From Lachnospiraceae bacterium (lineage in GTDB: Bacteria; Bacillota; Clostridia; Lachnospirales; Lachnospiraceae): a stretch of DNA of 64,000 nt. Positions 1-64,000 of the stretch are shown piece by piece. The translations under genes and the position numbers were made by a program. The notes under the pieces were generated by a model. The model was not told the origin of the DNA. It searched no databases and saw only the letters and a list, made by a program, of their open reading frames with translations. Location of the stretch: contig JAFQQI010000107.1 of assembly GCA_017411305.1 (NCBI GenBank), positions 186,001-250,000 on the forward strand, read 5' to 3'. Each line of letters begins with the position of its first letter. The stretch's first letter is position 1.

Positions 1-462
1 AGAGAAGATTTGATTACAGAGGATACACTTCCCGGTACTCCTACTATGTTAAAATATAAGATTCATGCAGACAATGAATCTCTTTATAACACACCTCCCG
101 CATATGGTATTTATATCTGCGGTAAGGTATTTAAGTGGATTAAGAAGCAGGGCGGTCTTGCTGCCATGAAGGAATACAACGAAAAGAAAGCTAAGATACT
201 GTATGATTTCCTTGACGAAAGCAAGCTCTTTAGCGGAACCGTAAGAAAGGAAGACCGTTCTTTAATGAACGTGCCTTTCGTAACAGGTAATGAAGAACTG
301 GATGCTAAGTTTGTAAAAGAAGCAAAAGCAGCCGGATTTGAAAACCTGAAAGGCCACAGAAGCGTAGGCGGTATGCGTGCAAGTATATACAATGCAATGC
401 CTATCGAAGGTGTAGAGAAGTTAGTAGAGTTTATGAAGAAATTTGAAGAGGAGAATGCATAA
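1..462 (+). CDS. serC: Phosphoserine aminotransferase, C-terminal part (5' end outside window)
   Basis: The open frame runs in from base 1 (it reads REDLITEDTLPGTPTMLKY from the first codon), so the gene starts upstream of the window and only about 153 C-terminal residues are seen. The TMLKYKIHADNESLYNTPP stretch and the GHRSVGGMRASIYNAMP ending are typical of SerC, the PLP enzyme that makes 3-phosphoserine from 3-phosphohydroxypyruvate. The PLP lysine lies upstream and is not visible. It stops one base before the serA start codon, so the two serine-pathway genes are almost certainly one operon. Confidence 0.93.
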   Translation, partial: REDLITEDTLPGTPTMLKYKIHADNESLYNTPPAYGIYICGKVFKWIKKQGGLAAMKEYNEKKAKILYDFLDESKLFSGTVRKEDRSLMNVPFVTGNEELDAKFVKEAKAAGFENLKGHRSVGGMRASIYNAMPIEGVEKLVEFMKKFEEENA

Positions 463-463
463 A

Positions 464-1627
464 ATGTTTACATATCATTGCTTAAATCCGATTGCTCATA
501 TCGGTCTGAAGAGATTTAATGAGAATTATACAAGAACAGACGATGTAAATGAAGCTGAAGGTATCTTAGTGCGTAGTGCATCCATGCATGAAATGGAGCT
601 AAGCGACAATTTACTGGCAGTTGCCAGAGCAGGTGCAGGTGTAAACAATATTCCTCTTGATAAATGTGCAGAAAAAGGTATTGTTGTATTTAATACACCC
701 GGAGCTAACGCAAATGGTGTAAAGGAACTTGTAATTGCAGGTATGTTGCTTGCTTCCCGTGATGTTATCGGCGGCGTGGAATGGGTAAAATCTGCAAAGG
801 ATGATGCTGATATTGCTAAAGCGGCAGAAAAAGAAAAGAAGAAATTTGCAGGTACCGAAATTGCAGGTAAGAAGCTCGGTATTATCGGACTTGGAGCTAT
901 CGGTGGTAAGGTAGCAAATGCTGCTGTAAACTTGGGAATGGAAGTATACGGATATGACCCTTATGTTTCCGTTGATGCTGCATGGAATTTAAGCCGTGCC
1001 GTAAAGCATGTGCTTCATGTGGAAGAAATTTATGAAGAATGTGACTTTATTACTATTCATGTACCTGCACTTCCTCAGACCAAGGGAACCATTAATGCGG
1101 ATGCCATTTCTTTGATGAAGGATGGCGTAATTATCTTAAACTTTGCACGTGATGTATTATGCAATGAAGAAGACATATTAGATGGTATTGCATCCGGTAA
1201 AATCCGCAAATATGTAACAGACTTCCCGAACACAACAACTGCAGGAAAAGAAGGCTGTATTGTAATTCCTCATCTTGGCGCTTCCACAGAAGAATCAGAA
1301 GATAACTGTGCAGTAATGGCAGTAAAGGAATTGAAGAATTACTTAGAAAACGGAAATATTATTAATTCCGTAAACTTCCCCAGCTGTGATATGGGAGTTT
1401 GCACTCAGGCAGGACGTATTGGAATTTTCCACAAGAATATTGCCAATATGATTACCAAATTTACAGCATGCTTTGGTGATGAAGGAATTAATATTACTGA
1501 CATGATGAATAAGTCAAGAGGTGAATTTGCTTATACTATGATTGACTTAGAACAGCCTGCACAGAAGGCAATGATTGAAAAATTAGAGTCTATTGAAGGC
1601 GTAGTCAGAGTAAGAGTAGTGAAGTAA
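464..1627 (+). CDS. serA: D-3-phosphoglycerate dehydrogenase
   Basis: This is the first enzyme of serine synthesis, oxidising 3-phosphoglycerate with NAD. The 387-residue protein has an N-terminal substrate domain, a Rossmann fold near residues 136-155 (KLGIIGLGAIGGKVANAA), the catalytic-region motif NFARDVLCNEEDIL, and a C-terminal ACT domain (about 318-387) that in this family usually senses serine. I chose ATG 464, which follows GAGGAG at a normal distance and lies one base after the serC stop. An in-frame start at 443 exists but lies inside serC. A strong terminator follows. Confidence 0.95.
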   Translation: MFTYHCLNPIAHIGLKRFNENYTRTDDVNEAEGILVRSASMHEMELSDNLLAVARAGAGVNNIPLDKCAEKGIVVFNTPGANANGVKELVIAGMLLASRDVIGGVEWVKSAKDDADIAKAAEKEKKKFAGTEIAGKKLGIIGLGAIGGKVANAAVNLGMEVYGYDPYVSVDAAWNLSRAVKHVLHVEEIYEECDFITIHVPALPQTKGTINADAISLMKDGVIILNFARDVLCNEEDILDGIASGKIRKYVTDFPNTTTAGKEGCIVIPHLGASTEESEDNCAVMAVKELKNYLENGNIINSVNFPSCDMGVCTQAGRIGIFHKNIANMITKFTACFGDEGINITDMMNKSRGEFAYTMIDLEQPAQKAMIEKLESIEGVVRVRVVK

Positions 1628-1650
1628 TATATTAATTTAAGAATATATAA

Positions 1651-1680
1651 AAAGAGGGACGGCACTTTGCCGTCCCTTTC
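1651..1680 (+). terminator. Intrinsic terminator of serCA
   Basis: AGGGACGGCA and TGCCGTCCCT form a 10-bp perfect stem with a 3-nt loop, followed by TTTC. It lies 24 bases after serA. Confidence 0.85.
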
Positions 1681-1714
1681 ATATTAATTGTAATCGGAAT
1701 AATTTCAAGGTAAA

Positions 1715-2014
1715 TTATTTAAACTCCATAATACCTAAATCCTGCATATCAGACTTAAAGCGTTGATCCCTTTTGGCTGCTACAAGACTTGCAACATCCA
1801 TGTATTTGATGAAAATATCTTCTAAAGCCATACTGCGTTCATCAGCGATTTCTTTCATAACAGGTTTTAGCTTCTCCAGCTGTTCTGAGATACGCACTTT
1901 TTGAGGGTCGATATCGCCCATTACTTTTTCAGAATAAGCACTGATTCTGGTAAAAAGCTCTTTGTCACTTTCATCTAAAAAATTAAGGTCCTGGGGTTTG
2001 AATTTTTCGTACAT
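1715..2014 (-). CDS. Conserved small protein of unknown function
   Basis: This is a 99-residue, highly charged, mostly helical protein (start MYEKFKPQDLNFLDESDKELF) that I do not recognise. It has no signal peptide, membrane segment or cysteine pair. The longer frame begins with GTG at 2023, but that codon is almost on top of the AAAGGA ribosome site, whereas ATG 2014 is about 10 bases from it, so I prefer the ATG. It is transcribed against serA and divergently from glgB. The heptad-like pattern around EQLEKLKPVMKEI suggests helical packing. Confidence 0.6.
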   Translation of the reverse strand: MYEKFKPQDLNFLDESDKELFTRISAYSEKVMGDIDPQKVRISEQLEKLKPVMKEIADERSMALEDIFIKYMDVASLVAAKRDQRFKSDMQDLGIMEFK

Positions 2015-2123
2015 AATTGACACATCCTTTATTGTTTTAATAGCACTTGATGCTTGTGCTGTAATAATATCTTTGATAGAATAATCTTATACTATATTTA
2101 CCAAAAAGGAAAGAGGGAAATTC

Positions 2124-4607
2124 ATGGATAACAAATTATATAAGCTGATGAACTGGCCAAGAATTGAAGGGATTATTTATTCGGAAGAAGATAATCCTCA
2201 AGAGATTTTGGGTCCTCATGCGGTAGGCAAAAGTACACTTTTTCAGTGCTTTTTTCCCGGTGCCGAAAAAGTAAATTTTGTAGTTTCCGACAAAAAGAAA
2301 AAGATGGAAATGGTTGATGAAGCCGGTTTTTTTGCATTGCTGACAGGTGGCAAAGCACCGGAAAACTATGAATATGAGGTTATCTATCCGGATGCAGAAC
2401 CTATTTTTCGGAAGGACGCATATCGATATCAGATTGGTCTTACCAAAAAGGAAGCAGATAAGCATAATGCCGGTATTTATTACGATGCTTATGAAAAACT
2501 GGGCGCACATCCAATGGTTGTAGATGGGGTATCAGGTACTTTTTTTGCAGTATGGGCGCCTAACGCTATCAGAGTTAGTGTAGTCGGAGACTTTAATAAT
2601 TGGGATGGCAGATTGCATCAGATGAATAAAAACAGGGAAGCAGGTGTATTTTCATTATTTATTCCTGATGTAAAATGTGGTGAATGCTATAAATACGAAA
2701 TAAAATCTAAGGGCGATAATATATGTTTAAAGGCAGACCCTTATGCATTTGGGCAGCAACTGAGACCTGACAGCGCATCGATAGTAAGAGATCTTTCCTA
2801 TAAATGGCAGGATGAAGTGTGGATGAAGGAAAGGGTAAAGAAGCAAACAAAGAATGCTCCCGTCAGCGTTTATGAGGTGTATTTGGGTTCCTTTATGCGT
2901 GATAAGGATACCGGAGATTATGTGAATTATAGAGAAATGGCACCTGCTCTTGCAAAATATGCAAAAGAAATGGGATATACTCATGTAGAACTGATGCCGG
3001 TTATGGAGCATCCGTTGGATGCATCCTGGGGATATCAGGTAATCGGCTATTATGCACCTACATCAAGATACGGAACTGCAGAAGATTTTATGTTTCTTGT
3101 GGACACTTTGCATCAGCAGGGAATCGGCGTGATTCTCGACTGGGTACCGGCTCATTTTCCCAGAGATACTTACGGTCTTTCTGCTTTTGACGGAACTTGT
3201 CTTTATGAGCATTTAGATCCCCGTCAGGGGTCTCATCCTCACTGGGGAACTTTAATATATAATTACGGCAGACCTCAGGTTTCTAATTACCTGATTGCCA
3301 ATGCTTTATATTGGGTTGAAAAGTATCATGCAGACGGTATCCGTATAGATGCAGTTGCTTCCATGCTTTACCTTGATTATGGCAAGCAGGACGGTGAATG
3401 GGTTGCTAATATTTATGGCGGTAATGAAAACTTAGAAGCAGTAGAATTTTTAAAACACTTAAATTCCATTATGAAAAAGAGAAATCCGGGTGTTTATATG
3501 ATTGCGGAGGAATCTACTGCATGGCCTAAAATTACCGGTGAATTAGACGATGGCGGACTTGGATTTGACTTTAAATGGAATATGGGCCTTATGAATGACT
3601 ATTTAGGATATATCAGCTATGATCCTTATTTCCGTTCCCATCACCACAATGAATTAACCTTTAGTATGATTTATCAGTACAGTGAAAATTTCATGAACGT
3701 ATTTTCCCATGATGAGGTAGTACACGGCAAAGCTACCATGATTGGTAAGATGCCGGGAACCAGAGAGGACAAATTCGCAAATCTTCGTTTGACTTTAGGG
3801 TATATGATGACTCATCCCGGTAAGAAGCTTTTCTTTATGGGACAGGAGATTGGTGAATTCAAGGAATTTGATGAAACCAGACAGACAGAATACAGCCTGA
3901 CACAGTATGAAGAACATGCAGGACTTCAAAATCTGATGAAAGATTTAAATTTCATGTATCAGGACAAACCGGCTCTTTATACAAAAGATACTATGCCGGA
4001 AGGTTTTGAATGGATGAACTGTATTTCTTCACAAGAATGCAGAGTTTCTTATGTCAGAAAGTCCGACAGGGCGGAAGATACTTTACTGGTAATTGCAAAT
4101 TTTGCAGGCTCAGCGCAGGAATTTAAAGTAGGAGTGCCTTATGCCGGTAAATATAAAGAACTATTAAATACAGATGACATCAAATATGGTGGGAAAGCAA
4201 CTGGAAAGGCTAAGAACATAGCCAGTGTGGAAGAAGAGACTGATGGAAGAGAGAATGCAATTTCTGTCAAAATAGCCCCGTTATCACTTGTAATTTACAG
4301 TTATATTCCTTTTACCGAAAAAGAAAAACAAGAAATTGCAAGAAAGAAAGCGGAAGAAGCTGCAAGAAAGGTGGCCCAGGAAGCCAAAGAAGCTGCTGCA
4401 CGTGCAAAGGCAGAAGCGGAAGAAGCCGCAAAGCAGGCCCAGGAAGCCGCAAAGAAAGCAGAGGAAGCCGCTGCAAATGCAGCCAAAGCACAGGCACAAG
4501 CGGAAAAAGAGCTTGCCAATGTGGAAAAGGTCAAAGCCGGGAAAGAAACTGCAGGTGCAGAAAAGGTGAAAGCAACAAAGGGAAAGAAAGGTAAGGATAG
4601 TAAATAA
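2124..4607 (+). CDS. glgB: 1,4-alpha-glucan branching enzyme with extra C-terminal tail
   Basis: This glycogen branching enzyme (GH13) makes alpha-1,6 branches in storage glucan. The protein starts with an N-terminal module, then a CBM48-like domain (GTFFAVWAPNAIRVSVVGDFNNWDG), then the GH13 barrel. The nucleophile is in DGIRIDAVASM (Asp near 408), the acid/base in MIAEES (Glu near 461) and the third acid in FSHDEVVHG. At 827 residues it is longer than the usual 630-750. The excess is a tail from about residue 732 rich in Ala, Lys and Glu, predicted as a long helix or coiled coil. No other glycogen gene is nearby. The mscS-like gene starts directly after its stop. Confidence 0.93.
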   Translation: MDNKLYKLMNWPRIEGIIYSEEDNPQEILGPHAVGKSTLFQCFFPGAEKVNFVVSDKKKKMEMVDEAGFFALLTGGKAPENYEYEVIYPDAEPIFRKDAYRYQIGLTKKEADKHNAGIYYDAYEKLGAHPMVVDGVSGTFFAVWAPNAIRVSVVGDFNNWDGRLHQMNKNREAGVFSLFIPDVKCGECYKYEIKSKGDNICLKADPYAFGQQLRPDSASIVRDLSYKWQDEVWMKERVKKQTKNAPVSVYEVYLGSFMRDKDTGDYVNYREMAPALAKYAKEMGYTHVELMPVMEHPLDASWGYQVIGYYAPTSRYGTAEDFMFLVDTLHQQGIGVILDWVPAHFPRDTYGLSAFDGTCLYEHLDPRQGSHPHWGTLIYNYGRPQVSNYLIANALYWVEKYHADGIRIDAVASMLYLDYGKQDGEWVANIYGGNENLEAVEFLKHLNSIMKKRNPGVYMIAEESTAWPKITGELDDGGLGFDFKWNMGLMNDYLGYISYDPYFRSHHHNELTFSMIYQYSENFMNVFSHDEVVHGKATMIGKMPGTREDKFANLRLTLGYMMTHPGKKLFFMGQEIGEFKEFDETRQTEYSLTQYEEHAGLQNLMKDLNFMYQDKPALYTKDTMPEGFEWMNCISSQECRVSYVRKSDRAEDTLLVIANFAGSAQEFKVGVPYAGKYKELLNTDDIKYGGKATGKAKNIASVEEETDGRENAISVKIAPLSLVIYSYIPFTEKEKQEIARKKAEEAARKVAQEAKEAAARAKAEAEEAAKQAQEAAKKAEEAAANAAKAQAQAEKELANVEKVKAGKETAGAEKVKATKGKKGKDSK

Positions 4608-5450
4608 ATGGAACCTATGAATCTTGAAAAAGGCATAATCGAAAGCTTTTTAAGTGAATTACCGGAGAGGCTTTTTCACCTGGGACTTAGAATTGTGTTG
4701 GCAGTGCTGGTCCTGCTAATGGGAATTCAGCTGATAAAGCTAATCAGAAAGGTATTAAAAAAAGCGCTGGTTAAAAGCCGAGTAGACGAAAGTGCAGTCA
4801 GATTTATAGATTCCTTTTCAAAATATGCACTATATTTTTTCCTTATTATCATAACAGCATCCTGGCTTGGTGTGGATGCTGCCAGCATTATAGCAATATT
4901 AGGTTCTGCCGGTGTGGCAATCGGCTTGGCAGTACAAGGAAGCTTCAGTAATTTTGCAGGTGGCGTACTTATTTTGATATTAAAGCCATTTACGGTAGGA
5001 GATTATATTAAAGATGGGTTAGGAAATGAGGGAACAGTTAAAACCATTGATGTGTTTTATACCCAGTTAGTAACACCCGACAATAAAACCATCGTTCTCC
5101 CAAACGGAACCCTTGCTAACGGCTGTATCACTAATTTTTCAGAGTGTAAAATGCGCCGAATAGATATATTGGTGTCAATTGCCTATGATGAGGATATTAA
5201 AAAGGCAAAGAATGTGTTGGAACAGGTACTTATCAATGATGCAGATGTACAGGAAAATCAGGAGAGGCTGGTATTTGTAGAAAATCTGGCAGAAAGCAGT
5301 GTGAATATAAATGTAAGGTGCTGGGCAAATAATGATGTGTATTGGGAGGTGAAATGGCGGCTGACAGAGAATATAAAATATGCTCTCGATGATGCTAAAA
5401 TCCGTATTCCTTATCCTCAATTGGATGTGCATGTGGATAGTAATTCATAA
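4608..5450 (+). CDS. Small-conductance mechanosensitive channel (MscS family)
   Basis: This 280-residue MscS-type channel opens under membrane tension to release solutes on osmotic down-shock. It shows two early membrane helices (about 22-42 and 70-90), then the pore helix with the small-residue pattern GSAGVAIGLAVQGSFSNFAGG, the conserved KPFTVGDYIK turn, a beta domain (VVLPNG-type VLPNGTLANGCITN) and a C-terminal alpha/beta domain. The ATG immediately follows the glgB stop, so translation is probably coupled to glgB. Confidence 0.9.
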   Translation: MEPMNLEKGIIESFLSELPERLFHLGLRIVLAVLVLLMGIQLIKLIRKVLKKALVKSRVDESAVRFIDSFSKYALYFFLIIITASWLGVDAASIIAILGSAGVAIGLAVQGSFSNFAGGVLILILKPFTVGDYIKDGLGNEGTVKTIDVFYTQLVTPDNKTIVLPNGTLANGCITNFSECKMRRIDILVSIAYDEDIKKAKNVLEQVLINDADVQENQERLVFVENLAESSVNINVRCWANNDVYWEVKWRLTENIKYALDDAKIRIPYPQLDVHVDSNS

Positions 5451-5527
5451 GATTATGTAAATAGAACAGATAAAATAACACTTGCCAAAAGTATAGTCAG
5501 AAGTTATAATATTTTTTGTTGTAACAA

Positions 5528-5600
5528 GCTGGAATGGCGCAGTTGGTAGCGCAACTGATTCGTAATCAGTAGGTCGAGGGTTCGAGTCCCTTTTCCAGCT
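5528..5600 (+). tRNA. tRNA-Thr (anticodon CGT)
   Basis: This is a 73-base cloverleaf. The acceptor stem pairs GCTGGAA with TTCCAGC, the D arm is GCGC...GCGC, the anticodon stem pairs ACTGA with TCAGT around loop TTCGTAA (anticodon CGT at 5561-5563, reading ACG), and the T arm is GAGGG-TTCGAGT-CCCTT with a G-T pair. No CCA is encoded; the discriminator is T. Confidence 0.93.
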
Positions 5601-5610
5601 TTTGAACATG

Positions 5611-5647
5611 AAAACGCATGTGTATCAAAAACCCACATGCGTTTTTA
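5611..5647 (+). terminator. Terminator after tRNA-Thr
   Basis: AAAACGCATGTG pairs with CACATGCGTTTT around a short loop, followed by TTTTAT. It ends the tRNA transcript before the SGNH hydrolase remnant. Confidence 0.85.
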
Positions 5648-5671
5648 TATTTTTAGAGAAAGAGGGAAATA

Positions 5672-6011
5672 ATGGAAAAAGAACCTTGGAGACTTGAAAA
5701 AGAACAAATGGTAAAAGATTTTCATGTATGGAATAAAAGTGCTAAGAAGGGACAAATCGTGTTTACCGGTTCCTCATTAATGGAAATGTTTCCGATTCAG
5801 GATTATTCGTACCAATGAAAAGATTAAAGCTGCTAATGAGCAGGTGAAAAAGATTGCCGAAAAGCATGGACAGAAGTATATTGATGTTAACGCGCCCCTT
5901 ACAGATGAACAGGGAAGATTGAAAGCCGAATATACAATTGAAGGTATGCATATCAAACCGGAAGGCTACAGAGCAATTTTTAATGATGTTATGAAATATG
6001 TAAATGAATAA
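5672..6011 (+). pseudogene. Remnant of an SGNH/GDSL hydrolase, internally deleted
   Basis: The first frame starts at ATG 5672 after an AGAGGG ribosome site and encodes MEKEPWRLEKEQMVKDFHVW then GQIVFTGSSLMEMFP. This is the N-terminus of an SGNH hydrolase with its catalytic-serine GSS block, and it stops at 5818. A second frame from about 5802 to 6011 encodes TNEKIKAANEQVKKIAEKHG and EGMHIKPEGYRAIFNDVMKY, the C-terminal His block of the same family. The middle of the enzyme (usually about 100 residues with the G and N blocks) is missing and the two halves are in different frames. This reads as a deletion pseudogene, not a functional short enzyme. Confidence 0.8.
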
Positions 6012-6023
6012 CTTATGTAAAGA

Positions 6024-6094
6024 ATGCAAAAGAATTTGTTCAAAAGCTTTATTCGCAATGAAGATGAGCCTTTGAACAATTCTTTTGCATTTTG
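6024..6094. terminator. Long bidirectional hairpin between convergent units
   Basis: ATGCAAAAGAA-TTTGTTCAAA pairs with TTTGAACAA-TTCTTTTGCAT across a 24-base loop, with a T run on the plus strand and an A run on the other side. It separates the hydrolase remnant from the convergent ABC permease gene. Confidence 0.65.
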
Positions 6095-6916
6095 TCATTT
6101 ATGTTTCAAATACCAATGCTCTGCACATTGTAAACACTGGTATAGTCCCATAGCAATGACGCATAAAATAATAATGGAAGTAATCACCATATTAAGCTGA
6201 AATACCTGAGAACCATAGATAATCAAATATCCCAGTCCACGTCTTGCGGCAAGAAATTCGCCGATAATAACTCCCACCAGTGCCAAACCGATATTGACTT
6301 TCATATTACTGAGAAGCAAAGGAACGGAAGAGGGAAGAATCACCTTACGAAATGCAGTAAAACGATTGCCACCTAATGTGATAATCAGTTTTAGTTTTTC
6401 TGCGTCTGCTTGTTTAAAACCTGTATATAGATTAATGATAGACCCAAAAACAGCGACAGAAACACCTGCGACTATAATGGTATCAGTTCCGGTTCCCAGC
6501 CATACAATGATAAGCGGCGCCAATGCGGATTTAGGTAAGCTGTTTAATACTACAAGGTAAGGCTCTACAATTTCAGAAAAAGTATTGGAATACCAAAGTA
6601 GCGTGGAGAACAACAGGCTAATGATAGTAATCAAAAAGAAGCTTGCTAGGGTTTCGAATAAGGTGATTCCGGTATGAACAAAAAAGGAGCCATCCAGAAT
6701 CATTTCAATAAAAAAGGTGACTACCAGAGTTGGGCTGCTGAAAAAGAAAGTGTCAATCCATTTCAGCCTGGCAGCAATTTCCCAAAGAAACAAAAACAGT
6801 AATAAAACGATAATCCGCATTACAGTTATAAAATAATGATGTCGCTTATGGTTTCTGACATATATTCTTTGCGCATTGGATATCTCCGTATTAGCGGTTT
6901 TCTGTATCATATTCAT
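6095..6916 (-). CDS. ABC transporter permease, NitT/TauT (SsuC) type
   Basis: This 273-residue polytopic membrane protein with about six helices carries the BPD_transp_1 cytoplasmic loop (EKLKLIITLGGNRFTAFRKVILPSS). It resembles the permeases for sulfonates, nitrate, taurine or thiamine precursors. An upstream in-frame start exists at 6967, but AAGGAG lies 7 bases before ATG 6916, which overlaps the end of the ATPase gene by 26 bases, so I use 6916. Substrate cannot be told from the sequence, and no substrate-binding protein gene lies beside it. Confidence 0.85.
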   Translation of the reverse strand: MNMIQKTANTEISNAQRIYVRNHKRHHYFITVMRIIVLLLFLFLWEIAARLKWIDTFFFSSPTLVVTFFIEMILDGSFFVHTGITLFETLASFFLITIISLLFSTLLWYSNTFSEIVEPYLVVLNSLPKSALAPLIIVWLGTGTDTIIVAGVSVAVFGSIINLYTGFKQADAEKLKLIITLGGNRFTAFRKVILPSSVPLLLSNMKVNIGLALVGVIIGEFLAARRGLGYLIIYGSQVFQLNMVITSIIILCVIAMGLYQCLQCAEHWYLKHK

Positions 6917-7664
6917 CAGATATCTCCTTCCATAAAACTGAAAAATAATTTGGAAATTCCGGTGCATTACGTGCTGCTAAAAGTGAATCATCAGCCAGAG
7001 TTAAAGTAATTGGCAATTCTTTTTTTATTGTAGCAGGACGTTTGCTTAAAATAAGGATTCTGTCAGAAAGTGCAATTGCTTCTGACAAATCATGAGTGAC
7101 AAGTATCGTTGTGATACCGGCCTTACGGATAATACGCCCGATATCAGCCGAAACCATAAGTCTGGTTTGATAATCCAATGCACTGAAAGGTTCATCCAAG
7201 AGAAGAATTTGCGGGTTTAGCATCATTGTCCTGATTAATGCAACACGTTGTTTCATCCCACCGGAAAGCTCTCCCGGTTTTTTGTCCTGAAAACGTGCTA
7301 ACCCATAATCATTAAGGAGAGTTAAGGCAAGTTTTTCGTTTTCCGGAGTAATCGTTTGATTGATTTCCGGTCCCAGCATAATATTTTGATAAATGGTGCG
7401 CCATTCCAATAAATGATCTTGCTGAAGCATATAACCGATTTTGGTATTTTCTGAACGGTCCAATGTAATGGTTCCTGATTCCGGCATGTTTAAGCCTGCT
7501 ATCAATGACAATAAAGTGGATTTTCCGCAACCACTGGGACCTACGATTGAAACAAATTCGCCTTTGGTGATTTGAAAAGATATATTGGTTAAAGCAGATG
7601 TCTCTCCTTTTAAATTGTGATAGGAGAAACATACATTTTGACATTGTAAAATTGGCTGTTTCAT
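6891..7664 (-). CDS. ABC transporter ATPase, NitT/TauT (SsuB) type
   Basis: This 257-residue nucleotide-binding subunit pairs with the overlapping permease. It shows Walker A GPSGCGKS, Q-loop MLQQDHLLEW, signature LSGGMKQRVA, Walker B ILLLDEPFSALD and switch His in LVTHDLSEA. AAAGGAG precedes its ATG. It is divergent from argH; the 145-base gap between the two start codons must hold both promoters. I see no riboswitch there, which weakens a thiamine-transport reading. Confidence 0.9.
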   Translation of the reverse strand: MKQPILQCQNVCFSYHNLKGETSALTNISFQITKGEFVSIVGPSGCGKSTLLSLIAGLNMPESGTITLDRSENTKIGYMLQQDHLLEWRTIYQNIMLGPEINQTITPENEKLALTLLNDYGLARFQDKKPGELSGGMKQRVALIRTMMLNPQILLLDEPFSALDYQTRLMVSADIGRIIRKAGITTILVTHDLSEAIALSDRILILSKRPATIKKELPITLTLADDSLLAARNAPEFPNYFSVLWKEISDEYDTENR

Positions 7665-7809
7665 ATTTTACTCCTTTCACAGGTATAATATAGTTTATGA
7701 AACTGAACGCTTTTTGTGTAAAAAAAGATGGTTTTAGATAAAATCATTGAAAAGAATGGGGAAATGTGGTAGTATCAAATTCAGATTTAACAATTGGAGG
7801 ATTTTGACT

Positions 7810-9189
7810 ATGGCACAGTTATGGGGCGGTCGTTTTACCAAAGAAACCGATCAATTGGTATATGATTTTAATGCATCGATTTCATTTGATAAAAGACTGT
7901 TTAAAGAGGATATAGAGGGAAGCATTGCGCATGTAGTGATGTTGGAAAAACAAGGGATATTAACTTGTGAAGAGAAGGATGCAATTGTTAAGGGACTTTC
8001 GGAAATCCGAAGCGACGTGGAAGAGGGCAAACTGGTAATCACGCATGAATATGAAGATATTCACAGCTTTGTGGAAGCCAATCTGATAGACAGAATCGGA
8101 GAGGCAGGGAAAAAGCTGCATACCGGCAGAAGCCGTAATGACCAGGTAGCACTGGACATGAAGCTTCATATCCGTGGAGAAGTGGTGCAGGTTTCCGAAC
8201 GTTTACAGGAACTGCTTTCTACTATACTTAACATTATGGAGCAAAATATCAATACTTATATGCCCGGTTTTACCCATTTGCAGAAGGCACAGCCGACTAC
8301 ACTTGCTCATCATATGGGTGCTTATTTTGAAATGTTTAAGCGTGATGTACTCAGAATGCAGGATATCTATAAGAGAATGAATTATTGTCCGTTGGGTTCC
8401 GGTGCTTTTGCAGGGACAACTTATCCCCTTGACAGAGCTTATACAGCTTCCCTTCTCGGATTTGAAGGCCCGACCTTAAACAGTATGGATTCTGTGGCCG
8501 ACAGGGACTATGTGATTGAATTTTTATCTGCATTATCTACCGTTATGATGCATTTAAGCAGATTTTCTGAGGAAATTATTATTTGGAATTCCAACGAATA
8601 CCGCTTTGTGGAAATTGATGACGCATTTTCTACCGGAAGCAGTATTATGCCCCAGAAGAAAAATCCGGATATTGCAGAGCTTGTAAGAGGTAAGACCGGT
8701 CGTGTATATGGTGCGTTGGTATCCATTCTTACTACAATGAAAGGAATTCCGCTTGCATATAATAAGGACATGCAGGAGGATAAAGAAGTTACCTTCGATG
8801 CGGTAGATACCGTAAAGGATTGTTTGGTATTATTTGACGGTATGTTAAAGACCATCCGTTTTAACAATGCTATTATGGAAAAGAGTGCCATGAAGGGCTT
8901 TACCAATGCCACGGATGCAGCAGATTATCTGGTAAATAAAGGGGTTCCGTTTAGGGATGCCCATGGCATTATCGGTCAGCTGGTACTTTACTGTATTGAG
9001 AAGAATAAAGCAATTGATGAACTTGCTATCGAAGAACTTAAGACAATCAGCCCTGTATTTGAATCAGATGTTTATGATGCCATCAGCCTAAAAACCTGCG
9101 TGGAAAAGCGCCTTACCATCGGCGCACCGGGACAGAAGGTGATGGAAGAAGTGATTGCCATGAACAAAAAAATTTTGGCAGAACTGTAA
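7810..9189 (+). CDS. argH: Argininosuccinate lyase
   Basis: This is the last step of arginine synthesis, splitting argininosuccinate into arginine and fumarate. The 459-residue product starts MAQLWGGRF, includes [12 protein letters not shown], and carries the fumarase/aspartase-family signature [12 protein letters not shown] near residue 276 with the catalytic serine loop. I chose ATG 7810 because GGAGG lies 9 bases upstream; the 21-residue extension from 7747 lacks support. No argG or other arg gene is visible nearby. Confidence 0.95.
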
Positions 9190-9305
9190 AGCAGATTGCT
9201 AAGGAAATGCATATAAATTATCCGGAACATATAGGTATATTCTTCAAAGAGGAACCCTGCATGAGACGGATAGTTACAAAAAATATATATGAGGAGATAT
9301 GAAAA

Positions 9306-10391
9306 ATGAATGAGAAGTTAAAAGTAGGTATTTTAGGCGGAACCGGTATGGTGGGACAGAGATTTATTTCTCTTCTTGAAAACCATCCATGGTTTGAGGT
9401 GACAACAATTGCAGCAAGTCCCCGTTCAGCAGGTAAGACTTATGAAGAAGCAGTAGGCGGAAGATGGAAAATGACCACTCCTATGCCAGATGCAGTAAAG
9501 AATATTGTTGTAATGAATGTCAATGAAGTGGAAAAGGTTGCAGCAGAAGTAGACTTTGTTTTCAGTGCTGTTGACATGACAAAGGAAGAGATTAAGAAAA
9601 TCGAAGAGGATTATGCAAAAACAGAAACACCTGTTGTTTCCAATAATTCTGCACACCGCTGGACACCTGATGTTCCTATGGTAGTTCCGGAGATTAATCC
9701 CGAGCATATGAAGGTGATTGAATTCCAGAAGAAGAGACTTGGAACTACACGAGGCTTTGTTGCTGTAAAACCGAACTGCTCTATACAGAGTTATGCACCT
9801 GTTCTTACTGCATGGAAGGAATTCGAACCTTATGAGGTAGTTGCTACTACATATCAGGCAATTTCCGGTGCAGGAAAGACCTTTAAGGATTGGCCTGAAA
9901 TGGTAGAAAACATTATTCCTTATATCGGTGGTGAAGAAGAAAAGAGCGAAAAAGAGCCTCTTCGTATCTGGGGTGAAATTAAGGACGGTGTGATTGAACC
10001 TGCTACCAGTCCCGTGATTACCTGCCAGTGTATCAGAGTTCCCGTATTAAACGGACATACAGCAGCAGTATTTGTTAAATTCCGTAAGCAGCCTACTAAG
10101 GAACAGTTGATTGAAAAACTTGTAAACTTTAAGGGAGTGCCTCAGGAACTTGAGCTCCCCAGCGCACCTAAGCAGTTTATCCAATATTTGGAAGAAGATA
10201 ACAGACCTCAGGTACAGCTTGATGTTGATTATGAAAAGGGCATGGGTGTCAGCGTAGGTCGTATCAGAGAAGACAGTGTTTATGATTGGAAATTTGTGGG
10301 ATTATCTCACAATACCGTTCGCGGTGCCGCAGGTGGTGCTGTGCTTTGTGCAGAATTATTAACCGCACAGGGATATATTAACAAGAAATAA
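9306..10391 (+). CDS. asd: Aspartate-semialdehyde dehydrogenase
   Basis: It reduces aspartyl phosphate to the semialdehyde, the branch point to lysine, methionine, threonine and diaminopimelate. The 361-residue protein has the N-terminal NADP loop GILGGTGMVGQRF, the catalytic cysteine in KPNCSIQS (near 157) and a C-terminal GVSVGRIRED block. The spacing and motifs look like the archaeal/fungal-type enzyme rather than the shorter enterobacterial form. GAGGAGATATGAAAA precedes the ATG. Confidence 0.93.
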   Translation: MNEKLKVGILGGTGMVGQRFISLLENHPWFEVTTIAASPRSAGKTYEEAVGGRWKMTTPMPDAVKNIVVMNVNEVEKVAAEVDFVFSAVDMTKEEIKKIEEDYAKTETPVVSNNSAHRWTPDVPMVVPEINPEHMKVIEFQKKRLGTTRGFVAVKPNCSIQSYAPVLTAWKEFEPYEVVATTYQAISGAGKTFKDWPEMVENIIPYIGGEEEKSEKEPLRIWGEIKDGVIEPATSPVITCQCIRVPVLNGHTAAVFVKFRKQPTKEQLIEKLVNFKGVPQELELPSAPKQFIQYLEEDNRPQVQLDVDYEKGMGVSVGRIREDSVYDWKFVGLSHNTVRGAAGGAVLCAELLTAQGYINKK

Positions 10392-10402
10392 TAGGGGTAT
10401 TA

Positions 10403-10440
10403 GTCAGCGGCCGGTAAGGGAGTGCCGGCCACTTTTGACT
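10403..10440 (+). terminator. Terminator-like hairpin after asd
   Basis: GTCA...GGCCGG pairs with CCGGCC...TGAC around a 10-base loop. The T tract is broken (ACTTTTGACT), so termination is likely but not certain. Confidence 0.55.
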
Positions 10441-10499
10441 TATGAAAAAGCTTTTGTATGGCTTTGCTTAAAAGTAAAAAAAATGTGAGGGTGTTTTAG

Positions 10500-12224
10500 A
10501 TGGAGGAATTACGTTATCAGGTAGATTTGCTTGGTGCCATGAATCAAAAACTGGAAAAAGAAGAAAGAATGCTGAGGCTGGTGTGTGATACCTCAAGCAA
10601 TGCCTTTTTATATATGAACTTTGAGGAAAAAGAAGTGAAAACACTTGCTAATTGGAGTTTCTTTTTTCCCGATGTTGAAATTATAAACATGAAGGATGTT
10701 GCTAAGCTGTATTCTAAGGTAGAAGAACGATATGTTCTTCCGTTCAAAGAGTTATTAAATCTGGAAAAAACAGGAATTTCCATCAGTAGTGGCGTAGTCA
10801 GGCTTGCAGACGGTAAAACATGGGTTGAATGTGAAGTGTCTGTTGTTTATGATACCCATAAGAATCCCACGGATAAAGTAATTCGTTTTAAGAACATATC
10901 TAAATTTAAGAATCAGAATGAAGAATTGACATACATGGCTTATTATGATGTGCTTACAGGATTATATAACAGAAATTATTTTGTAAGACATCTGGCAGAC
11001 TATGTGCGTAAAGCAGAGGATGAGAAACGTATCGTTGCAGTTATGTTTATTGATATCGATGACTTCCGCAAGATTAATGACGGACTCGGACTTGTAGTTG
11101 GTGACGAGGTGGTTCAACAGTTTGGCCAATTCTTAAGCACTTTTAAAAGCGAAAATGTTATCGTATCCCATTTTAATGCAGATATTTATTGCATTGCAAT
11201 TTATGATCCCCGTGGAACACGTAGTGTAGAGCATATTTACAAAGTGATTCATGAAAGGATAAGGACGCCTTTTGTGATGAGCACCGGACAAGAGATAACC
11301 ATATCGGTATCTGCCGGTGTTGCTGAATATCCGGAAGCAGCAAAATCAACTTTGGAGCTGATTAATTGTGCTGAAATCGTAATGTTTAAGGCAAAGGGTT
11401 CCGGGAAAAATGCAATTCAATATTTTGACGCTCCGATTTTAAATGATTTTCTGCAAAACGTTACGATTGAAAATAAACTAAAGGAAGCTGTATTTAACCA
11501 GAACTTTACGTTAAACTTCCAACCTCAGTATCATGTTGGAACTAAGAAACTCAGAGGGGTAGAAGCATTAATCCGTTGGCGTGATAATGACGGAGCGATG
11601 ATCAGTCCGGCATTATTTATACCGATTGCAGAAAAGAACGGAACCATTGTTCCAATCGGTAGCTGGGTGTTGGAAGAGAGTATTCGTACTTTTGCCGAAT
11701 GGAAACGTAATTACAGTGAAAATTTGATTCTGTCTTTAAATATTTCAGCAATCCAGTACAGAAGACATGAATTTGTTAATATGATTTTAGGAATGATTCG
11801 AAAGTACAATGTAAGTCCGGAAGAAATCGAATTGGAAATTACGGAAAGTGTTTTAATTGAGAATTTTCATGAAGTGGTAGAAAAGCTGCATGTACTCAGA
11901 GCCCATGGTATCAGGATTTCATTGGATGATTTTGGGACAGGATATTCCTCTCTGTCATATTTAAAGGGATTGCCTATTGATACGTTAAAAATAGACAAAA
12001 GCTTCATAGATGCGATGTTAACTGATGAAAATGCCAGAGTGATTATAGAGTCTATTATTTATATGGTTAGAAAGCTTGGTTTTGAAACTGTGGCAGAAGG
12101 TGTGGAGTCCAAGGAACAGTATGAATACCTGGAGGGGATTGGTTGTGATTGTATTCAAGGATTTTTTATGGGAAAACCCATGCCGGAAAATGAGATACAA
12201 GAGTTACTGAGTGAATTGATTTAA
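10500..12224 (+). CDS. Cyclic-di-GMP phosphodiesterase (PAS-like, degenerate GGDEF, EAL)
   Basis: This 574-residue cytoplasmic signalling protein has an N-terminal PAS-like segment (to about 135), a GGDEF fold (about 140-300; LTGLYNRNYF, VMFIDIDDFRKIND) and an EAL domain (about 315-570). The GGDEF active loop is replaced by HFNAD, so diguanylate cyclase activity is unlikely. The EAL domain keeps its key motifs: VEALIRW, LEITES, the DDFGTGYSS block, LKIDKSF and AEGVES. Expected activity is hydrolysis of c-di-GMP, with the dead GGDEF possibly binding GTP as a regulator. It has no membrane segment. The next gene begins 19 bases later. Confidence 0.9.
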   Translation: MEELRYQVDLLGAMNQKLEKEERMLRLVCDTSSNAFLYMNFEEKEVKTLANWSFFFPDVEIINMKDVAKLYSKVEERYVLPFKELLNLEKTGISISSGVVRLADGKTWVECEVSVVYDTHKNPTDKVIRFKNISKFKNQNEELTYMAYYDVLTGLYNRNYFVRHLADYVRKAEDEKRIVAVMFIDIDDFRKINDGLGLVVGDEVVQQFGQFLSTFKSENVIVSHFNADIYCIAIYDPRGTRSVEHIYKVIHERIRTPFVMSTGQEITISVSAGVAEYPEAAKSTLELINCAEIVMFKAKGSGKNAIQYFDAPILNDFLQNVTIENKLKEAVFNQNFTLNFQPQYHVGTKKLRGVEALIRWRDNDGAMISPALFIPIAEKNGTIVPIGSWVLEESIRTFAEWKRNYSENLILSLNISAIQYRRHEFVNMILGMIRKYNVSPEEIELEITESVLIENFHEVVEKLHVLRAHGIRISLDDFGTGYSSLSYLKGLPIDTLKIDKSFIDAMLTDENARVIIESIIYMVRKLGFETVAEGVESKEQYEYLEGIGCDCIQGFFMGKPMPENEIQELLSELI

Positions 12225-12243
12225 GAAATGGCGAAGGTGAAAG

Positions 12244-13611
12244 ATGATTTTGGGGCGTGCACAGGAGTTAAAATATCTGAATACCTATTATGACCGCGAA
12301 GGCAGCCAGATTATGGTAGTTTACGGAGAGAAGAATGTTGGAAAAACATCTCTTCTTAAGGAGTTTGTACAAGACAAGTCTTTTCATTATTATAAGGCTC
12401 GTTCTGCTTCGGAGAGAGAGCAACTTTACCAGTGGGGGAAAGAGCTTTCAGAGAATGAAATCCGCACGCTGAAGTATCCCTCCTTCGGAGAACTTCTCCG
12501 CGCAGTGATAAAAGACGGACAAAGCGGTAAGAGAGTTATTATTATTGATGAATTCCAATATATTGTAAAAGCCAGTGATACCTTTATGAAGGAGTTGGTA
12601 AACTTTGTACATGACGGTTGGCACGGTGAAGGTGTTATGGTAGTGTTATGCAGCTCATCTATCGGCTGGGTAGAAAACAGCATGATTAGCAAAATTGGTG
12701 CAGCTGCCTATGAACTTTCCGGCTTTCTTAAAATAAAAGAGCTGGAATTTGAAGATATGATGGAGTATTATCCGGGCTTCAATATGGAAAAGTGTATTGA
12801 GGCTTATGCCATTTTAGGAGGCGTTCCCGGGCTGTGGAGACATTTTAGTGATAAGCTCAGCATTAAGGAGAATATCTGTAGGAATCTGTTAAATCCGGAT
12901 AAATTACTCTATGAAGAGGGACAACGCATTGTAGAAGAAGAACTACGAGAAACGGGTATATATAATACTATTTTAGCTTCGATTGCGGCAGGTAACCATA
13001 AATTAAATGATTTATATCTTCATACGGAGTTTTCAAGGGCAAAAATCAGTGTTTATCTGAAAAACTTAATGGAACTTGAACTGGTTGAGAAGGTCTTTTC
13101 TTATGATACAGAAGGAAAAGCTAACGTACAAAAGGGAATCTATCGTATTAAGAATCATTTTGTACACTTTTATTTTACTTTTTTGTATCCTAATTTAAGC
13201 CGCTTAGAGCAGATGACAGCTTTTGAGTTTTACGGCAAGTATATTGCACCTTATTTTAAAGCTTATGTGGCTGAATATTATAAAACCGTTTGTATGCAAA
13301 GAGTTCAGCAGTGGAATAAATGGGGGAAACTTCCTTTTGATGCAGTAGAATATGGTGAGTGGGTCGGAAAACTCGGAAATATTGATATTATTGCTAAAAG
13401 CGAAGAAGATGAAACAATTATCGGTATCTGCAATTTTGAAAAGCCGATGATGCGTTATGATGACTATGAATGGCTTTTGTTCTGTGCGGAAAAAGCCAAG
13501 CTCCGAACAGACTATATTTATTTGTTCTCTTCCAGCCGTTTTGATGAAAAACTGAATTTAGAGGCTAAGGTAAAACAAAATCTGCGATTAATCACCTTGG
13601 ATGAGATGTAA
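12244..13611 (+). CDS. AAA-type ATPase of the archaeal-ATPase/DUF234 group
   Basis: The 455-residue protein has Walker A GEKNVGKTS (near 31-38), Walker B VIIIDEFQY (near 100), an arginine-rich sensor region and a winged-helix-like middle (FSRAKISVYLKNLMELELVEKV). The C-terminus resembles DUF234, which is often seen as a nuclease-like fold. The family is widespread in anaerobes and its role is poorly known; links to mobile DNA or protein quality control have been suggested. Its stop overlaps the topB start by one base (TAATG), so the two are translationally coupled. Confidence 0.8.
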   Translation: MILGRAQELKYLNTYYDREGSQIMVVYGEKNVGKTSLLKEFVQDKSFHYYKARSASEREQLYQWGKELSENEIRTLKYPSFGELLRAVIKDGQSGKRVIIIDEFQYIVKASDTFMKELVNFVHDGWHGEGVMVVLCSSSIGWVENSMISKIGAAAYELSGFLKIKELEFEDMMEYYPGFNMEKCIEAYAILGGVPGLWRHFSDKLSIKENICRNLLNPDKLLYEEGQRIVEEELRETGIYNTILASIAAGNHKLNDLYLHTEFSRAKISVYLKNLMELELVEKVFSYDTEGKANVQKGIYRIKNHFVHFYFTFLYPNLSRLEQMTAFEFYGKYIAPYFKAYVAEYYKTVCMQRVQQWNKWGKLPFDAVEYGEWVGKLGNIDIIAKSEEDETIIGICNFEKPMMRYDDYEWLLFCAEKAKLRTDYIYLFSSSRFDEKLNLEAKVKQNLRLITLDEM

Positions 13612-15644
13612 TGGGAAAAAGTTTATTTATTGCGGAAAAGCCCAGTGTAGCAAGAGAATTTGCAAGGGCATTACAACTAAATACAACCAACAAAGATGGG
13701 TATATGGAATCAGAAAATGCCATAGTGACATGGTGCGTGGGACATTTGGTTACCATGAGTTATCCGGAAGCCTATGATGAAAAGTATAAACGTTGGTCTT
13801 TGGAAACAATCCCTTTTATCCCGAAAGAATTTAAGTATGAGGTTATCGATAATGTGAAAAAGCAGTTTCAGATTGTCAGTGGCCTTTTGAATCGGGCTGA
13901 TGTGGAAACTATTTATGTCTGTACTGACTCGGGACGTGAGGGAGAGTATATTTATCGTTTGGTGGAAGCCCAGTCAGGTGTGCAGGGAAAGAACCGGAAA
14001 CGGGTCTGGATTGATTCCCAAACGGAAGAGGAAATCAAACGTGGTATCCGGGAAGCAAAGGATTTATCTGAGTATGACAATTTAAGCTCAGCAGCATATC
14101 TTCGAGCCAAAGAAGATTATTTGATGGGTATTAATTTTTCCCGTGTATTGACATTAAAATACGGAAACAGTATCAAGAATTATTTAAAGAGGGATAGAGC
14201 TGTAGTGTCCGTAGGACGTGTAATGACCTGTGTACTGGGCATGGTTGTAAAAAGAGAACGCGAGATCAGGGAATTTGTGAAAACGCCTTTTTACAGAGTT
14301 TTATTACAAACCGGATTAAACGGAAGAAACTTTGACGCAGAGTGGAAGGCTGTCCAAGGATCAAAATATGAGCAATCCCCATTGCTTTACAAAGAAAACG
14401 GCTTTAAGGAAAAAGAAAGTGCCCAGGCATTGATTGATTTCCTTAGCGAAGAACCGAAAGAACCGGTTTTGGTAGATGCTATCGAAAAGAAAAAAGAGAC
14501 AAAGAATCCGCCGTTACTTTATAATTTGGCAGAGCTTCAAAACGATTGTTCCAAATATTTCAAAATCAGTCCGGACGAGACCTTGCGTATCGTACAGGAA
14601 CTGTATGAAAAGAAAATGACAACCTACCCCAGAACCGATGCCAGAGTATTATCCACGGCCGTTTCTAAGGAAATCTATAAGAATATTAAAGGACTTACGA
14701 GTTATGGAATGGTCAGTGAGTTTGCTAATCACGTGTTGGAAAACGGTTCCTATAAGGGAATTGCAAAGTCCAGGTACGTGAATGACAAACAGATTACGGA
14801 CCATTATGCAATTATACCTACGGGACAGGGATTAAACAATTTGAATTCATTAAATCCGACAGCGATGAAGGTTTATGAAATTATTGTAAGAAGATTTCTC
14901 AGTATTTTTTATCCGCCGGCGATTTATCGCAAGGTAGGATTAACTGCAGCATTAAAGGGTGAAAAATTTTTTGCGAATTTTAAGGTTTTGGAAGAAGAAG
15001 GCTATTTAAAGGTCAGCACATTTTCCTTTGCAAAAAAGAAAGAAGAAAAAGCAAAGGAAGCGGATGAAGCTGATAGTGAAAATCAAGGCGGTGATAATGA
15101 GGAAACCGGCTTTGATAAAGAATTTATGGAAGAAGTTAACAAGCTGAAAAAAGGGGCTGAGCTTCCGTTGATTGATTTTGTTATCAAGGAAGGAGAAACT
15201 TCTCCTCCCAAACGGTATAATTCCGGAACCATGATTCTGACTATGGAGAATGCAGGACAATTTATTGAGGATGAAGAACTTCGTGCCCAAATAAAGGGAA
15301 GTGGCATCGGGACCTCTGCTACCAGAGCAGAAATCCTTAAGAAGCTGTTTAACATCGGCTACCTGGCACTGAATAAAAAGACCCAGATTATTACGCCTAC
15401 TTTAATGGGTGAGATGATTTATGAGGTGGTAGATAACTCTATCAGACCGCTTCTAGATCCGGCACTTACCGCAAGCTGGGAAAAGGGGCTTACCATGGTA
15501 GCAGATGGCACTATCTCAGAAGAAGAATACATGAAGAAGCTGGATGATTTTGTTTCCAGAAGAACCAATATCGTAAAGCAGCTAAACAATCAGGGGATTT
15601 TGAATCAGAGATTTCAAAATGCTTCGAAGTATAATAAAGCGTAA
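13611..15644 (+). CDS. topB: DNA topoisomerase III (type IA)
   Basis: This 677-residue type IA topoisomerase relaxes or decatenates DNA through a single-strand break. It has an N-terminal TOPRIM domain (KSLFIAEKPSVAREFA; CTDSGREGEYIY) and the catalytic tyrosine in MTTYPRTDAR (near 338). An acidic linker (about 470-510) interrupts the C-terminal part. No C-terminal Cys4 zinc fingers follow, as is usual for TopB. The ATG overlaps the preceding ATPase stop. Confidence 0.92.
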   Translation: MGKSLFIAEKPSVAREFARALQLNTTNKDGYMESENAIVTWCVGHLVTMSYPEAYDEKYKRWSLETIPFIPKEFKYEVIDNVKKQFQIVSGLLNRADVETIYVCTDSGREGEYIYRLVEAQSGVQGKNRKRVWIDSQTEEEIKRGIREAKDLSEYDNLSSAAYLRAKEDYLMGINFSRVLTLKYGNSIKNYLKRDRAVVSVGRVMTCVLGMVVKREREIREFVKTPFYRVLLQTGLNGRNFDAEWKAVQGSKYEQSPLLYKENGFKEKESAQALIDFLSEEPKEPVLVDAIEKKKETKNPPLLYNLAELQNDCSKYFKISPDETLRIVQELYEKKMTTYPRTDARVLSTAVSKEIYKNIKGLTSYGMVSEFANHVLENGSYKGIAKSRYVNDKQITDHYAIIPTGQGLNNLNSLNPTAMKVYEIIVRRFLSIFYPPAIYRKVGLTAALKGEKFFANFKVLEEEGYLKVSTFSFAKKKEEKAKEADEADSENQGGDNEETGFDKEFMEEVNKLKKGAELPLIDFVIKEGETSPPKRYNSGTMILTMENAGQFIEDEELRAQIKGSGIGTSATRAEILKKLFNIGYLALNKKTQIITPTLMGEMIYEVVDNSIRPLLDPALTASWEKGLTMVADGTISEEEYMKKLDDFVSRRTNIVKQLNNQGILNQRFQNASKYNKA

Positions 15645-15668
15645 ATGCTTTAAATAAAATTGTAAGAT

Positions 15669-15699
15669 GGCCAAAATGACCACACGGTCAAAATTGACC
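15669..15699 (+). promoter_or_regulatory. Two operator-like repeats upstream of the hexapeptide gene
   Basis: GGCCAAAATGACC (15669-15681) is followed by the perfect palindrome GGTCAAAATTGACC (15686-15699). Start-to-start spacing is 17 bases, and both lie 17-47 bases before the next start codon. They look like protein-binding half-sites; the regulator is unknown. Confidence 0.4.
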
Positions 15700-15715
15700 G
15701 GGAAAGGAAGACAAC

Positions 15716-16384
15716 ATGGAACAGTGCAAAATCAAAAATCTTTACAATTTAGAGGAAACTATTGCATCAGAGTTAATGCAACAGGCAGAATACCCTTGGG
15801 AATTACTTCCCCAAATCAGCGGATTTATCAAAGAATTAGGAGCAAAACTTCCGAAAGATAAATTCGATGAAGTGTCTGAAAATGTATGGGTGGCAAAGAA
15901 TGCAAAAGTTGCACCTACTGCATGCATCAACGGACCGGCTATTATTGATGAAGAAGCAGAGGTAAGACATTGTGCATTTATCAGAGGAAATGCCATTGTG
16001 GGAAAAGGTGCTGTGGTAGGGAATTCCACAGAGCTTAAGAATGTTATTTTGTTTAACAAGGTTCAGGTGCCTCATTACAATTATGTAGGTGACAGTATTC
16101 TCGGTTTTAAGGCACATATGGGGGCCGGCTCCATTACCTCCAATGTGAAGAGTGATAAAACGTTAGTTGTAGTAAAGGATATGGATGAAAATATCGAAAC
16201 CGGACTAAAGAAATTCGGAGCTATGCTTGGGGATAATGTAGAAGTGGGCTGTAACAGTGTGTTAAATCCCGGAACAGTAATCGGAAGAAATTCCAATGTT
16301 TATCCTACGTCCATGGTACGTGGTGTGGTTCATGAAGGCTGTATCTATAAGAAACGTGGGGAAATTGCAGAGAAGCATATTTAG
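15716..16384 (+). CDS. Left-handed beta-helix (hexapeptide repeat) protein, GlmU-like
   Basis: This 222-residue protein is dominated by hexapeptide repeats (VWVAKNAKVAPTACINGPAI, GNAIVGKGAVVGNS, DNVEVGCNSVLNPGTVIGRN). The GHM-type metal/acyl-CoA loop region is YVGDSILGFKAHMGAGSITSN. This resembles the acyltransferase half of GlmU and related sugar-nucleotide proteins. The nucleotidyltransferase half is absent; a helical N-terminus of about 45 residues replaces it. The substrate is unknown. The start at 15716 has GGAAAGGAAG upstream. Confidence 0.8.
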   Translation: MEQCKIKNLYNLEETIASELMQQAEYPWELLPQISGFIKELGAKLPKDKFDEVSENVWVAKNAKVAPTACINGPAIIDEEAEVRHCAFIRGNAIVGKGAVVGNSTELKNVILFNKVQVPHYNYVGDSILGFKAHMGAGSITSNVKSDKTLVVVKDMDENIETGLKKFGAMLGDNVEVGCNSVLNPGTVIGRNSNVYPTSMVRGVVHEGCIYKKRGEIAEKHI

Positions 16385-16444
16385 TGAAATTTTTGTCAAA
16401 AGGACTAGATTTTTTGCAGAATATATGCGAAAATATATGATGTC

Positions 16445-16465
16445 GGAGAACGCATGATTCTCCGT
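16445..16465 (+). other. Small hairpin upstream of the Fe-S scaffold gene
   Basis: CGGAGAA and TTCTCCG form a 7-bp stem with a 7-base loop, about 60 bases after the hexapeptide gene. There is no T run, so it is not a clear terminator; it may be an mRNA structure or binding site. Confidence 0.35.
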
Positions 16466-16498
16466 AGCATAATTGGATTAAGGTTATGCACCAAAATG

Positions 16499-16517
16499 TT
16501 AACAATTTAGTTGTTAA
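16499..16517 (+). promoter_or_regulatory. Inverted repeat operator candidate
   Basis: TTAACAA-TTTAG-TTGTTAA is a perfect 7-bp inverted repeat about 36 bases before the scaffold gene start. It lies where a repressor or activator could act on the promoter. Confidence 0.45.
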
Positions 16518-16552
16518 TAAATACTATCTACACAATTGAAAGGAGTTTTCAC

Positions 16553-17257
16553 ATGATTTATTCAAAAGAAGTTGAAGAAATGTGTACAGTTGCCCAGGGC
16601 GTAAACCATGGTTGTGCACCTATCCCTGAAGAAGCAAAATGGGTAAAAGCAAAAGACGTTAAAGACATCTCCGGTCTGACACACGGTATCGGTTGGTGTG
16701 CTCCTCAGCAGGGTGCCTGCAAACTGACATTAAATGTGAAAGAAGGTATCATCCAGGAAGCTCTGGTTGAAACAATCGGATGTTCCGGTATGACTCATTC
16801 CGCTGCTATGGCATCTGAAATCTTACCCGGAAGAACTGTACTTGAAGCATTAAATACTGACCTTGTATGTGATGCTATCAACACAGCTATGAGAGAATTA
16901 TTCTTACAGATCGTTTACGGACGTACTCAGAGTGCTTTCTCTGAAGACGGACTTCCCGTAGGTGCAGGTCTGGAAGACTTAGGAAAGGGACTTCGTTCCC
17001 AGGTTGGTACTATGTACGGTACATTAAAGAAAGGTCCCCGTTACCTTGAAATGGCAGAAGGCTATGTAACAGGTATCGCGCTTGATGCTGATGATCAGAT
17101 TATCGGTTACAAGTTCGTAAGCCTTGGCAAGATGACAGACTTCATCAAGAAGGGTGATGATCCTACTACAGCTTGGGAAAAAGCAAGCGGACAGTATGGT
17201 AGAGTAGCAGACGCTGTTAAGATTATCGACCCCAGAACAGATGCAGAAGTGAAATAA
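16553..17257 (+). CDS. NifU-like iron-sulfur cluster assembly scaffold protein (GGGtGRT partner)
   Basis: The 234-residue protein has NifU/IscU-like cysteine sites (HGIGWCAPQQGACKL, ETIGCSGMTHSAAM) suited to holding an Fe-S cluster or metal. In Clostridia and relatives it is regularly paired with the GGGtGRT protein, as here. I start at ATG 16553, which follows GAAAGGAG at 8 bases; the longer frame from 16511 runs into the operator region. The codon choice (many GGT, GTT, CTT) suggests good expression. The exact client of the pair is not established. Confidence 0.85.
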   Translation: MIYSKEVEEMCTVAQGVNHGCAPIPEEAKWVKAKDVKDISGLTHGIGWCAPQQGACKLTLNVKEGIIQEALVETIGCSGMTHSAAMASEILPGRTVLEALNTDLVCDAINTAMRELFLQIVYGRTQSAFSEDGLPVGAGLEDLGKGLRSQVGTMYGTLKKGPRYLEMAEGYVTGIALDADDQIIGYKFVSLGKMTDFIKKGDDPTTAWEKASGQYGRVADAVKIIDPRTDAEVK

Positions 17258-17280
17258 TAGAGAAGCGGAGGTAAAAAATA

Positions 17281-18291
17281 ATGGCATTATTTGAATCATA
17301 TGAAAGACGAATTGAGAAAATCAATTCAGTATTAAATAGCTATGGTATCGCTTCTCTTGAAGAAGCTGAAAAAATTACAAAAGATGCAGGTTTAAATGTT
17401 TATGACATGATTAAAGGCATTCAGCCTATCTGCTTCGAAAATGCTTGCTGGGCTTACATCACAGGTGCAGCAATCGCAATCAAGAAGGATTGCAGAAGAG
17501 CAGCTGATGCTGCAGCAGCAATCGGTGAAGGTCTTCAGGCTTTCTGTATTCCCGGTTCCGTTGCTGATACACGTAAGGTTGGTTTAGGACATGGTAACCT
17601 TGGTAAGATGCTTCTTGAAGAAGAAACAGAATGTTTCGCATTCTTAGCAGGTCATGAATCCTTTGCAGCTGCTGAAGGTGCTATCGGTATCGCAGAGAAG
17701 GCTAACAAGGTTCGTCAGAAACCCTTAAGAGTTATTCTTAACGGTCTCGGAAAAGACGCAGCTCAGATTATTGCAAGAATCAACGGATTTACTTTTGTTG
17801 AAACAGAATATGATCCTTACACAAATACAGTTAAGGAAGTATATCGCAAGTCCTATTCCGAAGGTCTTCGTGCAAAGGTTAACTGCTACGGTGCAAACGA
17901 TGTTTGCGAAGGTGTAGCTATCATGCACAAGGAAGGTGTTGACGTTTCCATTACAGGTAACTCCACCAACCCTACCAGATTCCAGCATCCTGTTGCAGGT
18001 ACTTACAAGAAAGAATGTATCGAACAGGGCAAGAAGTACTTCTCTGTAGCATCCGGTGGTGGTACAGGCCGTACCCTTCATCCCGATAACATGGCTGCAG
18101 GTCCTGCTTCCTACGGTATGACAGATACTATGGGACGTATGCACTCTGATGCACAGTTCGCAGGTTCCTCATCCGTACCCGCTCACGTAGAAATGATGGG
18201 TCTTATCGGTGCAGGTAACAACCCGATGGTTGGTATGACAGTTGCAGTTGCAGTTGCTATCCAGGAAGCTGCTGATGGCGGTAAGTTCTAA
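17281..18291 (+). CDS. GGGtGRT protein
   Basis: The 336-residue protein is named for its motif, seen here as ASGGGTGRTLHPDN. It has alternating Ala/Gly-rich helices, several conserved cysteines, and a C-terminus GAGNNPMVGMTVAVA. It starts 23 bases after the scaffold gene behind AGCGGAGG, so the pair forms one operon. The family is common in anaerobes with unknown biochemical role, presumed in Fe-S or redox metabolism from its partner. A strong terminator follows. A fragment of a second copy lies about 850 bases downstream. Confidence 0.88.
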   Translation: MALFESYERRIEKINSVLNSYGIASLEEAEKITKDAGLNVYDMIKGIQPICFENACWAYITGAAIAIKKDCRRAADAAAAIGEGLQAFCIPGSVADTRKVGLGHGNLGKMLLEEETECFAFLAGHESFAAAEGAIGIAEKANKVRQKPLRVILNGLGKDAAQIIARINGFTFVETEYDPYTNTVKEVYRKSYSEGLRAKVNCYGANDVCEGVAIMHKEGVDVSITGNSTNPTRFQHPVAGTYKKECIEQGKKYFSVASGGGTGRTLHPDNMAAGPASYGMTDTMGRMHSDAQFAGSSSVPAHVEMMGLIGAGNNPMVGMTVAVAVAIQEAADGGKF

Positions 18292-18323
18292 GCGTTTTTA
18301 AAGCAGTTTTATTAAAAATAATA

Positions 18324-18374
18324 TTGGACACATCATATTAAGAATATATCGGTATGATGTGTTCAATTTTTTTG
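18324..18374 (+). terminator. Strong terminator of the GGGtGRT operon
   Basis: TTGGACACATCATA pairs with TATGATGTGTTCAA over 14 bp (one G-T pair) around a 15-base loop, followed by seven T. Confidence 0.88.
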
Positions 18375-18423
18375 TTCTAAAAAATAAGCACATGTCATTT
18401 GATGGACTATCGAAAAAGAAAAA

Positions 18424-18627
18424 TCACTTGATTTTTTCTTCAGTATAATCTTCCAGCATTATTAATACCATTTCGGTTATGTGATTGTTGCCAATCGCAA
18501 GTTGGAGCGTCATTTGGTCAGTCCAATTTTCATTTTGGGAAAAGTATTTTATCTGGTTTGTGACTGCCTGTAACCGTGTTAATTGGTCATCTGATAACAT
18601 GCATGTACATTCGATAGTATGGTTCAT
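18424..18627 (-). CDS. Small protein of unknown function
   Basis: This 67-residue protein (start MNHTIECTCMLSDDQLTRL) has a mainly helical pattern, no membrane segment and no recognised motif. The longer frame begins at a TTG (18654); I prefer ATG 18627, which has AAAGGA about 12 bases upstream. It is divergent from the XRE-type regulator across a palindromic 103-base gap, an arrangement typical of a self-regulated pair on accessory DNA. I cannot name a function. Confidence 0.5.
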   Translation of the reverse strand: MNHTIECTCMLSDDQLTRLQAVTNQIKYFSQNENWTDQMTLQLAIGNNHITEMVLIMLEDYTEEKIK

Positions 18628-18651
18628 AATTAAAGTAAATCCTTTCTTATG

Positions 18652-18690
18652 CAATAATATGGTACATATATGTACTCTTGTGCATTATTG
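18652..18690. promoter_or_regulatory. Palindromic operator between divergent small genes
   Basis: GTACATATATGTAC (18662-18675) is a perfect 14-base palindrome, flanked by CAATAAT (18652-18658) and ATTATTG (18684-18690) as an outer inverted repeat. A possible promoter for the right-hand gene is TTGTGC (18678) with GATAAT (18702) at 18-base spacing, so the palindrome would overlap or abut the -35 region. Confidence 0.55.
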
Positions 18691-18730
18691 TATTCCAAAT
18701 GGATAATAATATGCAAGAGGAAATATTATT

Positions 18731-18931
18731 ATGATTAGTTATGAACCTTTATGGGAAACAATGCGACAAAAGAATATTAGCCAATACAAATTAATGCAAA
18801 TGGGAATTGATAATAGGATGCTTGACGCATTACGACATAACAAGAATATTACTATGTTGTCATTAGAGAAGATTTGTGATGTATTGGAATGTTCTGCAAG
18901 TGATGTAGTGAAATTTGAGAAAGATAAGTAG
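18731..18931 (+). CDS. Small XRE/Cro-family transcriptional regulator
   Basis: The 66-residue single-domain helix-turn-helix protein has QYKLMQMGIDNRMLDALRHN as the HTH core and ITMLSLEKICDVLECSASDV as the trailing helices, like small Cro/CI (HTH_26) proteins. AGAGG lies 10 bases before the ATG. It probably binds the palindrome just upstream and may control itself, the divergent small gene, or the downstream ubiquitin gene; that last link is only positional. Confidence 0.8.
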   Translation: MISYEPLWETMRQKNISQYKLMQMGIDNRMLDALRHNKNITMLSLEKICDVLECSASDVVKFEKDK

Positions 18932-18988
18932 AAGCTGTGAAAAAGCGGCAAACTTATCTTTTTTCTTTTTTAGAAGGCTAAAAGGAAA

Positions 18989-19017
18989 TTGACAACAAAG
19001 GCAAACAGTATTATTAT
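18989..19017 (+). promoter_or_regulatory. Near-consensus housekeeping promoter for the ubiquitin gene
   Basis: TTGACA (18989-18994), 17-base spacer, TATTAT (19012-19017). The predicted start of transcription near 19024 gives an approximately 120-base leader before the ATG at 19145. Confidence 0.7.
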
Positions 19018-19043
19018 TGAACCTATAACATATAATTATGAAT

Positions 19044-19096
19044 GAAGTGATGGTCTCATCGTTGTGGGTAACAACCCCATAGTTGGTATGACTGTA
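19044..19096 (+). pseudogene. Fragment of a second GGGtGRT gene
   Basis: Aligned by hand to 18190-18243 of the intact GGGtGRT gene, about 44 of 54 columns match with one deleted base. Read in frame it gives [10 protein letters not shown] against GNNPMVGMTV in the intact gene. The match stops where the leader hairpin begins. It is the last trace of a paralogue, now lying in the ubiquitin gene leader. Confidence 0.7.
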
Positions 19097-19126
19097 GACA
19101 ACTCCTGGAAACAGGAGTTGTCTTTC
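19097..19126 (+). promoter_or_regulatory. Leader hairpin, terminator or attenuator-like
   Basis: GACAACTCCTG and CAGGAGTTGTC form a perfect 11-bp stem closed by a GAAA tetraloop, followed by TTTC. It lies between the promoter and the AGGAGG site (about 19129) of the ubiquitin gene. It could terminate transcripts early, stabilise the mRNA 5' end, or be the leftover terminator of the lost paralogue. Confidence 0.55.
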
Positions 19127-19144
19127 ATAGGAGGCAAGTTTTAC

Positions 19145-19882
19145 ATGAAAAAATATATACATTTATTAAAAAATATTACAGCCCTTGTGATAGCGTTCAT
19201 GATATTTATGACTATGTCTGTGGATGCATATGCGATGCAGATTTTTGTAAAAACATTAACAGGGAAAACAATTACTCTTGAGGTAGAGCCGAATGATTCT
19301 ATTGATGCTATCAAAGCCAAAATCCAGGAAAAAGAAGGGATTGCGCCGGATCAGCAGAGGCTTATTTTTGCAGGAAAGCAATTAGAAGAGGGGAAAACCT
19401 TAAGTGATTATAATATTCAGAAAGAGTCGACTTTGCATCTTGTATTGCAATTAAGAGGAGATGAGAATGCGGAAGAACCGGCTGCGCCGGATGAACAAGA
19501 ACATTCCGACTCAGAGGATTCGGATGATGATGACGATTACATTGAAGTGATACCGGAGCCTGTTTATGAAGAATCCAAAGAGGCAAAGGCGTATCGTAAA
19601 TTCAGCGAAGAAACCAAAAATCAAATTAGTGTTGCCGGACAGAATGCAATCATTACCATAGAAGCGGGAGATACCAGCTGTTTTACCGCAGGGATAATAC
19701 AAAAAATCAGTGAAAGGGCTGATTTGGAAGTTATCATTAATTTTACTTATCAAGGGGGACAATATACCATAGTAAAACCTGCCGGGCTTAGTCTTGATGT
19801 TATTTTAGAAGAAAAAGAATTCTATGGTCTTCTATATGTTAATGATAGAATAAATAAGTGGAAACTAGGCATGCTTGAATAG
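19145..19882 (+). CDS. Exported ubiquitin-domain protein (near-eukaryotic ubiquitin)
   Basis: The 245-residue preprotein has a signal peptide at residues 1-30 (two Lys, hydrophobic core, then A-Y-A), so cleavage would expose residue 31, exactly ubiquitin Met1. Residues 31-106 match canonical eukaryotic ubiquitin at 65 of 76 positions by hand alignment. Lys6, 11, 27, 29, 33, 48 and 63 and the Leu8-Ile44-Val70 patch are kept. Changes include Arg72 to Gln and Gly76 to Asp, so there is no diglycine end for conjugation. An acidic linker (about 107-150) and a C-terminal domain (about 151-245; [16 protein letters not shown]) follow, the latter unrecognised. The start has AGGAGG 10 bases upstream; the longer frame from 19064 is leader. 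Codons look like the host's. A secreted ubiquitin homologue is known from Bacteroides fragilis; this one looks closer to the eukaryotic sequence. No E1, E2, E3 or deubiquitinase gene is nearby. Confidence 0.93.
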
Positions 19883-19894
19883 GAGATGGAAAGT

Positions 19895-20842
19895 ATGAAA
19901 AAAGTAGTGGTATTCGGTGGCGGAACAGGTTTATCCTGTCTGTTATCCGGTTTAAAGCTATTTCCCATAGATGTAACAACCATTATTACAGTCAGTGACA
20001 ACGGAAGCAGCACGGGGGTGTTGAAAGAGGAACTTGATATTCCTGCGGTTGGAGATGTTGGTAAGGTGCTTCTTGCCATGGCAAACGGCGATGATGATTT
20101 AATTAAGCTTCTTCGTTACCGCTTCAGCAAAAGTGGTTCTCTTTATAATCATCCGGTACGCAATATTATTTTGGCAGCGTTGATTGATTTGAAAGGTAAC
20201 CTTACCGAGGCAACCAAATATATGTGTCAGCTTTTAAATATTAAAGGTACGGTACTTCCTTTGACAGAAGAGAAGGTAGAGCTTGTAGGAAAGAGCAAGG
20301 ATAAGGAGTATTTCGGAGAAGAAGAGGTCAGCATGAATATCCGTCATATCCGTAAGCTTGCATATGACCATGACATTCAGATTAGTGATGAAATCAAGCA
20401 TAAGATACTGGATGCAGATTTAATTATTTTCAGTTCAGGAAGCCTTTATACCAGTATTTTGCCGCATTTATTGTCAGAAGAGGTTACTGGTGCTATTGAA
20501 GAAACCAATGCGCCGCTAATGTACATTTCTAATTTGGTAACCCAACCCGGAGAAACTGATGATTATAGTGTAAGCGACCATATAAAAGTACTAAACAGAT
20601 ATTTAAAGAAACGTAAGATTGATATGGTAGTTGCCAACAGTGCTCAGATTGACCGGCGCATTATTGACAAATATTTGACCACAGAAAATAAAAAGGTGGT
20701 TGCTCTTGACCGGGAGGTGCTAAAAGCGCAGAATGTGCGCATCATAGAGGGAGATATTTTCAGCATTGAAAATGAAGTAATCAGACACGATGCACTAAAA
20801 ACTGCCTTTCTGATATTTTCATATCTTATGGAGAATAATTAA
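19895..20842 (+). CDS. yvcK: YvcK/CofD-family UDP-GlcNAc-binding regulator
   Basis: The 315-residue protein has the N-terminal glycine loop VVVFGGGTGLSCLLSGLK and the conserved TVSDNGSSTGVLKEEL and GDVGKVLLAMA blocks of YvcK (GlmR), which tunes carbon flow into cell-wall precursors. I chose ATG 19895, 9 bases after AGGAG; ATG 19886 lies on top of that site. The usual neighbours (rapZ, whiA, murB) are absent. Instead it sits 12 bases behind the ubiquitin gene and may be read from that promoter. Confidence 0.9.
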   Translation: MKKVVVFGGGTGLSCLLSGLKLFPIDVTTIITVSDNGSSTGVLKEELDIPAVGDVGKVLLAMANGDDDLIKLLRYRFSKSGSLYNHPVRNIILAALIDLKGNLTEATKYMCQLLNIKGTVLPLTEEKVELVGKSKDKEYFGEEEVSMNIRHIRKLAYDHDIQISDEIKHKILDADLIIFSSGSLYTSILPHLLSEEVTGAIEETNAPLMYISNLVTQPGETDDYSVSDHIKVLNRYLKKRKIDMVVANSAQIDRRIIDKYLTTENKKVVALDREVLKAQNVRIIEGDIFSIENEVIRHDALKTAFLIFSYLMENN

Positions 20843-20905
20843 ACGCAAATAATCAGACAATTTGAAAAGCGGGTTCAAAGATGAGTAAAAATAAATAAAT
20901 AAAGC

Positions 20906-20934
20906 TTGCAATATTCAGACATATATGATATAGT
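20906..20934 (+). promoter_or_regulatory. Promoter of the small peptide gene
   Basis: TTGCAA (20906-20911), 17-base spacer, TATAGT (20929-20934). It is the only good promoter in the gap and, with the terminator at 21114, defines a transcript of about 200 bases. Confidence 0.6.
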
Positions 20935-20995
20935 AAATATATCAAATAACAAATCCTACTAAAGTATATGATAAAGAGATTGGAGGGCAGATATC

Positions 20996-21079
20996 ATGAA
21001 AGCATATAAATTTTCCAAAGAGTTATATCTGTTACATACAATCAAAGGTGGTCACAAGGGCGGTCCCGGAGACAAGTAA
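20996..21079 (+). CDS. 27-residue peptide, glycine-rich C-terminus
   Basis: ATG 20996 stands 8 bases after GGAGGG and opens a frame of 27 codons: MKAYKFSKELYLLHTIKGG followed by HKGGPGDK. The first half is amphipathic; the second half is rich in Gly, Lys and His. The unit has its own promoter (20906-20934) and terminator (21114-21148), which argues for a real small gene. I do not recognise the family. It could be a signal peptide precursor, a peptide natural product precursor (no maturation gene nearby), or a small regulatory protein. Confidence 0.6.
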   Translation: MKAYKFSKELYLLHTIKGGHKGGPGDK

Positions 21080-21113
21080 CGGAATACGCAGGTATTCCAC
21101 CAAATCAAAGACT

Positions 21114-21148
21114 ACGGTAAAGGGAAGAGAAACCTTTACCGTTTTTTT
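21114..21148 (+). terminator. Terminator of the small peptide unit
   Basis: ACGGTAAAGG pairs with CCTTTACCGT around a 9-base loop, followed by a run of T. A second small stem (GGAATAC/GTATTCC, 21081-21098) lies directly after the peptide stop codon. Confidence 0.88.
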
Positions 21149-21262
21149 GTGATATATTGATGAAACAGAGAAAATGAAATTAGATAAATATACGATTTAA
21201 AAATGTTGTATTTTTTGGTATAATACAAGAGAATAGAAAATTTACATAAAAAGAGGCTGCTT

Positions 21263-23311
21263 ATGGTAAAAGATGAAAAAAGAAAAATTCTGATAGTTGA
21301 TGATGACAGATTGAGTCTGAAGGTGGCATCAGATATTTTAGAGGACGAATATGATGTTGATTGTGTATTCTGCGGGGAAGATTCTCTTACATATCTGAAA
21401 GAAAATACACCGGATTTAATCCTGATGGATTTGCATATGCCGGGCATGGGCGGTAAAGCAGCCATTAGTCAGATTATGTCCTCAAAAACACTTTGTAAGA
21501 TTCCGATTATCTGTCTGACTGCAGATTCCAAGCCGGAAACGGAAATACAATGTCTTACCATGGGTGCCCTTGATTATATTACCAAACCTTTTGTGCCTCA
21601 AGTAACCAAAAGCAGAATCAGCAGGGTGATTGAGCTGAATGAGTTGCGCAATCACTTGGAGGAACAGCTTAATAAAAAAACAGCTTTGCTTGAACAGGTG
21701 ACTGTAAACTTTATCATGGCCATTGCCCATACCATAGATGCAAAAGATGCATATACATCGGGGCATTCCTTGAGAGTAGCTAAGTGTGCTGAAGAGATTG
21801 CCAAGGCTCTTGGGTGGAATGAGGAGCAGGTTTTGAATATCCATTATATTGCGCTTCTCCATGATATCGGAAAAATCGGTATACCGGATGCAATATTAAA
21901 TAAACCGTCTCATCTGACAGATGATGAATTTAACATAATTAAACGACATCCGATTATCGGTCATGCGATACTTAAGGATATCCGGATAATTGAACAGGTA
22001 TCAGAGGGAGCTATGTACCATCATGAACGGTATGACGGAACAGGTTATCCCCATGGATTAAAGGGAGAAGAGATTCCTCTTTGCGCCAGAATTGTAGGAA
22101 TTGCAGATGCTTATGATGCAATGACATCGAACCGCGTATATCGTGCAAAGCTAAGTGACGAAATGGTAATTGCAGAATTTGAGAAGTTTAAAGGGACTCA
22201 GTTTGACCCTGAACTTACGGAGCTGTTTCTGAATATGCTTCGAGGCGGATTCTCCATTCCTCCGGCAGACTGGCTAAATGAATACGCAGAAAAAAATAAC
22301 GAGCTAAACGGTGATAAAGATAAATCGTTGAATAAAGTACTGACGGAATATGCCTTGGAAGCTAGAATTGTTGCCATGTGTGATTCGCTGACCGGACTTT
22401 ACAACAGAAGCTATGCTGAAACCAAAATTCCGCCAACGTTGAAGGAAGATGAAGGCGGAGCACTGTTTGTGATTGATATTGACAATTTTAAAGGGATTAA
22501 TGAAAATTACGGACATATTGCCGGTGATTATACATTAAAGGCGCTTGCGGAAGAATTAAGTGCATATGCCACTGATGATGATGTGATATGCAGAGTAGGT
22601 GGAGATGAATTCATTTTATACCGCAGAGCTTTAACAGACAGAACAGAGATTTCTCTTACTGCAAGAGAATTAATCAGACGGCTTACTTCGAAAATCAGGG
22701 AAAGCAGACACAGCAGTGTGGCTACGGTCTCTGTGGGTATCGGAATATATCCGCAGGATGCAAATACATATGAGATGTTGTTTGATAATGCTGCCAAAGC
22801 ATTATATCATGTGAAAAAGAGCGGAAAAAATGCATTCAGCTTTTACAGTGAAGATGAAAAAGAGAATGCAGGCATTGCAACAACGACAGATATTGATCAA
22901 ATCAGACATATGATTGAAGGAAAAGCCGGTGATTTTAACGGTGTATTCAATGTGGATTATGCGGAGTTCAAACAAATGTATAATTATGTGGAAAGAAGCG
23001 TACTCCGCAATAAAAAGCAGGTTCAAACTCTGTTGTTTACTCTTAGTATAAAAGAAGCTGCATCATACCGCAAAATGGTGCCGGATGAAGCAATGAACAT
23101 TTTGGAAGCGGCTGTTGCATCGTCCCTTCGTATGGTAGATATCGGTACCAGATACAGCAGTGTCCAATATATAGCAATATTGCTTGATTCGGATGAAGCA
23201 GGCGGTAAGATTGTTGGAGAAAGAGTGAAACACAAATTCTTTAAGTTATATGTGAATGGTGATGTGAACCTTTCTTATGACATGCAGACGATGAATCCTA
23301 AGACAATATAG
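21263..23311 (+). CDS. Response regulator with HD-GYP and GGDEF domains
   Basis: This 682-residue c-di-GMP regulator begins with a REC domain (8-125) with phosphorylatable Asp near 55 in LILMDLHMPG and the Lys in ITKPF. Next is an HD-GYP phosphodiesterase domain (about 145-330) with LLHDIGKIGIP and HHERYDGTGYP. A GGDEF domain (about 370-535) follows with intact VGGDEFILYRR. The last about 120 residues form a further alpha/beta domain I cannot name, perhaps a degenerate GGDEF-like fold. Both synthesis and breakdown of c-di-GMP are possible in one protein. No cognate histidine kinase is adjacent. Confidence 0.92.
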   Translation: MVKDEKRKILIVDDDRLSLKVASDILEDEYDVDCVFCGEDSLTYLKENTPDLILMDLHMPGMGGKAAISQIMSSKTLCKIPIICLTADSKPETEIQCLTMGALDYITKPFVPQVTKSRISRVIELNELRNHLEEQLNKKTALLEQVTVNFIMAIAHTIDAKDAYTSGHSLRVAKCAEEIAKALGWNEEQVLNIHYIALLHDIGKIGIPDAILNKPSHLTDDEFNIIKRHPIIGHAILKDIRIIEQVSEGAMYHHERYDGTGYPHGLKGEEIPLCARIVGIADAYDAMTSNRVYRAKLSDEMVIAEFEKFKGTQFDPELTELFLNMLRGGFSIPPADWLNEYAEKNNELNGDKDKSLNKVLTEYALEARIVAMCDSLTGLYNRSYAETKIPPTLKEDEGGALFVIDIDNFKGINENYGHIAGDYTLKALAEELSAYATDDDVICRVGGDEFILYRRALTDRTEISLTARELIRRLTSKIRESRHSSVATVSVGIGIYPQDANTYEMLFDNAAKALYHVKKSGKNAFSFYSEDEKENAGIATTTDIDQIRHMIEGKAGDFNGVFNVDYAEFKQMYNYVERSVLRNKKQVQTLLFTLSIKEAASYRKMVPDEAMNILEAAVASSLRMVDIGTRYSSVQYIAILLDSDEAGGKIVGERVKHKFFKLYVNGDVNLSYDMQTMNPKTI

Positions 23312-23372
23312 ACAGATATTGCATCATCGTATAAAATAATGATATTACATAGCTAAAGAAAGAGGACGAATT

Positions 23373-23936
23373 ATGAAATTTTGTACAAATTGCGGCGCAG
23401 AGATTGCTGATAATTCCAAGTTTTGCAGTAACTGCGGAACCAAATATGAAGAAACAAAGTCTGAATATGATGAGATGTGGGGAAGCGTTCTGGCAGAAGG
23501 AAAGGAAGCAGAAGAAAAGTTAGAAACTGTTTATTCTGCAGATACATCAAAGTATGACGAGTTGGATATTAAATATGAACAAGAACCCTATACCGAATCT
23601 TCTTCATACGGAGGCAAAGTAATTTTCGGGGCTCCGAATCTTCAAGATATTACTCAAGGCTACGAAGTGCCGACAATATCAACTACAGGCAACGGAAATA
23701 TGGGATGTTCCATTGCAGCGATGGTTTGCGGTATCGTATCTTTGGTATGTTGTTGTTTTTGGTATTTCAGTATACTACTTGCCATTGCAGCTATTGTTCT
23801 TGGTATTATATCTATTAAGAAGGCGTATGATGGTAAGGGTATGGCAATTGCAGGTCTGATAACAGGCGGCATCACCATCTTCGCGTTGATTGTACTTTTG
23901 ATTCTGGGCGGAGCAAGTATGCTATTTGAATGGTAA
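23373..23936 (+). CDS. Zinc-ribbon membrane protein (DUF4190-like)
   Basis: The 187-residue protein has an N-terminal zinc ribbon with two CxxC pairs (FCTNCGAEIADNSKFCSNCG), an acidic linker, then two membrane helices in the DUF4190 pattern (GCSIAAMVCGIVSLV; AIAAIVLGIISIKKAYDGKG; GMAIAGLITGGI). Function is unknown. AAAGAGGACG precedes the ATG. The stop overlaps the next gene's first start codon, so it forms a unit with the DUF2752 gene. Confidence 0.85.
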   Translation: MKFCTNCGAEIADNSKFCSNCGTKYEETKSEYDEMWGSVLAEGKEAEEKLETVYSADTSKYDELDIKYEQEPYTESSSYGGKVIFGAPNLQDITQGYEVPTISTTGNGNMGCSIAAMVCGIVSLVCCCFWYFSILLAIAAIVLGIISIKKAYDGKGMAIAGLITGGITIFALIVLLILGGASMLFEW

Positions 23937-24349
23937 TTATGAATAGTGTAAGAATTCGTATTGACACATTTTTCTACCATATAGGCAAAATAATCTGGCT
24001 TCCCGTCTTTTTTGCGGGAAGCTGGTTTGTTAAGAGTGGATTTGAAGATTATAGCGGATATATGGCATGTGATATTTATCGTCTGACACAGTTGCCTTGC
24101 CCCGGCTGTGGAGGTACCAGGGCAGTATACAATTTGTTCCTGGGTGATTTTGTCAAAAGCTTTTGCTACCATCCGGCTGTTCTTTTTGGTTTGGCATTAT
24201 ATTTTCATTTTATGCTGCTTTATTTTTACAGAAAGCATATTACTCACTGCATTGAGAAGAAGGAAATTCACATAGAGATTTATTTATATTTTTTAGCCGG
24301 TGTGATTATTTTACAATGGATAATAAAAATGATATTGATATTTATCTGA
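23930..24349 (+). CDS. DUF2752 membrane protein
   Basis: The 139-residue protein has the DUF2752 hallmark CPGCGGTRAVYNLFLGDF between membrane segments, followed by two further helices. The two cysteines may bind metal or form a disulfide. Function is unknown; it often accompanies zinc-ribbon/DUF4190 genes, as here. The start is uncertain: ATG 23930 overlaps the upstream gene, while ATG 23939 starts just after its stop, and neither has a strong ribosome site. Confidence 0.8.
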   Translation: MVIMNSVRIRIDTFFYHIGKIIWLPVFFAGSWFVKSGFEDYSGYMACDIYRLTQLPCPGCGGTRAVYNLFLGDFVKSFCYHPAVLFGLALYFHFMLLYFYRKHITHCIEKKEIHIEIYLYFLAGVIILQWIIKMILIFI

Positions 24350-24433
24350 AACATTCGATTGAGTCTTGCACGGAAAGTAAAAGTAGGGTATGATAGGAAT
24401 ATCTTAAGGTTATACATAGGGAGGAAATAAAAA

Positions 24434-24700
24434 ATGGATGCAAAAACAACAGGAATCGTAGGTTATCTTACTTGGATTGGCTTTATTATTGCCGTTTGTG
24501 CAGGTGATAAGGAAGGAGCTAAATTCCATTTAAATCAGGCACTTGTTATCTTTTTGTTCGGACTTTTAAGCATTATTCCCTGCTTGGGACAGATTTGGGG
24601 AATCTTCATTTTTGTTTGTTGGATTATGGGATTAATCGCAGCTATCAATGAAGAAGAGAAAGAAGTGCCGCTTATTGGTAAAGTAAGAATTTTGAAATAA
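24434..24700 (+). CDS. Small membrane protein, DUF4870-like
   Basis: The 88-residue protein has three short hydrophobic segments (IVGYLTWIGFIIAVCAGD, ALVIFLFGLLSIIPCLG, WGIFIFVCWIMGLIAAIN) and the KFHLNQAL motif typical of small DUF4870-like proteins. GGGAGG precedes the ATG. Function is unknown. Confidence 0.75.
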   Translation: MDAKTTGIVGYLTWIGFIIAVCAGDKEGAKFHLNQALVIFLFGLLSIIPCLGQIWGIFIFVCWIMGLIAAINEEEKEVPLIGKVRILK

Positions 24701-24710
24701 GATAAAGTAA

Positions 24711-24742
24711 AAGCCGCTTAAGTTTTCTTAAGCGGCTTTTTA
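24711..24742. terminator. Bidirectional terminator
   Basis: AAGCCGCTTAAG pairs with CTTAAGCGGCTT around TTTT, with T on one side and A on the other. It serves the small membrane gene and the convergent lipoprotein gene. Confidence 0.88.
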
Positions 24743-24746
24743 AGTA

Positions 24747-25310
24747 TCATTGTTCAGATTCAGTGTTAACTTCAGAATCAGCATTAACTTTAGATTCCGT
24801 GTTGTTTTCGGGTTCCGTTTCCTCTTCATAGGTGTAAATTTCTTCAGGAAGATCACCGTGAAGTATGGAAACAATATATTGAATTCTCAGATTGGCGCGA
24901 TCATAATTTTGCTTGGCAACATCTGCAAGAATCGTATCAAAAGGTTCTGCTTCAAAGGCCTGATGATAGTAGGATACAGCTTCTGTCATATAATCACTGG
25001 CTTCATCAGCAAGTTCTTCTACACCGGGAAAGCCTTCGGGTACGGGAAGGGAAGCCATCTGCTGAAAGTTGGTGTCCATAGAGTCTAATAATGATAATAA
25101 ATCACTTACAGCTGTTTCGGATTCCGGATCAATAGAATTGATGGCAGAATCAAAGGTTTGGATATTTTCAAAAAACTGATTCATATTTGCTTTATAGGTA
25201 TCAAGCTCAGCGTTGCTTTTGCATCCGCTAAGACAAAAAGAGCTTATAAGAAAACTGCAAAACGCAGCAGTTTTTATTTTTTGCAAAAAGTTGCTGTTAT
25301 TAAGTTTCAA
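24747..25310 (-). CDS. Lipoprotein of unknown function (TTG start)
   Basis: The 187-residue protein has an N-terminal signal (LQKIKTAAFCSFLISSFCLSGC) ending in the lipobox LSGC, then a helical domain (about 30-155) and a Glu/Asn/Thr-rich tail. The open frame extends much further upstream, but no methionine lies near the signal; a TTG at 25310 stands behind a perfect GGAGGA at 9 bases, which sets the start. It is probably anchored to the outer membrane face. The family is not recognised. Confidence 0.75.
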   Translation of the reverse strand: MKLNNSNFLQKIKTAAFCSFLISSFCLSGCKSNAELDTYKANMNQFFENIQTFDSAINSIDPESETAVSDLLSLLDSMDTNFQQMASLPVPEGFPGVEELADEASDYMTEAVSYYHQAFEAEPFDTILADVAKQNYDRANLRIQYIVSILHGDLPEEIYTYEEETEPENNTESKVNADSEVNTESEQ

Positions 25311-25482
25311 AATACTTCCTCCAAGAGTCTGATTATCATATGTATATAAATTATCATAGTTGTGAAGTGAAGTCAAATGAGTAATTTTGATTTCATAAGT
25401 GAAAAGATATAATTGTTCAATTGTAGTTTTATTAAAATTATGATACCATGAGAAAATAAGTATAAAATAGGCGGAAAGTTGA

Positions 25483-28008
25483 ATGAACAAAAGCGAATTT
25501 AAACAATTATCAGAACAAAAAATATTATTTTTAGATGGTGCTACCGGTTCAAACCTGATAAAAAGAGGAATGCCGGCAGGTGTTTGTCCTGAACAATGGA
25601 TTCTGGAACATAAAGATATATTTATAGGTCTTCAAAAAGAATATGTGGAGGCAGGAAGTGATATTATTTATGCTCCCACCTTTACAGCGAATCGCATTAA
25701 GCTTAAAGAATACGGACTTGAAAATGATTTAGAAAGAATCAATTATGAGCTTGTAAAACTTTCTAAAGAAGCAGCAGGTACTAAGGCGTTTGTTGCGGCA
25801 GACATTACCATGACCGGACAGCAGCTTTCCCCAATGGGCAGAATGGAGTTTGAAGAGCTGATTGAAATTTACAAGGAGCAGATTCAGGCTACTTGTAAAG
25901 CCGGTGCGGACTTAATTGTGGTGGAAACGATGATGAGTCTGCAGGAAACAAGAGCAGCATTAATTGCAGCAAAAGAAGTATGCGATTTACCGGTCATGGC
26001 TACATTAACCTTTGAACAGGATGGAAAAACACTTTACGGAACTGATGCAGTGACTGCAGCTGTTACACTGGAAAAGCTGGGTGCTTGTGCAATCGGAGCA
26101 AATTGCTCTACGGGTCCTGATAAAATGGTAGAGATTATAAAAAATATTTCTGAAGCGGTTACCATTCCGGTAATTGCAAAACCTAATGCAGGACTTCCTA
26201 CGCTAAATGAACAGGGCGAGACTGTTTATGATATGGATGAAGTGGAATTTGTTGAAGGTGTTAAACTACTGGTAGATGCAGGAGCCTCCATATTGGGTGG
26301 TTGCTGCGGAACAGCACCTTCGTACATAAAGGCACTTTATGATAGGTTTGGAAAGGATAGAGAAAACCTGGCTGAAAAGGTATGGGAAAAAAGGAAAAAC
26401 CATTTCAAAGCAAGAATCAGATACCTTACCTCAGAGCGGAAGACGGTTCTATTTGGTTTGCAAGATACCTTCATGATTGTAGGTGAGAGAATTAATCCTA
26501 CCGGTAAGAAGAAACTACAAGAGAAGCTTCGTGCCGGTGAACTGGACATGGTGATTGATTTTGCGGAAGAGCAGGAGCAATGTGGTGCTTCTTTGCTGGA
26601 TATCAATGTAGGAATGAGCGGCATTGATGAAAAAGATATGATGCTGAAGGTACTTGACGAAGTGACATTATCTTCTTCACTTCCGTTGGTATTAGATACC
26701 AGCCATGTGGATGTGATGGAAGCAGCACTTCGAAAATATCCGGGTAGGGCACTGATTAATTCTGTTTCTGCTGAAACGGAAAAATTGGAAAAATTGTTGC
26801 CCCTTGCTAAGAAATACGGAGCAATGGTGATATTACTTCCGCTTTCGGATAAAGGATTGCCGGAAAGCATGGAGGAAAAGATATCCATTATTGAAATGCT
26901 GACAAAGAAAGCATTTGAGGAAGGCTTGACCAAAGAAGATATTGTAATTGACGGTTTAGTAACTACTGTGGGGGCAAATCCGGAAGCAGCAAAAGAAGTT
27001 TTAGGAACCATCAGATACTGTAAAGAAAACGGCTATGCAACCATATGCGGACTTTCTAATATTTCTTTTGGATTACCGGAAAGAAGCTATATCAACAGCG
27101 CTTTTTTGACCATGGCAATTTACGAAGGTCTGACTATGGCGATTGCAAATCCATCACAGGATTTACTGGTAAATACAGCTTTTGCATCTGATTTGCTGTT
27201 ACAGAAAGAAGAATCTGACATCAGATATATTGAGCAGATTGATAAGTATCAGGCAAAGAAAACGGAGACTGTGGCAGTAACAAAAAACAAGCCGGAAGCG
27301 TCTGCATCAGAAAAGGAGCCCGGAGCGGATGCAACAGAAAGAAAACAGGATATTAATCAGATGAAGAAAGAACAGGCACAGGTATATACGGATGTGCTGA
27401 AAGGAAACAGAAAACAGATTGTTGCTCACACAAAAGAAGCCTTGGAGAGCGGCAATGAGGCATCTGAAATTTTAGATTCCATGTTACTTCCCGCAATTAA
27501 TGAAGTTGGACGATTGTTTGATATAGGAAAGTATTTCCTGCCCCAACTGATTGCAAGTGCGGAGGCGATGAAGCTTTCTATTGAATATTTAGAGCCATAT
27601 TTGGCTACCGGCAGGGAAGAAAAGGAAATGCCTACCGTGGTAATAGCAACGGTTTCCGGAGATATTCACGATATTGGAAAAAACTTAGTTGCTATGATGA
27701 TGAAGAATTACGGTTTTCAAGTGATTGACTTGGGTAAAGATGTACCCCGGGAAGTGATTGTGCAGAAGGCAAAAGAATATAATGCATCTTTAATAGCATT
27801 GTCAGCTTTAATGACAACTACTATGCAGGAAATGAAACATGTGATAGAATGTGCCAAGGAAAGCGGAGTTACTTCCAAAATTATGATTGGTGGTGCCGTG
27901 ATTACTGAGGATTATGTATCAGAAATCGGTGCTGACGGTTATGCGAAGGATGCTGCAGAGGCAGTGAAAGTAGCTATGAAGTTAACCGGGATTACAAAGG
28001 AGGTATAA
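25483..28008 (+). CDS. metH: Cobalamin-dependent methionine synthase (no reactivation domain)
   Basis: It transfers a methyl group from methyltetrahydrofolate to homocysteine through cobalamin. Domains in the 841 residues are homocysteine-binding (1-300, zinc cysteines in GANCSTG and GGCCGT), pterin-binding (about 325-580, VGERINPTG), a Lys/Glu-rich linker (about 595-630), a cap, and B12-binding (DIHDIGKN near 726). The C-terminal S-adenosylmethionine reactivation domain of the 1,200-residue enterobacterial enzyme is absent. In relatives a separate activator does this job; none is seen here. The ribosome site is weak, and no SAM or cobalamin riboswitch was recognised upstream. Confidence 0.93.
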   Translation: MNKSEFKQLSEQKILFLDGATGSNLIKRGMPAGVCPEQWILEHKDIFIGLQKEYVEAGSDIIYAPTFTANRIKLKEYGLENDLERINYELVKLSKEAAGTKAFVAADITMTGQQLSPMGRMEFEELIEIYKEQIQATCKAGADLIVVETMMSLQETRAALIAAKEVCDLPVMATLTFEQDGKTLYGTDAVTAAVTLEKLGACAIGANCSTGPDKMVEIIKNISEAVTIPVIAKPNAGLPTLNEQGETVYDMDEVEFVEGVKLLVDAGASILGGCCGTAPSYIKALYDRFGKDRENLAEKVWEKRKNHFKARIRYLTSERKTVLFGLQDTFMIVGERINPTGKKKLQEKLRAGELDMVIDFAEEQEQCGASLLDINVGMSGIDEKDMMLKVLDEVTLSSSLPLVLDTSHVDVMEAALRKYPGRALINSVSAETEKLEKLLPLAKKYGAMVILLPLSDKGLPESMEEKISIIEMLTKKAFEEGLTKEDIVIDGLVTTVGANPEAAKEVLGTIRYCKENGYATICGLSNISFGLPERSYINSAFLTMAIYEGLTMAIANPSQDLLVNTAFASDLLLQKEESDIRYIEQIDKYQAKKTETVAVTKNKPEASASEKEPGADATERKQDINQMKKEQAQVYTDVLKGNRKQIVAHTKEALESGNEASEILDSMLLPAINEVGRLFDIGKYFLPQLIASAEAMKLSIEYLEPYLATGREEKEMPTVVIATVSGDIHDIGKNLVAMMMKNYGFQVIDLGKDVPREVIVQKAKEYNASLIALSALMTTTMQEMKHVIECAKESGVTSKIMIGGAVITEDYVSEIGADGYAKDAAEAVKVAMKLTGITKEV

Positions 28009-28010
28009 AA

Positions 28011-28442
28011 ATGGATTACGGTAATCAGATAACAGATAGGGATGAATTGCTGGAAAAACTGGTCAAAAATTCATCCAAACAACTTTTTTATACCAGAGTA
28101 ACATCTCTGGCAGCTCTCGTATTATGTGCCGCTGTGACGGTTTGCTTGTCGGTTGTAGTGCCGAAGGTAATGACAACTGTAGAAAGTGCCAATGAAATAT
28201 TAACCCAGGTGTCGGAAACCATTACACTCGCAGATACAACCTTAGAAAGTGTAACGGCAATGAGTACCTCCATTTCGGATATGGGAACTACAATGGATAC
28301 TTTTATTACCGATAATGCGGAAACGGTGGAAGAAATTATGACCAAGCTGGAAGAGATTGACTTTGAAGGTTTGAATGATGCGATTGAGGATTTGGGCGAT
28401 GTGGTGGAACCCCTCGCAAACTTCTTCGGTAAGTTTAGTTAG
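28011..28442 (+). CDS. Single-pass membrane protein with helical outside domain
   Basis: The 143-residue protein has a short cytoplasmic N-terminus, one membrane helix (about 29-50, LAALVLCAAVTVCLSVVVPKV), then a Thr/Glu-rich heptad region (about 55-135), like DUF948-type proteins. It starts 2 bases after the metH stop, behind AAAGGAGGT, and ends 17 bases before ilvB. Function is unknown. Confidence 0.7.
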   Translation: MDYGNQITDRDELLEKLVKNSSKQLFYTRVTSLAALVLCAAVTVCLSVVVPKVMTTVESANEILTQVSETITLADTTLESVTAMSTSISDMGTTMDTFITDNAETVEEIMTKLEEIDFEGLNDAIEDLGDVVEPLANFFGKFS

Positions 28443-28459
28443 AAAGGCAGGATAAATAA

Positions 28460-30073
28460 ATGATAGGAGCAGATGCAATTGTAAGATGTCTGGAAGAAGA
28501 GGGAGTTGAGTATGTATTCGGATACCCCGGCGTGGCAATTTGCCCTTTTTATAACAGTATTTTAGAATCTGATATTCAAACGATTCTGATAAGAACGGAA
28601 CAGAATGCAGCTCATGCAGCAAGCGGACTTGCAAGAGTTTCAGGTAAAGTAGGTGTGTGTGCCGTTACTTCCGGCCCCGGTGCCACTAATGTGATTACAG
28701 GAATTGCTACCGCTTTTGCAGACAGTATTCCTTTGGTATGTATCACAGGACAGGTAAATTCCGCACTTCTTGGAAGCGATGTATTTCAGGAGGCAGATAT
28801 TACCGGTGCAGTAGAATCCTTTGTTAAATATAGCTATCTGGTAAAAAATGTTGCTGATATTCCCCGTATTTTTAAGGAGGCATTTCATATTGCCAATACC
28901 GGAAGAAAGGGACCGGTATTAATTGACGTTCCTATTGATATCCAGAATGCAGAGCTTAAGAGATTTGTATATCCGGAAACTGTTTCCATGCGTACCTATA
29001 AGCCTACGGTAAAGGGAAATATGGCTCAGATTAAAAAGGTAGTAGCAGAGCTTGACAAGGCGAAAAAGCCCATTATTTGTGCCGGCGGTGGTGTACTTTT
29101 ATCAGAAGCGGAAGAAGAACTTCGGGCTTTTGTAAAGAAACACAAAATTCCTGTCGTATCTACTATGATGGGAATCGGCGCTATGCCTACCAAGGATCCC
29201 CTTTACTTTGGTATGGTGGGAAATAACGGTAAGCCTTATGCAAACCGAGCTATGAATGAATCAGACCTTTTGATTATGGTTGGCGCAAGAGTAGCAGACA
29301 GAGCGGTAAGCCAGCCTGACCTGATTACAGAGAATAAGGTTTTGGTACATATTGACGTTGACCCTGCAGAGATAGGAAAGAATGTAGGTCCTACCATTCC
29401 TTTGGTAGGAGATGCAAAACATATTTTTGAAGATTTGACTGCCCAGGAGATGGTATGTGACCATGAAGAATGGTTAGAAACTCTTGCAGGTTATCGTGAG
29501 ACCATGGCGCCTAAGAGAAAACCTAATCCGGAATATGTGGATCCGGCTGTATTTATCACCAAATTATCCGAAAAGATGCAGGATGATGCGATTTATGTAG
29601 CTGATGTGGGACAAAACCAGATTTGGTCCTGCGGTTATCATATTGTGAAGGACGGAAAATTTTTAACCAGTGGCGGTATGGGAACCATGGGATATTCCAT
29701 TCCGGCTGCCATGGGCGCAAAGCTTGCTGATAAATCAAAGCAGGCAGTTGCCGTATGCGGTGACGGCTCTTTCCAAATGTCCATGATGGAGCTTGCTACC
29801 ATGAACCAGCATGATATCCCTGTTAAGATTGTAGTGCTTAAGAACAATTATCTTGGTATGGTGCGCCAGTATCAGCATTTTACCTATAAAGACAATTATT
29901 CTGTAGTAGATTTATCAGGTAGCCCTGATTTGGAGAAACTGGCGGCAGCATATGACATGGACTTCCTTCGTCTTAACAACATGGACAAGGTGGATGAAGC
30001 CATTGATAAATTCCTGGCAGAAGATAAATCCATGATTATGGAATGTATCATTGACCCTATGGATTTAGTATAA
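28460..30073 (+). CDS. ilvB: Acetolactate synthase large subunit
   Basis: This ThDP enzyme is the first common step of valine, leucine and isoleucine synthesis. The catalytic Glu is in RTEQNAAHAASG (near 47) and the ThDP-binding span runs from CGDGSFQMSMMEL (near 433) to VLKNNYLG. The 537-residue length is slightly short for the biosynthetic type, but the FAD-region pattern and neighbours (two regulatory subunits, ilvC) support it. Confidence 0.93.
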   Translation: MIGADAIVRCLEEEGVEYVFGYPGVAICPFYNSILESDIQTILIRTEQNAAHAASGLARVSGKVGVCAVTSGPGATNVITGIATAFADSIPLVCITGQVNSALLGSDVFQEADITGAVESFVKYSYLVKNVADIPRIFKEAFHIANTGRKGPVLIDVPIDIQNAELKRFVYPETVSMRTYKPTVKGNMAQIKKVVAELDKAKKPIICAGGGVLLSEAEEELRAFVKKHKIPVVSTMMGIGAMPTKDPLYFGMVGNNGKPYANRAMNESDLLIMVGARVADRAVSQPDLITENKVLVHIDVDPAEIGKNVGPTIPLVGDAKHIFEDLTAQEMVCDHEEWLETLAGYRETMAPKRKPNPEYVDPAVFITKLSEKMQDDAIYVADVGQNQIWSCGYHIVKDGKFLTSGGMGTMGYSIPAAMGAKLADKSKQAVAVCGDGSFQMSMMELATMNQHDIPVKIVVLKNNYLGMVRQYQHFTYKDNYSVVDLSGSPDLEKLAAAYDMDFLRLNNMDKVDEAIDKFLAEDKSMIMECIIDPMDLV

Positions 30074-30092
30074 AGAAAGGAGCCTTTTTACC

Positions 30093-30581
30093 ATGAAAAA
30101 AATATATTCCGTTTTAGTAGAAAACCGCTCCGGTGTTCTTTGTAAAGTAGCAGGATTGTTTTCCAGAAGATGCTTTAATATTGATTCACTTGCGGTTGGT
30201 GAAACCAACGATAAGGATGTTTCCTGTATGACCATTGTCAGTAGCGGCGACCAGAAGATTTTTGAACAGATTGAAAAGCAGCTGAATAAAAAGCTTGATG
30301 TCATTAAGGTAAAAACATTCCATGAGACCAGCAGTGTGAGTAGGGAACTGATGCTGATTAAGGTAAAGTATAACAAGAGTAACCGTCGTGATATTATGGA
30401 AGTTTGTGAAATTATGAATGCACAGATTGTAGATATGTCTAAGAATCTGATGCTGATTCAAATGTGTGACACACCGGAGCGAACCCAGCTTCTTATTGAT
30501 ATGTTTGCATCGGTAAGTATTGTGGAAGTTGCCCGTACCGGAACTTTGGCACTTCAGAAGTGTACAGAGACAGATGCATAA
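30093..30581 (+). CDS. ilvN: Acetolactate synthase small (regulatory) subunit 1
   Basis: The 162-residue ACT-domain subunit (SVLVENRSGVLCKVAGLFSRR) binds the valine-type end product and activates the catalytic subunit. AAAGGAG lies upstream; it starts 19 bases after ilvB. It is a paralogue of the next gene: the same ACT plus C-terminal layout with diverged sequence. Confidence 0.9.
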   Translation: MKKIYSVLVENRSGVLCKVAGLFSRRCFNIDSLAVGETNDKDVSCMTIVSSGDQKIFEQIEKQLNKKLDVIKVKTFHETSSVSRELMLIKVKYNKSNRRDIMEVCEIMNAQIVDMSKNLMLIQMCDTPERTQLLIDMFASVSIVEVARTGTLALQKCTETDA

Positions 30582-30694
30582 GGTATTGTTGTACAAATAT
30601 TAACAAACATCAATAAAATAGATTAAAAAGGTGCAATTGACTTTTGCACTTCAAGTTGCTAAAATTATGCTTAAATGTTAAGGAGGTTTCTGAA

Positions 30695-31192
30695 ATGCAA
30701 AAGAAAGTATTTCAGCTTCTGGTAGACAATACCTCCGGTGTACTGAGCCGTATTTCCGGATTGTTCTCCAGACGTGGCTATAATATTGAAAGTATTACAG
30801 CGGGTACAACAGCTGACCCCAGATTTACGAGAATAACCATTGTTGCTTCCGGTGATGACGAAATTCTTGATCAGATTGAGAAACAGGTAGCTAAGCTTGT
30901 TGATGTCCGTGATATTAAAGAGCTACGTCCCGATAACAGTGTTTACAGAGAATTGGCTCTTGTTAAAGTAAGAACCAGTGAGGAACAGCGTCAGGGTGTG
31001 ATTTCCATTGCAGATATCTTTAGAGCAAAGATTATTGATGTTTCTGCAGATTCTCTGATTGTAGAGCTTACCGGTAATCAGGAAAAGATTGATGCTTTCT
31101 TAAATCTTCTTGGCGGATACGAGATTCTTGAGCTTGCCAGAACAGGTATTGCAGGTCTCGGAAGAGGTACTGAGAACGTTACCTATTTATAG
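30695..31192 (+). CDS. ilvN: Acetolactate synthase small subunit 2
   Basis: The 165-residue protein has the same architecture as the preceding gene (QLLVDNTSGVLSRISGLFSRRGYNIESITAG) and is closer to the common IlvN/IlvH pattern. I start at ATG 30695, 8 bases after AAGGAGG; the frame from 30644 is leader. A 113-base gap before it may carry a separate promoter. Two small subunits for one ilvB suggest alternative feedback settings. Confidence 0.9.
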   Translation: MQKKVFQLLVDNTSGVLSRISGLFSRRGYNIESITAGTTADPRFTRITIVASGDDEILDQIEKQVAKLVDVRDIKELRPDNSVYRELALVKVRTSEEQRQGVISIADIFRAKIIDVSADSLIVELTGNQEKIDAFLNLLGGYEILELARTGIAGLGRGTENVTYL

Positions 31193-31215
31193 GTTTTGTT
31201 ATAAAATTAATTTGA

Positions 31216-32271
<1,056 letters not shown>

Positions 32272-32293
32272 TAGACTAGCATTAGATTGAAAG

Positions 32294-32325
32294 AAAAGCC
32301 GGGGTATTAACAGCTCCGGCTTTTT
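32294..32325 (+). terminator. Terminator of the ilv block
   Basis: AGCCGG and CCGGCT frame a 13-base loop and are followed by TTTTT. Confidence 0.75.
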
Positions 32326-32341
32326 AAAGAGGTAAGTGATT

Positions 32342-33376
32342 GTGAAGATTCTTGTAGTTTTGACCGGCGGAACCATTGGCAGCAAGGTGACAGGTAAAGT
32401 GATTGATGTCAATTCAGCGGCAGCATACAATCTGATTAACCTTTATGAAGAACGATACGGAAGAAATGAAGAATTTGAAATAATTCAACCTTTGAATGTT
32501 TTAAGCGAAAACTTAACTCCGTTTTACTGGGAAAAACTATATGAATGTATGGAACAGATATGCCTTAATGATTACGATGGTATCATTATCACACACGGGT
32601 CAGATACCATAGCATACACTGCGGCTATGATGGGGTATTGTTATCGTCATACCACAATTCCGATTGTGTTAATTGCAAGTAATTATGAATTACAAGATGC
32701 AAGAAGCAACGGAATTTCCAATTTTTATAATGCAGTTTGCTTTATTGAGGAGCAGGCAGCAAAAGGTGTTTATGTCATTTTTCAAAATGACAGTGCTGAG
32801 AACGTGGTGTATCTTGCAACCAGAATTATGGAGGCTGACACTTATTTTGACCAGTTTTCCAGTTACGGAAAAGTTGACTTTGGAAGAATGGTTGACGGAC
32901 ATTTCGTAAAAACAGAGCATGAGCAGAATCCCTCTATGGAGGATGTGAATGCAGAAAAAGAAAAAATGGTGAAAATCAACAACGGATTTAAGAAGAGTGT
33001 TCTGATGATACGTCCTTATCCCGGATTAGATTACAGCCGCATTCTGATAGACGAAAATGTAGGTGCAGTTTTGCATTGTCTGTACCACTCGGCAACAGCC
33101 TGCAGTAGTGAGGGGAATTATTCGGCTGTTGATTTTATTAGAAGCTGTAGAAAAAAAGGAATAGAGGTATATGTCAGTTCCTTTAAACAATCGGTAAATG
33201 ATTTGTATGCAAGTAGCATGGATATATTGGAGGCAGGTGCGATTCCGCTGATTAATATATCTACGGAAGCGGCGTTTACAAAGCTTATGGTTGCATATAA
33301 TCAGCAGGAAATGAAGCCGGAAGAGTTTATGAAGGAAAATATTTATTTTGAAATGCTTCCGGCAGCCAAAATATAA
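32342..33376 (+). CDS. Asparaginase
   Basis: This cytoplasmic L-asparaginase has the first catalytic Thr in LTGGTIGS (near residue 10) and the second in THGSDTIAYTA. There is no signal peptide, which fits the cytoplasmic type. The frame opens with GTG at 32336, but GAGG is only 3 bases away there. GTG 32342 is 9 bases from it and gives MKILVVLTGGTIG, so I use 32342 (344 residues). The C-terminal half is divergent and may be a different amide specificity. Confidence 0.85.
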   Translation: MKILVVLTGGTIGSKVTGKVIDVNSAAAYNLINLYEERYGRNEEFEIIQPLNVLSENLTPFYWEKLYECMEQICLNDYDGIIITHGSDTIAYTAAMMGYCYRHTTIPIVLIASNYELQDARSNGISNFYNAVCFIEEQAAKGVYVIFQNDSAENVVYLATRIMEADTYFDQFSSYGKVDFGRMVDGHFVKTEHEQNPSMEDVNAEKEKMVKINNGFKKSVLMIRPYPGLDYSRILIDENVGAVLHCLYHSATACSSEGNYSAVDFIRSCRKKGIEVYVSSFKQSVNDLYASSMDILEAGAIPLINISTEAAFTKLMVAYNQQEMKPEEFMKENIYFEMLPAAKI

Positions 33377-33419
33377 AAATATCGATATTGCTAATCAATG
33401 CCAATAGGTATAAACGACC

Positions 33420-33455
33420 AAAAAGGTCATCGACAAAATTGTCGATGACCTTTTT
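33420..33455. terminator. Bidirectional terminator
   Basis: AAAAAGGTCATCGAC pairs with GTCGATGACCTTTTT around AAAATT. It ends the asparaginase gene and the convergent XRE gene, forming the left edge of the GTPase cassette. Confidence 0.9.
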
Positions 33456-33475
33456 AATATTTATGATAATTTACT

Positions 33476-33802
33476 TTAGTCAGACAGAAGTTTTGCTTCC
33501 AATTCTAAAATTTCCATCAGATATCTCTTTTTTGAATCAGGACACTTATTGTATATCTCTATAATTCTTGGAGGAATCGGATAATCAATTGTAATTCCTT
33601 TTAAAAGATAGTCAAGGCTGATTCCCAGTATTTCACTTACCTTTATTAAATTTTCAACGGAAAGACCGATGATACCACGTTCTGCTTCGCTGTAATGTTT
33701 GATAGAAATATCCAGTCGCTCTGCAAGCTGTTCCTGAGTGAGGTTCATCAGCTTTCTTTGAGTTCTTAAACGTTCCCCCATCGCTTTCTTGTAATTATTC
33801 AT
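33476..33802 (-). CDS. XRE-family transcriptional regulator
   Basis: The 108-residue protein has an N-terminal helix-turn-helix (MNLTQEQLAERLDISIKHYSEAERG) and a C-terminal helical extension. ATAGGAG precedes the ATG. It is divergent from the dynamin-like operon, with an inverted repeat (ACAAC/GTTGT, 33867-33885) that overlaps the operon's -35 box, so it is a good candidate for its repressor. Confidence 0.88.
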   Translation of the reverse strand: MNNYKKAMGERLRTQRKLMNLTQEQLAERLDISIKHYSEAERGIIGLSVENLIKVSEILGISLDYLLKGITIDYPIPPRIIEIYNKCPDSKKRYLMEILELEAKLLSD

Positions 33803-33881
33803 GAACTGACTCCTATGTTGTGATTTATGCCTATTAATAGTATATATGAAGGTGTTAATTATAAAAACAACTCATAAGGTG

Positions 33882-33910
33882 TTGTAAATATATACCATAA
33901 AGGTTATAAT
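33882..33910 (+). promoter_or_regulatory. Promoter of the dynamin-like operon, with overlapping inverted repeat
   Basis: TTGTAA (33882-33887), 17-base spacer, TATAAT (33905-33910). ACAAC (33867) and GTTGT (33881) form an inverted repeat over the -35 box, and GGTGTT is repeated near 33851 and 33879. Confidence 0.65.
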
Positions 33911-33994
33911 TTGTAAGAGGTAGGAGGTAAAGTGGTGTAGCACCGATAAAGAAATACTGTCTTGAAAGTAAATATAAGAATGGAGTGTAGGGGT

Positions 33995-35782
33995 ATGGAG
34001 ACCAATATTTTGTGTCAAAAAGAAGAACAGGTTGTTCTGACAGGATTTTATGAAGAACTTATGGCATTATTACAGGATACCGATGCTGCGGCAGAGAAAG
34101 AGAAAATAAAAAATGCATTAAAGAACATGTCAGAGACAACAACCTATCTTGTGTTAGGTGAGGAAAAGGTAGGGAAAACGAGTCTGTTACATTTGATTTT
34201 TAACGATATTTTCGATGTTACAAATGAGATGGAAGGAGATATCTGTGAATATCGTTGGGGAGAGCAAGAAGCAGTTACACCTATAGCGGACGGTTTTCAA
34301 AGAAAATTTATGCCCTCAGAGAATATGAGAGGTATTTCTATTATAGATACGAAAGGAATTGGAACATTAAATACTCAGAGCTTGCATAAGTTACGGGAAT
34401 TGGCGGTAAAAAGTGATGTTATTTTTGCTGTATTTGATGTGGGTAAAATTAATAGTTCTAAAATGTGGGATATTTTAGAAAGTTGTCCGCAAAAAAAGAT
34501 GGTACTGTTTATGACAAAGTGTGATGCTATTTCCGAACAGGAATTACAGAATAGTATTGATAAAATCAAATCCTACATGCAGGACAGTAATATTTCTGCA
34601 CCACTTTTTCCTGTTTGTTTAAAAGAGGATACGAAGATAGCCGGAACAGAGAGTATTGATTATGTACGAAATTATTTGAGAGACAATATTATAGGCAGAA
34701 ATCCGATTGCAAGAAGACAAAAAGAAAATGTAGAAGAAATGAAAGCAATGCTGGTACAACTACAGGATTCTTTTTTACTGCGTCAAAAACAATATCAGGC
34801 AGATGTAAAGATTGTAAATAAGATTAACAGTGCGTTGGATGCTTATGTCATGAGTCAACAGAAAGTGATTGATACTTTATTAAAGAAACTTACAAGCGAA
34901 ATAAATAATGATATTGAGAATTATCAGCAGGAAATCATTTCTAAAATGGATCCCTATAAAATAAAAGAAAGATTTCATACACAGAGTGATTTTGAAGCTT
35001 ACATAAATATGGTAAATGATAATTATAAGAATATTATGAATGACTCTGTAAACAGGAAGACAATTGAAGCAATGAAGAATTGCCTTCATGAACTGGAAAT
35101 TGTTTTTCAGGAAGCGGTCGGTTATTTTAATAATAGAGAAAGCATTTTACTGTTGAATGATAAATTTTACGGATATATGGCAGAAAGCCGAAGGCAAATT
35201 GTTGCAGAAAGTAAGGAAACAGCTTTTGAGGTTGCAAAATTTTATAATACACTATATCAGGCTTCTGAAACTTTGTTTTTGCAAATCTGGCATGCAAGGG
35301 AAGAGTATGAAAGAACGATTAATAAAGATACAACGCTTTCGAAAACGGTTGGTGTTTTGGTTGGAGCTTTAGCACCGGTGATAGGGAAATCTATTGGAGT
35401 CAAATTAGCGATATTAAAAGGGGCAACTTTATTTGCTCCCATACCTATGATAGGTTTTGCGATAGTGGGATTTGTTGTTGCGCCTAAAATTTCAAAAATA
35501 CTTTTTGAAACTGAAGCTAAAGCGGCAGACAAAATGGAAGAGGCAGCTAGGGTTGCTGTTAATGAATTTAAACTGGGAGTAAATAATACAAGAAAAATGA
35601 TGATAGAACAGATTTCACAACAGGTAACGGAATTATTTGAAAGAGAATTAAAATTTGTAGATACCTGTTTCACAGAATTCAGAATGTCTGTTAATATTGA
35701 CGAGCTAAAATTGCCGGAGCTGGAAGATAGATTGTCAAAAACTGTACGTTTATTAGAAAAAGTAGAAAGTTTAGAAGCATAG
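33995..35782 (+). CDS. Dynamin-like large GTPase with hydrophobic hairpin
   Basis: The 595-residue protein has a GTPase domain with G1 GEEKVGKTS (near 55), G3 DTKG (near 117) and G4 TKCD (near 173). A long helical region (about 245-440) follows, then a paired hydrophobic stretch (about 450-497, LVGALAPVIG ... IGFAIVGFVVAP) that could insert into membrane, then a final helical segment. This is the layout of bacterial dynamin-like proteins. I start at ATG 33995, 9 bases after GGAG; a TTG at 33962 and an ATG at 33980 lack good sites. It heads a three-gene unit; role unknown. Confidence 0.8.
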   Translation: METNILCQKEEQVVLTGFYEELMALLQDTDAAAEKEKIKNALKNMSETTTYLVLGEEKVGKTSLLHLIFNDIFDVTNEMEGDICEYRWGEQEAVTPIADGFQRKFMPSENMRGISIIDTKGIGTLNTQSLHKLRELAVKSDVIFAVFDVGKINSSKMWDILESCPQKKMVLFMTKCDAISEQELQNSIDKIKSYMQDSNISAPLFPVCLKEDTKIAGTESIDYVRNYLRDNIIGRNPIARRQKENVEEMKAMLVQLQDSFLLRQKQYQADVKIVNKINSALDAYVMSQQKVIDTLLKKLTSEINNDIENYQQEIISKMDPYKIKERFHTQSDFEAYINMVNDNYKNIMNDSVNRKTIEAMKNCLHELEIVFQEAVGYFNNRESILLLNDKFYGYMAESRRQIVAESKETAFEVAKFYNTLYQASETLFLQIWHAREEYERTINKDTTLSKTVGVLVGALAPVIGKSIGVKLAILKGATLFAPIPMIGFAIVGFVVAPKISKILFETEAKAADKMEEAARVAVNEFKLGVNNTRKMMIEQISQQVTELFERELKFVDTCFTEFRMSVNIDELKLPELEDRLSKTVRLLEKVESLEA

Positions 35783-35794
35783 GAGAAATGTGAG

Positions 35795-37108
35795 ATGATA
35801 GACAAACAACAGGAAGCGATTATATGGCTTCAAAAGTTGCAGCAGCTTGTAAACAGAGAACAGCTACCTGCAAGAATCAAAGATAGTATATCGGAATGCG
35901 AAGCAAAAGTAAAGAATGCAGAGCCGGATTGGTCTTTGTTTCAGTCAGAAGTAAATGAGGTACTTGAAAGCATTAAGGGTAAGCTGGTAAAAGAAACTCC
36001 CTTGGAAATCAGAGTACATGAAGATAAAGTTACAATAGAAGAAATTAAAACATTTGTTAGAAATACGACAGAAAGAGCACATACGGATAATTTATCATCA
36101 ATAGAGGCAATAGAACATAGGAAAAATATAATTGTCAGGGAATGTTATCAAAAAATAAATGAAATAGCATGTGTTGAAGCGAATATGGAATTCGTTGAAA
36201 ATGAAGGCCGTTATATTCAATTTTTTGAAAATATAAAAAATGACTATAACCGAAAAATGTTACATCTTTTAAAAGAATTGATAGAAGATATCGGAAGCAA
36301 CACAGGACATATGATGAAATATATTAAAAATATGTTTCAAAGTATAAGTGGAATTCAAATGGGTATCAGTAACAAAAAGTACTATACGGAATATGAAGAA
36401 AAAAAAGAGATAATGGATGACAGGTTTCTAAAGCAAGTGGAAAACGGTGAGTTGGGTGGAAGCCCGATTGTCGATTTTGGATTTGAAACAAAGAATAAAG
36501 TAAAAAAACTTGTCAGTAAGGCACAAAAAAAGAAAAGGTTTTTAACGTTATTGCCGGTTATATTGGTGATTGCCTATCTGTTTTTGTCGCGGGTATTTCC
36601 TGTTGTTGAAAAATATATTGAATATCAGACTGCAAAAGTAGAAAGTACAAAAGCAGCAACAGAAAGCAAAAATGGAGAGATGATTGAAAACGTGGTAAGC
36701 GGTGTAGTGAACGGAGTGGATACAATTAAAGCAAATCGTGTTGCTGAATCTGCTAAAGCTGTTGGAGGGATAAATGTATGGACAATTATAATTATAGTTG
36801 GTGTAATATTTATAGCTTACAGAGCATATATAAAAATGCTTACCAGACAATATAACGATCAAGTCAGTAAAACATGCGGAGAGTATTTGCGAGGCGAATT
36901 GCTTCGCTTTGAAGAAAACTGTAGAATAAATGCAGGAGCACATATTGAACGTATAGTAGCAGATTATGAACAGCAGTATTTAAATACTTTGAATGAAATA
37001 TTTAAAGAAAGTGATTTAGATACTACTGCAGAAGATGAAACAAACAGAGAACTGGATAAAATAATACAAGAATGGAATCATATCAAGCAAAATTTAAACG
37101 GAGAGTAG
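35795..37108 (+). CDS. Coiled-coil membrane protein of the GTPase unit
   Basis: The 437-residue protein is helical and charged (1-245) and has two membrane helices (about 248-270 and 326-345). The loop between them carries ESTKAATESKNGEMIENVV, and a helical tail follows. I do not recognise the family. AGGAGAAATGTGAG precedes the ATG, 12 bases after the GTPase stop. Its coiled coils and membrane anchors suggest a partner or membrane receptor for the GTPase. The tail, like the N-terminus, would face the cytoplasm if both helices cross. Confidence 0.7.
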   Translation: MIDKQQEAIIWLQKLQQLVNREQLPARIKDSISECEAKVKNAEPDWSLFQSEVNEVLESIKGKLVKETPLEIRVHEDKVTIEEIKTFVRNTTERAHTDNLSSIEAIEHRKNIIVRECYQKINEIACVEANMEFVENEGRYIQFFENIKNDYNRKMLHLLKELIEDIGSNTGHMMKYIKNMFQSISGIQMGISNKKYYTEYEEKKEIMDDRFLKQVENGELGGSPIVDFGFETKNKVKKLVSKAQKKKRFLTLLPVILVIAYLFLSRVFPVVEKYIEYQTAKVESTKAATESKNGEMIENVVSGVVNGVDTIKANRVAESAKAVGGINVWTIIIIVGVIFIAYRAYIKMLTRQYNDQVSKTCGEYLRGELLRFEENCRINAGAHIERIVADYEQQYLNTLNEIFKESDLDTTAEDETNRELDKIIQEWNHIKQNLNGE

Positions 37109-37112
37109 GATA

Positions 37113-37682
37113 ATGAGTAATTTAAAAGGACTTATGAAAATGGTGAAAATACCGGATGTAAAAAACACTTCGAAGTCAGGGCCTGAAAACGGTATGAATT
37201 TGAAGGATATGAAGAAAGAACTGGAAGCGAAGATGAACGAAAAAGCAAAGGTTTACGGTTTCATCGGCATGGAGATTTATGACCTTTCTAAGGAAAATAA
37301 AATAGAAGTACCTCAAATTCAAAGTTACCTTGAAAAAATGGACGAAATAAACCAAACAATAGAAGAATTGGAAAATACAATTAAGGAACAGGAGACAAAG
37401 AATAAGGGCAAGAATGTCTGTGTCTGTGGTTGCAAATTAAAACCGCAAGACAGATTTTGTCCTAACTGTGGTGAAGTTGTTCCTAAAAATACTGTTTTGT
37501 GTATTTGCGGAACAGAGATTGAAAAAGATGCCAAGTTCTGTAGAACCTGTGGAAAGAGTATGGAAGATATTTTGAAAAAGCAGGAAGAAGAAAAACAACC
37601 GGCTATGAAGGAGTGTATCTGTGGAGCAAAAGTACCTGTAGGACAATTTATGTGTCTGGAATGTGGCAGAAAAATTGAATAA
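37113..37682 (+). CDS. Zinc-ribbon protein of the GTPase unit
   Basis: The 189-residue protein has a short basic N-terminus, a coiled coil (about 30-95), and three zinc ribbons (about 100-189) with irregular CxC / CxxC spacing: CVCGCKLKPQDRFCPNCG, CICGTEIEKDAKFCRTCG and CICGAKVPVGQFMCLECG. It starts 4 bases after the membrane protein gene. Such ribbons commonly bind protein or nucleic acid. A terminator follows, closing the unit. Confidence 0.75.
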   Translation: MSNLKGLMKMVKIPDVKNTSKSGPENGMNLKDMKKELEAKMNEKAKVYGFIGMEIYDLSKENKIEVPQIQSYLEKMDEINQTIEELENTIKEQETKNKGKNVCVCGCKLKPQDRFCPNCGEVVPKNTVLCICGTEIEKDAKFCRTCGKSMEDILKKQEEEKQPAMKECICGAKVPVGQFMCLECGRKIE

Positions 37683-37696
37683 TACGTAAAAAAGAA

Positions 37697-37742
37697 AAAT
37701 CCTGTGCGAATTTAATCTGAATTCACAGGATTTCTTCTTTTT
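37697..37742 (+). terminator. Terminator of the GTPase unit
   Basis: AAATCCTGTG pairs with CACAGGATTT around a loop of about 17 bases, followed by CTTCTTTTT. It marks the right edge of the cassette. Confidence 0.8.
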
Positions 37743-37821
37743 AGGTTAAAATATGACATGTTTTCAAAAACGGATACTTGTGGTAAAATCATAATAATTG
37801 GTTTTAAAGGAGGTAATAACC

Positions 37822-39084
37822 ATGGGAATGACAATGACGCAGAAAATTTTGGCTGCCGCCGCAGGTCTTGACTATGTAGAGGCAGGACAGCTCATTGAAG
37901 CAGATTTGGATTTGGTACTGGGAAATGATATTACCAGCCCGGTAGCAATCAAAGAAATGGAAAAAATGAATGTGGACGGTGTGTTTAACAAGGATAAGAT
38001 TGCCCTTGTACCTGACCACTTTGTACCCAATAAGGATATTAAATCAGCAGAGCATTGCAAATGTGTCAGAGAGTTTGCATACCGCAACGAAATCACCAAC
38101 TATTTCGAGGTTGGCGAGATGGGCATTGAGCATGCACTGTTACCGGAAAAAGGACTTACCGTTGCCGGTGATGTAATTATCGGTGCAGACTCCCATACAT
38201 GTACTTACGGTGCATTAGGTGCGTTTTCCACAGGTGTGGGAAGTACCGATATGGCTGCCGGAATGGCTACCGGTAAGGCATGGTTTAAAGTACCTGCAGC
38301 CATTAAATTTAATTTAATCGGTAAGCCGTCTAAGTGGGTGAGCGGTAAGGATGTTATCTTACATATTATCGGAATGATTGGTGTGGACGGCGCGCTGTAT
38401 AAATCCATGGAATTTGTGGGTGAAGGCATTAAGAATCTTACTATGGATGACCGCTTTACCATTGCAAATATGGCAATCGAAGCCGGCGGAAAGAACGGTA
38501 TTTTCCCGGTAGATGACCTTGCTATTGCATACATGAAAGAGCATTCCAAGAAAGAATATACTATTTATGAAGCGGATGAGGATGCTGTTTATGATGAGGA
38601 ATATACTATTGACTTAAGTACACTTCGTCCTACCATTGCATTTCCTCATTTACCCGAAAATACTAAGACAATTGATGAAATTACAGAAGATATTAAAATT
38701 GACCAGGTAGTAATCGGTTCCTGTACCAACGGACGTATCGATGATATGCGTATTGCTGCAGAGGTTCTTATGGGAAGACATGTGGCTAAGGGAATGCGTT
38801 GTATCGTGATTCCGGCTACTCAGGCAATTTATATGCAAGCGATGGAAGAGGGACTTCTTAAAATCTTTATCGAAGCAGGTGCGGTTGTGAGCACACCTAC
38901 CTGTGGACCTTGTCTTGGCGGTTACATGGGTATTTTGGCTGAAGGCGAGAGATGCGTATCTACCACAAACCGTAACTTTGTTGGACGTATGGGACATGTG
39001 AAGAGTGAAATTTATCTGGCAAGTCCTGCTGTTGCGGCAGCAAGTGCAATCATGGGTAAAATTGCTTGTCCCTGTCAATTGTAA
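37822..39084 (+). CDS. leuC: 3-isopropylmalate dehydratase large subunit
   Basis: This 420-residue aconitase-family enzyme of leucine synthesis has Fe-S cluster cysteines in SCTNGR and CGPCLGG. The signature [20 protein letters not shown] is present. AAAGGAGG stands before ATG 37822; the frame from TTG 37798 is leader. leuD follows after an unusually long 229-base gap. Confidence 0.94.
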
Positions 39085-39313
39085 AGATTAATAATTAAGT
39101 GTTGATTATGTTTGCTTTTCTGCTTGTTCCCATGCGCCAAGCATTTCAGAAAGCCCAATAATGCAAAAAATAGTCGGAATGAGGTCCTCCTGTTTTTATG
39201 GTCTTTCTTTCATGGCGCAAAAGGAACTTCGCAGAAAATGCAAACAGATATTACAATTTAAAAATAAGTATATATGCGATGTAATGTTAAAACTATGTGA
39301 AAGGAAATTTGAG
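39085..39313. other. Gap between leuC and leuD with a possible gene remnant
   Basis: leuC and leuD are usually close together, but here 229 bases separate them. On the minus strand a short frame ends at about 39100 and reads [20 protein letters not shown], preceded by AGGAGG-like sequence and an in-frame stop. It may be the tail of a lost gene. No terminator is evident, so leuD may still be cotranscribed. Confidence 0.35.
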
Positions 39314-39802
39314 ATGAAAGCAGCAAAAGGTATTGTTTTTAAATATGGTGACAATGTTGATACAGACGTAATTATTCCTGCAAGATATCTGAACTCTTCT
39401 GATCCGGCGGAGCTTGCTACTCACTGTATGGAAGATATTGATAAGGATTTTGTAAAGAAGGTAAATAAGGGAGATATAATTGTAGCTGATAAGAATTTCG
39501 GCTGCGGGTCTTCCAGAGAACATGCGCCTATAGCAATTAAAGCGGCAGGGGTTAGCTGTGTTATTGCAGAGACCTTTGCAAGAATATTCTACAGAAATGC
39601 CATTAATATCGGTCTTCCTATTATTGAATGTCCGGAAGCTTCCCGTGGAATTGAAGCAGGAGATGAAGTAGAAGTAGATTTTGATTCCGGAATAATTAAG
39701 AACCTGACTAAAGGGACAGAATTTAAGGGACAGGCATTTCCTGAGTTTATGCAGAAGATTATTGCTGCAGAAGGGCTTGTGAATTATATTAATCAGAAGT
39801 AA
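39314..39802 (+). CDS. leuD: 3-isopropylmalate dehydratase small subunit
   Basis: The 162-residue swivel-domain subunit partners Leu[22 protein letters not shown] and [15 protein letters not shown]. The start at 39314 follows AAAGGAAA and gives the standard length; the longer frame from 39161 is gap sequence. Confidence 0.93.
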
Positions 39803-40230
39803 TTAACGAAGTAGTTAATAGAAAAGATGATGTTTTTTGGGAAGAGATAAATTCGTAAGTGATTATGGGTTTATCTCTTTTTATTATAAAAGATAAATTG
39901 GATTGAATGCGAAGAGGAAAAGAGAAAAGTAACAAGTGTTTGGAATTCCAATGCCGATATTTAATGGTAATAAGATAAAAATTTTATTTTATCAAAAATT
40001 ATCCTGTAAAGTAACTACATTAATAACTTAATTTAAAATAAAATGTAAAGAAAATAGGATAAAAAGAATTAAATCAGATTTTATATCCTGTAAATTTGGG
40101 GTTTGAAATAAAAAAAGAGATTAAAAATATTAATTTTACAGGATAAAAAGGTATAAATGCGAAATATTATCCTATGGCGCCAAAGATCGAAATAAAAAAA
40201 ATAAACCCATCGAATGGGATGGGTTTATTT
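39803..40230. other. AT-rich gap with repeated TTATCCTGTAAA motif
   Basis: There is no gene in this 428-base stretch. It holds TTATCCTGTAAA at 39999-40010, ATCCTGTAAA at 40085-40094, the inverted form TTTACAGGATAA at 40135-40146, and partial forms TAGGATAA (40055) and ATTATCCTA (40167). The right end is the terminator below. Confidence 0.5.
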
Positions 40231-40234
40231 TTAT
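40198..40234. terminator. Terminator shared with the convergent phosphatase gene
   Basis: AATAAACCCA pairs with TGGGTTTATT, with A run on one side and T run on the other. It overlaps the end of the minus-strand gene. Confidence 0.8.
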
Positions 40235-41016
40235 CCCTGAAAAGAATCCGTAAAAAATCCTGCCGAAGAAAGGAGCTCTCCGCCGGATAGTAAATGATGC
40301 ACATCCCCCATTGCCTGCACCCGGAAATAGGCTTCATTACTCCAACGTTCCTCAGTGGCAACAACCGTAAGGGAAGTGGTGGGAAGAAAGAAACCGTGGA
40401 CCAAAAGGGGAAAAGGAATGTTTAGCAAATGGGACAGCATAATACAAATAGCGCCCAGATGACAAAAGATAACAATAGTGGGTTCCTTCTCCTGTGTGCG
40501 GAAATTGCTGATATTATTTGCTTCTCCCGGCGCAATGGTTGACTTTACAAAGATTTCTTCTTTTGCAGGCATACGGTAGAACTTATTTTCCCGGACATAG
40601 CCGTAGTGTTCCAATAATTCATCAAGCTTTGTACATACCTCTTTGTATTTGATGGCAATATCGGGATTTTGCTTCATAACTTCTGCATATATCCAATTTT
40701 CTTTATCAAACATCAATGGTTCGTTGCTCCAATAAGAGGGGACTAAATCCCAGGGAACCTTATGTCTTCCGGTTATCGGATCGTCAACAAAGTAAGAAAA
40801 CTCTCTGGTCCAGTCAAGTGTCGTTGCACTGCGGTTCATTTTTTTTAGGGTGCAGGAGGCGGTAGCCTGTGCACGTCCCAAAGGAGAACAGTAAAAGTCG
40901 GTGACATTCCATTTACTGATTCGCTCAGAAAGAAGCTCGGCTTCACGCCAGCCTTTTTCGGTAAGAGAGTCATTTACATAATCGGGATCGCCGTGGCGGA
41001 CAAATATAATGCGCAT
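40231..41016 (-). CDS. Histidine phosphatase (phosphoglycerate mutase-like) family protein
   Basis: The 261-residue protein has the phosphohistidine motif RHGDPDY (residues 7-13), FYCSPLGRAQATA, and a second catalytic His in IVIFCHLGAIC. The family includes phosphatases and mutases of many small phospho-compounds; the substrate cannot be told. AAAGGA precedes the ATG. It stands alone on the minus strand. Confidence 0.85.
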   Translation of the reverse strand: MRIIFVRHGDPDYVNDSLTEKGWREAELLSERISKWNVTDFYCSPLGRAQATASCTLKKMNRSATTLDWTREFSYFVDDPITGRHKVPWDLVPSYWSNEPLMFDKENWIYAEVMKQNPDIAIKYKEVCTKLDELLEHYGYVRENKFYRMPAKEEIFVKSTIAPGEANNISNFRTQEKEPTIVIFCHLGAICIMLSHLLNIPFPLLVHGFFLPTTSLTVVATEERWSNEAYFRVQAMGDVHHLLSGGELLSSAGFFTDSFQG

Positions 41017-41213
41017 AGTAGGGTTCCTTTCGTGAGTTTCATGTTATGCAATATAGATATTATAGCATATTTGAATGGAATTAAAACAAGTTATGCAGAA
41101 CCTGAATTTTTGAAAATGATAGCTTAAAATAATATTCTGAAAGACTTGAAACATATGTTCGATTGTGATAAAATATATAACAGTAAATAATCTATTAAGG
41201 TATAAGTGATGCT

Positions 41214-41588
41214 ATGATAAAAAAAGTAAAAGCAGATGTCATCATCATAAGTTGTGTTCTGATGGTAGCAGCGTTGCTTTTTGGTGTAATATATATGAAT
41301 GATGATCCGACTGCTGAAGTGTCAATTGTTCGGGACGGTGAAAGGATAGGGCAGTATTCTTTGCTTGAAGATGAAACAGTTACTGTCACAGATGACGTGG
41401 GAGGATATAATCTGGTACTTATCAGTAATGGTGAAGTGCGTGTGTGTGATGCGGACTGTCCGGATAAGTTATGTGTTAAGCAGAAGTCTATTTCCAAAGG
41501 AGGAGAAAGCATCATATGTCTTCCTCACAAGTTGGTAGTGCAGATTATTTCAAAGGAGGAAAGTGACCTGGATGCGGTTACAAACTAA
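41214..41588 (+). CDS. NusG domain II-containing membrane-anchored protein
   Basis: The 124-residue protein has one N-terminal membrane helix (about 8-28) followed by a NusG domain II-like beta domain with the CDADCPDKLCVKQ and ICLPHKLVVQI motifs. In Firmicutes this small family is regularly next to a Gx-transporter gene, as here, often with electron-transport or quinone functions. The exact role is not established. Confidence 0.82.
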   Translation: MIKKVKADVIIISCVLMVAALLFGVIYMNDDPTAEVSIVRDGERIGQYSLLEDETVTVTDDVGGYNLVLISNGEVRVCDADCPDKLCVKQKSISKGGESIICLPHKLVVQIISKEESDLDAVTN

Positions 41589-41591
41589 CTT

Positions 41592-42098
41592 ATGAAGAAT
41601 AAAGCGGCTTATCTGGGACTTTTGCTTGCGTTTGCACTGATATTGTCCTATATAGAAGTGTTACTTCCGTTACAAACCGGGATTCCCGGTGTGAAGCTGG
41701 GACTGGCTAATCTGGCAGTGCTTTTGTGCCTCTATTTATTTACTGTGAAAGAAGCCATGCTTCTCAGCGTGGTAAAAGCAGTACTTACCGGGCTTTTATT
41801 CGGTAATTTATATATGATTATATATAGTCTTGCAGGGGCAGTGCTTAGCTGTCTGGTTATGGCGGTTATGATCCGGTTGGGGAAATGGCATGTGCCGGTT
41901 GTCAGTGCCATGGGCGGTGTGATGCACAATGTGGGGCAATTGATAATAGCGTATATGACGATACAGACCTATGGGATTTTGTATTATGTTCCGATTCTTT
42001 TAATTGCGGGATTAATTACAGGTCTGCTGATTGGAATGATTGTTTCATTGGCTTTGCCTTATGTCAAAAAGGTAATTGAACGGAGTGAGAGAGTATGA
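41592..42098 (+). CDS. Gx transporter family membrane protein (heptaprenyl diphosphate synthase component I-like)
   Basis: This 168-residue protein has about five membrane helices with GVKLGLANLAVLLCLY and GGVMHNVGQL. It is annotated in relatives as heptaprenyl diphosphate synthase component I or Gx transporter. It starts 3 bases after the NusG II gene, and its stop overlaps the ruvA start by 4 bases (ATGA). Confidence 0.82.
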   Translation: MKNKAAYLGLLLAFALILSYIEVLLPLQTGIPGVKLGLANLAVLLCLYLFTVKEAMLLSVVKAVLTGLLFGNLYMIIYSLAGAVLSCLVMAVMIRLGKWHVPVVSAMGGVMHNVGQLIIAYMTIQTYGILYYVPILLIAGLITGLLIGMIVSLALPYVKKVIERSERV

Positions 42099-42703
42099 TA
42101 GCATTTGTTAGAGGAGAAATAGCTGATATTACAGAAGATAATGTGGTTTTGGATGTAGGTGGTATCGGATATAATATTAAGGTTTCGACGCAGACGGCAC
42201 AGCGGCTTCCCGGAATCGGTAAAGAAGCCATGCTTCATACCTATACCTGCGTTAGGGAGGATGCTTTTCAATTATTTGGTTTTCTTACAAGGGATGAACT
42301 TTCCGTTTTCAAGAAACTGATCACAGTAAACGGAATCGGCCCTAAGGGAGGACTTGCCATTTTATCCGTCATGAGTGCAGATGATTTGCGTTTTGCCATT
42401 ATATCCGGTGATGCCAAGGCCATTGCCAAAGCACCCGGCATCGGTTCCAAGACAGCAAGCAGAGTAATTCTTGATTTGAAGGACAAGGTATCCGTTGAAG
42501 AAACACTGATTAAGCGGGAGATGAATGAATATGCTGCTTTAGGCGAAAACGGAAGTCTACAGGCTGAAAATGAAGCGGTTGAAGCATTGGTTGCACTTGG
42601 CTACAGTCCGTCCGATGCAGTGAAGGCAGTAAAGAAAGCATCTGCACCTGCTGATGCTGATGCAGAAGTGATTTTGAAGCTTGCGCTCAAGAATATGTTT
42701 TAG
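42095..42703 (+). CDS. ruvA: Holliday junction branch migration protein RuvA
   Basis: The 202-residue protein has an OB-fold N-terminus (MIAFVRGEIADITEDNVVLD), tandem helix-hairpin-helix repeats (VNGIGPKGGLAIL; APGIGSKTASRVIL) and a C-terminal domain (EAVEALVALGYSPSDAVKAV) that contacts RuvB. It tetramerises on four-way junctions. It is followed by ruvB, as usual. Confidence 0.96.
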   Translation: MIAFVRGEIADITEDNVVLDVGGIGYNIKVSTQTAQRLPGIGKEAMLHTYTCVREDAFQLFGFLTRDELSVFKKLITVNGIGPKGGLAILSVMSADDLRFAIISGDAKAIAKAPGIGSKTASRVILDLKDKVSVEETLIKREMNEYAALGENGSLQAENEAVEALVALGYSPSDAVKAVKKASAPADADAEVILKLALKNMF

Positions 42704-42760
42704 CTTGCAAATTGCTCTGAATAGTTATAAAAAGTTAAATTAGGATAGAAAGAGACAGTT

Positions 42761-43759
42761 ATGGCAAAACGATTAATAGAAACAAACTTAATGGAAGAAG
42801 ATATTAAAATCGAAGGTTCCTTACGTCCCCAAAAGTTGGAGGATTATATCGGTCAATCTAAGATTAAGGAAAGCCTTAAGATTTATATTGAAGCTGCCAA
42901 ACAACGGAATGATCCGTTGGACCATGTATTGTTTTATGGGCCTCCCGGACTTGGTAAGACAACACTTGCCGGGATTATTGCCAATGAAATGGGTGTCAAT
43001 ATGAAAGTGACCAGTGGACCGGCTATTGAGAAACCGGGTGAAATGGCGGCGATTCTTAATAATCTTCAGGAAGGGGATATTCTCTTTGTGGATGAAATCC
43101 ATAGATTAAACAGACAGGTGGAAGAAGTGCTGTATCCTGCCATGGAAGATTATGCCATTGATATTATGATTGGGAAAGGACAAAGTGCCCGTTCCATACG
43201 TCTGGATTTGCCGAAGTTTACCTTGGTTGGTGCAACTACAAGGGCTGGACTTTTGACAGCACCGCTCCGTGACAGATTCGGCATTATTCACAGACTTGAG
43301 TTTTATTCTAAAGAAGAGCTTCAGTTAATTATTATGCATTCTGCAAGAGTGCTCCAAGCCCCCATAGAGCCGGAGGGAGCCATGGAAATGGCAAGGCGAA
43401 GCAGAGGAACCCCAAGACTTGCCAACCGGATATTAAAAAGAGTGCGTGATTTTGCCCAGGTAAAATATGACGGTATTATTACCGAAGAAATAGCCAATAC
43501 AGCACTTGACCTTATGGACGTTGACCCCATGGGACTTGACCATATTGACAGAAATATGCTTCATACCATGATTCATAAGTTTTCCGGAGGCCCTGTGGGA
43601 CTTGATACCCTAGCAGCGGCAATTGGGGAAGATGCAGGAACCATTGAAGATGTATATGAACCCTATTTGATTAAAAACGGCTTTTTGAACAGAACACCAA
43701 GAGGAAGAGTGGTAACTGATTATGCATATCGCCATTTAGGACTTGAAATTCCACAGTAA
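42761..43759 (+). CDS. ruvB: Holliday junction helicase RuvB
   Basis: The 332-residue AAA+ motor has Walker [12 protein letters not shown] (near 62), Walker B LFVDEIHR, an arginine finger region [16 protein letters not shown], and a C-terminal winged helix ending [16 protein letters not shown]. It drives branch migration with RuvA. No ruvC is adjacent. Confidence 0.97.
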
Positions 43760-43826
43760 TCTGCTTATAATATATCTAGTATAGGTATTTTTTAAAGTAA
43801 AAGATGGTAGATAAGGGGTGAGTCTG

Positions 43827-44225
43827 ATGTCGGCGAAAACAGATACAGAAGTAATTATCGGCGGTAAGGTATTTACTTTAAGCGGATATGAAAGTGAAGA
43901 ATACCTGCAGAAGGTAGCTTCCTACATAAATAACAAAATGGCTGAATATAATAAAGTGGATTCTTTTCGCAGACAACCTTTAGATACCCAGAATGTTTTA
44001 TTACAGCTGAATGTTGCTGATGATTATTTTAAGGCGAAGAAGCAGATTGACCTTTTGGAAGAAGAAATCGAAGGCAAGGAGAAAGAATTATATAATCTTA
44101 AGCACGAACTGATAGCGGCTCAAATTAAACTGGAGAATACGGAGAAAACTGTTAAGAAGCTTCAGGCTGAATTAAATGAGAACGCTAAGAAGATTATCAG
44201 ATTAGAAACCGAATTAAAGAAATAA
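43827..44225 (+). CDS. zapA: Cell division protein ZapA
   Basis: The 132-residue protein has the ZapA head (TEVIIGGKVFTLSGYESEEYLQKVASYIN) and a long C-terminal coiled coil. It stabilises FtsZ bundles. I use ATG 43827; the GTG at 43818 is closer to the ribosome site GGGG. A terminator hairpin follows. Confidence 0.88.
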   Translation: MSAKTDTEVIIGGKVFTLSGYESEEYLQKVASYINNKMAEYNKVDSFRRQPLDTQNVLLQLNVADDYFKAKKQIDLLEEEIEGKEKELYNLKHELIAAQIKLENTEKTVKKLQAELNENAKKIIRLETELKK

Positions 44226-44227
44226 TC

Positions 44228-44256
44228 AAAAAGCTGTCTGTCGCAGACAGCTTTTT
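44228..44256 (+). terminator. Terminator after zapA
   Basis: AAAAAGCTGTCTG pairs with CAGACAGCTTTTT around TCG. Confidence 0.9.
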
Positions 44257-44273
44257 ATGGTATAGGAGATAGG

Positions 44274-46469
44274 ATGAAAAAGGTAGAATTATTAGCTCCG
44301 GCCGGTAATTACGAAGCTATGATTGGCGCCTTTACAGCAGGCGCAGATGCCGTATATTTAGGCGGAAGTGCATTTGGAGCCAGAGCTTATGCAGATAATT
44401 TTACAGAGGAAGAGATTATTAAAGGAATTCATTATGCCCATATGCTGGGTAAAAAGGTGTATTTGACAGTGAATACCCTTGTCAAAGAGAAGGAATTTCC
44501 GTTATTATATGAATTTTTACTGCCCTTTTATATAAACGGTCTGGATGGAGTAATCATTCAGGATGTCGGGGTATTTCAATATATCAAAAAGCAGTTCCCG
44601 GGGATGGAGCTTCATGTCAGTACCCAAATGACAATTACCGGAGTCCATGGAGCACGCCTCTTAAAGGAAGAAGGAGCGGTACGTATTGTACCCGCCAGAG
44701 AGTTATCCCTTAATGAAATCAGGGAAATCAAGCAAAAAGTAGATATTGAAATTGAAGCCTTTATTCATGGAGCCATGTGTTATTGTTATTCAGGGCAGTG
44801 TCTGTTCAGCAGCATTTTGGGCGGAAGAAGCGGAAATAGAGGACGATGTGCCCAGCCATGCAGACTTCCCTATCAGATTAATAAGGGAGAGGAACAGTAT
44901 CCCCTCAGTATGAAGGATATGTGTACGTTAACATTAATACCGGAGCTGATCCAAGCAGGAATTGATTCCTTTAAAATCGAAGGACGCATGAAAAAGCCGG
45001 AATATGCTGCAGGTGTAACAGCTCTTTATCGGAAATATATTGATTTATATTACAACAATCCGAAAGACTATACTGTGGCGAATGAAGACATTGCCTATTT
45101 AAAGAAGCTATATATCAGAAGTGACATTCAGGAAGGATATTATCACCGTCATAACGGCAAAGACATGATTACGCTCAAAAGTCCTGCTTATGTTGGAAGT
45201 GATGATGAATTGCTTCAGAGTATCAGAGAACAATATCTGAATCATAAGCCGCAAATATCGGTAGATATGTCGGCAGTGTTATTAAAGAATCAGCCGGCAT
45301 CCATGACACTGACTTACGATAATATATCGGTTACCGTACATGGTGATATCGTGCAACAGGCACTGAAGCAACCATTGTCAAAAGAAAAAATAAAGGAACA
45401 GTTGTCAAAAAGCGGAAATACGGTTTTTATAGCTGATGATATATTACTTGTAGCGGATACGGATATTTTTATGCCTGTCAGTGCACTAAACCGACTGCGC
45501 AGAGATGCTTTTGAGGTACTGGAAAAAGCAATCCGTGCAGAATACCAAAGAAATATGCCGGTGAAATTGACCGATTCAAAAGAAAAGGAAGTTGCGAAAA
45601 AGAAAATTGATGAAAGGGAAGCTGCCGGTAAGGACGCTGCAGAACAACTTCATGTATTAGTTCGCACCCGGGAACAGCTTGAGGCTGCAGTTAAATACAA
45701 TGTGTCGAGAATTTATGTGGAAGGTGATTTGATAGATGATGCTTTCCTTATTTGGTTAAAAGAGCTGCAATCCCGTTATAAAGGAGAATTGTATCTTGCT
45801 TTCCCGCATATTGTAAGAAAAAATTGTGAAGCTTTTACGGATATGCTTTATGAAGCACTGTGCAGTCCATTATTCCGAGGGGCGTTGGTGAGAAATCTGG
45901 AAACCATTTCCTTCTTGAGTGAGAAGAAGAATTCAAAACCAATTGTAACCGATTGTAATTTGTATGCCTGTAACAAAGAAGCACTTAGCTTTTATGGGAA
46001 TGTTGCCGATGAGGTTTGTTTGCCGCTTGAACTAAATAAACATGAATATCAGGAAATGTTTGCGGAAGCAGAGATAAGAAAAACTACTTTTCCTCAAATG
46101 TCTGCTCTGGTCTATGGTCGGATTCCTATGATGATAACCGCAAATTGCTTGAAAAAAACATCGGATTGTTGTGATAAAAAGCCGGGATATGTGACATTAA
46201 CAGACAGGTATCGTAAAGAATTTCCTGTTTATACAAATTGCAGTTGCTGTTATAATGTAATTTATAACAGCGTTCCGTTATCCTTGCACAAGCTGTTTGA
46301 AGAAAAGAAGCTATTAGGAAATTTAGATGCATGCCGTTTAGATTTTACCATAGAAAGCGGCAAGGAAACAGCTGAGTTAATCAATTATTTTATGGGCCTT
46401 TATCATAAATACAAAGAGCCTTCCTATACAGAATTTACTACCGGACATTTGAAACGTGGAGTTGAATAA
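44274..46469 (+). CDS. U32 family peptidase-like protein (RNA hydroxylation type)
   Basis: The 731-residue protein begins VELLAPAGNYEAMIGAFTAG, typical of U32. It includes the conserved EAFIHGAMCYCYSGQCLFSS and GRCAQPCRLPY cysteines. The long C-terminal part fits the U32 C-terminal extension. Members of the family modify tRNA or rRNA (TrhP, RlhA) using a cofactor-fed cluster; others are called collagenases by older annotation. It lies 17 bases after the zapA terminator behind TAGGAG. Confidence 0.88.
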   Translation: MKKVELLAPAGNYEAMIGAFTAGADAVYLGGSAFGARAYADNFTEEEIIKGIHYAHMLGKKVYLTVNTLVKEKEFPLLYEFLLPFYINGLDGVIIQDVGVFQYIKKQFPGMELHVSTQMTITGVHGARLLKEEGAVRIVPARELSLNEIREIKQKVDIEIEAFIHGAMCYCYSGQCLFSSILGGRSGNRGRCAQPCRLPYQINKGEEQYPLSMKDMCTLTLIPELIQAGIDSFKIEGRMKKPEYAAGVTALYRKYIDLYYNNPKDYTVANEDIAYLKKLYIRSDIQEGYYHRHNGKDMITLKSPAYVGSDDELLQSIREQYLNHKPQISVDMSAVLLKNQPASMTLTYDNISVTVHGDIVQQALKQPLSKEKIKEQLSKSGNTVFIADDILLVADTDIFMPVSALNRLRRDAFEVLEKAIRAEYQRNMPVKLTDSKEKEVAKKKIDEREAAGKDAAEQLHVLVRTREQLEAAVKYNVSRIYVEGDLIDDAFLIWLKELQSRYKGELYLAFPHIVRKNCEAFTDMLYEALCSPLFRGALVRNLETISFLSEKKNSKPIVTDCNLYACNKEALSFYGNVADEVCLPLELNKHEYQEMFAEAEIRKTTFPQMSALVYGRIPMMITANCLKKTSDCCDKKPGYVTLTDRYRKEFPVYTNCSCCYNVIYNSVPLSLHKLFEEKKLLGNLDACRLDFTIESGKETAELINYFMGLYHKYKEPSYTEFTTGHLKRGVE

Positions 46470-47894
46470 ATGGAGTTATATGTCAGCGAATTTTCCAAAT
46501 ATGTGATTGCATTGCTGATTGCATTATATACCTTTGAAAGCTTTATGGTGTTCCGCTTTAAAGATGAAAAGAGGCGTGGTGCAGGATATACAAGACAAAG
46601 TATCTTGATGTTTGCGCTTCATTTCAGCTGTTTTATTGTTATCTGTTTTGAAACGGGCGACATAATGTATTTATTTTTCTATGCCTTTCAGCAGATTGCT
46701 CTTTACGCAGCAGCTATGCTTTACAGGCTGTTATATCCGGCCTCGAACCGTCTGCTTGTCAACAATATGTGTATGCTGCTCAGCATAGGGTTTATTATAT
46801 TGACAAGACTTTCTTATAACATGGCTGTCAAACAGTTTATTATTGCTGCCGGCTCCTTGGTGGTGGCATTAATCATTCCGTTTTTTGTGCATAAATTTAA
46901 GTTTTTGAAGAATTTACAATGGATTTACGCACTGGTGGGAATTGCAGCGCTTAGTGTGGTCTTGATTTTAGGACAGACAACCTACGGCAGTAAGCTTTCT
47001 TACTCCATTGCCGGAATTACCTTTCAGCCTTCAGAGTTTGTAAAGATATTATTTGTCTTTTTTGTAGCAAGTGCATTATATCGGTCAAATGGTTTTTTTG
47101 AGGTATTTACAACAGCAGTTGTAGCAGGAGTACATGTGATTGTATTGGTATGCTCAAGAGATTTGGGAAGTGCACTTATTTTCTTCATAGTATATGTACT
47201 AATGGTTTATATTGCTACAGGTAAATTCAGATATATCATATTAGGTATTCTTGGCGGTAGCGGCGCTGCTTATGTGGCTTTTTCGGTTTTCCGTCATGTG
47301 CAGGTAAGAGTACAGGCGTGGAAAGATCCATGGAGCGTGATAGATTCTGCCGGTTATCAGATTACACAATCGTTGTTTGCTATTTCCAGCGGAGGATGGT
47401 TTGGGCTTGGTCTGTATAAAGGAACGCCGGATTCCATTCCCTTTGTAGAAGCAGACTTTGTTTTTTCAGCGATTGCAGAAGAACTTGGTATTATTTTTGC
47501 TGTATGTCTGATTTTAATTTGTCTCAGCAGCTTTATTATGATGATGAATATTTCCGTGCATTTAACGGATAAGTTTTATCAGTTAACTGCATTCGGACTT
47601 GGTATTACTTATATTTTCCAGATATTTTTGACCATTGGCGGCGGAACAAAGTTTATTCCGCTGACAGGGGTTACGTTACCTTTAGTCAGTTATGGAGGAA
47701 GCTCTATTCTGACAACATTAATCCTGTTTTCTGTTACGGAAGGACTTTATATTATTCAAGAGGACGAGGAACTGTTAAAACGCCAAAAGAAAAAGGAGCG
47801 TTTACGGAAAAAGAAGAAAGCATTGAAGAAGCGTATGCTTGAGGAACAAGAGCCGGATGAAGAAGGAGAAGAATCTGATTTTGAAGAAGAATAA
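46470..47894 (+). CDS. FtsW/RodA/SpoVE-family peptidoglycan glycosyltransferase
   Basis: The 474-residue polytopic SEDS protein (about ten helices) has the conserved FQPSEFVKILFVFF, CSRDLGSALIFFIVY and GGTKFIPLTGVTLPLVSYGGSS motifs. It polymerises glycan strands together with a class B PBP. The next gene, overlapping it, is such a PBP. The C-terminus is a Lys/Arg then Glu-rich tail. ATG follows the U32 stop without gap. Which of FtsW, RodA or SpoVE it is cannot be decided. Confidence 0.9.
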   Translation: MELYVSEFSKYVIALLIALYTFESFMVFRFKDEKRRGAGYTRQSILMFALHFSCFIVICFETGDIMYLFFYAFQQIALYAAAMLYRLLYPASNRLLVNNMCMLLSIGFIILTRLSYNMAVKQFIIAAGSLVVALIIPFFVHKFKFLKNLQWIYALVGIAALSVVLILGQTTYGSKLSYSIAGITFQPSEFVKILFVFFVASALYRSNGFFEVFTTAVVAGVHVIVLVCSRDLGSALIFFIVYVLMVYIATGKFRYIILGILGGSGAAYVAFSVFRHVQVRVQAWKDPWSVIDSAGYQITQSLFAISSGGWFGLGLYKGTPDSIPFVEADFVFSAIAEELGIIFAVCLILICLSSFIMMMNISVHLTDKFYQLTAFGLGITYIFQIFLTIGGGTKFIPLTGVTLPLVSYGGSSILTTLILFSVTEGLYIIQEDEELLKRQKKKERLRKKKKALKKRMLEEQEPDEEGEESDFEEE

Positions 47895-49329
47895 GCAGGT
47901 TTCGGAAAAAGAAATAAAGAGAAAGAATACCGGCAGACAGATTATGGCTGTAACGGTTTTCTTTACTTGTCTTTTTTTAGGAATGGCAGGTTATATTACC
48001 CATTATTCCGTTACCCATAAACAGGAGCTGATTAATAACAGCTACAACGGAAGACAGCAGATGCTGCTTGCACAGAACAAAAGAGGCTCAATTCTGGCAT
48101 CGGGGGGAGAAATACTGGCGCAGACAATATTAGATGAAAGCGGTAAAGAGGTTCGTGATTATCCCTATGAAAATTTGTTTTCCCATGTGGTAGGATATTC
48201 CATCAACGGAAGACTGGGAGTAGAAGCACAGGCAAATTATTATTTGATTAATTCCAATGCGCCCTTATCCGAAAAGGCTTCTCTGGATATAAATAATGAA
48301 AAATATCCGGGAGATGATGTTTATACAACCCTGGACGTGGACTTGCAACAGGTTGCATCAACAGCACTGGGTGTGTATAAAGGTGCCATTATAGTGACAG
48401 AGCCTTCTACGGGAAAGATACTTGCTATGGTTTCCAAACCGGATTTCAATCCGGAAGAAATTGAAGTGATATGGGATGAACTGATAGAGGATGATGAAAG
48501 CAGTATTTTGCTGAATCGTGTGACACAGGGGCTGTATCCGCCGGGTTCTACTTTCAAAATTATTACTGCCTTAGAATATATGAGACAAAACCCGGATAGC
48601 TACAGTAATTACAGCTATCAGTGCAACGGTTCCATTACAAGGGGAGAAGACAGGATTCAATGTTACCACGGTTCGGTGCATAATTCAGTAGGATTTACCA
48701 AATCCTTTGCAAAGTCTTGTAATACATCCTTTGCCAATATTGGGTTATCCCTGGACAGAGATGCCTTTGGAAATACGCTGAATAAACTTTTATTTAACAG
48801 AGAGCTAATGTTAAGTATGCCTTATACACAAAGCAGTGTGCCGGTTTCTTCAGATACAACAGATTCCGATATGATGCAGATTTCTATCGGACAAGGAGCT
48901 GCCTCCATAACTCCCATGCATTTAAATATGATTACTTGCTCTATCGCCAATGAAGGGATGTTAATGAAGCCTTATGTAGTTGATAGAGTGGAGAACAGTG
49001 CGGGAAGTGTGATTAAAAGCTTTTCACCGACGACGTATAAAGAATTGATGACACCGGAAGAAGCTTCTGCATTATCCTCTCTTATGACGGAGGTAGTAAC
49101 CAAAGGTACGGCATCCAGATTAAACGGACTGTCCTATACAGCAGCCGGAAAGACCGGTTCTGCGGAATACGGTACCGTGAAGGGAGACAGCCATGCATGG
49201 TTTACCGGTTTTGCACCTGCTGAAGATCCTCAGGTATGTGTGACAATTATTATCGAAGGCGCGGGAGCCGGCGGTGATTATGCCGTACCCATTGCTAAAC
49301 GGATTTTTGATGCTTATTTTGGCGTATAA
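47857..49329 (+). CDS. Class B penicillin-binding protein (transpeptidase)
   Basis: This bitopic PBP of about 490 residues has one N-terminal membrane helix and active-site motifs S-x-x-K in GSTFKI, S-x-N in SCNTS and KTG in GKTGSAEYG. It crosslinks peptidoglycan with its SEDS partner upstream. The start is uncertain: ATG 47857 overlaps the SEDS gene by 38 bases; TTG 47881 follows AGGAG at 12 bases; the frame opens at 47839. Confidence 0.9.
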   Translation: MKKEKNLILKKNKQVSEKEIKRKNTGRQIMAVTVFFTCLFLGMAGYITHYSVTHKQELINNSYNGRQQMLLAQNKRGSILASGGEILAQTILDESGKEVRDYPYENLFSHVVGYSINGRLGVEAQANYYLINSNAPLSEKASLDINNEKYPGDDVYTTLDVDLQQVASTALGVYKGAIIVTEPSTGKILAMVSKPDFNPEEIEVIWDELIEDDESSILLNRVTQGLYPPGSTFKIITALEYMRQNPDSYSNYSYQCNGSITRGEDRIQCYHGSVHNSVGFTKSFAKSCNTSFANIGLSLDRDAFGNTLNKLLFNRELMLSMPYTQSSVPVSSDTTDSDMMQISIGQGAASITPMHLNMITCSIANEGMLMKPYVVDRVENSAGSVIKSFSPTTYKELMTPEEASALSSLMTEVVTKGTASRLNGLSYTAAGKTGSAEYGTVKGDSHAWFTGFAPAEDPQVCVTIIIEGAGAGGDYAVPIAKRIFDAYFGV

Positions 49330-49338
49330 GGAGTATTT

Positions 49339-49659
49339 ATGAAGTTTTATAAATATTTATATGTTGGCGATACTGTTAAAGACCCGGCCAAAATGAAAAG
49401 AAAACTGAAGCTTCATGCAGGCGTTGGCGGATATGTGATAAGCATTGCAGCGGGAGATGACCAGCTGGAGATTTATAAAGCAGCATATTTGAAACAAAAG
49501 TATTACCGTTACCATCCCCCGATTATTGTGGGAATTGCCGCAAACTATGACGAGGCAGTAGACATTGTAGTACAGATTACCAAGGAATGCCTGTATGCGA
49601 CAGGAGAATGTAACCTGAAGGAATATCTGAAAGGGAAGGCCAAAGGAATCCTGAAATGA
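49339..49659 (+). CDS. Conserved protein of unknown function
   Basis: The 106-residue, basic protein has an alpha/beta pattern (YKYLYVGDTVKDPAKMKRKLK ... YVISIAAGDDQLEIY ... YDEAVDIVVQITKECLYATG). It has no signal peptide or membrane helix. AAGGAG stands before the ATG. It sits between the PBP and DUF2953 genes and overlaps the latter by 4 bases. Confidence 0.7.
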   Translation: MKFYKYLYVGDTVKDPAKMKRKLKLHAGVGGYVISIAAGDDQLEIYKAAYLKQKYYRYHPPIIVGIAANYDEAVDIVVQITKECLYATGECNLKEYLKGKAKGILK

Positions 49660-50582
49660 TAGTGTTATTAAACATTTTAAAAATAATCGGAATCATTTTG
49701 CTCTGTATTCTTTCGTTCATTTTGGTTTTGTTGCTTTTAATTCTGTTTGTACCTGTAAGGTACCGGTTAAAGGCAGTCAGAAAGGAACAGGATGATGCAA
49801 TGGTACATGCAGATGCTAAAGTAACATGGCTTTTGCATTTGCTAAGTGCATCCTTCCGGTATCCGGAGGCGGCTTATCTGAAGGTGCGTGTTTTTGGAAT
49901 CCCTGTTTACTCAACAGAAAAGAAGGAACAGGATAAGACTGAACAAGATAAGAACGAGCAAGACAAGTCTGAACAAAGCGGGCAGGAACTTGACCGGGTT
50001 AAATCGGATGAGGCTAAGCAAAAAGAAATAACAGAAGAAAAAGCAGTAGAAAAACAAGAAGAAAAACAAGAAGAACTGGAAAAGCTTCTGGAAGAGAAGA
50101 TAAAGGAAGACGAAGAGGAGCCTACCTTAATCCGGTTTTTGAAGAAGCTTCTTGAAAAACTTATAAAGATAAAGTACACAATATTGCAAATCTGTGATAA
50201 GATAAAGCATATAGTCAAAAATGTCCGTTATTATGTGGCGATAATGAAGAGCAATTGCTTTCAAAGAGCATTTTCTTTATGCAAAGAAGAAGTTTTTTCA
50301 TTAATAAAAAGTATAATGCCGCGTAAGTTAAAAGGAAATTTCCTGATAGGAACGGGTGACCCGGCTAGTACGGCACAGATTTTAGCAGTTCATGGTATGT
50401 TATATCCGTTTATCGGAAATCATATTACTGTTGTACCTGATTTTGAAAATACGGTTATAGAAGGCGATTTGTTCATCAAAGGAAGAATTACCGTATTTAA
50501 AATTTTGAAAACGGCAGTAAAAGTGTATTTTAACAAAGATGTTCGCAAGGTGTTGCGATTATTAAAAAGGGAGGCAGCATAA
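49656..50582 (+). CDS. DUF2953 membrane protein, sporulation-linked
   Basis: The 308-residue protein has an N-terminal membrane helix (about 4-30), then a low-complexity EQDK/EKQEE region (about 88-150), then a helical domain of the DUF2953 type. DUF2953 genes are typically adjacent to gerW (ytfJ), as here. Its role may be in spore coat or germination; not proven. Confidence 0.8.
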   Translation: MIVLLNILKIIGIILLCILSFILVLLLLILFVPVRYRLKAVRKEQDDAMVHADAKVTWLLHLLSASFRYPEAAYLKVRVFGIPVYSTEKKEQDKTEQDKNEQDKSEQSGQELDRVKSDEAKQKEITEEKAVEKQEEKQEELEKLLEEKIKEDEEEPTLIRFLKKLLEKLIKIKYTILQICDKIKHIVKNVRYYVAIMKSNCFQRAFSLCKEEVFSLIKSIMPRKLKGNFLIGTGDPASTAQILAVHGMLYPFIGNHITVVPDFENTVIEGDLFIKGRITVFKILKTAVKVYFNKDVRKVLRLLKREAA

Positions 50583-50987
50583 ATGGCAGAAAATAATTTT
50601 TCCGGAGTAATTGATTCTTTAATGAAGGGGATGAATACGGTTTTATCTACCAAGACCGTGGTAGGAGAAGCAACTAAAATAGATGATACCATTATTTTGC
50701 CGCTTGTGGATGTCAGCTTCGGTGTAGGAGCGGGAGCGAGTGCAGGTGATAAAAAGAATGGCGGAGGCGGCGGTTTTTCCGGGAAATTAACACCAAGTGC
50801 AGTTTTAGTGATTAAGAACGGCACAACCAGACTGGTTAATATTAAGAATCAGGATACCATGACCAAAGTGCTTGACATGATTCCGGACATTGTAGATAAG
50901 ATTACTACTCCTAAAGAAGAAATGATGAAGGATGAGGAAGCGGTAGATATAGCTTTTCCCGCCGAAGAAAAGAAGGACGTGCAATAA
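50583..50987 (+). CDS. GerW (YtfJ) family spore protein
   Basis: The 134-residue protein has DTIILPLVDVSFGVGAGASAGD and a glycine run (GGGGGF), then TPSAVLVIKNGTTRLVN. YtfJ family proteins are needed for germination in Bacillus. It begins directly after the DUF2953 stop. Its presence hints at spore formation, though the family also occurs in non-sporulating Clostridia. Confidence 0.87.
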   Translation: MAENNFSGVIDSLMKGMNTVLSTKTVVGEATKIDDTIILPLVDVSFGVGAGASAGDKKNGGGGGFSGKLTPSAVLVIKNGTTRLVNIKNQDTMTKVLDMIPDIVDKITTPKEEMMKDEEAVDIAFPAEEKKDVQ

Positions 50988-51038
50988 AACGTTATAAACT
51001 GCATAAGATAAACAAAGAGGCATAAGTAGGTTACATGC

Positions 51039-51182
51039 ATGAAAAAGATGATAGGCTTTATAGCGTTTTGGATTGCGGTCGGTATGTTACTTATGCTTTT
51101 TCTTGCACATCATTACTTGATTGGGCTTATTATGATTGCTCTGTTGTTGCTTATCGGATACAATTTTTATTTTTGCGATTAA
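51039..51182 (+). CDS. 47-residue small membrane protein
   Basis: ATG 51039 stands 8 bases after AGTAGG and opens 47 codons: MKKMIGFIAFWIAVGMLLML, then FLAHHYLIGLIMIALLLL, then GYNFYFCD. Two membrane helices are joined by the polar LAHHYL turn. It lies between gerW and the coiled-coil gene. It is unrecognised, but the hydrophobic pattern and clean start and stop support a real gene. Confidence 0.6.
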   Translation: MKKMIGFIAFWIAVGMLLMLFLAHHYLIGLIMIALLLLIGYNFYFCD

Positions 51183-51208
51183 CATGTGTGAAAACAGGAG
51201 AAGACCTG

Positions 51209-51778
51209 ATGGAAAAGAAAAAGGCTTCGAAAATCGGACAAGACTTTGAAAAAACGTTGGTAGTAGGTTCGAAAGAAGAACTTGATGAGTTAAAGGCATG
51301 GCTTTTTAAAGAAAATATTCGTCTTCAAATGGAAAAAAGCGAAATGATGCGGATGGAAGAAAAATTTATCAAGGAGCGTCAGCAGTTTCAGACAGAGATG
51401 GATGAAGTGAACAGACGGCTTGTAATTGAAAGAAAACGCCTGAAACAGGACGAGCTTTTTTTTGAAAAGAAGATGGATATCCTGAAAAACGGATTTGCTC
51501 AGCTGGATGCTGAACGCAGAAAATTTGATAAAGAAAAAACTGAGTTTGAAGCAAAAAAGGATTTACACGAAAGCTATCAGCGCAGGGAAAAGAATCAGGA
51601 CATGGCAGAAATGCTGTTTCAGGGAGTGAAAAGTCAACTTGCCCTAAAAAAGCGGTACAAGGACTTGATAAAAATGTTTCATCCTGACAACATAGCAGGA
51701 GATCACGAAATGGTGCTTACCGTTAATGCTGTTTATGAAAAACTGAAACGAGAGTATGAATACGGAAAACAGGCATAA
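51209..51778 (+). CDS. Coiled-coil protein with C-terminal J-domain-like HPD motif
   Basis: The 189-residue protein is a long, highly charged coiled coil (about 15-150) ending in KKRYKDLIKMFHPDNIAGDHEMVL, which has the HPD loop of a J domain. J domains stimulate DnaK-type ATPases, so this could be a co-chaperone with a long helical arm. I use ATG 51209, 7 bases after AGGAG; the 58-residue upstream extension is hydrophobic sequence from another frame. A terminator follows. Confidence 0.75.
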   Translation: MEKKKASKIGQDFEKTLVVGSKEELDELKAWLFKENIRLQMEKSEMMRMEEKFIKERQQFQTEMDEVNRRLVIERKRLKQDELFFEKKMDILKNGFAQLDAERRKFDKEKTEFEAKKDLHESYQRREKNQDMAEMLFQGVKSQLALKKRYKDLIKMFHPDNIAGDHEMVLTVNAVYEKLKREYEYGKQA

Positions 51779-51779
51779 A

Positions 51780-51806
51780 AAAACTGCTGATAAACAGCAG
51801 TTTTTT
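51780..51806. terminator. Bidirectional terminator
   Basis: AAAACTGCTG pairs with CAGCAGTTTT around ATAAA; convergent genes on both sides. Confidence 0.88.
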
Positions 51807-51816
51807 GGTTTCATTA

Positions 51817-52002
51817 TTAAGCTCTTTCCACTTTTCCGGATTTTAAGCAATTTGTACAAACGTGCATTCTCTTAGCAGCTCCGTTTACGCTACATTTAAC
51901 TCTCTTGATATTAGAGTTCCAAATTCTGTTAGATTTTCTATTAGAATGGCTTACGTTATTTCCGAAATGAACGCCTTTACCACAAATATCACATTTAGCC
52001 AT
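51817..52002 (-). CDS. rpmB: Ribosomal protein bL28
   Basis: The 61-residue protein begins MAKCDICGKGVHFGNNVSHS and carries two CxxC pairs (zinc-binding C+ form). AGGAGG stands before ATG 52002; the longer frame is leader. It is commonly a single gene facing asp23/fakA in Clostridia, as here. Confidence 0.95.
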   Translation of the reverse strand: MAKCDICGKGVHFGNNVSHSNRKSNRIWNSNIKRVKCSVNGAAKRMHVCTNCLKSGKVERA

Positions 52003-52190
52003 GGGTGCACCTCCTAACAATCATTAATAGATTCACGCGAATATATTCGCAACAGTTGTATAATAGCAGAAAACCCATAATAATGCAAGCAAAAAATTAA
52101 AATGATAGAAAAAAACATTTTTATTGTTTCTTTTTTTGGCGTTTGCGGTTATAATCAGATATATATGCACAAAATATAAGGAGGCAGTCT

Positions 52191-52550
52191 ATGAAATCTT
52201 CATCAATGAATACCCATATGGGAAATATTACAATCGATAACGAAGTAATTGCCCAATATGCAGGAAGCATAGCAATGGAATGTTTCGGAATCGTTGGTAT
52301 GGCGGGCATCAATGTGAAGGATGGCCTTGTAAAGCTGTTAAAGATGGACAGCATGACCAGAGGAATCAATGTTTCCATTAATAATAATAAACTGACACTG
52401 AATTTTCATGTAATTATTGCTTATGGTGTCAGTATTCTTGCTGTGTCGGATAATTTAATCAGCAATGTAAAGTATAAGGTAGAAGAATTTACAGGAATTG
52501 AAGTAGAAAAAATAAACATCTTTGTTGAAGGTGTTAGAGTGATTGATTAA
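52191..52550 (+). CDS. Asp23/Gls24 family envelope stress protein
   Basis: The 119-residue protein has an early GNITIDNEVIAQYAGSIAME and a C-terminal GIEVEKINIFVEGVRV. The family localises to the cell envelope and is linked to envelope stress and fatty-acid kinase genes. AGGAGG precedes the ATG. It lies 14 bases before the FakA gene. Confidence 0.9.
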   Translation: MKSSSMNTHMGNITIDNEVIAQYAGSIAMECFGIVGMAGINVKDGLVKLLKMDSMTRGINVSINNNKLTLNFHVIIAYGVSILAVSDNLISNVKYKVEEFTGIEVEKINIFVEGVRVID

Positions 52551-52564
52551 GAGGAGGACTTGTT

Positions 52565-54229
52565 GTGACTAATACAATCGACGCTAAGTTACTTGCAAAG
52601 ATGTTCTTAGCTGGAGCCAAAAACTTAGAATCCAAAAAAGAGTGGATTAATGATTTGAATGTATTCCCTGTACCGGACGGAGATACCGGTACCAATATGA
52701 CACTGACCATTATGGCGGCAGCAAAAGATGTTTCTGCCATGAAAGAACCGGATATGCTTTCTTTATGCAAAGCAATTTCCTCCGGCTCCCTGCGTGGTGC
52801 AAGAGGTAATTCCGGTGTTATTTTATCACAGCTTTTCAGAGGTTTCACCAAAAGTGTAAGAGAAAAAGAAACACTGGAAATCATGGATTTGGCAGAAGCT
52901 ATGGAGCGTGCTGTAGAGACCGCTTATAAAGCCGTTATGAAACCCAAAGAAGGTACCATTCTTACTGTTTCAAAAGGTGCCAGCATAAAGGCAAGGGAAC
53001 TGGCAGAAGAAGGTTGCGAGGATTTATCTTTCTTTTTTGATGAAGTGATTAAATACGCAGATGAAGTATTGGAGCAGACACCGGAAATGTTACCTGTCTT
53101 GAAGCAGGCAGGGGTAGTGGATTCCGGCGGACAGGGACTTATGCAAGTGCTTAAGGGTGCCTATGATGCATTCCTTGGAAAAGAAATTGATTTTTCACTT
53201 CCGGAAGTAACCCATGTGCAGTCTGTAAATATTAACATGGATGCGCAGGCAAACGCTGATATTAAATTCGGATATTGCACAGAATTTATTATTATGCTGA
53301 CAAAAACCTTTAATATCAAGCATGAAATTGACTTTAAAGAATATCTGGAGTCTATTGGTGACTCTATTGTGGTTGTTGCGGATGATGACGTGGTGAAAGT
53401 GCACGTACATACAAATGACCCAGGACTTGCAATCCAGAAGGCATTAAAGTATGGTGCGCTTTCCAATATGAAAATTGACAATATGCGTTTAGAACATCAG
53501 GAAAAGCTCTTTAAGATGGAGGAAACTGCCAAAGCACAGGAGGCGGATACTGAACCGGAAATGCCTCATAAGGATACCGGATTTATAGCAGTTTCTGTAG
53601 GTGATGGTCTGAGTGAAATTTTTAAGGGTCTTGGTGTAGATTATATTATTGAAGGCGGACAGACAATGAATCCCAGTACGGAAGATATGTTAAATGCCAT
53701 TGAAAAGGTAAATGCTGATACGGTATTTATCTTACCCAATAATAAAAACATCATTTTAGCCGCAAACCAGGCTCAGACTCTGGTAGAAGACAAACAGGTA
53801 GTAGTAATCCCTACGAAGACAGTTCCTCAGGGAATTACAGCAGTAATCAATTATGTACCTGATTTATCTACAGAAGAAAATGCAGATACCATGACAGAGG
53901 AAATTAAGAATGTAAAGACCGGTCAGGTTACTTATGCGGTAAGAGATACCATGATTGATGATAAAGAAATCAAAGAAGGCGATTACATGGGTATTGGTGA
54001 TGCAGGCATTCTTTCTGTAGGCGGTGACATGGCTGAAATTACCTTTGAAATGATTTCTGCAATGATTGATGATGATACGGAACTGATTAGTATTTATTAT
54101 GGTGAAGAGGTTAAGGAGGAAGATGCTGAGGCACTGAAGGCGCGTATTGAAGAAGCATATTCATCCTGTGATGTTGAACTTCAGTTTGGCGGACAGCCTA
54201 TTTACTATTACATTGTTTCTGCGGAGTAA
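52565..54229 (+). CDS. fakA: Fatty acid kinase catalytic subunit (FakA/YloV; DAK2-domain)
   Basis: The 554-residue protein has an N-terminal DhaL/DAK2 kinase domain (NDLNVFPVPDGDTGTNM with metal-binding Asp cluster; GARGNSGVILSQL), a middle domain, and a C-terminal DegV-like portion (VKVHVHTNDPG). It phosphorylates fatty acids held by FakB (DegV) proteins. It starts with GTG 52565 behind GAGGAGG. The degV gene further downstream is a plausible FakB partner. Confidence 0.9.
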   Translation: MTNTIDAKLLAKMFLAGAKNLESKKEWINDLNVFPVPDGDTGTNMTLTIMAAAKDVSAMKEPDMLSLCKAISSGSLRGARGNSGVILSQLFRGFTKSVREKETLEIMDLAEAMERAVETAYKAVMKPKEGTILTVSKGASIKARELAEEGCEDLSFFFDEVIKYADEVLEQTPEMLPVLKQAGVVDSGGQGLMQVLKGAYDAFLGKEIDFSLPEVTHVQSVNINMDAQANADIKFGYCTEFIIMLTKTFNIKHEIDFKEYLESIGDSIVVVADDDVVKVHVHTNDPGLAIQKALKYGALSNMKIDNMRLEHQEKLFKMEETAKAQEADTEPEMPHKDTGFIAVSVGDGLSEIFKGLGVDYIIEGGQTMNPSTEDMLNAIEKVNADTVFILPNNKNIILAANQAQTLVEDKQVVVIPTKTVPQGITAVINYVPDLSTEENADTMTEEIKNVKTGQVTYAVRDTMIDDKEIKEGDYMGIGDAGILSVGGDMAEITFEMISAMIDDDTELISIYYGEEVKEEDAEALKARIEEAYSSCDVELQFGGQPIYYYIVSAE

Positions 54230-54271
54230 GCGGTAATACGAGACGACAGTATACTGCCTAATGAGGCCAAT

Positions 54272-54299
54272 AAAGGACGGGTTTAAACCGTCCTTTTTT
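54272..54299 (+). terminator. Terminator after fakA
   Basis: AAAGGACGG pairs with CCGTCCTTT around GTTTAAA, followed by TTT. Confidence 0.88.
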
Positions 54300-54351
54300 G
54301 AATGAAAAACGGATTATATGCATCAAAGGATTGTATGAGTGAGGATAAACG

Positions 54352-56409
54352 ATGAAATATTCGGATGATATCATTACATTAAAAGGAATCGGTGAGAAGA
54401 CGGCTAAGCTGTTTTATAAATTAGGTGTTAATACGATTGAAGATTTACTGAATCATTTTCCAAGGGATTATGAAAGCTATGGCAAACCTATAAAAGTAAA
54501 AGAAGCTCCGCTTGATACTCCTGTAACGCTGGAGCTTACTGTGATGGGGAATTTTCAGTGGAAAAAAGTAAGACAGCTTACGATTGGTTCAGGGATGGCA
54601 GAAGATGACACCGGAAAGGTGGGCATCACTTACTTTAATGCTCCCTATCTTAAAAATATAATCAGAAGCGGTAACACCTATCTTATGCGGGGAAAACTGA
54701 AAAAGGAACGTGAAATGCTGCGTATGGACCAGCCGAAGATATATAGCTATGAAGAGTACGCAAAGAAAACCGGTTCTTTACAGCCTTGCTACGGCCTTAC
54801 TGCCGGACTTACAAATCAGGCAGTTACAAAGGCTGTTAAGCAGGCTATGAATGCACTTTCGGAAAGTGAATATCTACCCGGTTTTTTACTTGATGAATAT
54901 CAATTGGTTTCAAGAAAGAAAGCGTATGAGGATATTCATTTTCCCGGAAACTATGAGGATATGTTAAGGGCACGAAGAAGGTTGGTATTTGATGAATTTT
55001 TTACCTTCCTCATTTCGCTGCGGAAACTGAAAGAATTTAACGAAGCGCATCGCTCGGAATATCCTATGATAGAGACGGCAGAAACTGCACGCTTTGTCGA
55101 TAAACTTCCCTATCGGTTAACAGATGCCCAATTACGTGTTTATGATGAAATAAAAGCAGATTTAACAAGCGGAATGAGCATGAACCGGCTAATTCAGGGA
55201 GATGTTGGATCAGGAAAAACAATTTTGGCTTTTTTGGCACTGCTGTTGACGGTGTCAAACGGTTATCAGGGAGCTCTGATGGCCCCTACGGAAATTCTGG
55301 CAATGCAGCACTATGAACAGATGATTTCCATGACACAAAAATATGGACTTCCTTTTAAACCGGTGCTTTTAACAGGTTCTCTGTCTGCAGGTGCAAAAAG
55401 AAAGCTGTATGAAGAAATAGAATGCGGAACTGCGAATGTGATTATCGGTACCCATGCCCTGATACAGGAGAAGGTGAATTATCAAAAACTGGCACTTGTA
55501 ATTACGGATGAACAGCATCGTTTTGGGGTAAGGCAAAGGGAAATATTAAGTGAAAAAGGCGGTCATGCGCATGTTCTTGTAATGAGTGCCACACCCATTC
55601 CCAGAACCCTTGCTATTATTTTATATGGTGACCTTCATATTTCGGTAGTAGATGAGCTCCCGGCGGACAGACTTGCCATTAAGAACTGCGTAGTAGGGAC
55701 AAGCTACCGGAAAAAAGCGTATGAATTTATTACTGCAGAGGTAGATAAGGGACATCAGGTGTATGTGATTTGTCCTATGGTTGAAGAAAGCGAGAATACA
55801 GATAATATAGAAAATGTAACTGATTATGCAGAGAAACTGAAGGCGGCTTTGCCGCAACATATCAGAGTTGGTGTCCTTCACGGTAAAATGCGTCCGGCAG
55901 ATAAAAACAGAATTATGAATGCATTTGGGGACAGAGATGTAGATGTGCTTGTTTCTACAACCGTAATTGAAGTAGGAATCAATGTGCCGAATGCAACAGT
56001 GATGATGATTGAAAATGCAGAGCGTTTCGGGCTTGCCCAGCTTCATCAGCTGCGAGGAAGAATCGGACGCGGAAAAGAGCAGTCTTACTGTATTTTTGTC
56101 AGCGGAACGGATAATGAGAAATCAATGGAACGATTGAAGATATTAAATCGTTCCAATGACGGATTTTATATTGCAAATGAGGATTTGAAATTAAGAGGTC
56201 CGGGGGACTTGTTCGGAATCCGGCAGAGCGGTGATATGGTGTTTACAATCGGAGATATTTATCAGGACAGTGACTTGCTTAAGGAAGTCAGTAGGTCAGT
56301 GGATCAAATATTACGGGAGGACCCTGAATTAAGCTCCACTAAATATAGTGGTTTAAAAGAATATTTAGAACAAAATGCTGTGAATTTTATTGACTTTAGG
56401 TCAATCTGA
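54352..56409 (+). CDS. recG: ATP-dependent DNA helicase RecG
   Basis: This 685-residue SF2 helicase remodels forks and recombination intermediates. It has a wedge/OB domain (about 1-170), Walker A GDVGSGKTI, the DEQH-type box ITDEQHRFG, MSATPIPRT, and helicase C motifs QLHQLRGRIGRG. A small C-terminal domain follows. A clean terminator separates it from fakA. Confidence 0.96.
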   Translation: MKYSDDIITLKGIGEKTAKLFYKLGVNTIEDLLNHFPRDYESYGKPIKVKEAPLDTPVTLELTVMGNFQWKKVRQLTIGSGMAEDDTGKVGITYFNAPYLKNIIRSGNTYLMRGKLKKEREMLRMDQPKIYSYEEYAKKTGSLQPCYGLTAGLTNQAVTKAVKQAMNALSESEYLPGFLLDEYQLVSRKKAYEDIHFPGNYEDMLRARRRLVFDEFFTFLISLRKLKEFNEAHRSEYPMIETAETARFVDKLPYRLTDAQLRVYDEIKADLTSGMSMNRLIQGDVGSGKTILAFLALLLTVSNGYQGALMAPTEILAMQHYEQMISMTQKYGLPFKPVLLTGSLSAGAKRKLYEEIECGTANVIIGTHALIQEKVNYQKLALVITDEQHRFGVRQREILSEKGGHAHVLVMSATPIPRTLAIILYGDLHISVVDELPADRLAIKNCVVGTSYRKKAYEFITAEVDKGHQVYVICPMVEESENTDNIENVTDYAEKLKAALPQHIRVGVLHGKMRPADKNRIMNAFGDRDVDVLVSTTVIEVGINVPNATVMMIENAERFGLAQLHQLRGRIGRGKEQSYCIFVSGTDNEKSMERLKILNRSNDGFYIANEDLKLRGPGDLFGIRQSGDMVFTIGDIYQDSDLLKEVSRSVDQILREDPELSSTKYSGLKEYLEQNAVNFIDFRSI

Positions 56410-56483
56410 AAGTAAGATATAATTGTGTGTTTTGTAACCTGAAATTACAAGATACATTAAGGGAGTATTAGGAGGATTCAGAA

Positions 56484-57350
56484 TTGAATAAAGTAGCAAT
56501 TGTAACTGACAGTAACAGCGGTATTACGCAGATGCAGGCGAAAGAATTAGGGATACATGTAATTCCTATGCCTTTTATGATTGACGAAAAAACTTATTTT
56601 GAAGATATTAATTTGACCCAGAAAGAATTCTATGAAAAGCTTGAGACGGGAGCAGATGTGGTTACCAGCCAGCCTTCTCCGGAACAGGTTATGGATATGT
56701 GGGATGAACTGCTTAACGATTATGATGAAATTGTCCATATTCCCATGAGCAGTGGTCTTTCCGGTTCTTGCCAAAGTGCTATGATGCTGGCAGGAGATTA
56801 TGAGCAGAAGGTTCAGGTAGTGAATAATCAAAGAATCTCTGTTACACAAAGACAGTCTGCGTTGGATGCAAAAGCACTTGCTGAAAAAGGGAAGAATGCT
56901 TCGGAAATCAAAAAAATACTGGAAGCTGATAAGTTTAATTCCAGTATATATATAATGCTGGATACGCTTTTTTATTTAAAAAAAGGAGGGAGAATTACTC
57001 CTGCTGCGGCAGCAATCGGAACTCTTCTTAAATTAAAGCCGGTACTTCAGATTCAGGGAGAAAAGCTGGATGCATTTTCGAAAGCAAGGACTTCTGCACA
57101 AGGAAAGAACACAATGATAAACGCAATCAGAAATGACATGGAAAGCAGATTCGGCGGTGTTAATAAAGAGAATATTTATTTACAAATTGCTTATACCAAG
57201 GATTTGGAAGCGGCAGAAAAATTTAAAGAAGAGCTTTTAAATGAGTTTCCCGGATTTGACATTCACATGGATCCGTTATCGCTTAGTGTGGCATGTCATA
57301 TCGGACCGGGAGCACTTGCAGTTGCATGCTGTAAAAAAATGCATATTTAA
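56484..57350 (+). CDS. DegV family protein (putative FakB)
   Basis: The 288-residue protein begins KVAIVTDSNSGITQMQAKE, typical of DegV, and has the lipid-binding region IPMSSGLSGSCQSA. The family carries fatty acids for phosphorylation by FakA; FakA is encoded about 2.3 kb upstream. The start is TTG 56484, 8 bases after AGGAGG; no ATG suits the site. Confidence 0.88.
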   Translation: MNKVAIVTDSNSGITQMQAKELGIHVIPMPFMIDEKTYFEDINLTQKEFYEKLETGADVVTSQPSPEQVMDMWDELLNDYDEIVHIPMSSGLSGSCQSAMMLAGDYEQKVQVVNNQRISVTQRQSALDAKALAEKGKNASEIKKILEADKFNSSIYIMLDTLFYLKKGGRITPAAAAIGTLLKLKPVLQIQGEKLDAFSKARTSAQGKNTMINAIRNDMESRFGGVNKENIYLQIAYTKDLEAAEKFKEELLNEFPGFDIHMDPLSLSVACHIGPGALAVACCKKMHI

Positions 57351-57369
57351 TCAGAAAGAGGTTTAGTAC

Positions 57370-59289
57370 ATGGCAAAAGCAGTTTATGATGCTTCCAGTA
57401 TTACTGTGCTGGAGGGCCTTGAAGCGGTAAGAAAAAGACCGGGAATGTATATCGGAAGTGTTTCTACCAAAGGGTTGAATCATTTGGTATATGAAATAGT
57501 AGATAATGCAGTGGATGAGCATCTGGCAGGTTATTGTGACAGAATCACGGTAACCTTAGAAGCTGACGGTTCAGCTACCGTAGAAGATAATGGCCGTGGT
57601 ATTCCGGTGGGAATGCATGAAAAAGGAATCAGTGCAGAACGTTTGGTTTTTACAACCTTGCATGCCGGCGGCAAATTTGATAATTCAGCATACAAAACCA
57701 GCGGTGGTCTCCATGGTGTAGGTTCCTCTGTAGTGAATGCACTTTCCACATATTTGACTGTACAAGTCAAGAATGGCGGAAATGTATATGAAGATAAATA
57801 TGAGAGAGGAATTCCGGTCGTAGAACTAAAGGGAGGACTGCTTCCGGTTATCGGAAAGGCGAAAGGAACCGGTACTAAAATTAATTTTCTTCCGGATGAT
57901 ACCATTTTTGATAAAACACGTTTTAAGGAGGAGGATATTAAGAGCAGACTGCATGAGACTGCTTACTTAAATCCAGGACTTACTATTGTTTTTGAAGATA
58001 TGCGTAAAGAAGAGCCGGAACATGTAGAGTTCCATGAGCCTGACGGTATCATAGGCTTTATCAAGGATATGAACAAATCGAAAGAAACCATTCATGATGT
58101 GATTTACTTTACCGGTGAACTTGAGGGAATTACTGTGGAAGGTGCCCTTCAATATGTAAATGAATTTCATGAAAATGTCCTTGGCTTTTGTAACAATATT
58201 TATAATGCGGAGGGCGGTACCCACTTAACAGGCTTTAAGACTGCCTTTACAAATATTATTAATACATATGCAAGAGATTTAAATATTCTAAAAGAAAAGG
58301 ATATGAATTTTACCGGTGCAGATGTGCGTAACGGTATGACTGCGGTAATTACCATTAAACACCCTGACCCCCGGTTTGAAGGTCAGACTAAGACAAAACT
58401 TGATAATCAGGATGCAGCGAAAGTAGTCAGCAAGATTACGTCAGATGAACTTGTTCGTTACTTTGACCGTAATCTTGAAAATCTAAAGAATATTATTGCC
58501 TGTGCAGAAAAGGCGGCTAAAATCCGTAAGACAGAAGAAAGAGCGAAAACCAATATGCTGACAAAGCAGAAGTTTTCCTTTGATTCTAACGGAAAGCTTG
58601 CAAATTGTGAGTCCAAGGATGCATCTAAATGTGAAATCTTCATCGTAGAGGGTGATTCTGCGGGCGGTAGTGCAAAAATGGCAAGAAACCGTGCTTATCA
58701 GGCAATTTTACCTATCAGAGGTAAGATATTAAACGTAGAGAAAGCAAGTATTGATAAAGTACTGGCTAACGCGGAAATTAAAACCATGATTAATGCTTTC
58801 GGTTGCGGTTTTTCAGAAGGCTACGGCAATGATTTTGACATTACAAAGCTTCGATATGACAAAATTGTAATCATGACTGATGCGGATGTCGACGGTTCTC
58901 ATATTTCAAACCTGCTCCTTACATTATTTTATCGTTTTATGCCTGAACTGATTTTTGAAGGACATGTATATTTGGCTATGCCGCCGCTTTATAAGGCAAT
59001 GCCATCTAAAGGTGAGGAAGAATATCTCTATGATGACAAAGCCCTTGAAAAATATCGTAAAAAACATAAAGGACCTTTTACCTTACAAAGATACAAAGGT
59101 CTTGGTGAAATGGATGCAGATCAGCTTTGGGAAACGACCTTAAATCCGGAAAGCAGAATTTTAAAGCAGGTAGAAATTGAGGATGCACGTATGGCATCCG
59201 AAATAACGGAATTGCTGATGGGAACAGACGTACCTCCCAGAAAAGCATTTATATATGACCATGCTCAGGATGCTGAGCTGGATGTTTAA
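57370..59289 (+). CDS. parE: Type IIA topoisomerase subunit B, probably ParE
   Basis: The 639-residue ATPase subunit has the GHKL motifs DNAVDEHLAGYC, EDNGRGIPVGMHEK and GGLHGVGSSVVNAL, the TOPRIM motifs EGDSAGGSA and DADVDGSHI, and a C-terminal QRYKGLGEM. Gyrase B and ParE are close; I prefer ParE because the partner subunit lacks a GyrA box. It precedes parC by 19 bases. Confidence 0.8.
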   Translation: MAKAVYDASSITVLEGLEAVRKRPGMYIGSVSTKGLNHLVYEIVDNAVDEHLAGYCDRITVTLEADGSATVEDNGRGIPVGMHEKGISAERLVFTTLHAGGKFDNSAYKTSGGLHGVGSSVVNALSTYLTVQVKNGGNVYEDKYERGIPVVELKGGLLPVIGKAKGTGTKINFLPDDTIFDKTRFKEEDIKSRLHETAYLNPGLTIVFEDMRKEEPEHVEFHEPDGIIGFIKDMNKSKETIHDVIYFTGELEGITVEGALQYVNEFHENVLGFCNNIYNAEGGTHLTGFKTAFTNIINTYARDLNILKEKDMNFTGADVRNGMTAVITIKHPDPRFEGQTKTKLDNQDAAKVVSKITSDELVRYFDRNLENLKNIIACAEKAAKIRKTEERAKTNMLTKQKFSFDSNGKLANCESKDASKCEIFIVEGDSAGGSAKMARNRAYQAILPIRGKILNVEKASIDKVLANAEIKTMINAFGCGFSEGYGNDFDITKLRYDKIVIMTDADVDGSHISNLLLTLFYRFMPELIFEGHVYLAMPPLYKAMPSKGEEEYLYDDKALEKYRKKHKGPFTLQRYKGLGEMDADQLWETTLNPESRILKQVEIEDARMASEITELLMGTDVPPRKAFIYDHAQDAELDV

Positions 59290-59308
59290 GAAAGGTACGG
59301 TTTGATAC

Positions 59309-61546
59309 ATGGAAGAGAAAATTATTAAAACAGAATATTCTGAGGTCATGCAAAAATCATTTATCGATTATGCCATGAGCGTAATTATTGCACGTGCGCT
59401 TCCTGATGCCAGGGACGGACTTAAGCCCGTACAGCGTCGTACTTTGTATGATATGCATGAGTTAGGAATCAAATATGACAAGCCTTATCGTAAGAGTGCC
59501 CGTATTGTAGGTGATACCATGGGTAAATATCATCCTCACGGTGACAGCTCGATTTATGAAGCGCTGGTTGTGATGACACAGGATTTCAAGAAAGGACTTC
59601 CCCTTGTTGACGGACATGGTAACTTCGGCAATATTGAAGGTGACGGCGCAGCTGCCATGCGTTATACGGAAGCAAGACTGGAACGGGTTACCCAGGAAGC
59701 CTTTTTGGCTGATTTGGATAAGGATGTAGTAGACTTCATCCCAAACTTTGATGAAACAGAAAAGGAACCATCCGTGCTTCCTGCAAAATTCCCCAATCTT
59801 TTGGTGAATGGCTCGGAAGGTATTGCGGTAGGTATGGCAACCAGTATTCCTCCGCATAATTTAGCTGAGGTAATTGATGCCACTAAGGCTTACATGAAGG
59901 ATGAAAGCATCACCAATGAAGGCCTGATGAAATACGTAAAGGGACCGGACTTCCCTACAGGCGGTATTGTCATTAATAAGGATGATTTGGCAGAAATATA
60001 TGAAACAGGAACGGGTAAAATTAAGGTCCGCGGAAAGGTTGACATTGAAAAAGGAAAGGGCGGCAAGACCAATGTGGTTATCAGCGAAATCCCCTATCCC
60101 ATGATTGGTGCAAATATTTCTAAATTCCTGATGGATGTAGCGGCTCTTTCCGAGACGAAGAAGACAATGGATATCGTAGATATTTCTAACCAATCTTCTA
60201 AGGAAGGAATCCGTATTGTCATTGAACTTAAGAGAGATGCCGATGTAGACAATTTTGTTAATATGCTCTATAAAAAGACCAGATTAGAGGATACCTTCGG
60301 CGTCAATATGCTTGCCATAGCAAACGGCAGACCGGAGACGATGAGTCTGAAACAAGTGATTAAGTGCAATGTTGATTTCCAGTTTGAGGTAGCAACACGA
60401 AAGTATCAGACGATGCTGGAAAAAGAGCTTGCCAAGAAGGAGATTCAGGAAGGCCTCATTAAAGCTTGCAATGTGATTGACCTGATTATTGAAATTTTAC
60501 GCGGTTCCAAGGATAGAGCCATGGCAAAGGCTTGTCTGGTGGAAGGAAAAACAGAGGGTATTCATTTTAAATACAAGGAATCCAAAGTAATGGCAGCCCA
60601 GCTTTGCTTTAGTGAGAATCAGGCTAATGCCATTTTGGATATGCGTTTGTATAAATTAATCGGATTGGAAATTCAGGCTCTGATTAAAGAACATGAAGAA
60701 ACCATGGCGAATATTTACCGCTATGAAGATATTCTTGAGAGACGTGATTCCATGGCTCAGGTTATTATGAATGAACTGGATGATATTAAGAAAGCCTTCT
60801 CAAGACCCAGAAGAACAGTGATTGAAAATGCTGCGGAAGCTGTTTACGAAGAAAAAAAGGTAGAAGAGATGGATGTAGTTTTCCTTATGGACCGTTTCGG
60901 CTATGCCAAGTGTGTGGATACAACTACCTATGAAAGAAATAAGGAAGCAGCCGATGCAGAAAATAAATTCGTCTTTACCTGTAAAAATACAGGAAAGATT
61001 TGTATTTTTACCAATACAGGACAGCTTCATACGGTGAAGGTAATGGATATTCCATATGGTAAATTCCGTGATAAAGGGATTCCTATTGATAATATCAGTA
61101 ACTATAATTCCGAAAAGGAAATGATGATAAATGTTACCAGTCAGACCAGTTTAAATCTGTATCGCGTCATCTTTGTTACGGCACAATCCATGATGAAGAT
61201 TGTAGACGGTGGTGAGTTTGATGTGGCAAAACGAACCGTTGCAGCTACAAAATTACAGGATAATGACGAAGTAGTCAGCGTAGAGATTTTAGATGGACAG
61301 AAAAATATTGTTCTACAGACAAGGGAAGGGTTCTTCTCAAAATTCCCGGTAGAAGAAATACCGGAAAAGAAAAAAGGTGCCGTAGGTGTCAGAGGCATGA
61401 AACTTGGCGCTAAGGATAGTGTAGAATCGGTTCATTATACCGGAGCAGGATTTGAACAAACCATCCTATACAAGGATAAGCCCTTAGAGCTTGGCAGATT
61501 AAAACTGGGCAAGCGTGATTCCAAGGGTACTAAAGTCAGAGGTTAG
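59309..61546 (+). CDS. parC: Type IIA topoisomerase subunit A, probably ParC
   Basis: The 745-residue DNA-cleaving subunit has the quinolone region HPHGDSSIYEALV and the catalytic Tyr in AAAMRYTEARL. The C-terminal beta-pinwheel has no recognisable QRRGGKG GyrA box, which favours topoisomerase IV over gyrase. Together with the upstream subunit it would decatenate chromosomes. Alternative: a second gyrase-like pair. Confidence 0.8.
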   Translation: MEEKIIKTEYSEVMQKSFIDYAMSVIIARALPDARDGLKPVQRRTLYDMHELGIKYDKPYRKSARIVGDTMGKYHPHGDSSIYEALVVMTQDFKKGLPLVDGHGNFGNIEGDGAAAMRYTEARLERVTQEAFLADLDKDVVDFIPNFDETEKEPSVLPAKFPNLLVNGSEGIAVGMATSIPPHNLAEVIDATKAYMKDESITNEGLMKYVKGPDFPTGGIVINKDDLAEIYETGTGKIKVRGKVDIEKGKGGKTNVVISEIPYPMIGANISKFLMDVAALSETKKTMDIVDISNQSSKEGIRIVIELKRDADVDNFVNMLYKKTRLEDTFGVNMLAIANGRPETMSLKQVIKCNVDFQFEVATRKYQTMLEKELAKKEIQEGLIKACNVIDLIIEILRGSKDRAMAKACLVEGKTEGIHFKYKESKVMAAQLCFSENQANAILDMRLYKLIGLEIQALIKEHEETMANIYRYEDILERRDSMAQVIMNELDDIKKAFSRPRRTVIENAAEAVYEEKKVEEMDVVFLMDRFGYAKCVDTTTYERNKEAADAENKFVFTCKNTGKICIFTNTGQLHTVKVMDIPYGKFRDKGIPIDNISNYNSEKEMMINVTSQTSLNLYRVIFVTAQSMMKIVDGGEFDVAKRTVAATKLQDNDEVVSVEILDGQKNIVLQTREGFFSKFPVEEIPEKKKGAVGVRGMKLGAKDSVESVHYTGAGFEQTILYKDKPLELGRLKLGKRDSKGTKVRG

Positions 61547-61555
61547 GAGAAAAAA

Positions 61556-62110
61556 ATGCGAGTCATAGCAGGAACTGCAAGAAGTTTACCCTTAAAAACC
61601 CCTATGGGATCCGACACAAGACCTACTACAGACAGAATAAAAGAAACTTTGTTTAATATGCTGCAGTCAGATGTGCCGGGAAGTGTATTTATCGATTTGT
61701 TTTCCGGAAGCGGCGGCATCGGTATCGAGGCCTTAAGCCGTGGGGCAAAGCATGCGTATTTTATAGAAAATGCAAGGGAAGCGATTGGTTGCATTCAGGA
61801 TAATCTGGTATTTACAAAATTCACAGATAGAGCTACACTGATAAAGCAGGATGTGCTTAGTGGTTTGTCCTTAATAAATGAAAAACAAGCAGATATTATA
61901 TTTATGGACCCACCCTATCAGGCGGGACTGGAAGAGAGTGTTTTTTTTGTTTTGCAAAGCCGGAGATATGTAACCGAGGAGACTTTAATTATCGCGGAAG
62001 CAGACCTTCATAAGGAGTTTTCTTTCCTGGAAGACTATGGATTTTATATAGTAAAAGAAAAAAATTATAAAACCAATAAGCATGTTTTTGTCAGAAAAAT
62101 TACAGAATAA
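61556..62110 (+). CDS. rsmD: 16S rRNA (guanine(966)-N(2))-methyltransferase
   Basis: The 184-residue SAM-dependent enzyme has MRVIAGTARSLPLKTP, RPTTDRIKETLFNML, FSGSGGIGIEALSRGA and the catalytic DPPY. It methylates 16S rRNA during 30S assembly. It is followed by coaD, a common pairing. Confidence 0.95.
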   Translation: MRVIAGTARSLPLKTPMGSDTRPTTDRIKETLFNMLQSDVPGSVFIDLFSGSGGIGIEALSRGAKHAYFIENAREAIGCIQDNLVFTKFTDRATLIKQDVLSGLSLINEKQADIIFMDPPYQAGLEESVFFVLQSRRYVTEETLIIAEADLHKEFSFLEDYGFYIVKEKNYKTNKHVFVRKITE

Positions 62111-62154
62111 ATTATGATATGCGGCCCTGAAAGTGTGGCAGAATGTGAGGAATC

Positions 62155-62646
62155 ATGAAAAAAGCATTTTATCCCGGGAGTTTTGACCCGATGACTTACG
62201 GACACCTTGATATTATTCGACGTGCAGCCAGCATTTTTGATGAATTAACAGTAAGTGTTTTGAATAATAAACTAAAGACACCATTGTTTTCGGTGGAAGA
62301 ACGTGTTAATATATTAAAAGAAGCAACCAAAGATTTAACCAATGTGAAAGTGGAATCTTTTAGTGGGCTTTTGGTAGATTATGCGCGTGAAAGAGATATG
62401 CATGTTGTTATCAGGGGGCTTCGCGCGATTACTGACTTTGAATATGAATTACAGAACGCACAGACGAATGCATTACTTTCCCATGGTGCCGTGGATACCG
62501 TATTTTTGACAACCAGTTTGGAATACGCATATTTAAGTTCCTCAAGCGTGAAAGAAATTGCCAGCTTCCATGGAGATATTTCTATGTGTGTACCTGAATT
62601 TGTTGCAAAGCTTGTTTATGAAAAATATGGATATGAGATTAAATAA
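62155..62646 (+). CDS. coaD: Phosphopantetheine adenylyltransferase
   Basis: The 163-residue enzyme makes dephospho-CoA from phosphopantetheine and ATP. It has the nucleotidyl motif [16 protein letters not shown] (with the TxGH pattern), [15 protein letters not shown] and [11 protein letters not shown]. Confidence 0.96.
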
Positions 62647-62658
62647 CGGGGGTATCGA

Positions 62659-63282
62659 ATGAGCAGCAGAATTGAACAGTTAATTGATGAAATTGAAGAA
62701 TATATTGATAACTGTAAATATCAGCCTTTATCCAACACAAAAATTATTGTCAATAAAGAAGAAATTGATGAACTTCTCCGTGAACTTCGGATGAAGACAC
62801 CGGATGAAATCAAACGTTATCAGAAAATTATCAGTAATAAAGAAGCAATCTTAAATGATGCGAGAGCGAAGGCAGAGGCTCTTATTAATGAAGCAACCAT
62901 TCATACCAATGAACTGATTAATGAGCATGAAATCATGCAGCAGGCATATGCACAGGCAAATGAAGTGGTAACGATGGCAACTCATCAAGCGCAGGAAATT
63001 CTTGATAATGCGACGATAGAAGCCAACAATATGCGAATGGCAGCTATGCAATATACAGACAGTATTCTTGCAAATGCAGAAAGCTTAATGAACCAGACCA
63101 TGAAAACCACGAAGGAGCATTATGAAAGCTATATGAATGCTATGAACCAATACTCGGATATTGTAAATGCTAATCGTGTGGAATTGAATCCTCCGGAGGC
63201 AGATGAATATACCGGGGAATTTACCGGAGAGCTTCCCGATACGGAAGAAGTGGAAGCAGGTCTGAATATAGATATGTTATAA
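62659..63282 (+). CDS. DivIVA/ATPase-like coiled-coil protein
   Basis: The 207-residue, strongly helical protein has repeated Ala/Glu/Asn segments (AKAEALINEATIHTNELINEH; QAQEILDNATIEANNMRM) and an acidic C-terminus. The pattern is like the DivIVA-like or V-type ATPase subunit H-like proteins found after coaD in many Clostridia. Probably a cytoplasmic scaffold; role unknown. Confidence 0.75.
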   Translation: MSSRIEQLIDEIEEYIDNCKYQPLSNTKIIVNKEEIDELLRELRMKTPDEIKRYQKIISNKEAILNDARAKAEALINEATIHTNELINEHEIMQQAYAQANEVVTMATHQAQEILDNATIEANNMRMAAMQYTDSILANAESLMNQTMKTTKEHYESYMNAMNQYSDIVNANRVELNPPEADEYTGEFTGELPDTEEVEAGLNIDML

Positions 63283-63287
63283 AATGC

Positions 63288-63326
63288 TACCGGCTTAGCT
63301 GTTTACAGTAAGCCGGTATTTTTTCG
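63288..63326 (+). terminator. Terminator after the coaD block
   Basis: TACCGGCTTA pairs with TAAGCCGGTA around an 11-base loop, followed by TTTTTT. Confidence 0.9.
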
Positions 63327-63379
63327 ATATGAAAAATAACAAAACCGAATATGCTTTTATACTATTTGGAGGAACTGAT

Positions 63380-64000
63380 ATGAGGAAGAAAGCTTTTCTG
63401 AAAGCATACCTGTTTTTAAGTGTTTTACTATTTTGCTCGTTAATACCGAATATTAGTGTTTTTGCTGATGAGCCTGTAGTAGTAGTTATAGACCCCGGTC
63501 ATGGCGGCGAGAATTTAGGCGCTGAATATGATGGTTATACTGAAAAAAAGATGACTATGGTGGTTGCCCGTGCAATGAAGGAAGAGTTGGAAAAATATGA
63601 CGGAGTAGTGGTTTATCTGACCCATGAAACAGACGTGGATATGAGTCTTAAGGAAAGAGCAGAATTTGCCAAAGAAAAACATGCTGACTTTTTGTATAGT
63701 TTGCATTTTAACGCATCAGTCAAGCACAATCTGTTTGGCTCTGAGGTATGGATTCCGGCTTATGGGGATTATTATGTGAAGGGGTATCAGTTTGCGGAAA
63801 TACAGATGCAGGAGTTTGAAAATATCGGCTTGTACTCAAGGGGAATCAAAACGAAGCTGAATGATAAAGGAACAGATTATTACGGTATTTTACGACAATG
63901 TACGGAACTGGAGGTGCCCTCTGCCTTAATCGAGCATTGTCATATGGATCAGGATAATGATAAGCCTTTTTATCAGCAAGGGGAAGAGCAGTGGAAAGAA
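63380..64000 (+). CDS. N-acetylmuramoyl-L-alanine amidase (amidase_3), 3' end outside window
   Basis: ATG 63380 stands 6 bases after TTTGGAGGA. The first about 33 residues are a signal peptide (MRKKAFLKAYLFLSVLLF then an A at -1). VIDPGHGGENLG (zinc His), KERAEFAKEKHADFLYSLHFNAS (second zinc His) and a later HLFG-type block identify a zinc amidase that cuts peptide stems from glycan. The frame is open to base 64000, so the gene is truncated by the window. Confidence 0.9.
   Translation, partial: MRKKAFLKAYLFLSVLLFCSLIPNISVFADEPVVVVIDPGHGGENLGAEYDGYTEKKMTMVVARAMKEELEKYDGVVVYLTHETDVDMSLKERAEFAKEKHADFLYSLHFNASVKHNLFGSEVWIPAYGDYYVKGYQFAEIQMQEFENIGLYSRGIKTKLNDKGTDYYGILRQCTELEVPSALIEHCHMDQDNDKPFYQQGEEQWKE

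Follow-up and report, generated by a model that had tools for sequence, protein, structure and literature searches.

The window analysed here, a 64,000-nucleotide stretch of a contig from a Lachnospiraceae bacterium, contains on its forward strand a gene for a 245-residue protein, composed of a signal peptide ending in A-Y-A, a ubiquitin, an acidic linker and, at the C-terminus, a further domain of some 95 residues. The gene is preceded by a gene for a GGGtGRT protein and followed by a yvcK/CofD-like gene, which starts shortly past the ubiquitin stop. The features of the locus are the following:

18292..19894, + strand: stretch from the GGGtGRT gene to the yvcK-like gene; two genomes of the genus have both genes without a ubiquitin between them
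18989..19017, + strand: promoter-like TTGACA-17-TATTAT (11 of 12 matches)
19044..19095, + strand: incomplete second copy of the GGGtGRT gene's 3' end, lying shortly ahead of the ubiquitin gene
19096..19123, + strand: 12-bp hairpin with a GAAA loop, directly upstream of the ribosome site (fold of 19060-19160, z-score -3.68)
19129..19134, + strand: putative ribosome-binding site AGGAGG, with 10 bases from its end to the ATG
19145-19882, + strand: open reading frame of the ubiquitin gene, 245 residues
19145..19234, + strand: predicted signal peptide of 30 residues, called from the -3/-1 residues
19235..19462, + strand: ubiquitin domain of 76 residues, with R72Q and G76D
19463..19597, + strand: 45-residue linker rich in Asp and Glu (19 in total)
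19598..19879, + strand: C-terminal domain, a module also found in other proteins of the genus and genome
19880..19882, + strand: stop codon of the ubiquitin gene

The promoter-like site is weak evidence, since shuffled sequences have 13.2 such sites on average and the region has 19, and the hairpin, a terminator-like or leader structure, does not appear in the list of the terminator scan. The partial copy of the GGGtGRT 3' end is a trace of rearrangement. Further upstream, at 18731-18931, the window contains a small Cro/C1-type HTH gene (PF13443), and an open reading frame for a 27-residue peptide ending in KGGHKGGPGDK is located at 20997-21080, between the yvcK-like gene and a response-regulator/HD/GGDEF gene. 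Of 37 genomes of the genus, five have the yvcK-like gene, one of them being the window's own. In one of the others (L102), the same GGGtGRT gene lies upstream with 76 bases in between, and in a second (L101) the two genes are separated by about 750 bases, which hold a decayed remnant of the same small HTH gene; both are devoid of a ubiquitin at this site. A different gene lies upstream in L103, and L104 starts at the contig end. The ubiquitin family PF00240 is matched in just one of the 37 genomes, that of the window, which, together with the absence of the gene at the same site in two genomes, fits a moving accessory gene. Gain in this lineage is the simplest reading, with loss from the other 36 genomes as the alternative.

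An earlier note, made from the sequence of the window, had described the product as an exported, near-eukaryotic ubiquitin with an altered tail, and this description holds. Residues 31-106 are identical to human ubiquitin at 65 of 76 positions (86%), with S20N, T22S, E24D, N25A, V26I, D32E, P37A, D52E, R54K, R72Q and G76D as the 11 substitutions; all seven lysines are present, and Leu8, Ile44, His68 and Val70 are the same as in the human protein. A profile search of the full 245-residue protein, which the note had proposed as a check, finds ubiquitin similarity (PF00240, E = 2.1e-29, 101.5 bits against a cut-off of 25.4), and PDB polyubiquitins align with residues 31-105. In an AlphaFold2 model of the mature protein, which has a low overall confidence (57.6), mature residues 1-70 adopt a ubiquitin fold with mean pLDDT values per block of 71-87, and the ubiquitin part superimposes on solved ubiquitins with an rmsd of 1.0 Å over 75 columns for the best match. 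Gly75 is present, residue 76 is Asp, and 139 of the 215 residues of the mature protein, including a separate domain, come after it, so that the C-terminus of the ubiquitin is not free. A conjugated modifier requires Gly75-Gly76; with the tail altered and located inside the chain, E1-dependent conjugation is not expected, and the suggestion that conjugation is blocked agrees with the sequence.

The segment in front of the ubiquitin resembles a signal peptide, with A-Y-A at residues 28-30 and Met1 of the ubiquitin at residue 31, the placement that had been pointed out before. Cleavage right before Met1 is predicted from the residues at -3 and -1, and because all 72 filtered sequences of the family introduced below (window included) are built alike at this point. 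The residue before Met1 in these is Ala (67), Ser (3) or Gly (2), and residue -3 is Ala in 49, Val in 18, Leu in 2, Ile in 2 and Ser in 1. In a second set, obtained by profile searches, 17 of 18 near-eukaryotic ubiquitins have Ala before Met1, the exception (L132) being a sequence without a signal peptide. More divergent relatives, with 35 (L084) and 30 (L085) matches to human ubiquitin, have the Met placed after A-N-A or V-N-A, and one with 28 matches (L133) has no signal peptide.

The linker is disordered in the model (pLDDT < 50 at mature residues 73-117). In contrast, the C-terminal part modelled on its own (19571-19879, with 17 homologues) is a compact domain with a pLDDT of 89.9. The Pfam scan assigned no family to the window's copy of this module, and comparison of the model with PDB structures gave no confident match. 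The part after the ubiquitin is matched in 10 of 21 genomes, namely the window's own and nine of the same genus, and the own genome contains two further copies, one of them at a contig end. The matches sit at protein C-termini, and several of the proteins start with a signal-peptide-like segment. Among 67 C-terminal parts of exported ubiquitins, the module is found in that of the window only; since the genus uses it elsewhere, the species seems to have joined the ubiquitin to a module of its own genus.

Relatives were collected by a pattern scan of genome contigs, which gave 189 relatives among 282 candidate stretches, and the best 80 of the 189 were kept. Together with the window and three profile hits, 84 sequences were examined, of which 72, the window included, passed the filters. 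The 12 that were dropped comprise one with a broken frame (L011), one truncated (L034), one without a start by the rule used (L067), six in which no signal peptide was seen (L035, L047, L062, L065, L073 and L077), one with an archaeal pilin-type start (L059) and two divergent ones (L084 and L085); one step used 71 of the 72, leaving out L049, which is cut by a contig end. The identity of the 72 to human ubiquitin ranges from 53 to 75 of 76 positions. As a pattern-free check, 21 loci were taken from profile searches, each made on a genome sample counting the centre genome and with weak hits (L086, L087, L097, L098 and L099) omitted. Of these loci, 18 have at least 50 matches to human ubiquitin, and at least 9 of the 18 genes are also in the pattern set (window, L003, L028, L096, L048, L053, L026, L061 and L033).

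Exported ubiquitins are rare and widely scattered. Ubiquitin matches above the cut-off were found in 5 of 200 genomes of the window's own family (two divergent), in 4 of 398 of its phylum (two weak), in 7 of 150 of the family of a Methylotenera genome, in 8 of 147 of the family of a Dyella genome and in 3 of 393 of the order of a rumen Bacteroidales genome, with one match in each of 20 genomes searched through their loci (16 + 4). One rumen Clostridia metagenome-assembled genome (MAG; L006), outside these 20, has two adjoining exported ubiquitin genes, at 5968-6558 and 6555-7106. By record titles, the carriers belong to Bacillota, Pseudomonadota, Bacteroidota, Verrucomicrobiota, Planctomycetota, Actinomycetota and others; many of the records are MAGs and some labels are doubtful, such as that of a 'cyanobacterium' (L014) very like a Methylophilaceae record (L008). 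Carriers not marked as MAGs include Saccharibacillus, Cohnella, Dyella, Rhodoferax and Paracidovorax. Outside the filtered set, a MAG labelled Euryarchaeota (L059) has a ubiquitin within a protein with an archaeal pilin-like N-terminus, and a 15.7-kb IMG/VR contig (L154), which may be mislabelled bacterial DNA, encodes a signal peptide and a ubiquitin ending in Gly-Gly. Exported heads that resemble ubiquitin more distantly and have their Met similarly placed are encoded on a Pseudoalteromonas plasmid (L153) and in L084 and L085, one of them on a very long Ig-like protein, and four bacterial MAGs (L062, L065, L073 and L077) include eukaryotic-looking ubiquitins, e.g. a polyubiquitin, without a signal peptide.

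The tails are as varied as the carriers. The 67 C-terminal parts of more than 30 residues fall into 34 groups without a BLASTP link at 1e-5, the largest with 10 members, a count in which some parts are cut by contig ends and remote kinship between groups is possible. Pfam families in the 71 full proteins (first 25 of 44 families) include autotransporter barrels (14), IPTL-CTERM (4), fn3 (4), SLH (3) and T9SS sorting domains (2), and NCBIfam matches, counted at E values up to 0.01 and possibly looser than the curated cut-offs, place an LPXTG-type family in 5 and choice-of-anchor U in 4. A single head on many local tails is, as far as the sequences tell, the repeated theme of the family.

A tree of the ubiquitins (84 rows, 72 columns, rooted at the midpoint only, with 7 of 81 inner branches starred) places the window inside a set of 24 rows with a support of 98/90, made up of 22 Clostridia by our labelling, the window included, and two rumen Bacteroidales. 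Its nearest row is another Lachnospiraceae sequence (L003), with 96% identity over the 72 positions, and human ubiquitin falls outside the group. This phylogeny runs against the earlier idea of a capture from a eukaryote by this lineage and puts the window's sequence among those exported by gut bacteria; the family as a whole would probably go back to an earlier eukaryotic source. The window's group is part of a 25-row set that lacks four of the 27 Clostridia-group rows, and in other parts of the tree bacterial and eukaryotic-like rows are intermixed. With few resolved forks and such mixed rows, the tree does not establish a single origin of the family.

The ubiquitin codons of the family are mostly under purifying selection. 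Among 60 listed of 189 qualifying pairs, dN/dS is below 0.25 in 58, the exceptions being 0.65 and 0.34; the pairs are not independent, some repeat the same sequences, and the window gene itself is without a close relative among them. In several pairs, the rest of the protein is conserved as well as the ubiquitin. The full set of seven lysines is found in 49 of 72 filtered sequences and in 11 of 18 of the profile set, whereas the tail is far less constrained: the human residue is kept at R72 in 47 of 71, at R74 in 29 of 69, at G75 in 19 of 69 and at G76 in 2 of 69 filtered sequences. For tail residues 71-76, conservation is 0.44 in the filtered set and 0.59 in the profile set, against 0.91 and 0.88 for patch positions. 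The pattern set overstates conservation, being limited to the best 80 of 189 relatives and having two of its peptide patterns placed over ubiquitin residues 27-34 and 57-64. With general lists of the buried and binding-patch positions of ubiquitin, patch positions have no more than a slight advantage over other surface positions (permutation p of 0.03 for the pattern set and 0.26 for the profile set). On sequence grounds, conservation driven by a binding partner is suggested.

Exported ubiquitin is known already from Bacteroides fragilis; what is new here is the fusion to a genus module, in a group of gut bacteria. BfUbb (ubb) of this gut bacterium is secreted, starts at Met1 when mature, lacks Gly-Gly and varies in presence between strains (PMC3352274, PMC5705921); it inhibits the growth of 13 of 40 B. 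fragilis strains, whereas bovine ubiquitin is inactive in the same assay (PMC5705921), and it also binds human E1 in vitro and blocks the ubiquitination reaction of HeLa extract (PMC3352274). As in BfUbb, the predicted signal peptide of the window protein ends exactly before Met1, the terminal Gly-Gly is lost (Gly-Asp in the window), the gene is present in some strains only and the carrier is a gut-type bacterium. In contrast to BfUbb, a free 76-residue protein with a C-terminal Cys and 63% identity to human ubiquitin, the window protein is closer to the human sequence, has Asp76 and carries the linker and a second domain. The effector of the nematode Globodera rostochiensis is likewise a secreted ubiquitin with a C-terminal extension, but, as described in PMC5705921, it is eukaryotic, has an extension of 12 residues and acts in plant cells.

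The earlier statement that no system of this form is described in the lineage needs correction, as Ruminococcus albus 7 has, on its plasmid pRUMAL01, a gene built in the same way that is already annotated as 'ubiquitin family protein' (WP_013483628.1). Like the window protein, the product of this gene has a signal-peptide-like start, A-N-A before Met1, a ubiquitin and a C-terminal module that recurs in exported-looking neighbours, with 43% identity in one case. Unlike in the window, the plasmid is typed as mobilizable and the gene sits in a cluster for exported-looking proteins, and its C-terminal module has, judged by eye, no noticed resemblance to that of the window. In the corresponding region (L152, 989-7309), several exported-looking proteins have the C-terminal module of the ubiquitin protein, beside a dockerin protein. 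The exported ubiquitins of the family of the Dyella genome (L128, L130, L131 and L113, the last being the same as L048) also have a signal-peptide-like start that abuts Met1; in contrast to the window, they have no C-terminal module, end exactly at Gly75-Gly76 and are identical to human ubiquitin at up to 75 of 76 positions. Two related genes (L114 and L129) stop at Leu73. The literature searched gave no description of a family this broad, in which a single head is combined with many tails.

In the model that we propose, the protein would be exported by the Sec pathway and its signal peptide cleaved, giving a folded ubiquitin with a free Met1 outside the membrane, held via the flexible acidic linker to the genus-typical C-terminal module. 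Being non-conjugable, the ubiquitin would act as an extracellular ligand rather than a modifier, and the gene would have been gained horizontally from other gut bacteria and then fused to the domestic module. The displayed ubiquitin may bind and disable a protein of neighbouring bacterial cells, a bacterial target being a guess by analogy with BfUbb. The sequence itself, the family, the grouping, the patchy occurrence and the shared module are observed; we infer cleavage, presentation, ligand role and horizontal gain, and hold the reading as a whole, with neighbouring bacteria as the most likely victims, tentatively and at somewhat below an even chance. Antagonism is favoured because BfUbb, which has the same processing site and lacks Gly-Gly, inhibits B. 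fragilis strains; a near-eukaryotic ubiquitin need not be toxic, since BfUbb is only 63% identical to the human protein and ends at residue 76, and bovine ubiquitin is inactive (PMC5705921). Two further points count against antagonism: the tethering modules on many relatives, which would hold them to their own cell, and the closeness of the family to eukaryotic ubiquitin, as arms-race toxins usually diversify.

Action on eukaryotes, the kind of target that the earlier note had proposed, ranks second and is a close rival, if in itself rather unlikely: the ubiquitin would attach to receptors, or to proteins that recognise ubiquitin, on the side of protists or the animal host and serve as a decoy, an adhesin or a signal. 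The near-eukaryotic sequence held in bacteria, with its lysines and mostly low dN/dS, would be accounted for, many of the records are titled as samples from rumen, caecum, colon or rectum, where protists or host cells are common, and the effects of BfUbb on HeLa extract and human E1 point the same way (PMC3352274). This reading is at odds with the small difference between patch and other surface positions and with relatives in records named as methylotrophs and marine bacteria. The ubiquitin machinery of eukaryotes is, moreover, cytosolic. A structural cap, ranked third and improbable, would be a stable, fast-folding and protease-resistant N-terminal domain that aids export or shields the tail without a specific partner. 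One head on tails of 34 unlinked groups is what a general-purpose cap would give, and in the profile set patch positions are not clearly better kept than the rest of the surface; strict keeping of surface lysines and Met1 would be unneeded for a cap, and the rarity among genomes is left unexplained.

Two other explanations are far less credible. Recent direct transfer from a eukaryote or assembly contamination, without function, is very improbable and largely refuted. The high identity to human ubiquitin and the four eukaryotic-looking loci among 80 that are binned with bacteria (those in the MAGs named above) are set against a bacterial-type signal peptide and ribosome site, the grouping with gut-bacterial exported ubiquitins and the position in a 451-kb contig among bacterial genes, which makes eukaryotic contamination unlikely. 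The re-coding to host codon use proposed earlier applies to the ubiquitin part, with a codon adaptation of 0.742 within the range of 11 neighbouring genes (0.704-0.798), but not to the signal peptide (0.630) and the C-terminal part (0.673), which lie below it. A working conjugation modifier, released from its C-terminal extension, is just as remote a prospect: Gly75 is kept in the window, and four of seven Dyella-family sequences with at least 50 matches to human ubiquitin end at Gly75-Gly76, but G76D and R72Q in the window and G76 in just 2 of the 69 filtered sequences reaching that position argue against it; E2 (PF00179) is matched in 0 of 17 genomes, in a search that was blank in controls too and with the own genome 82.57% complete.

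Ubiquitin is taught as a eukaryotic intracellular tag, and the patchy distribution of exported ubiquitins on many tails suggests an overlooked use of it outside the cell. We consider it possible, at nearly an even chance, that several phyla share an unrecognised extracellular class, in which a near-eukaryotic ubiquitin with a free Met1 would be an interchangeable head, spread horizontally, joined to local surface or sorting modules and kept by selection for a widespread outside partner. If bacteria repeatedly place ubiquitin outside their cells, an extracellular ubiquitin-recognition system is still to be found. If true, BfUbb may be one case of a larger class of antibacterial proteins, or ubiquitin may be a language that bacteria share with protists or hosts. 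Since some carriers are named strains, Ruminococcus albus 7 and Dyella species among them, the question is within reach of experiments.
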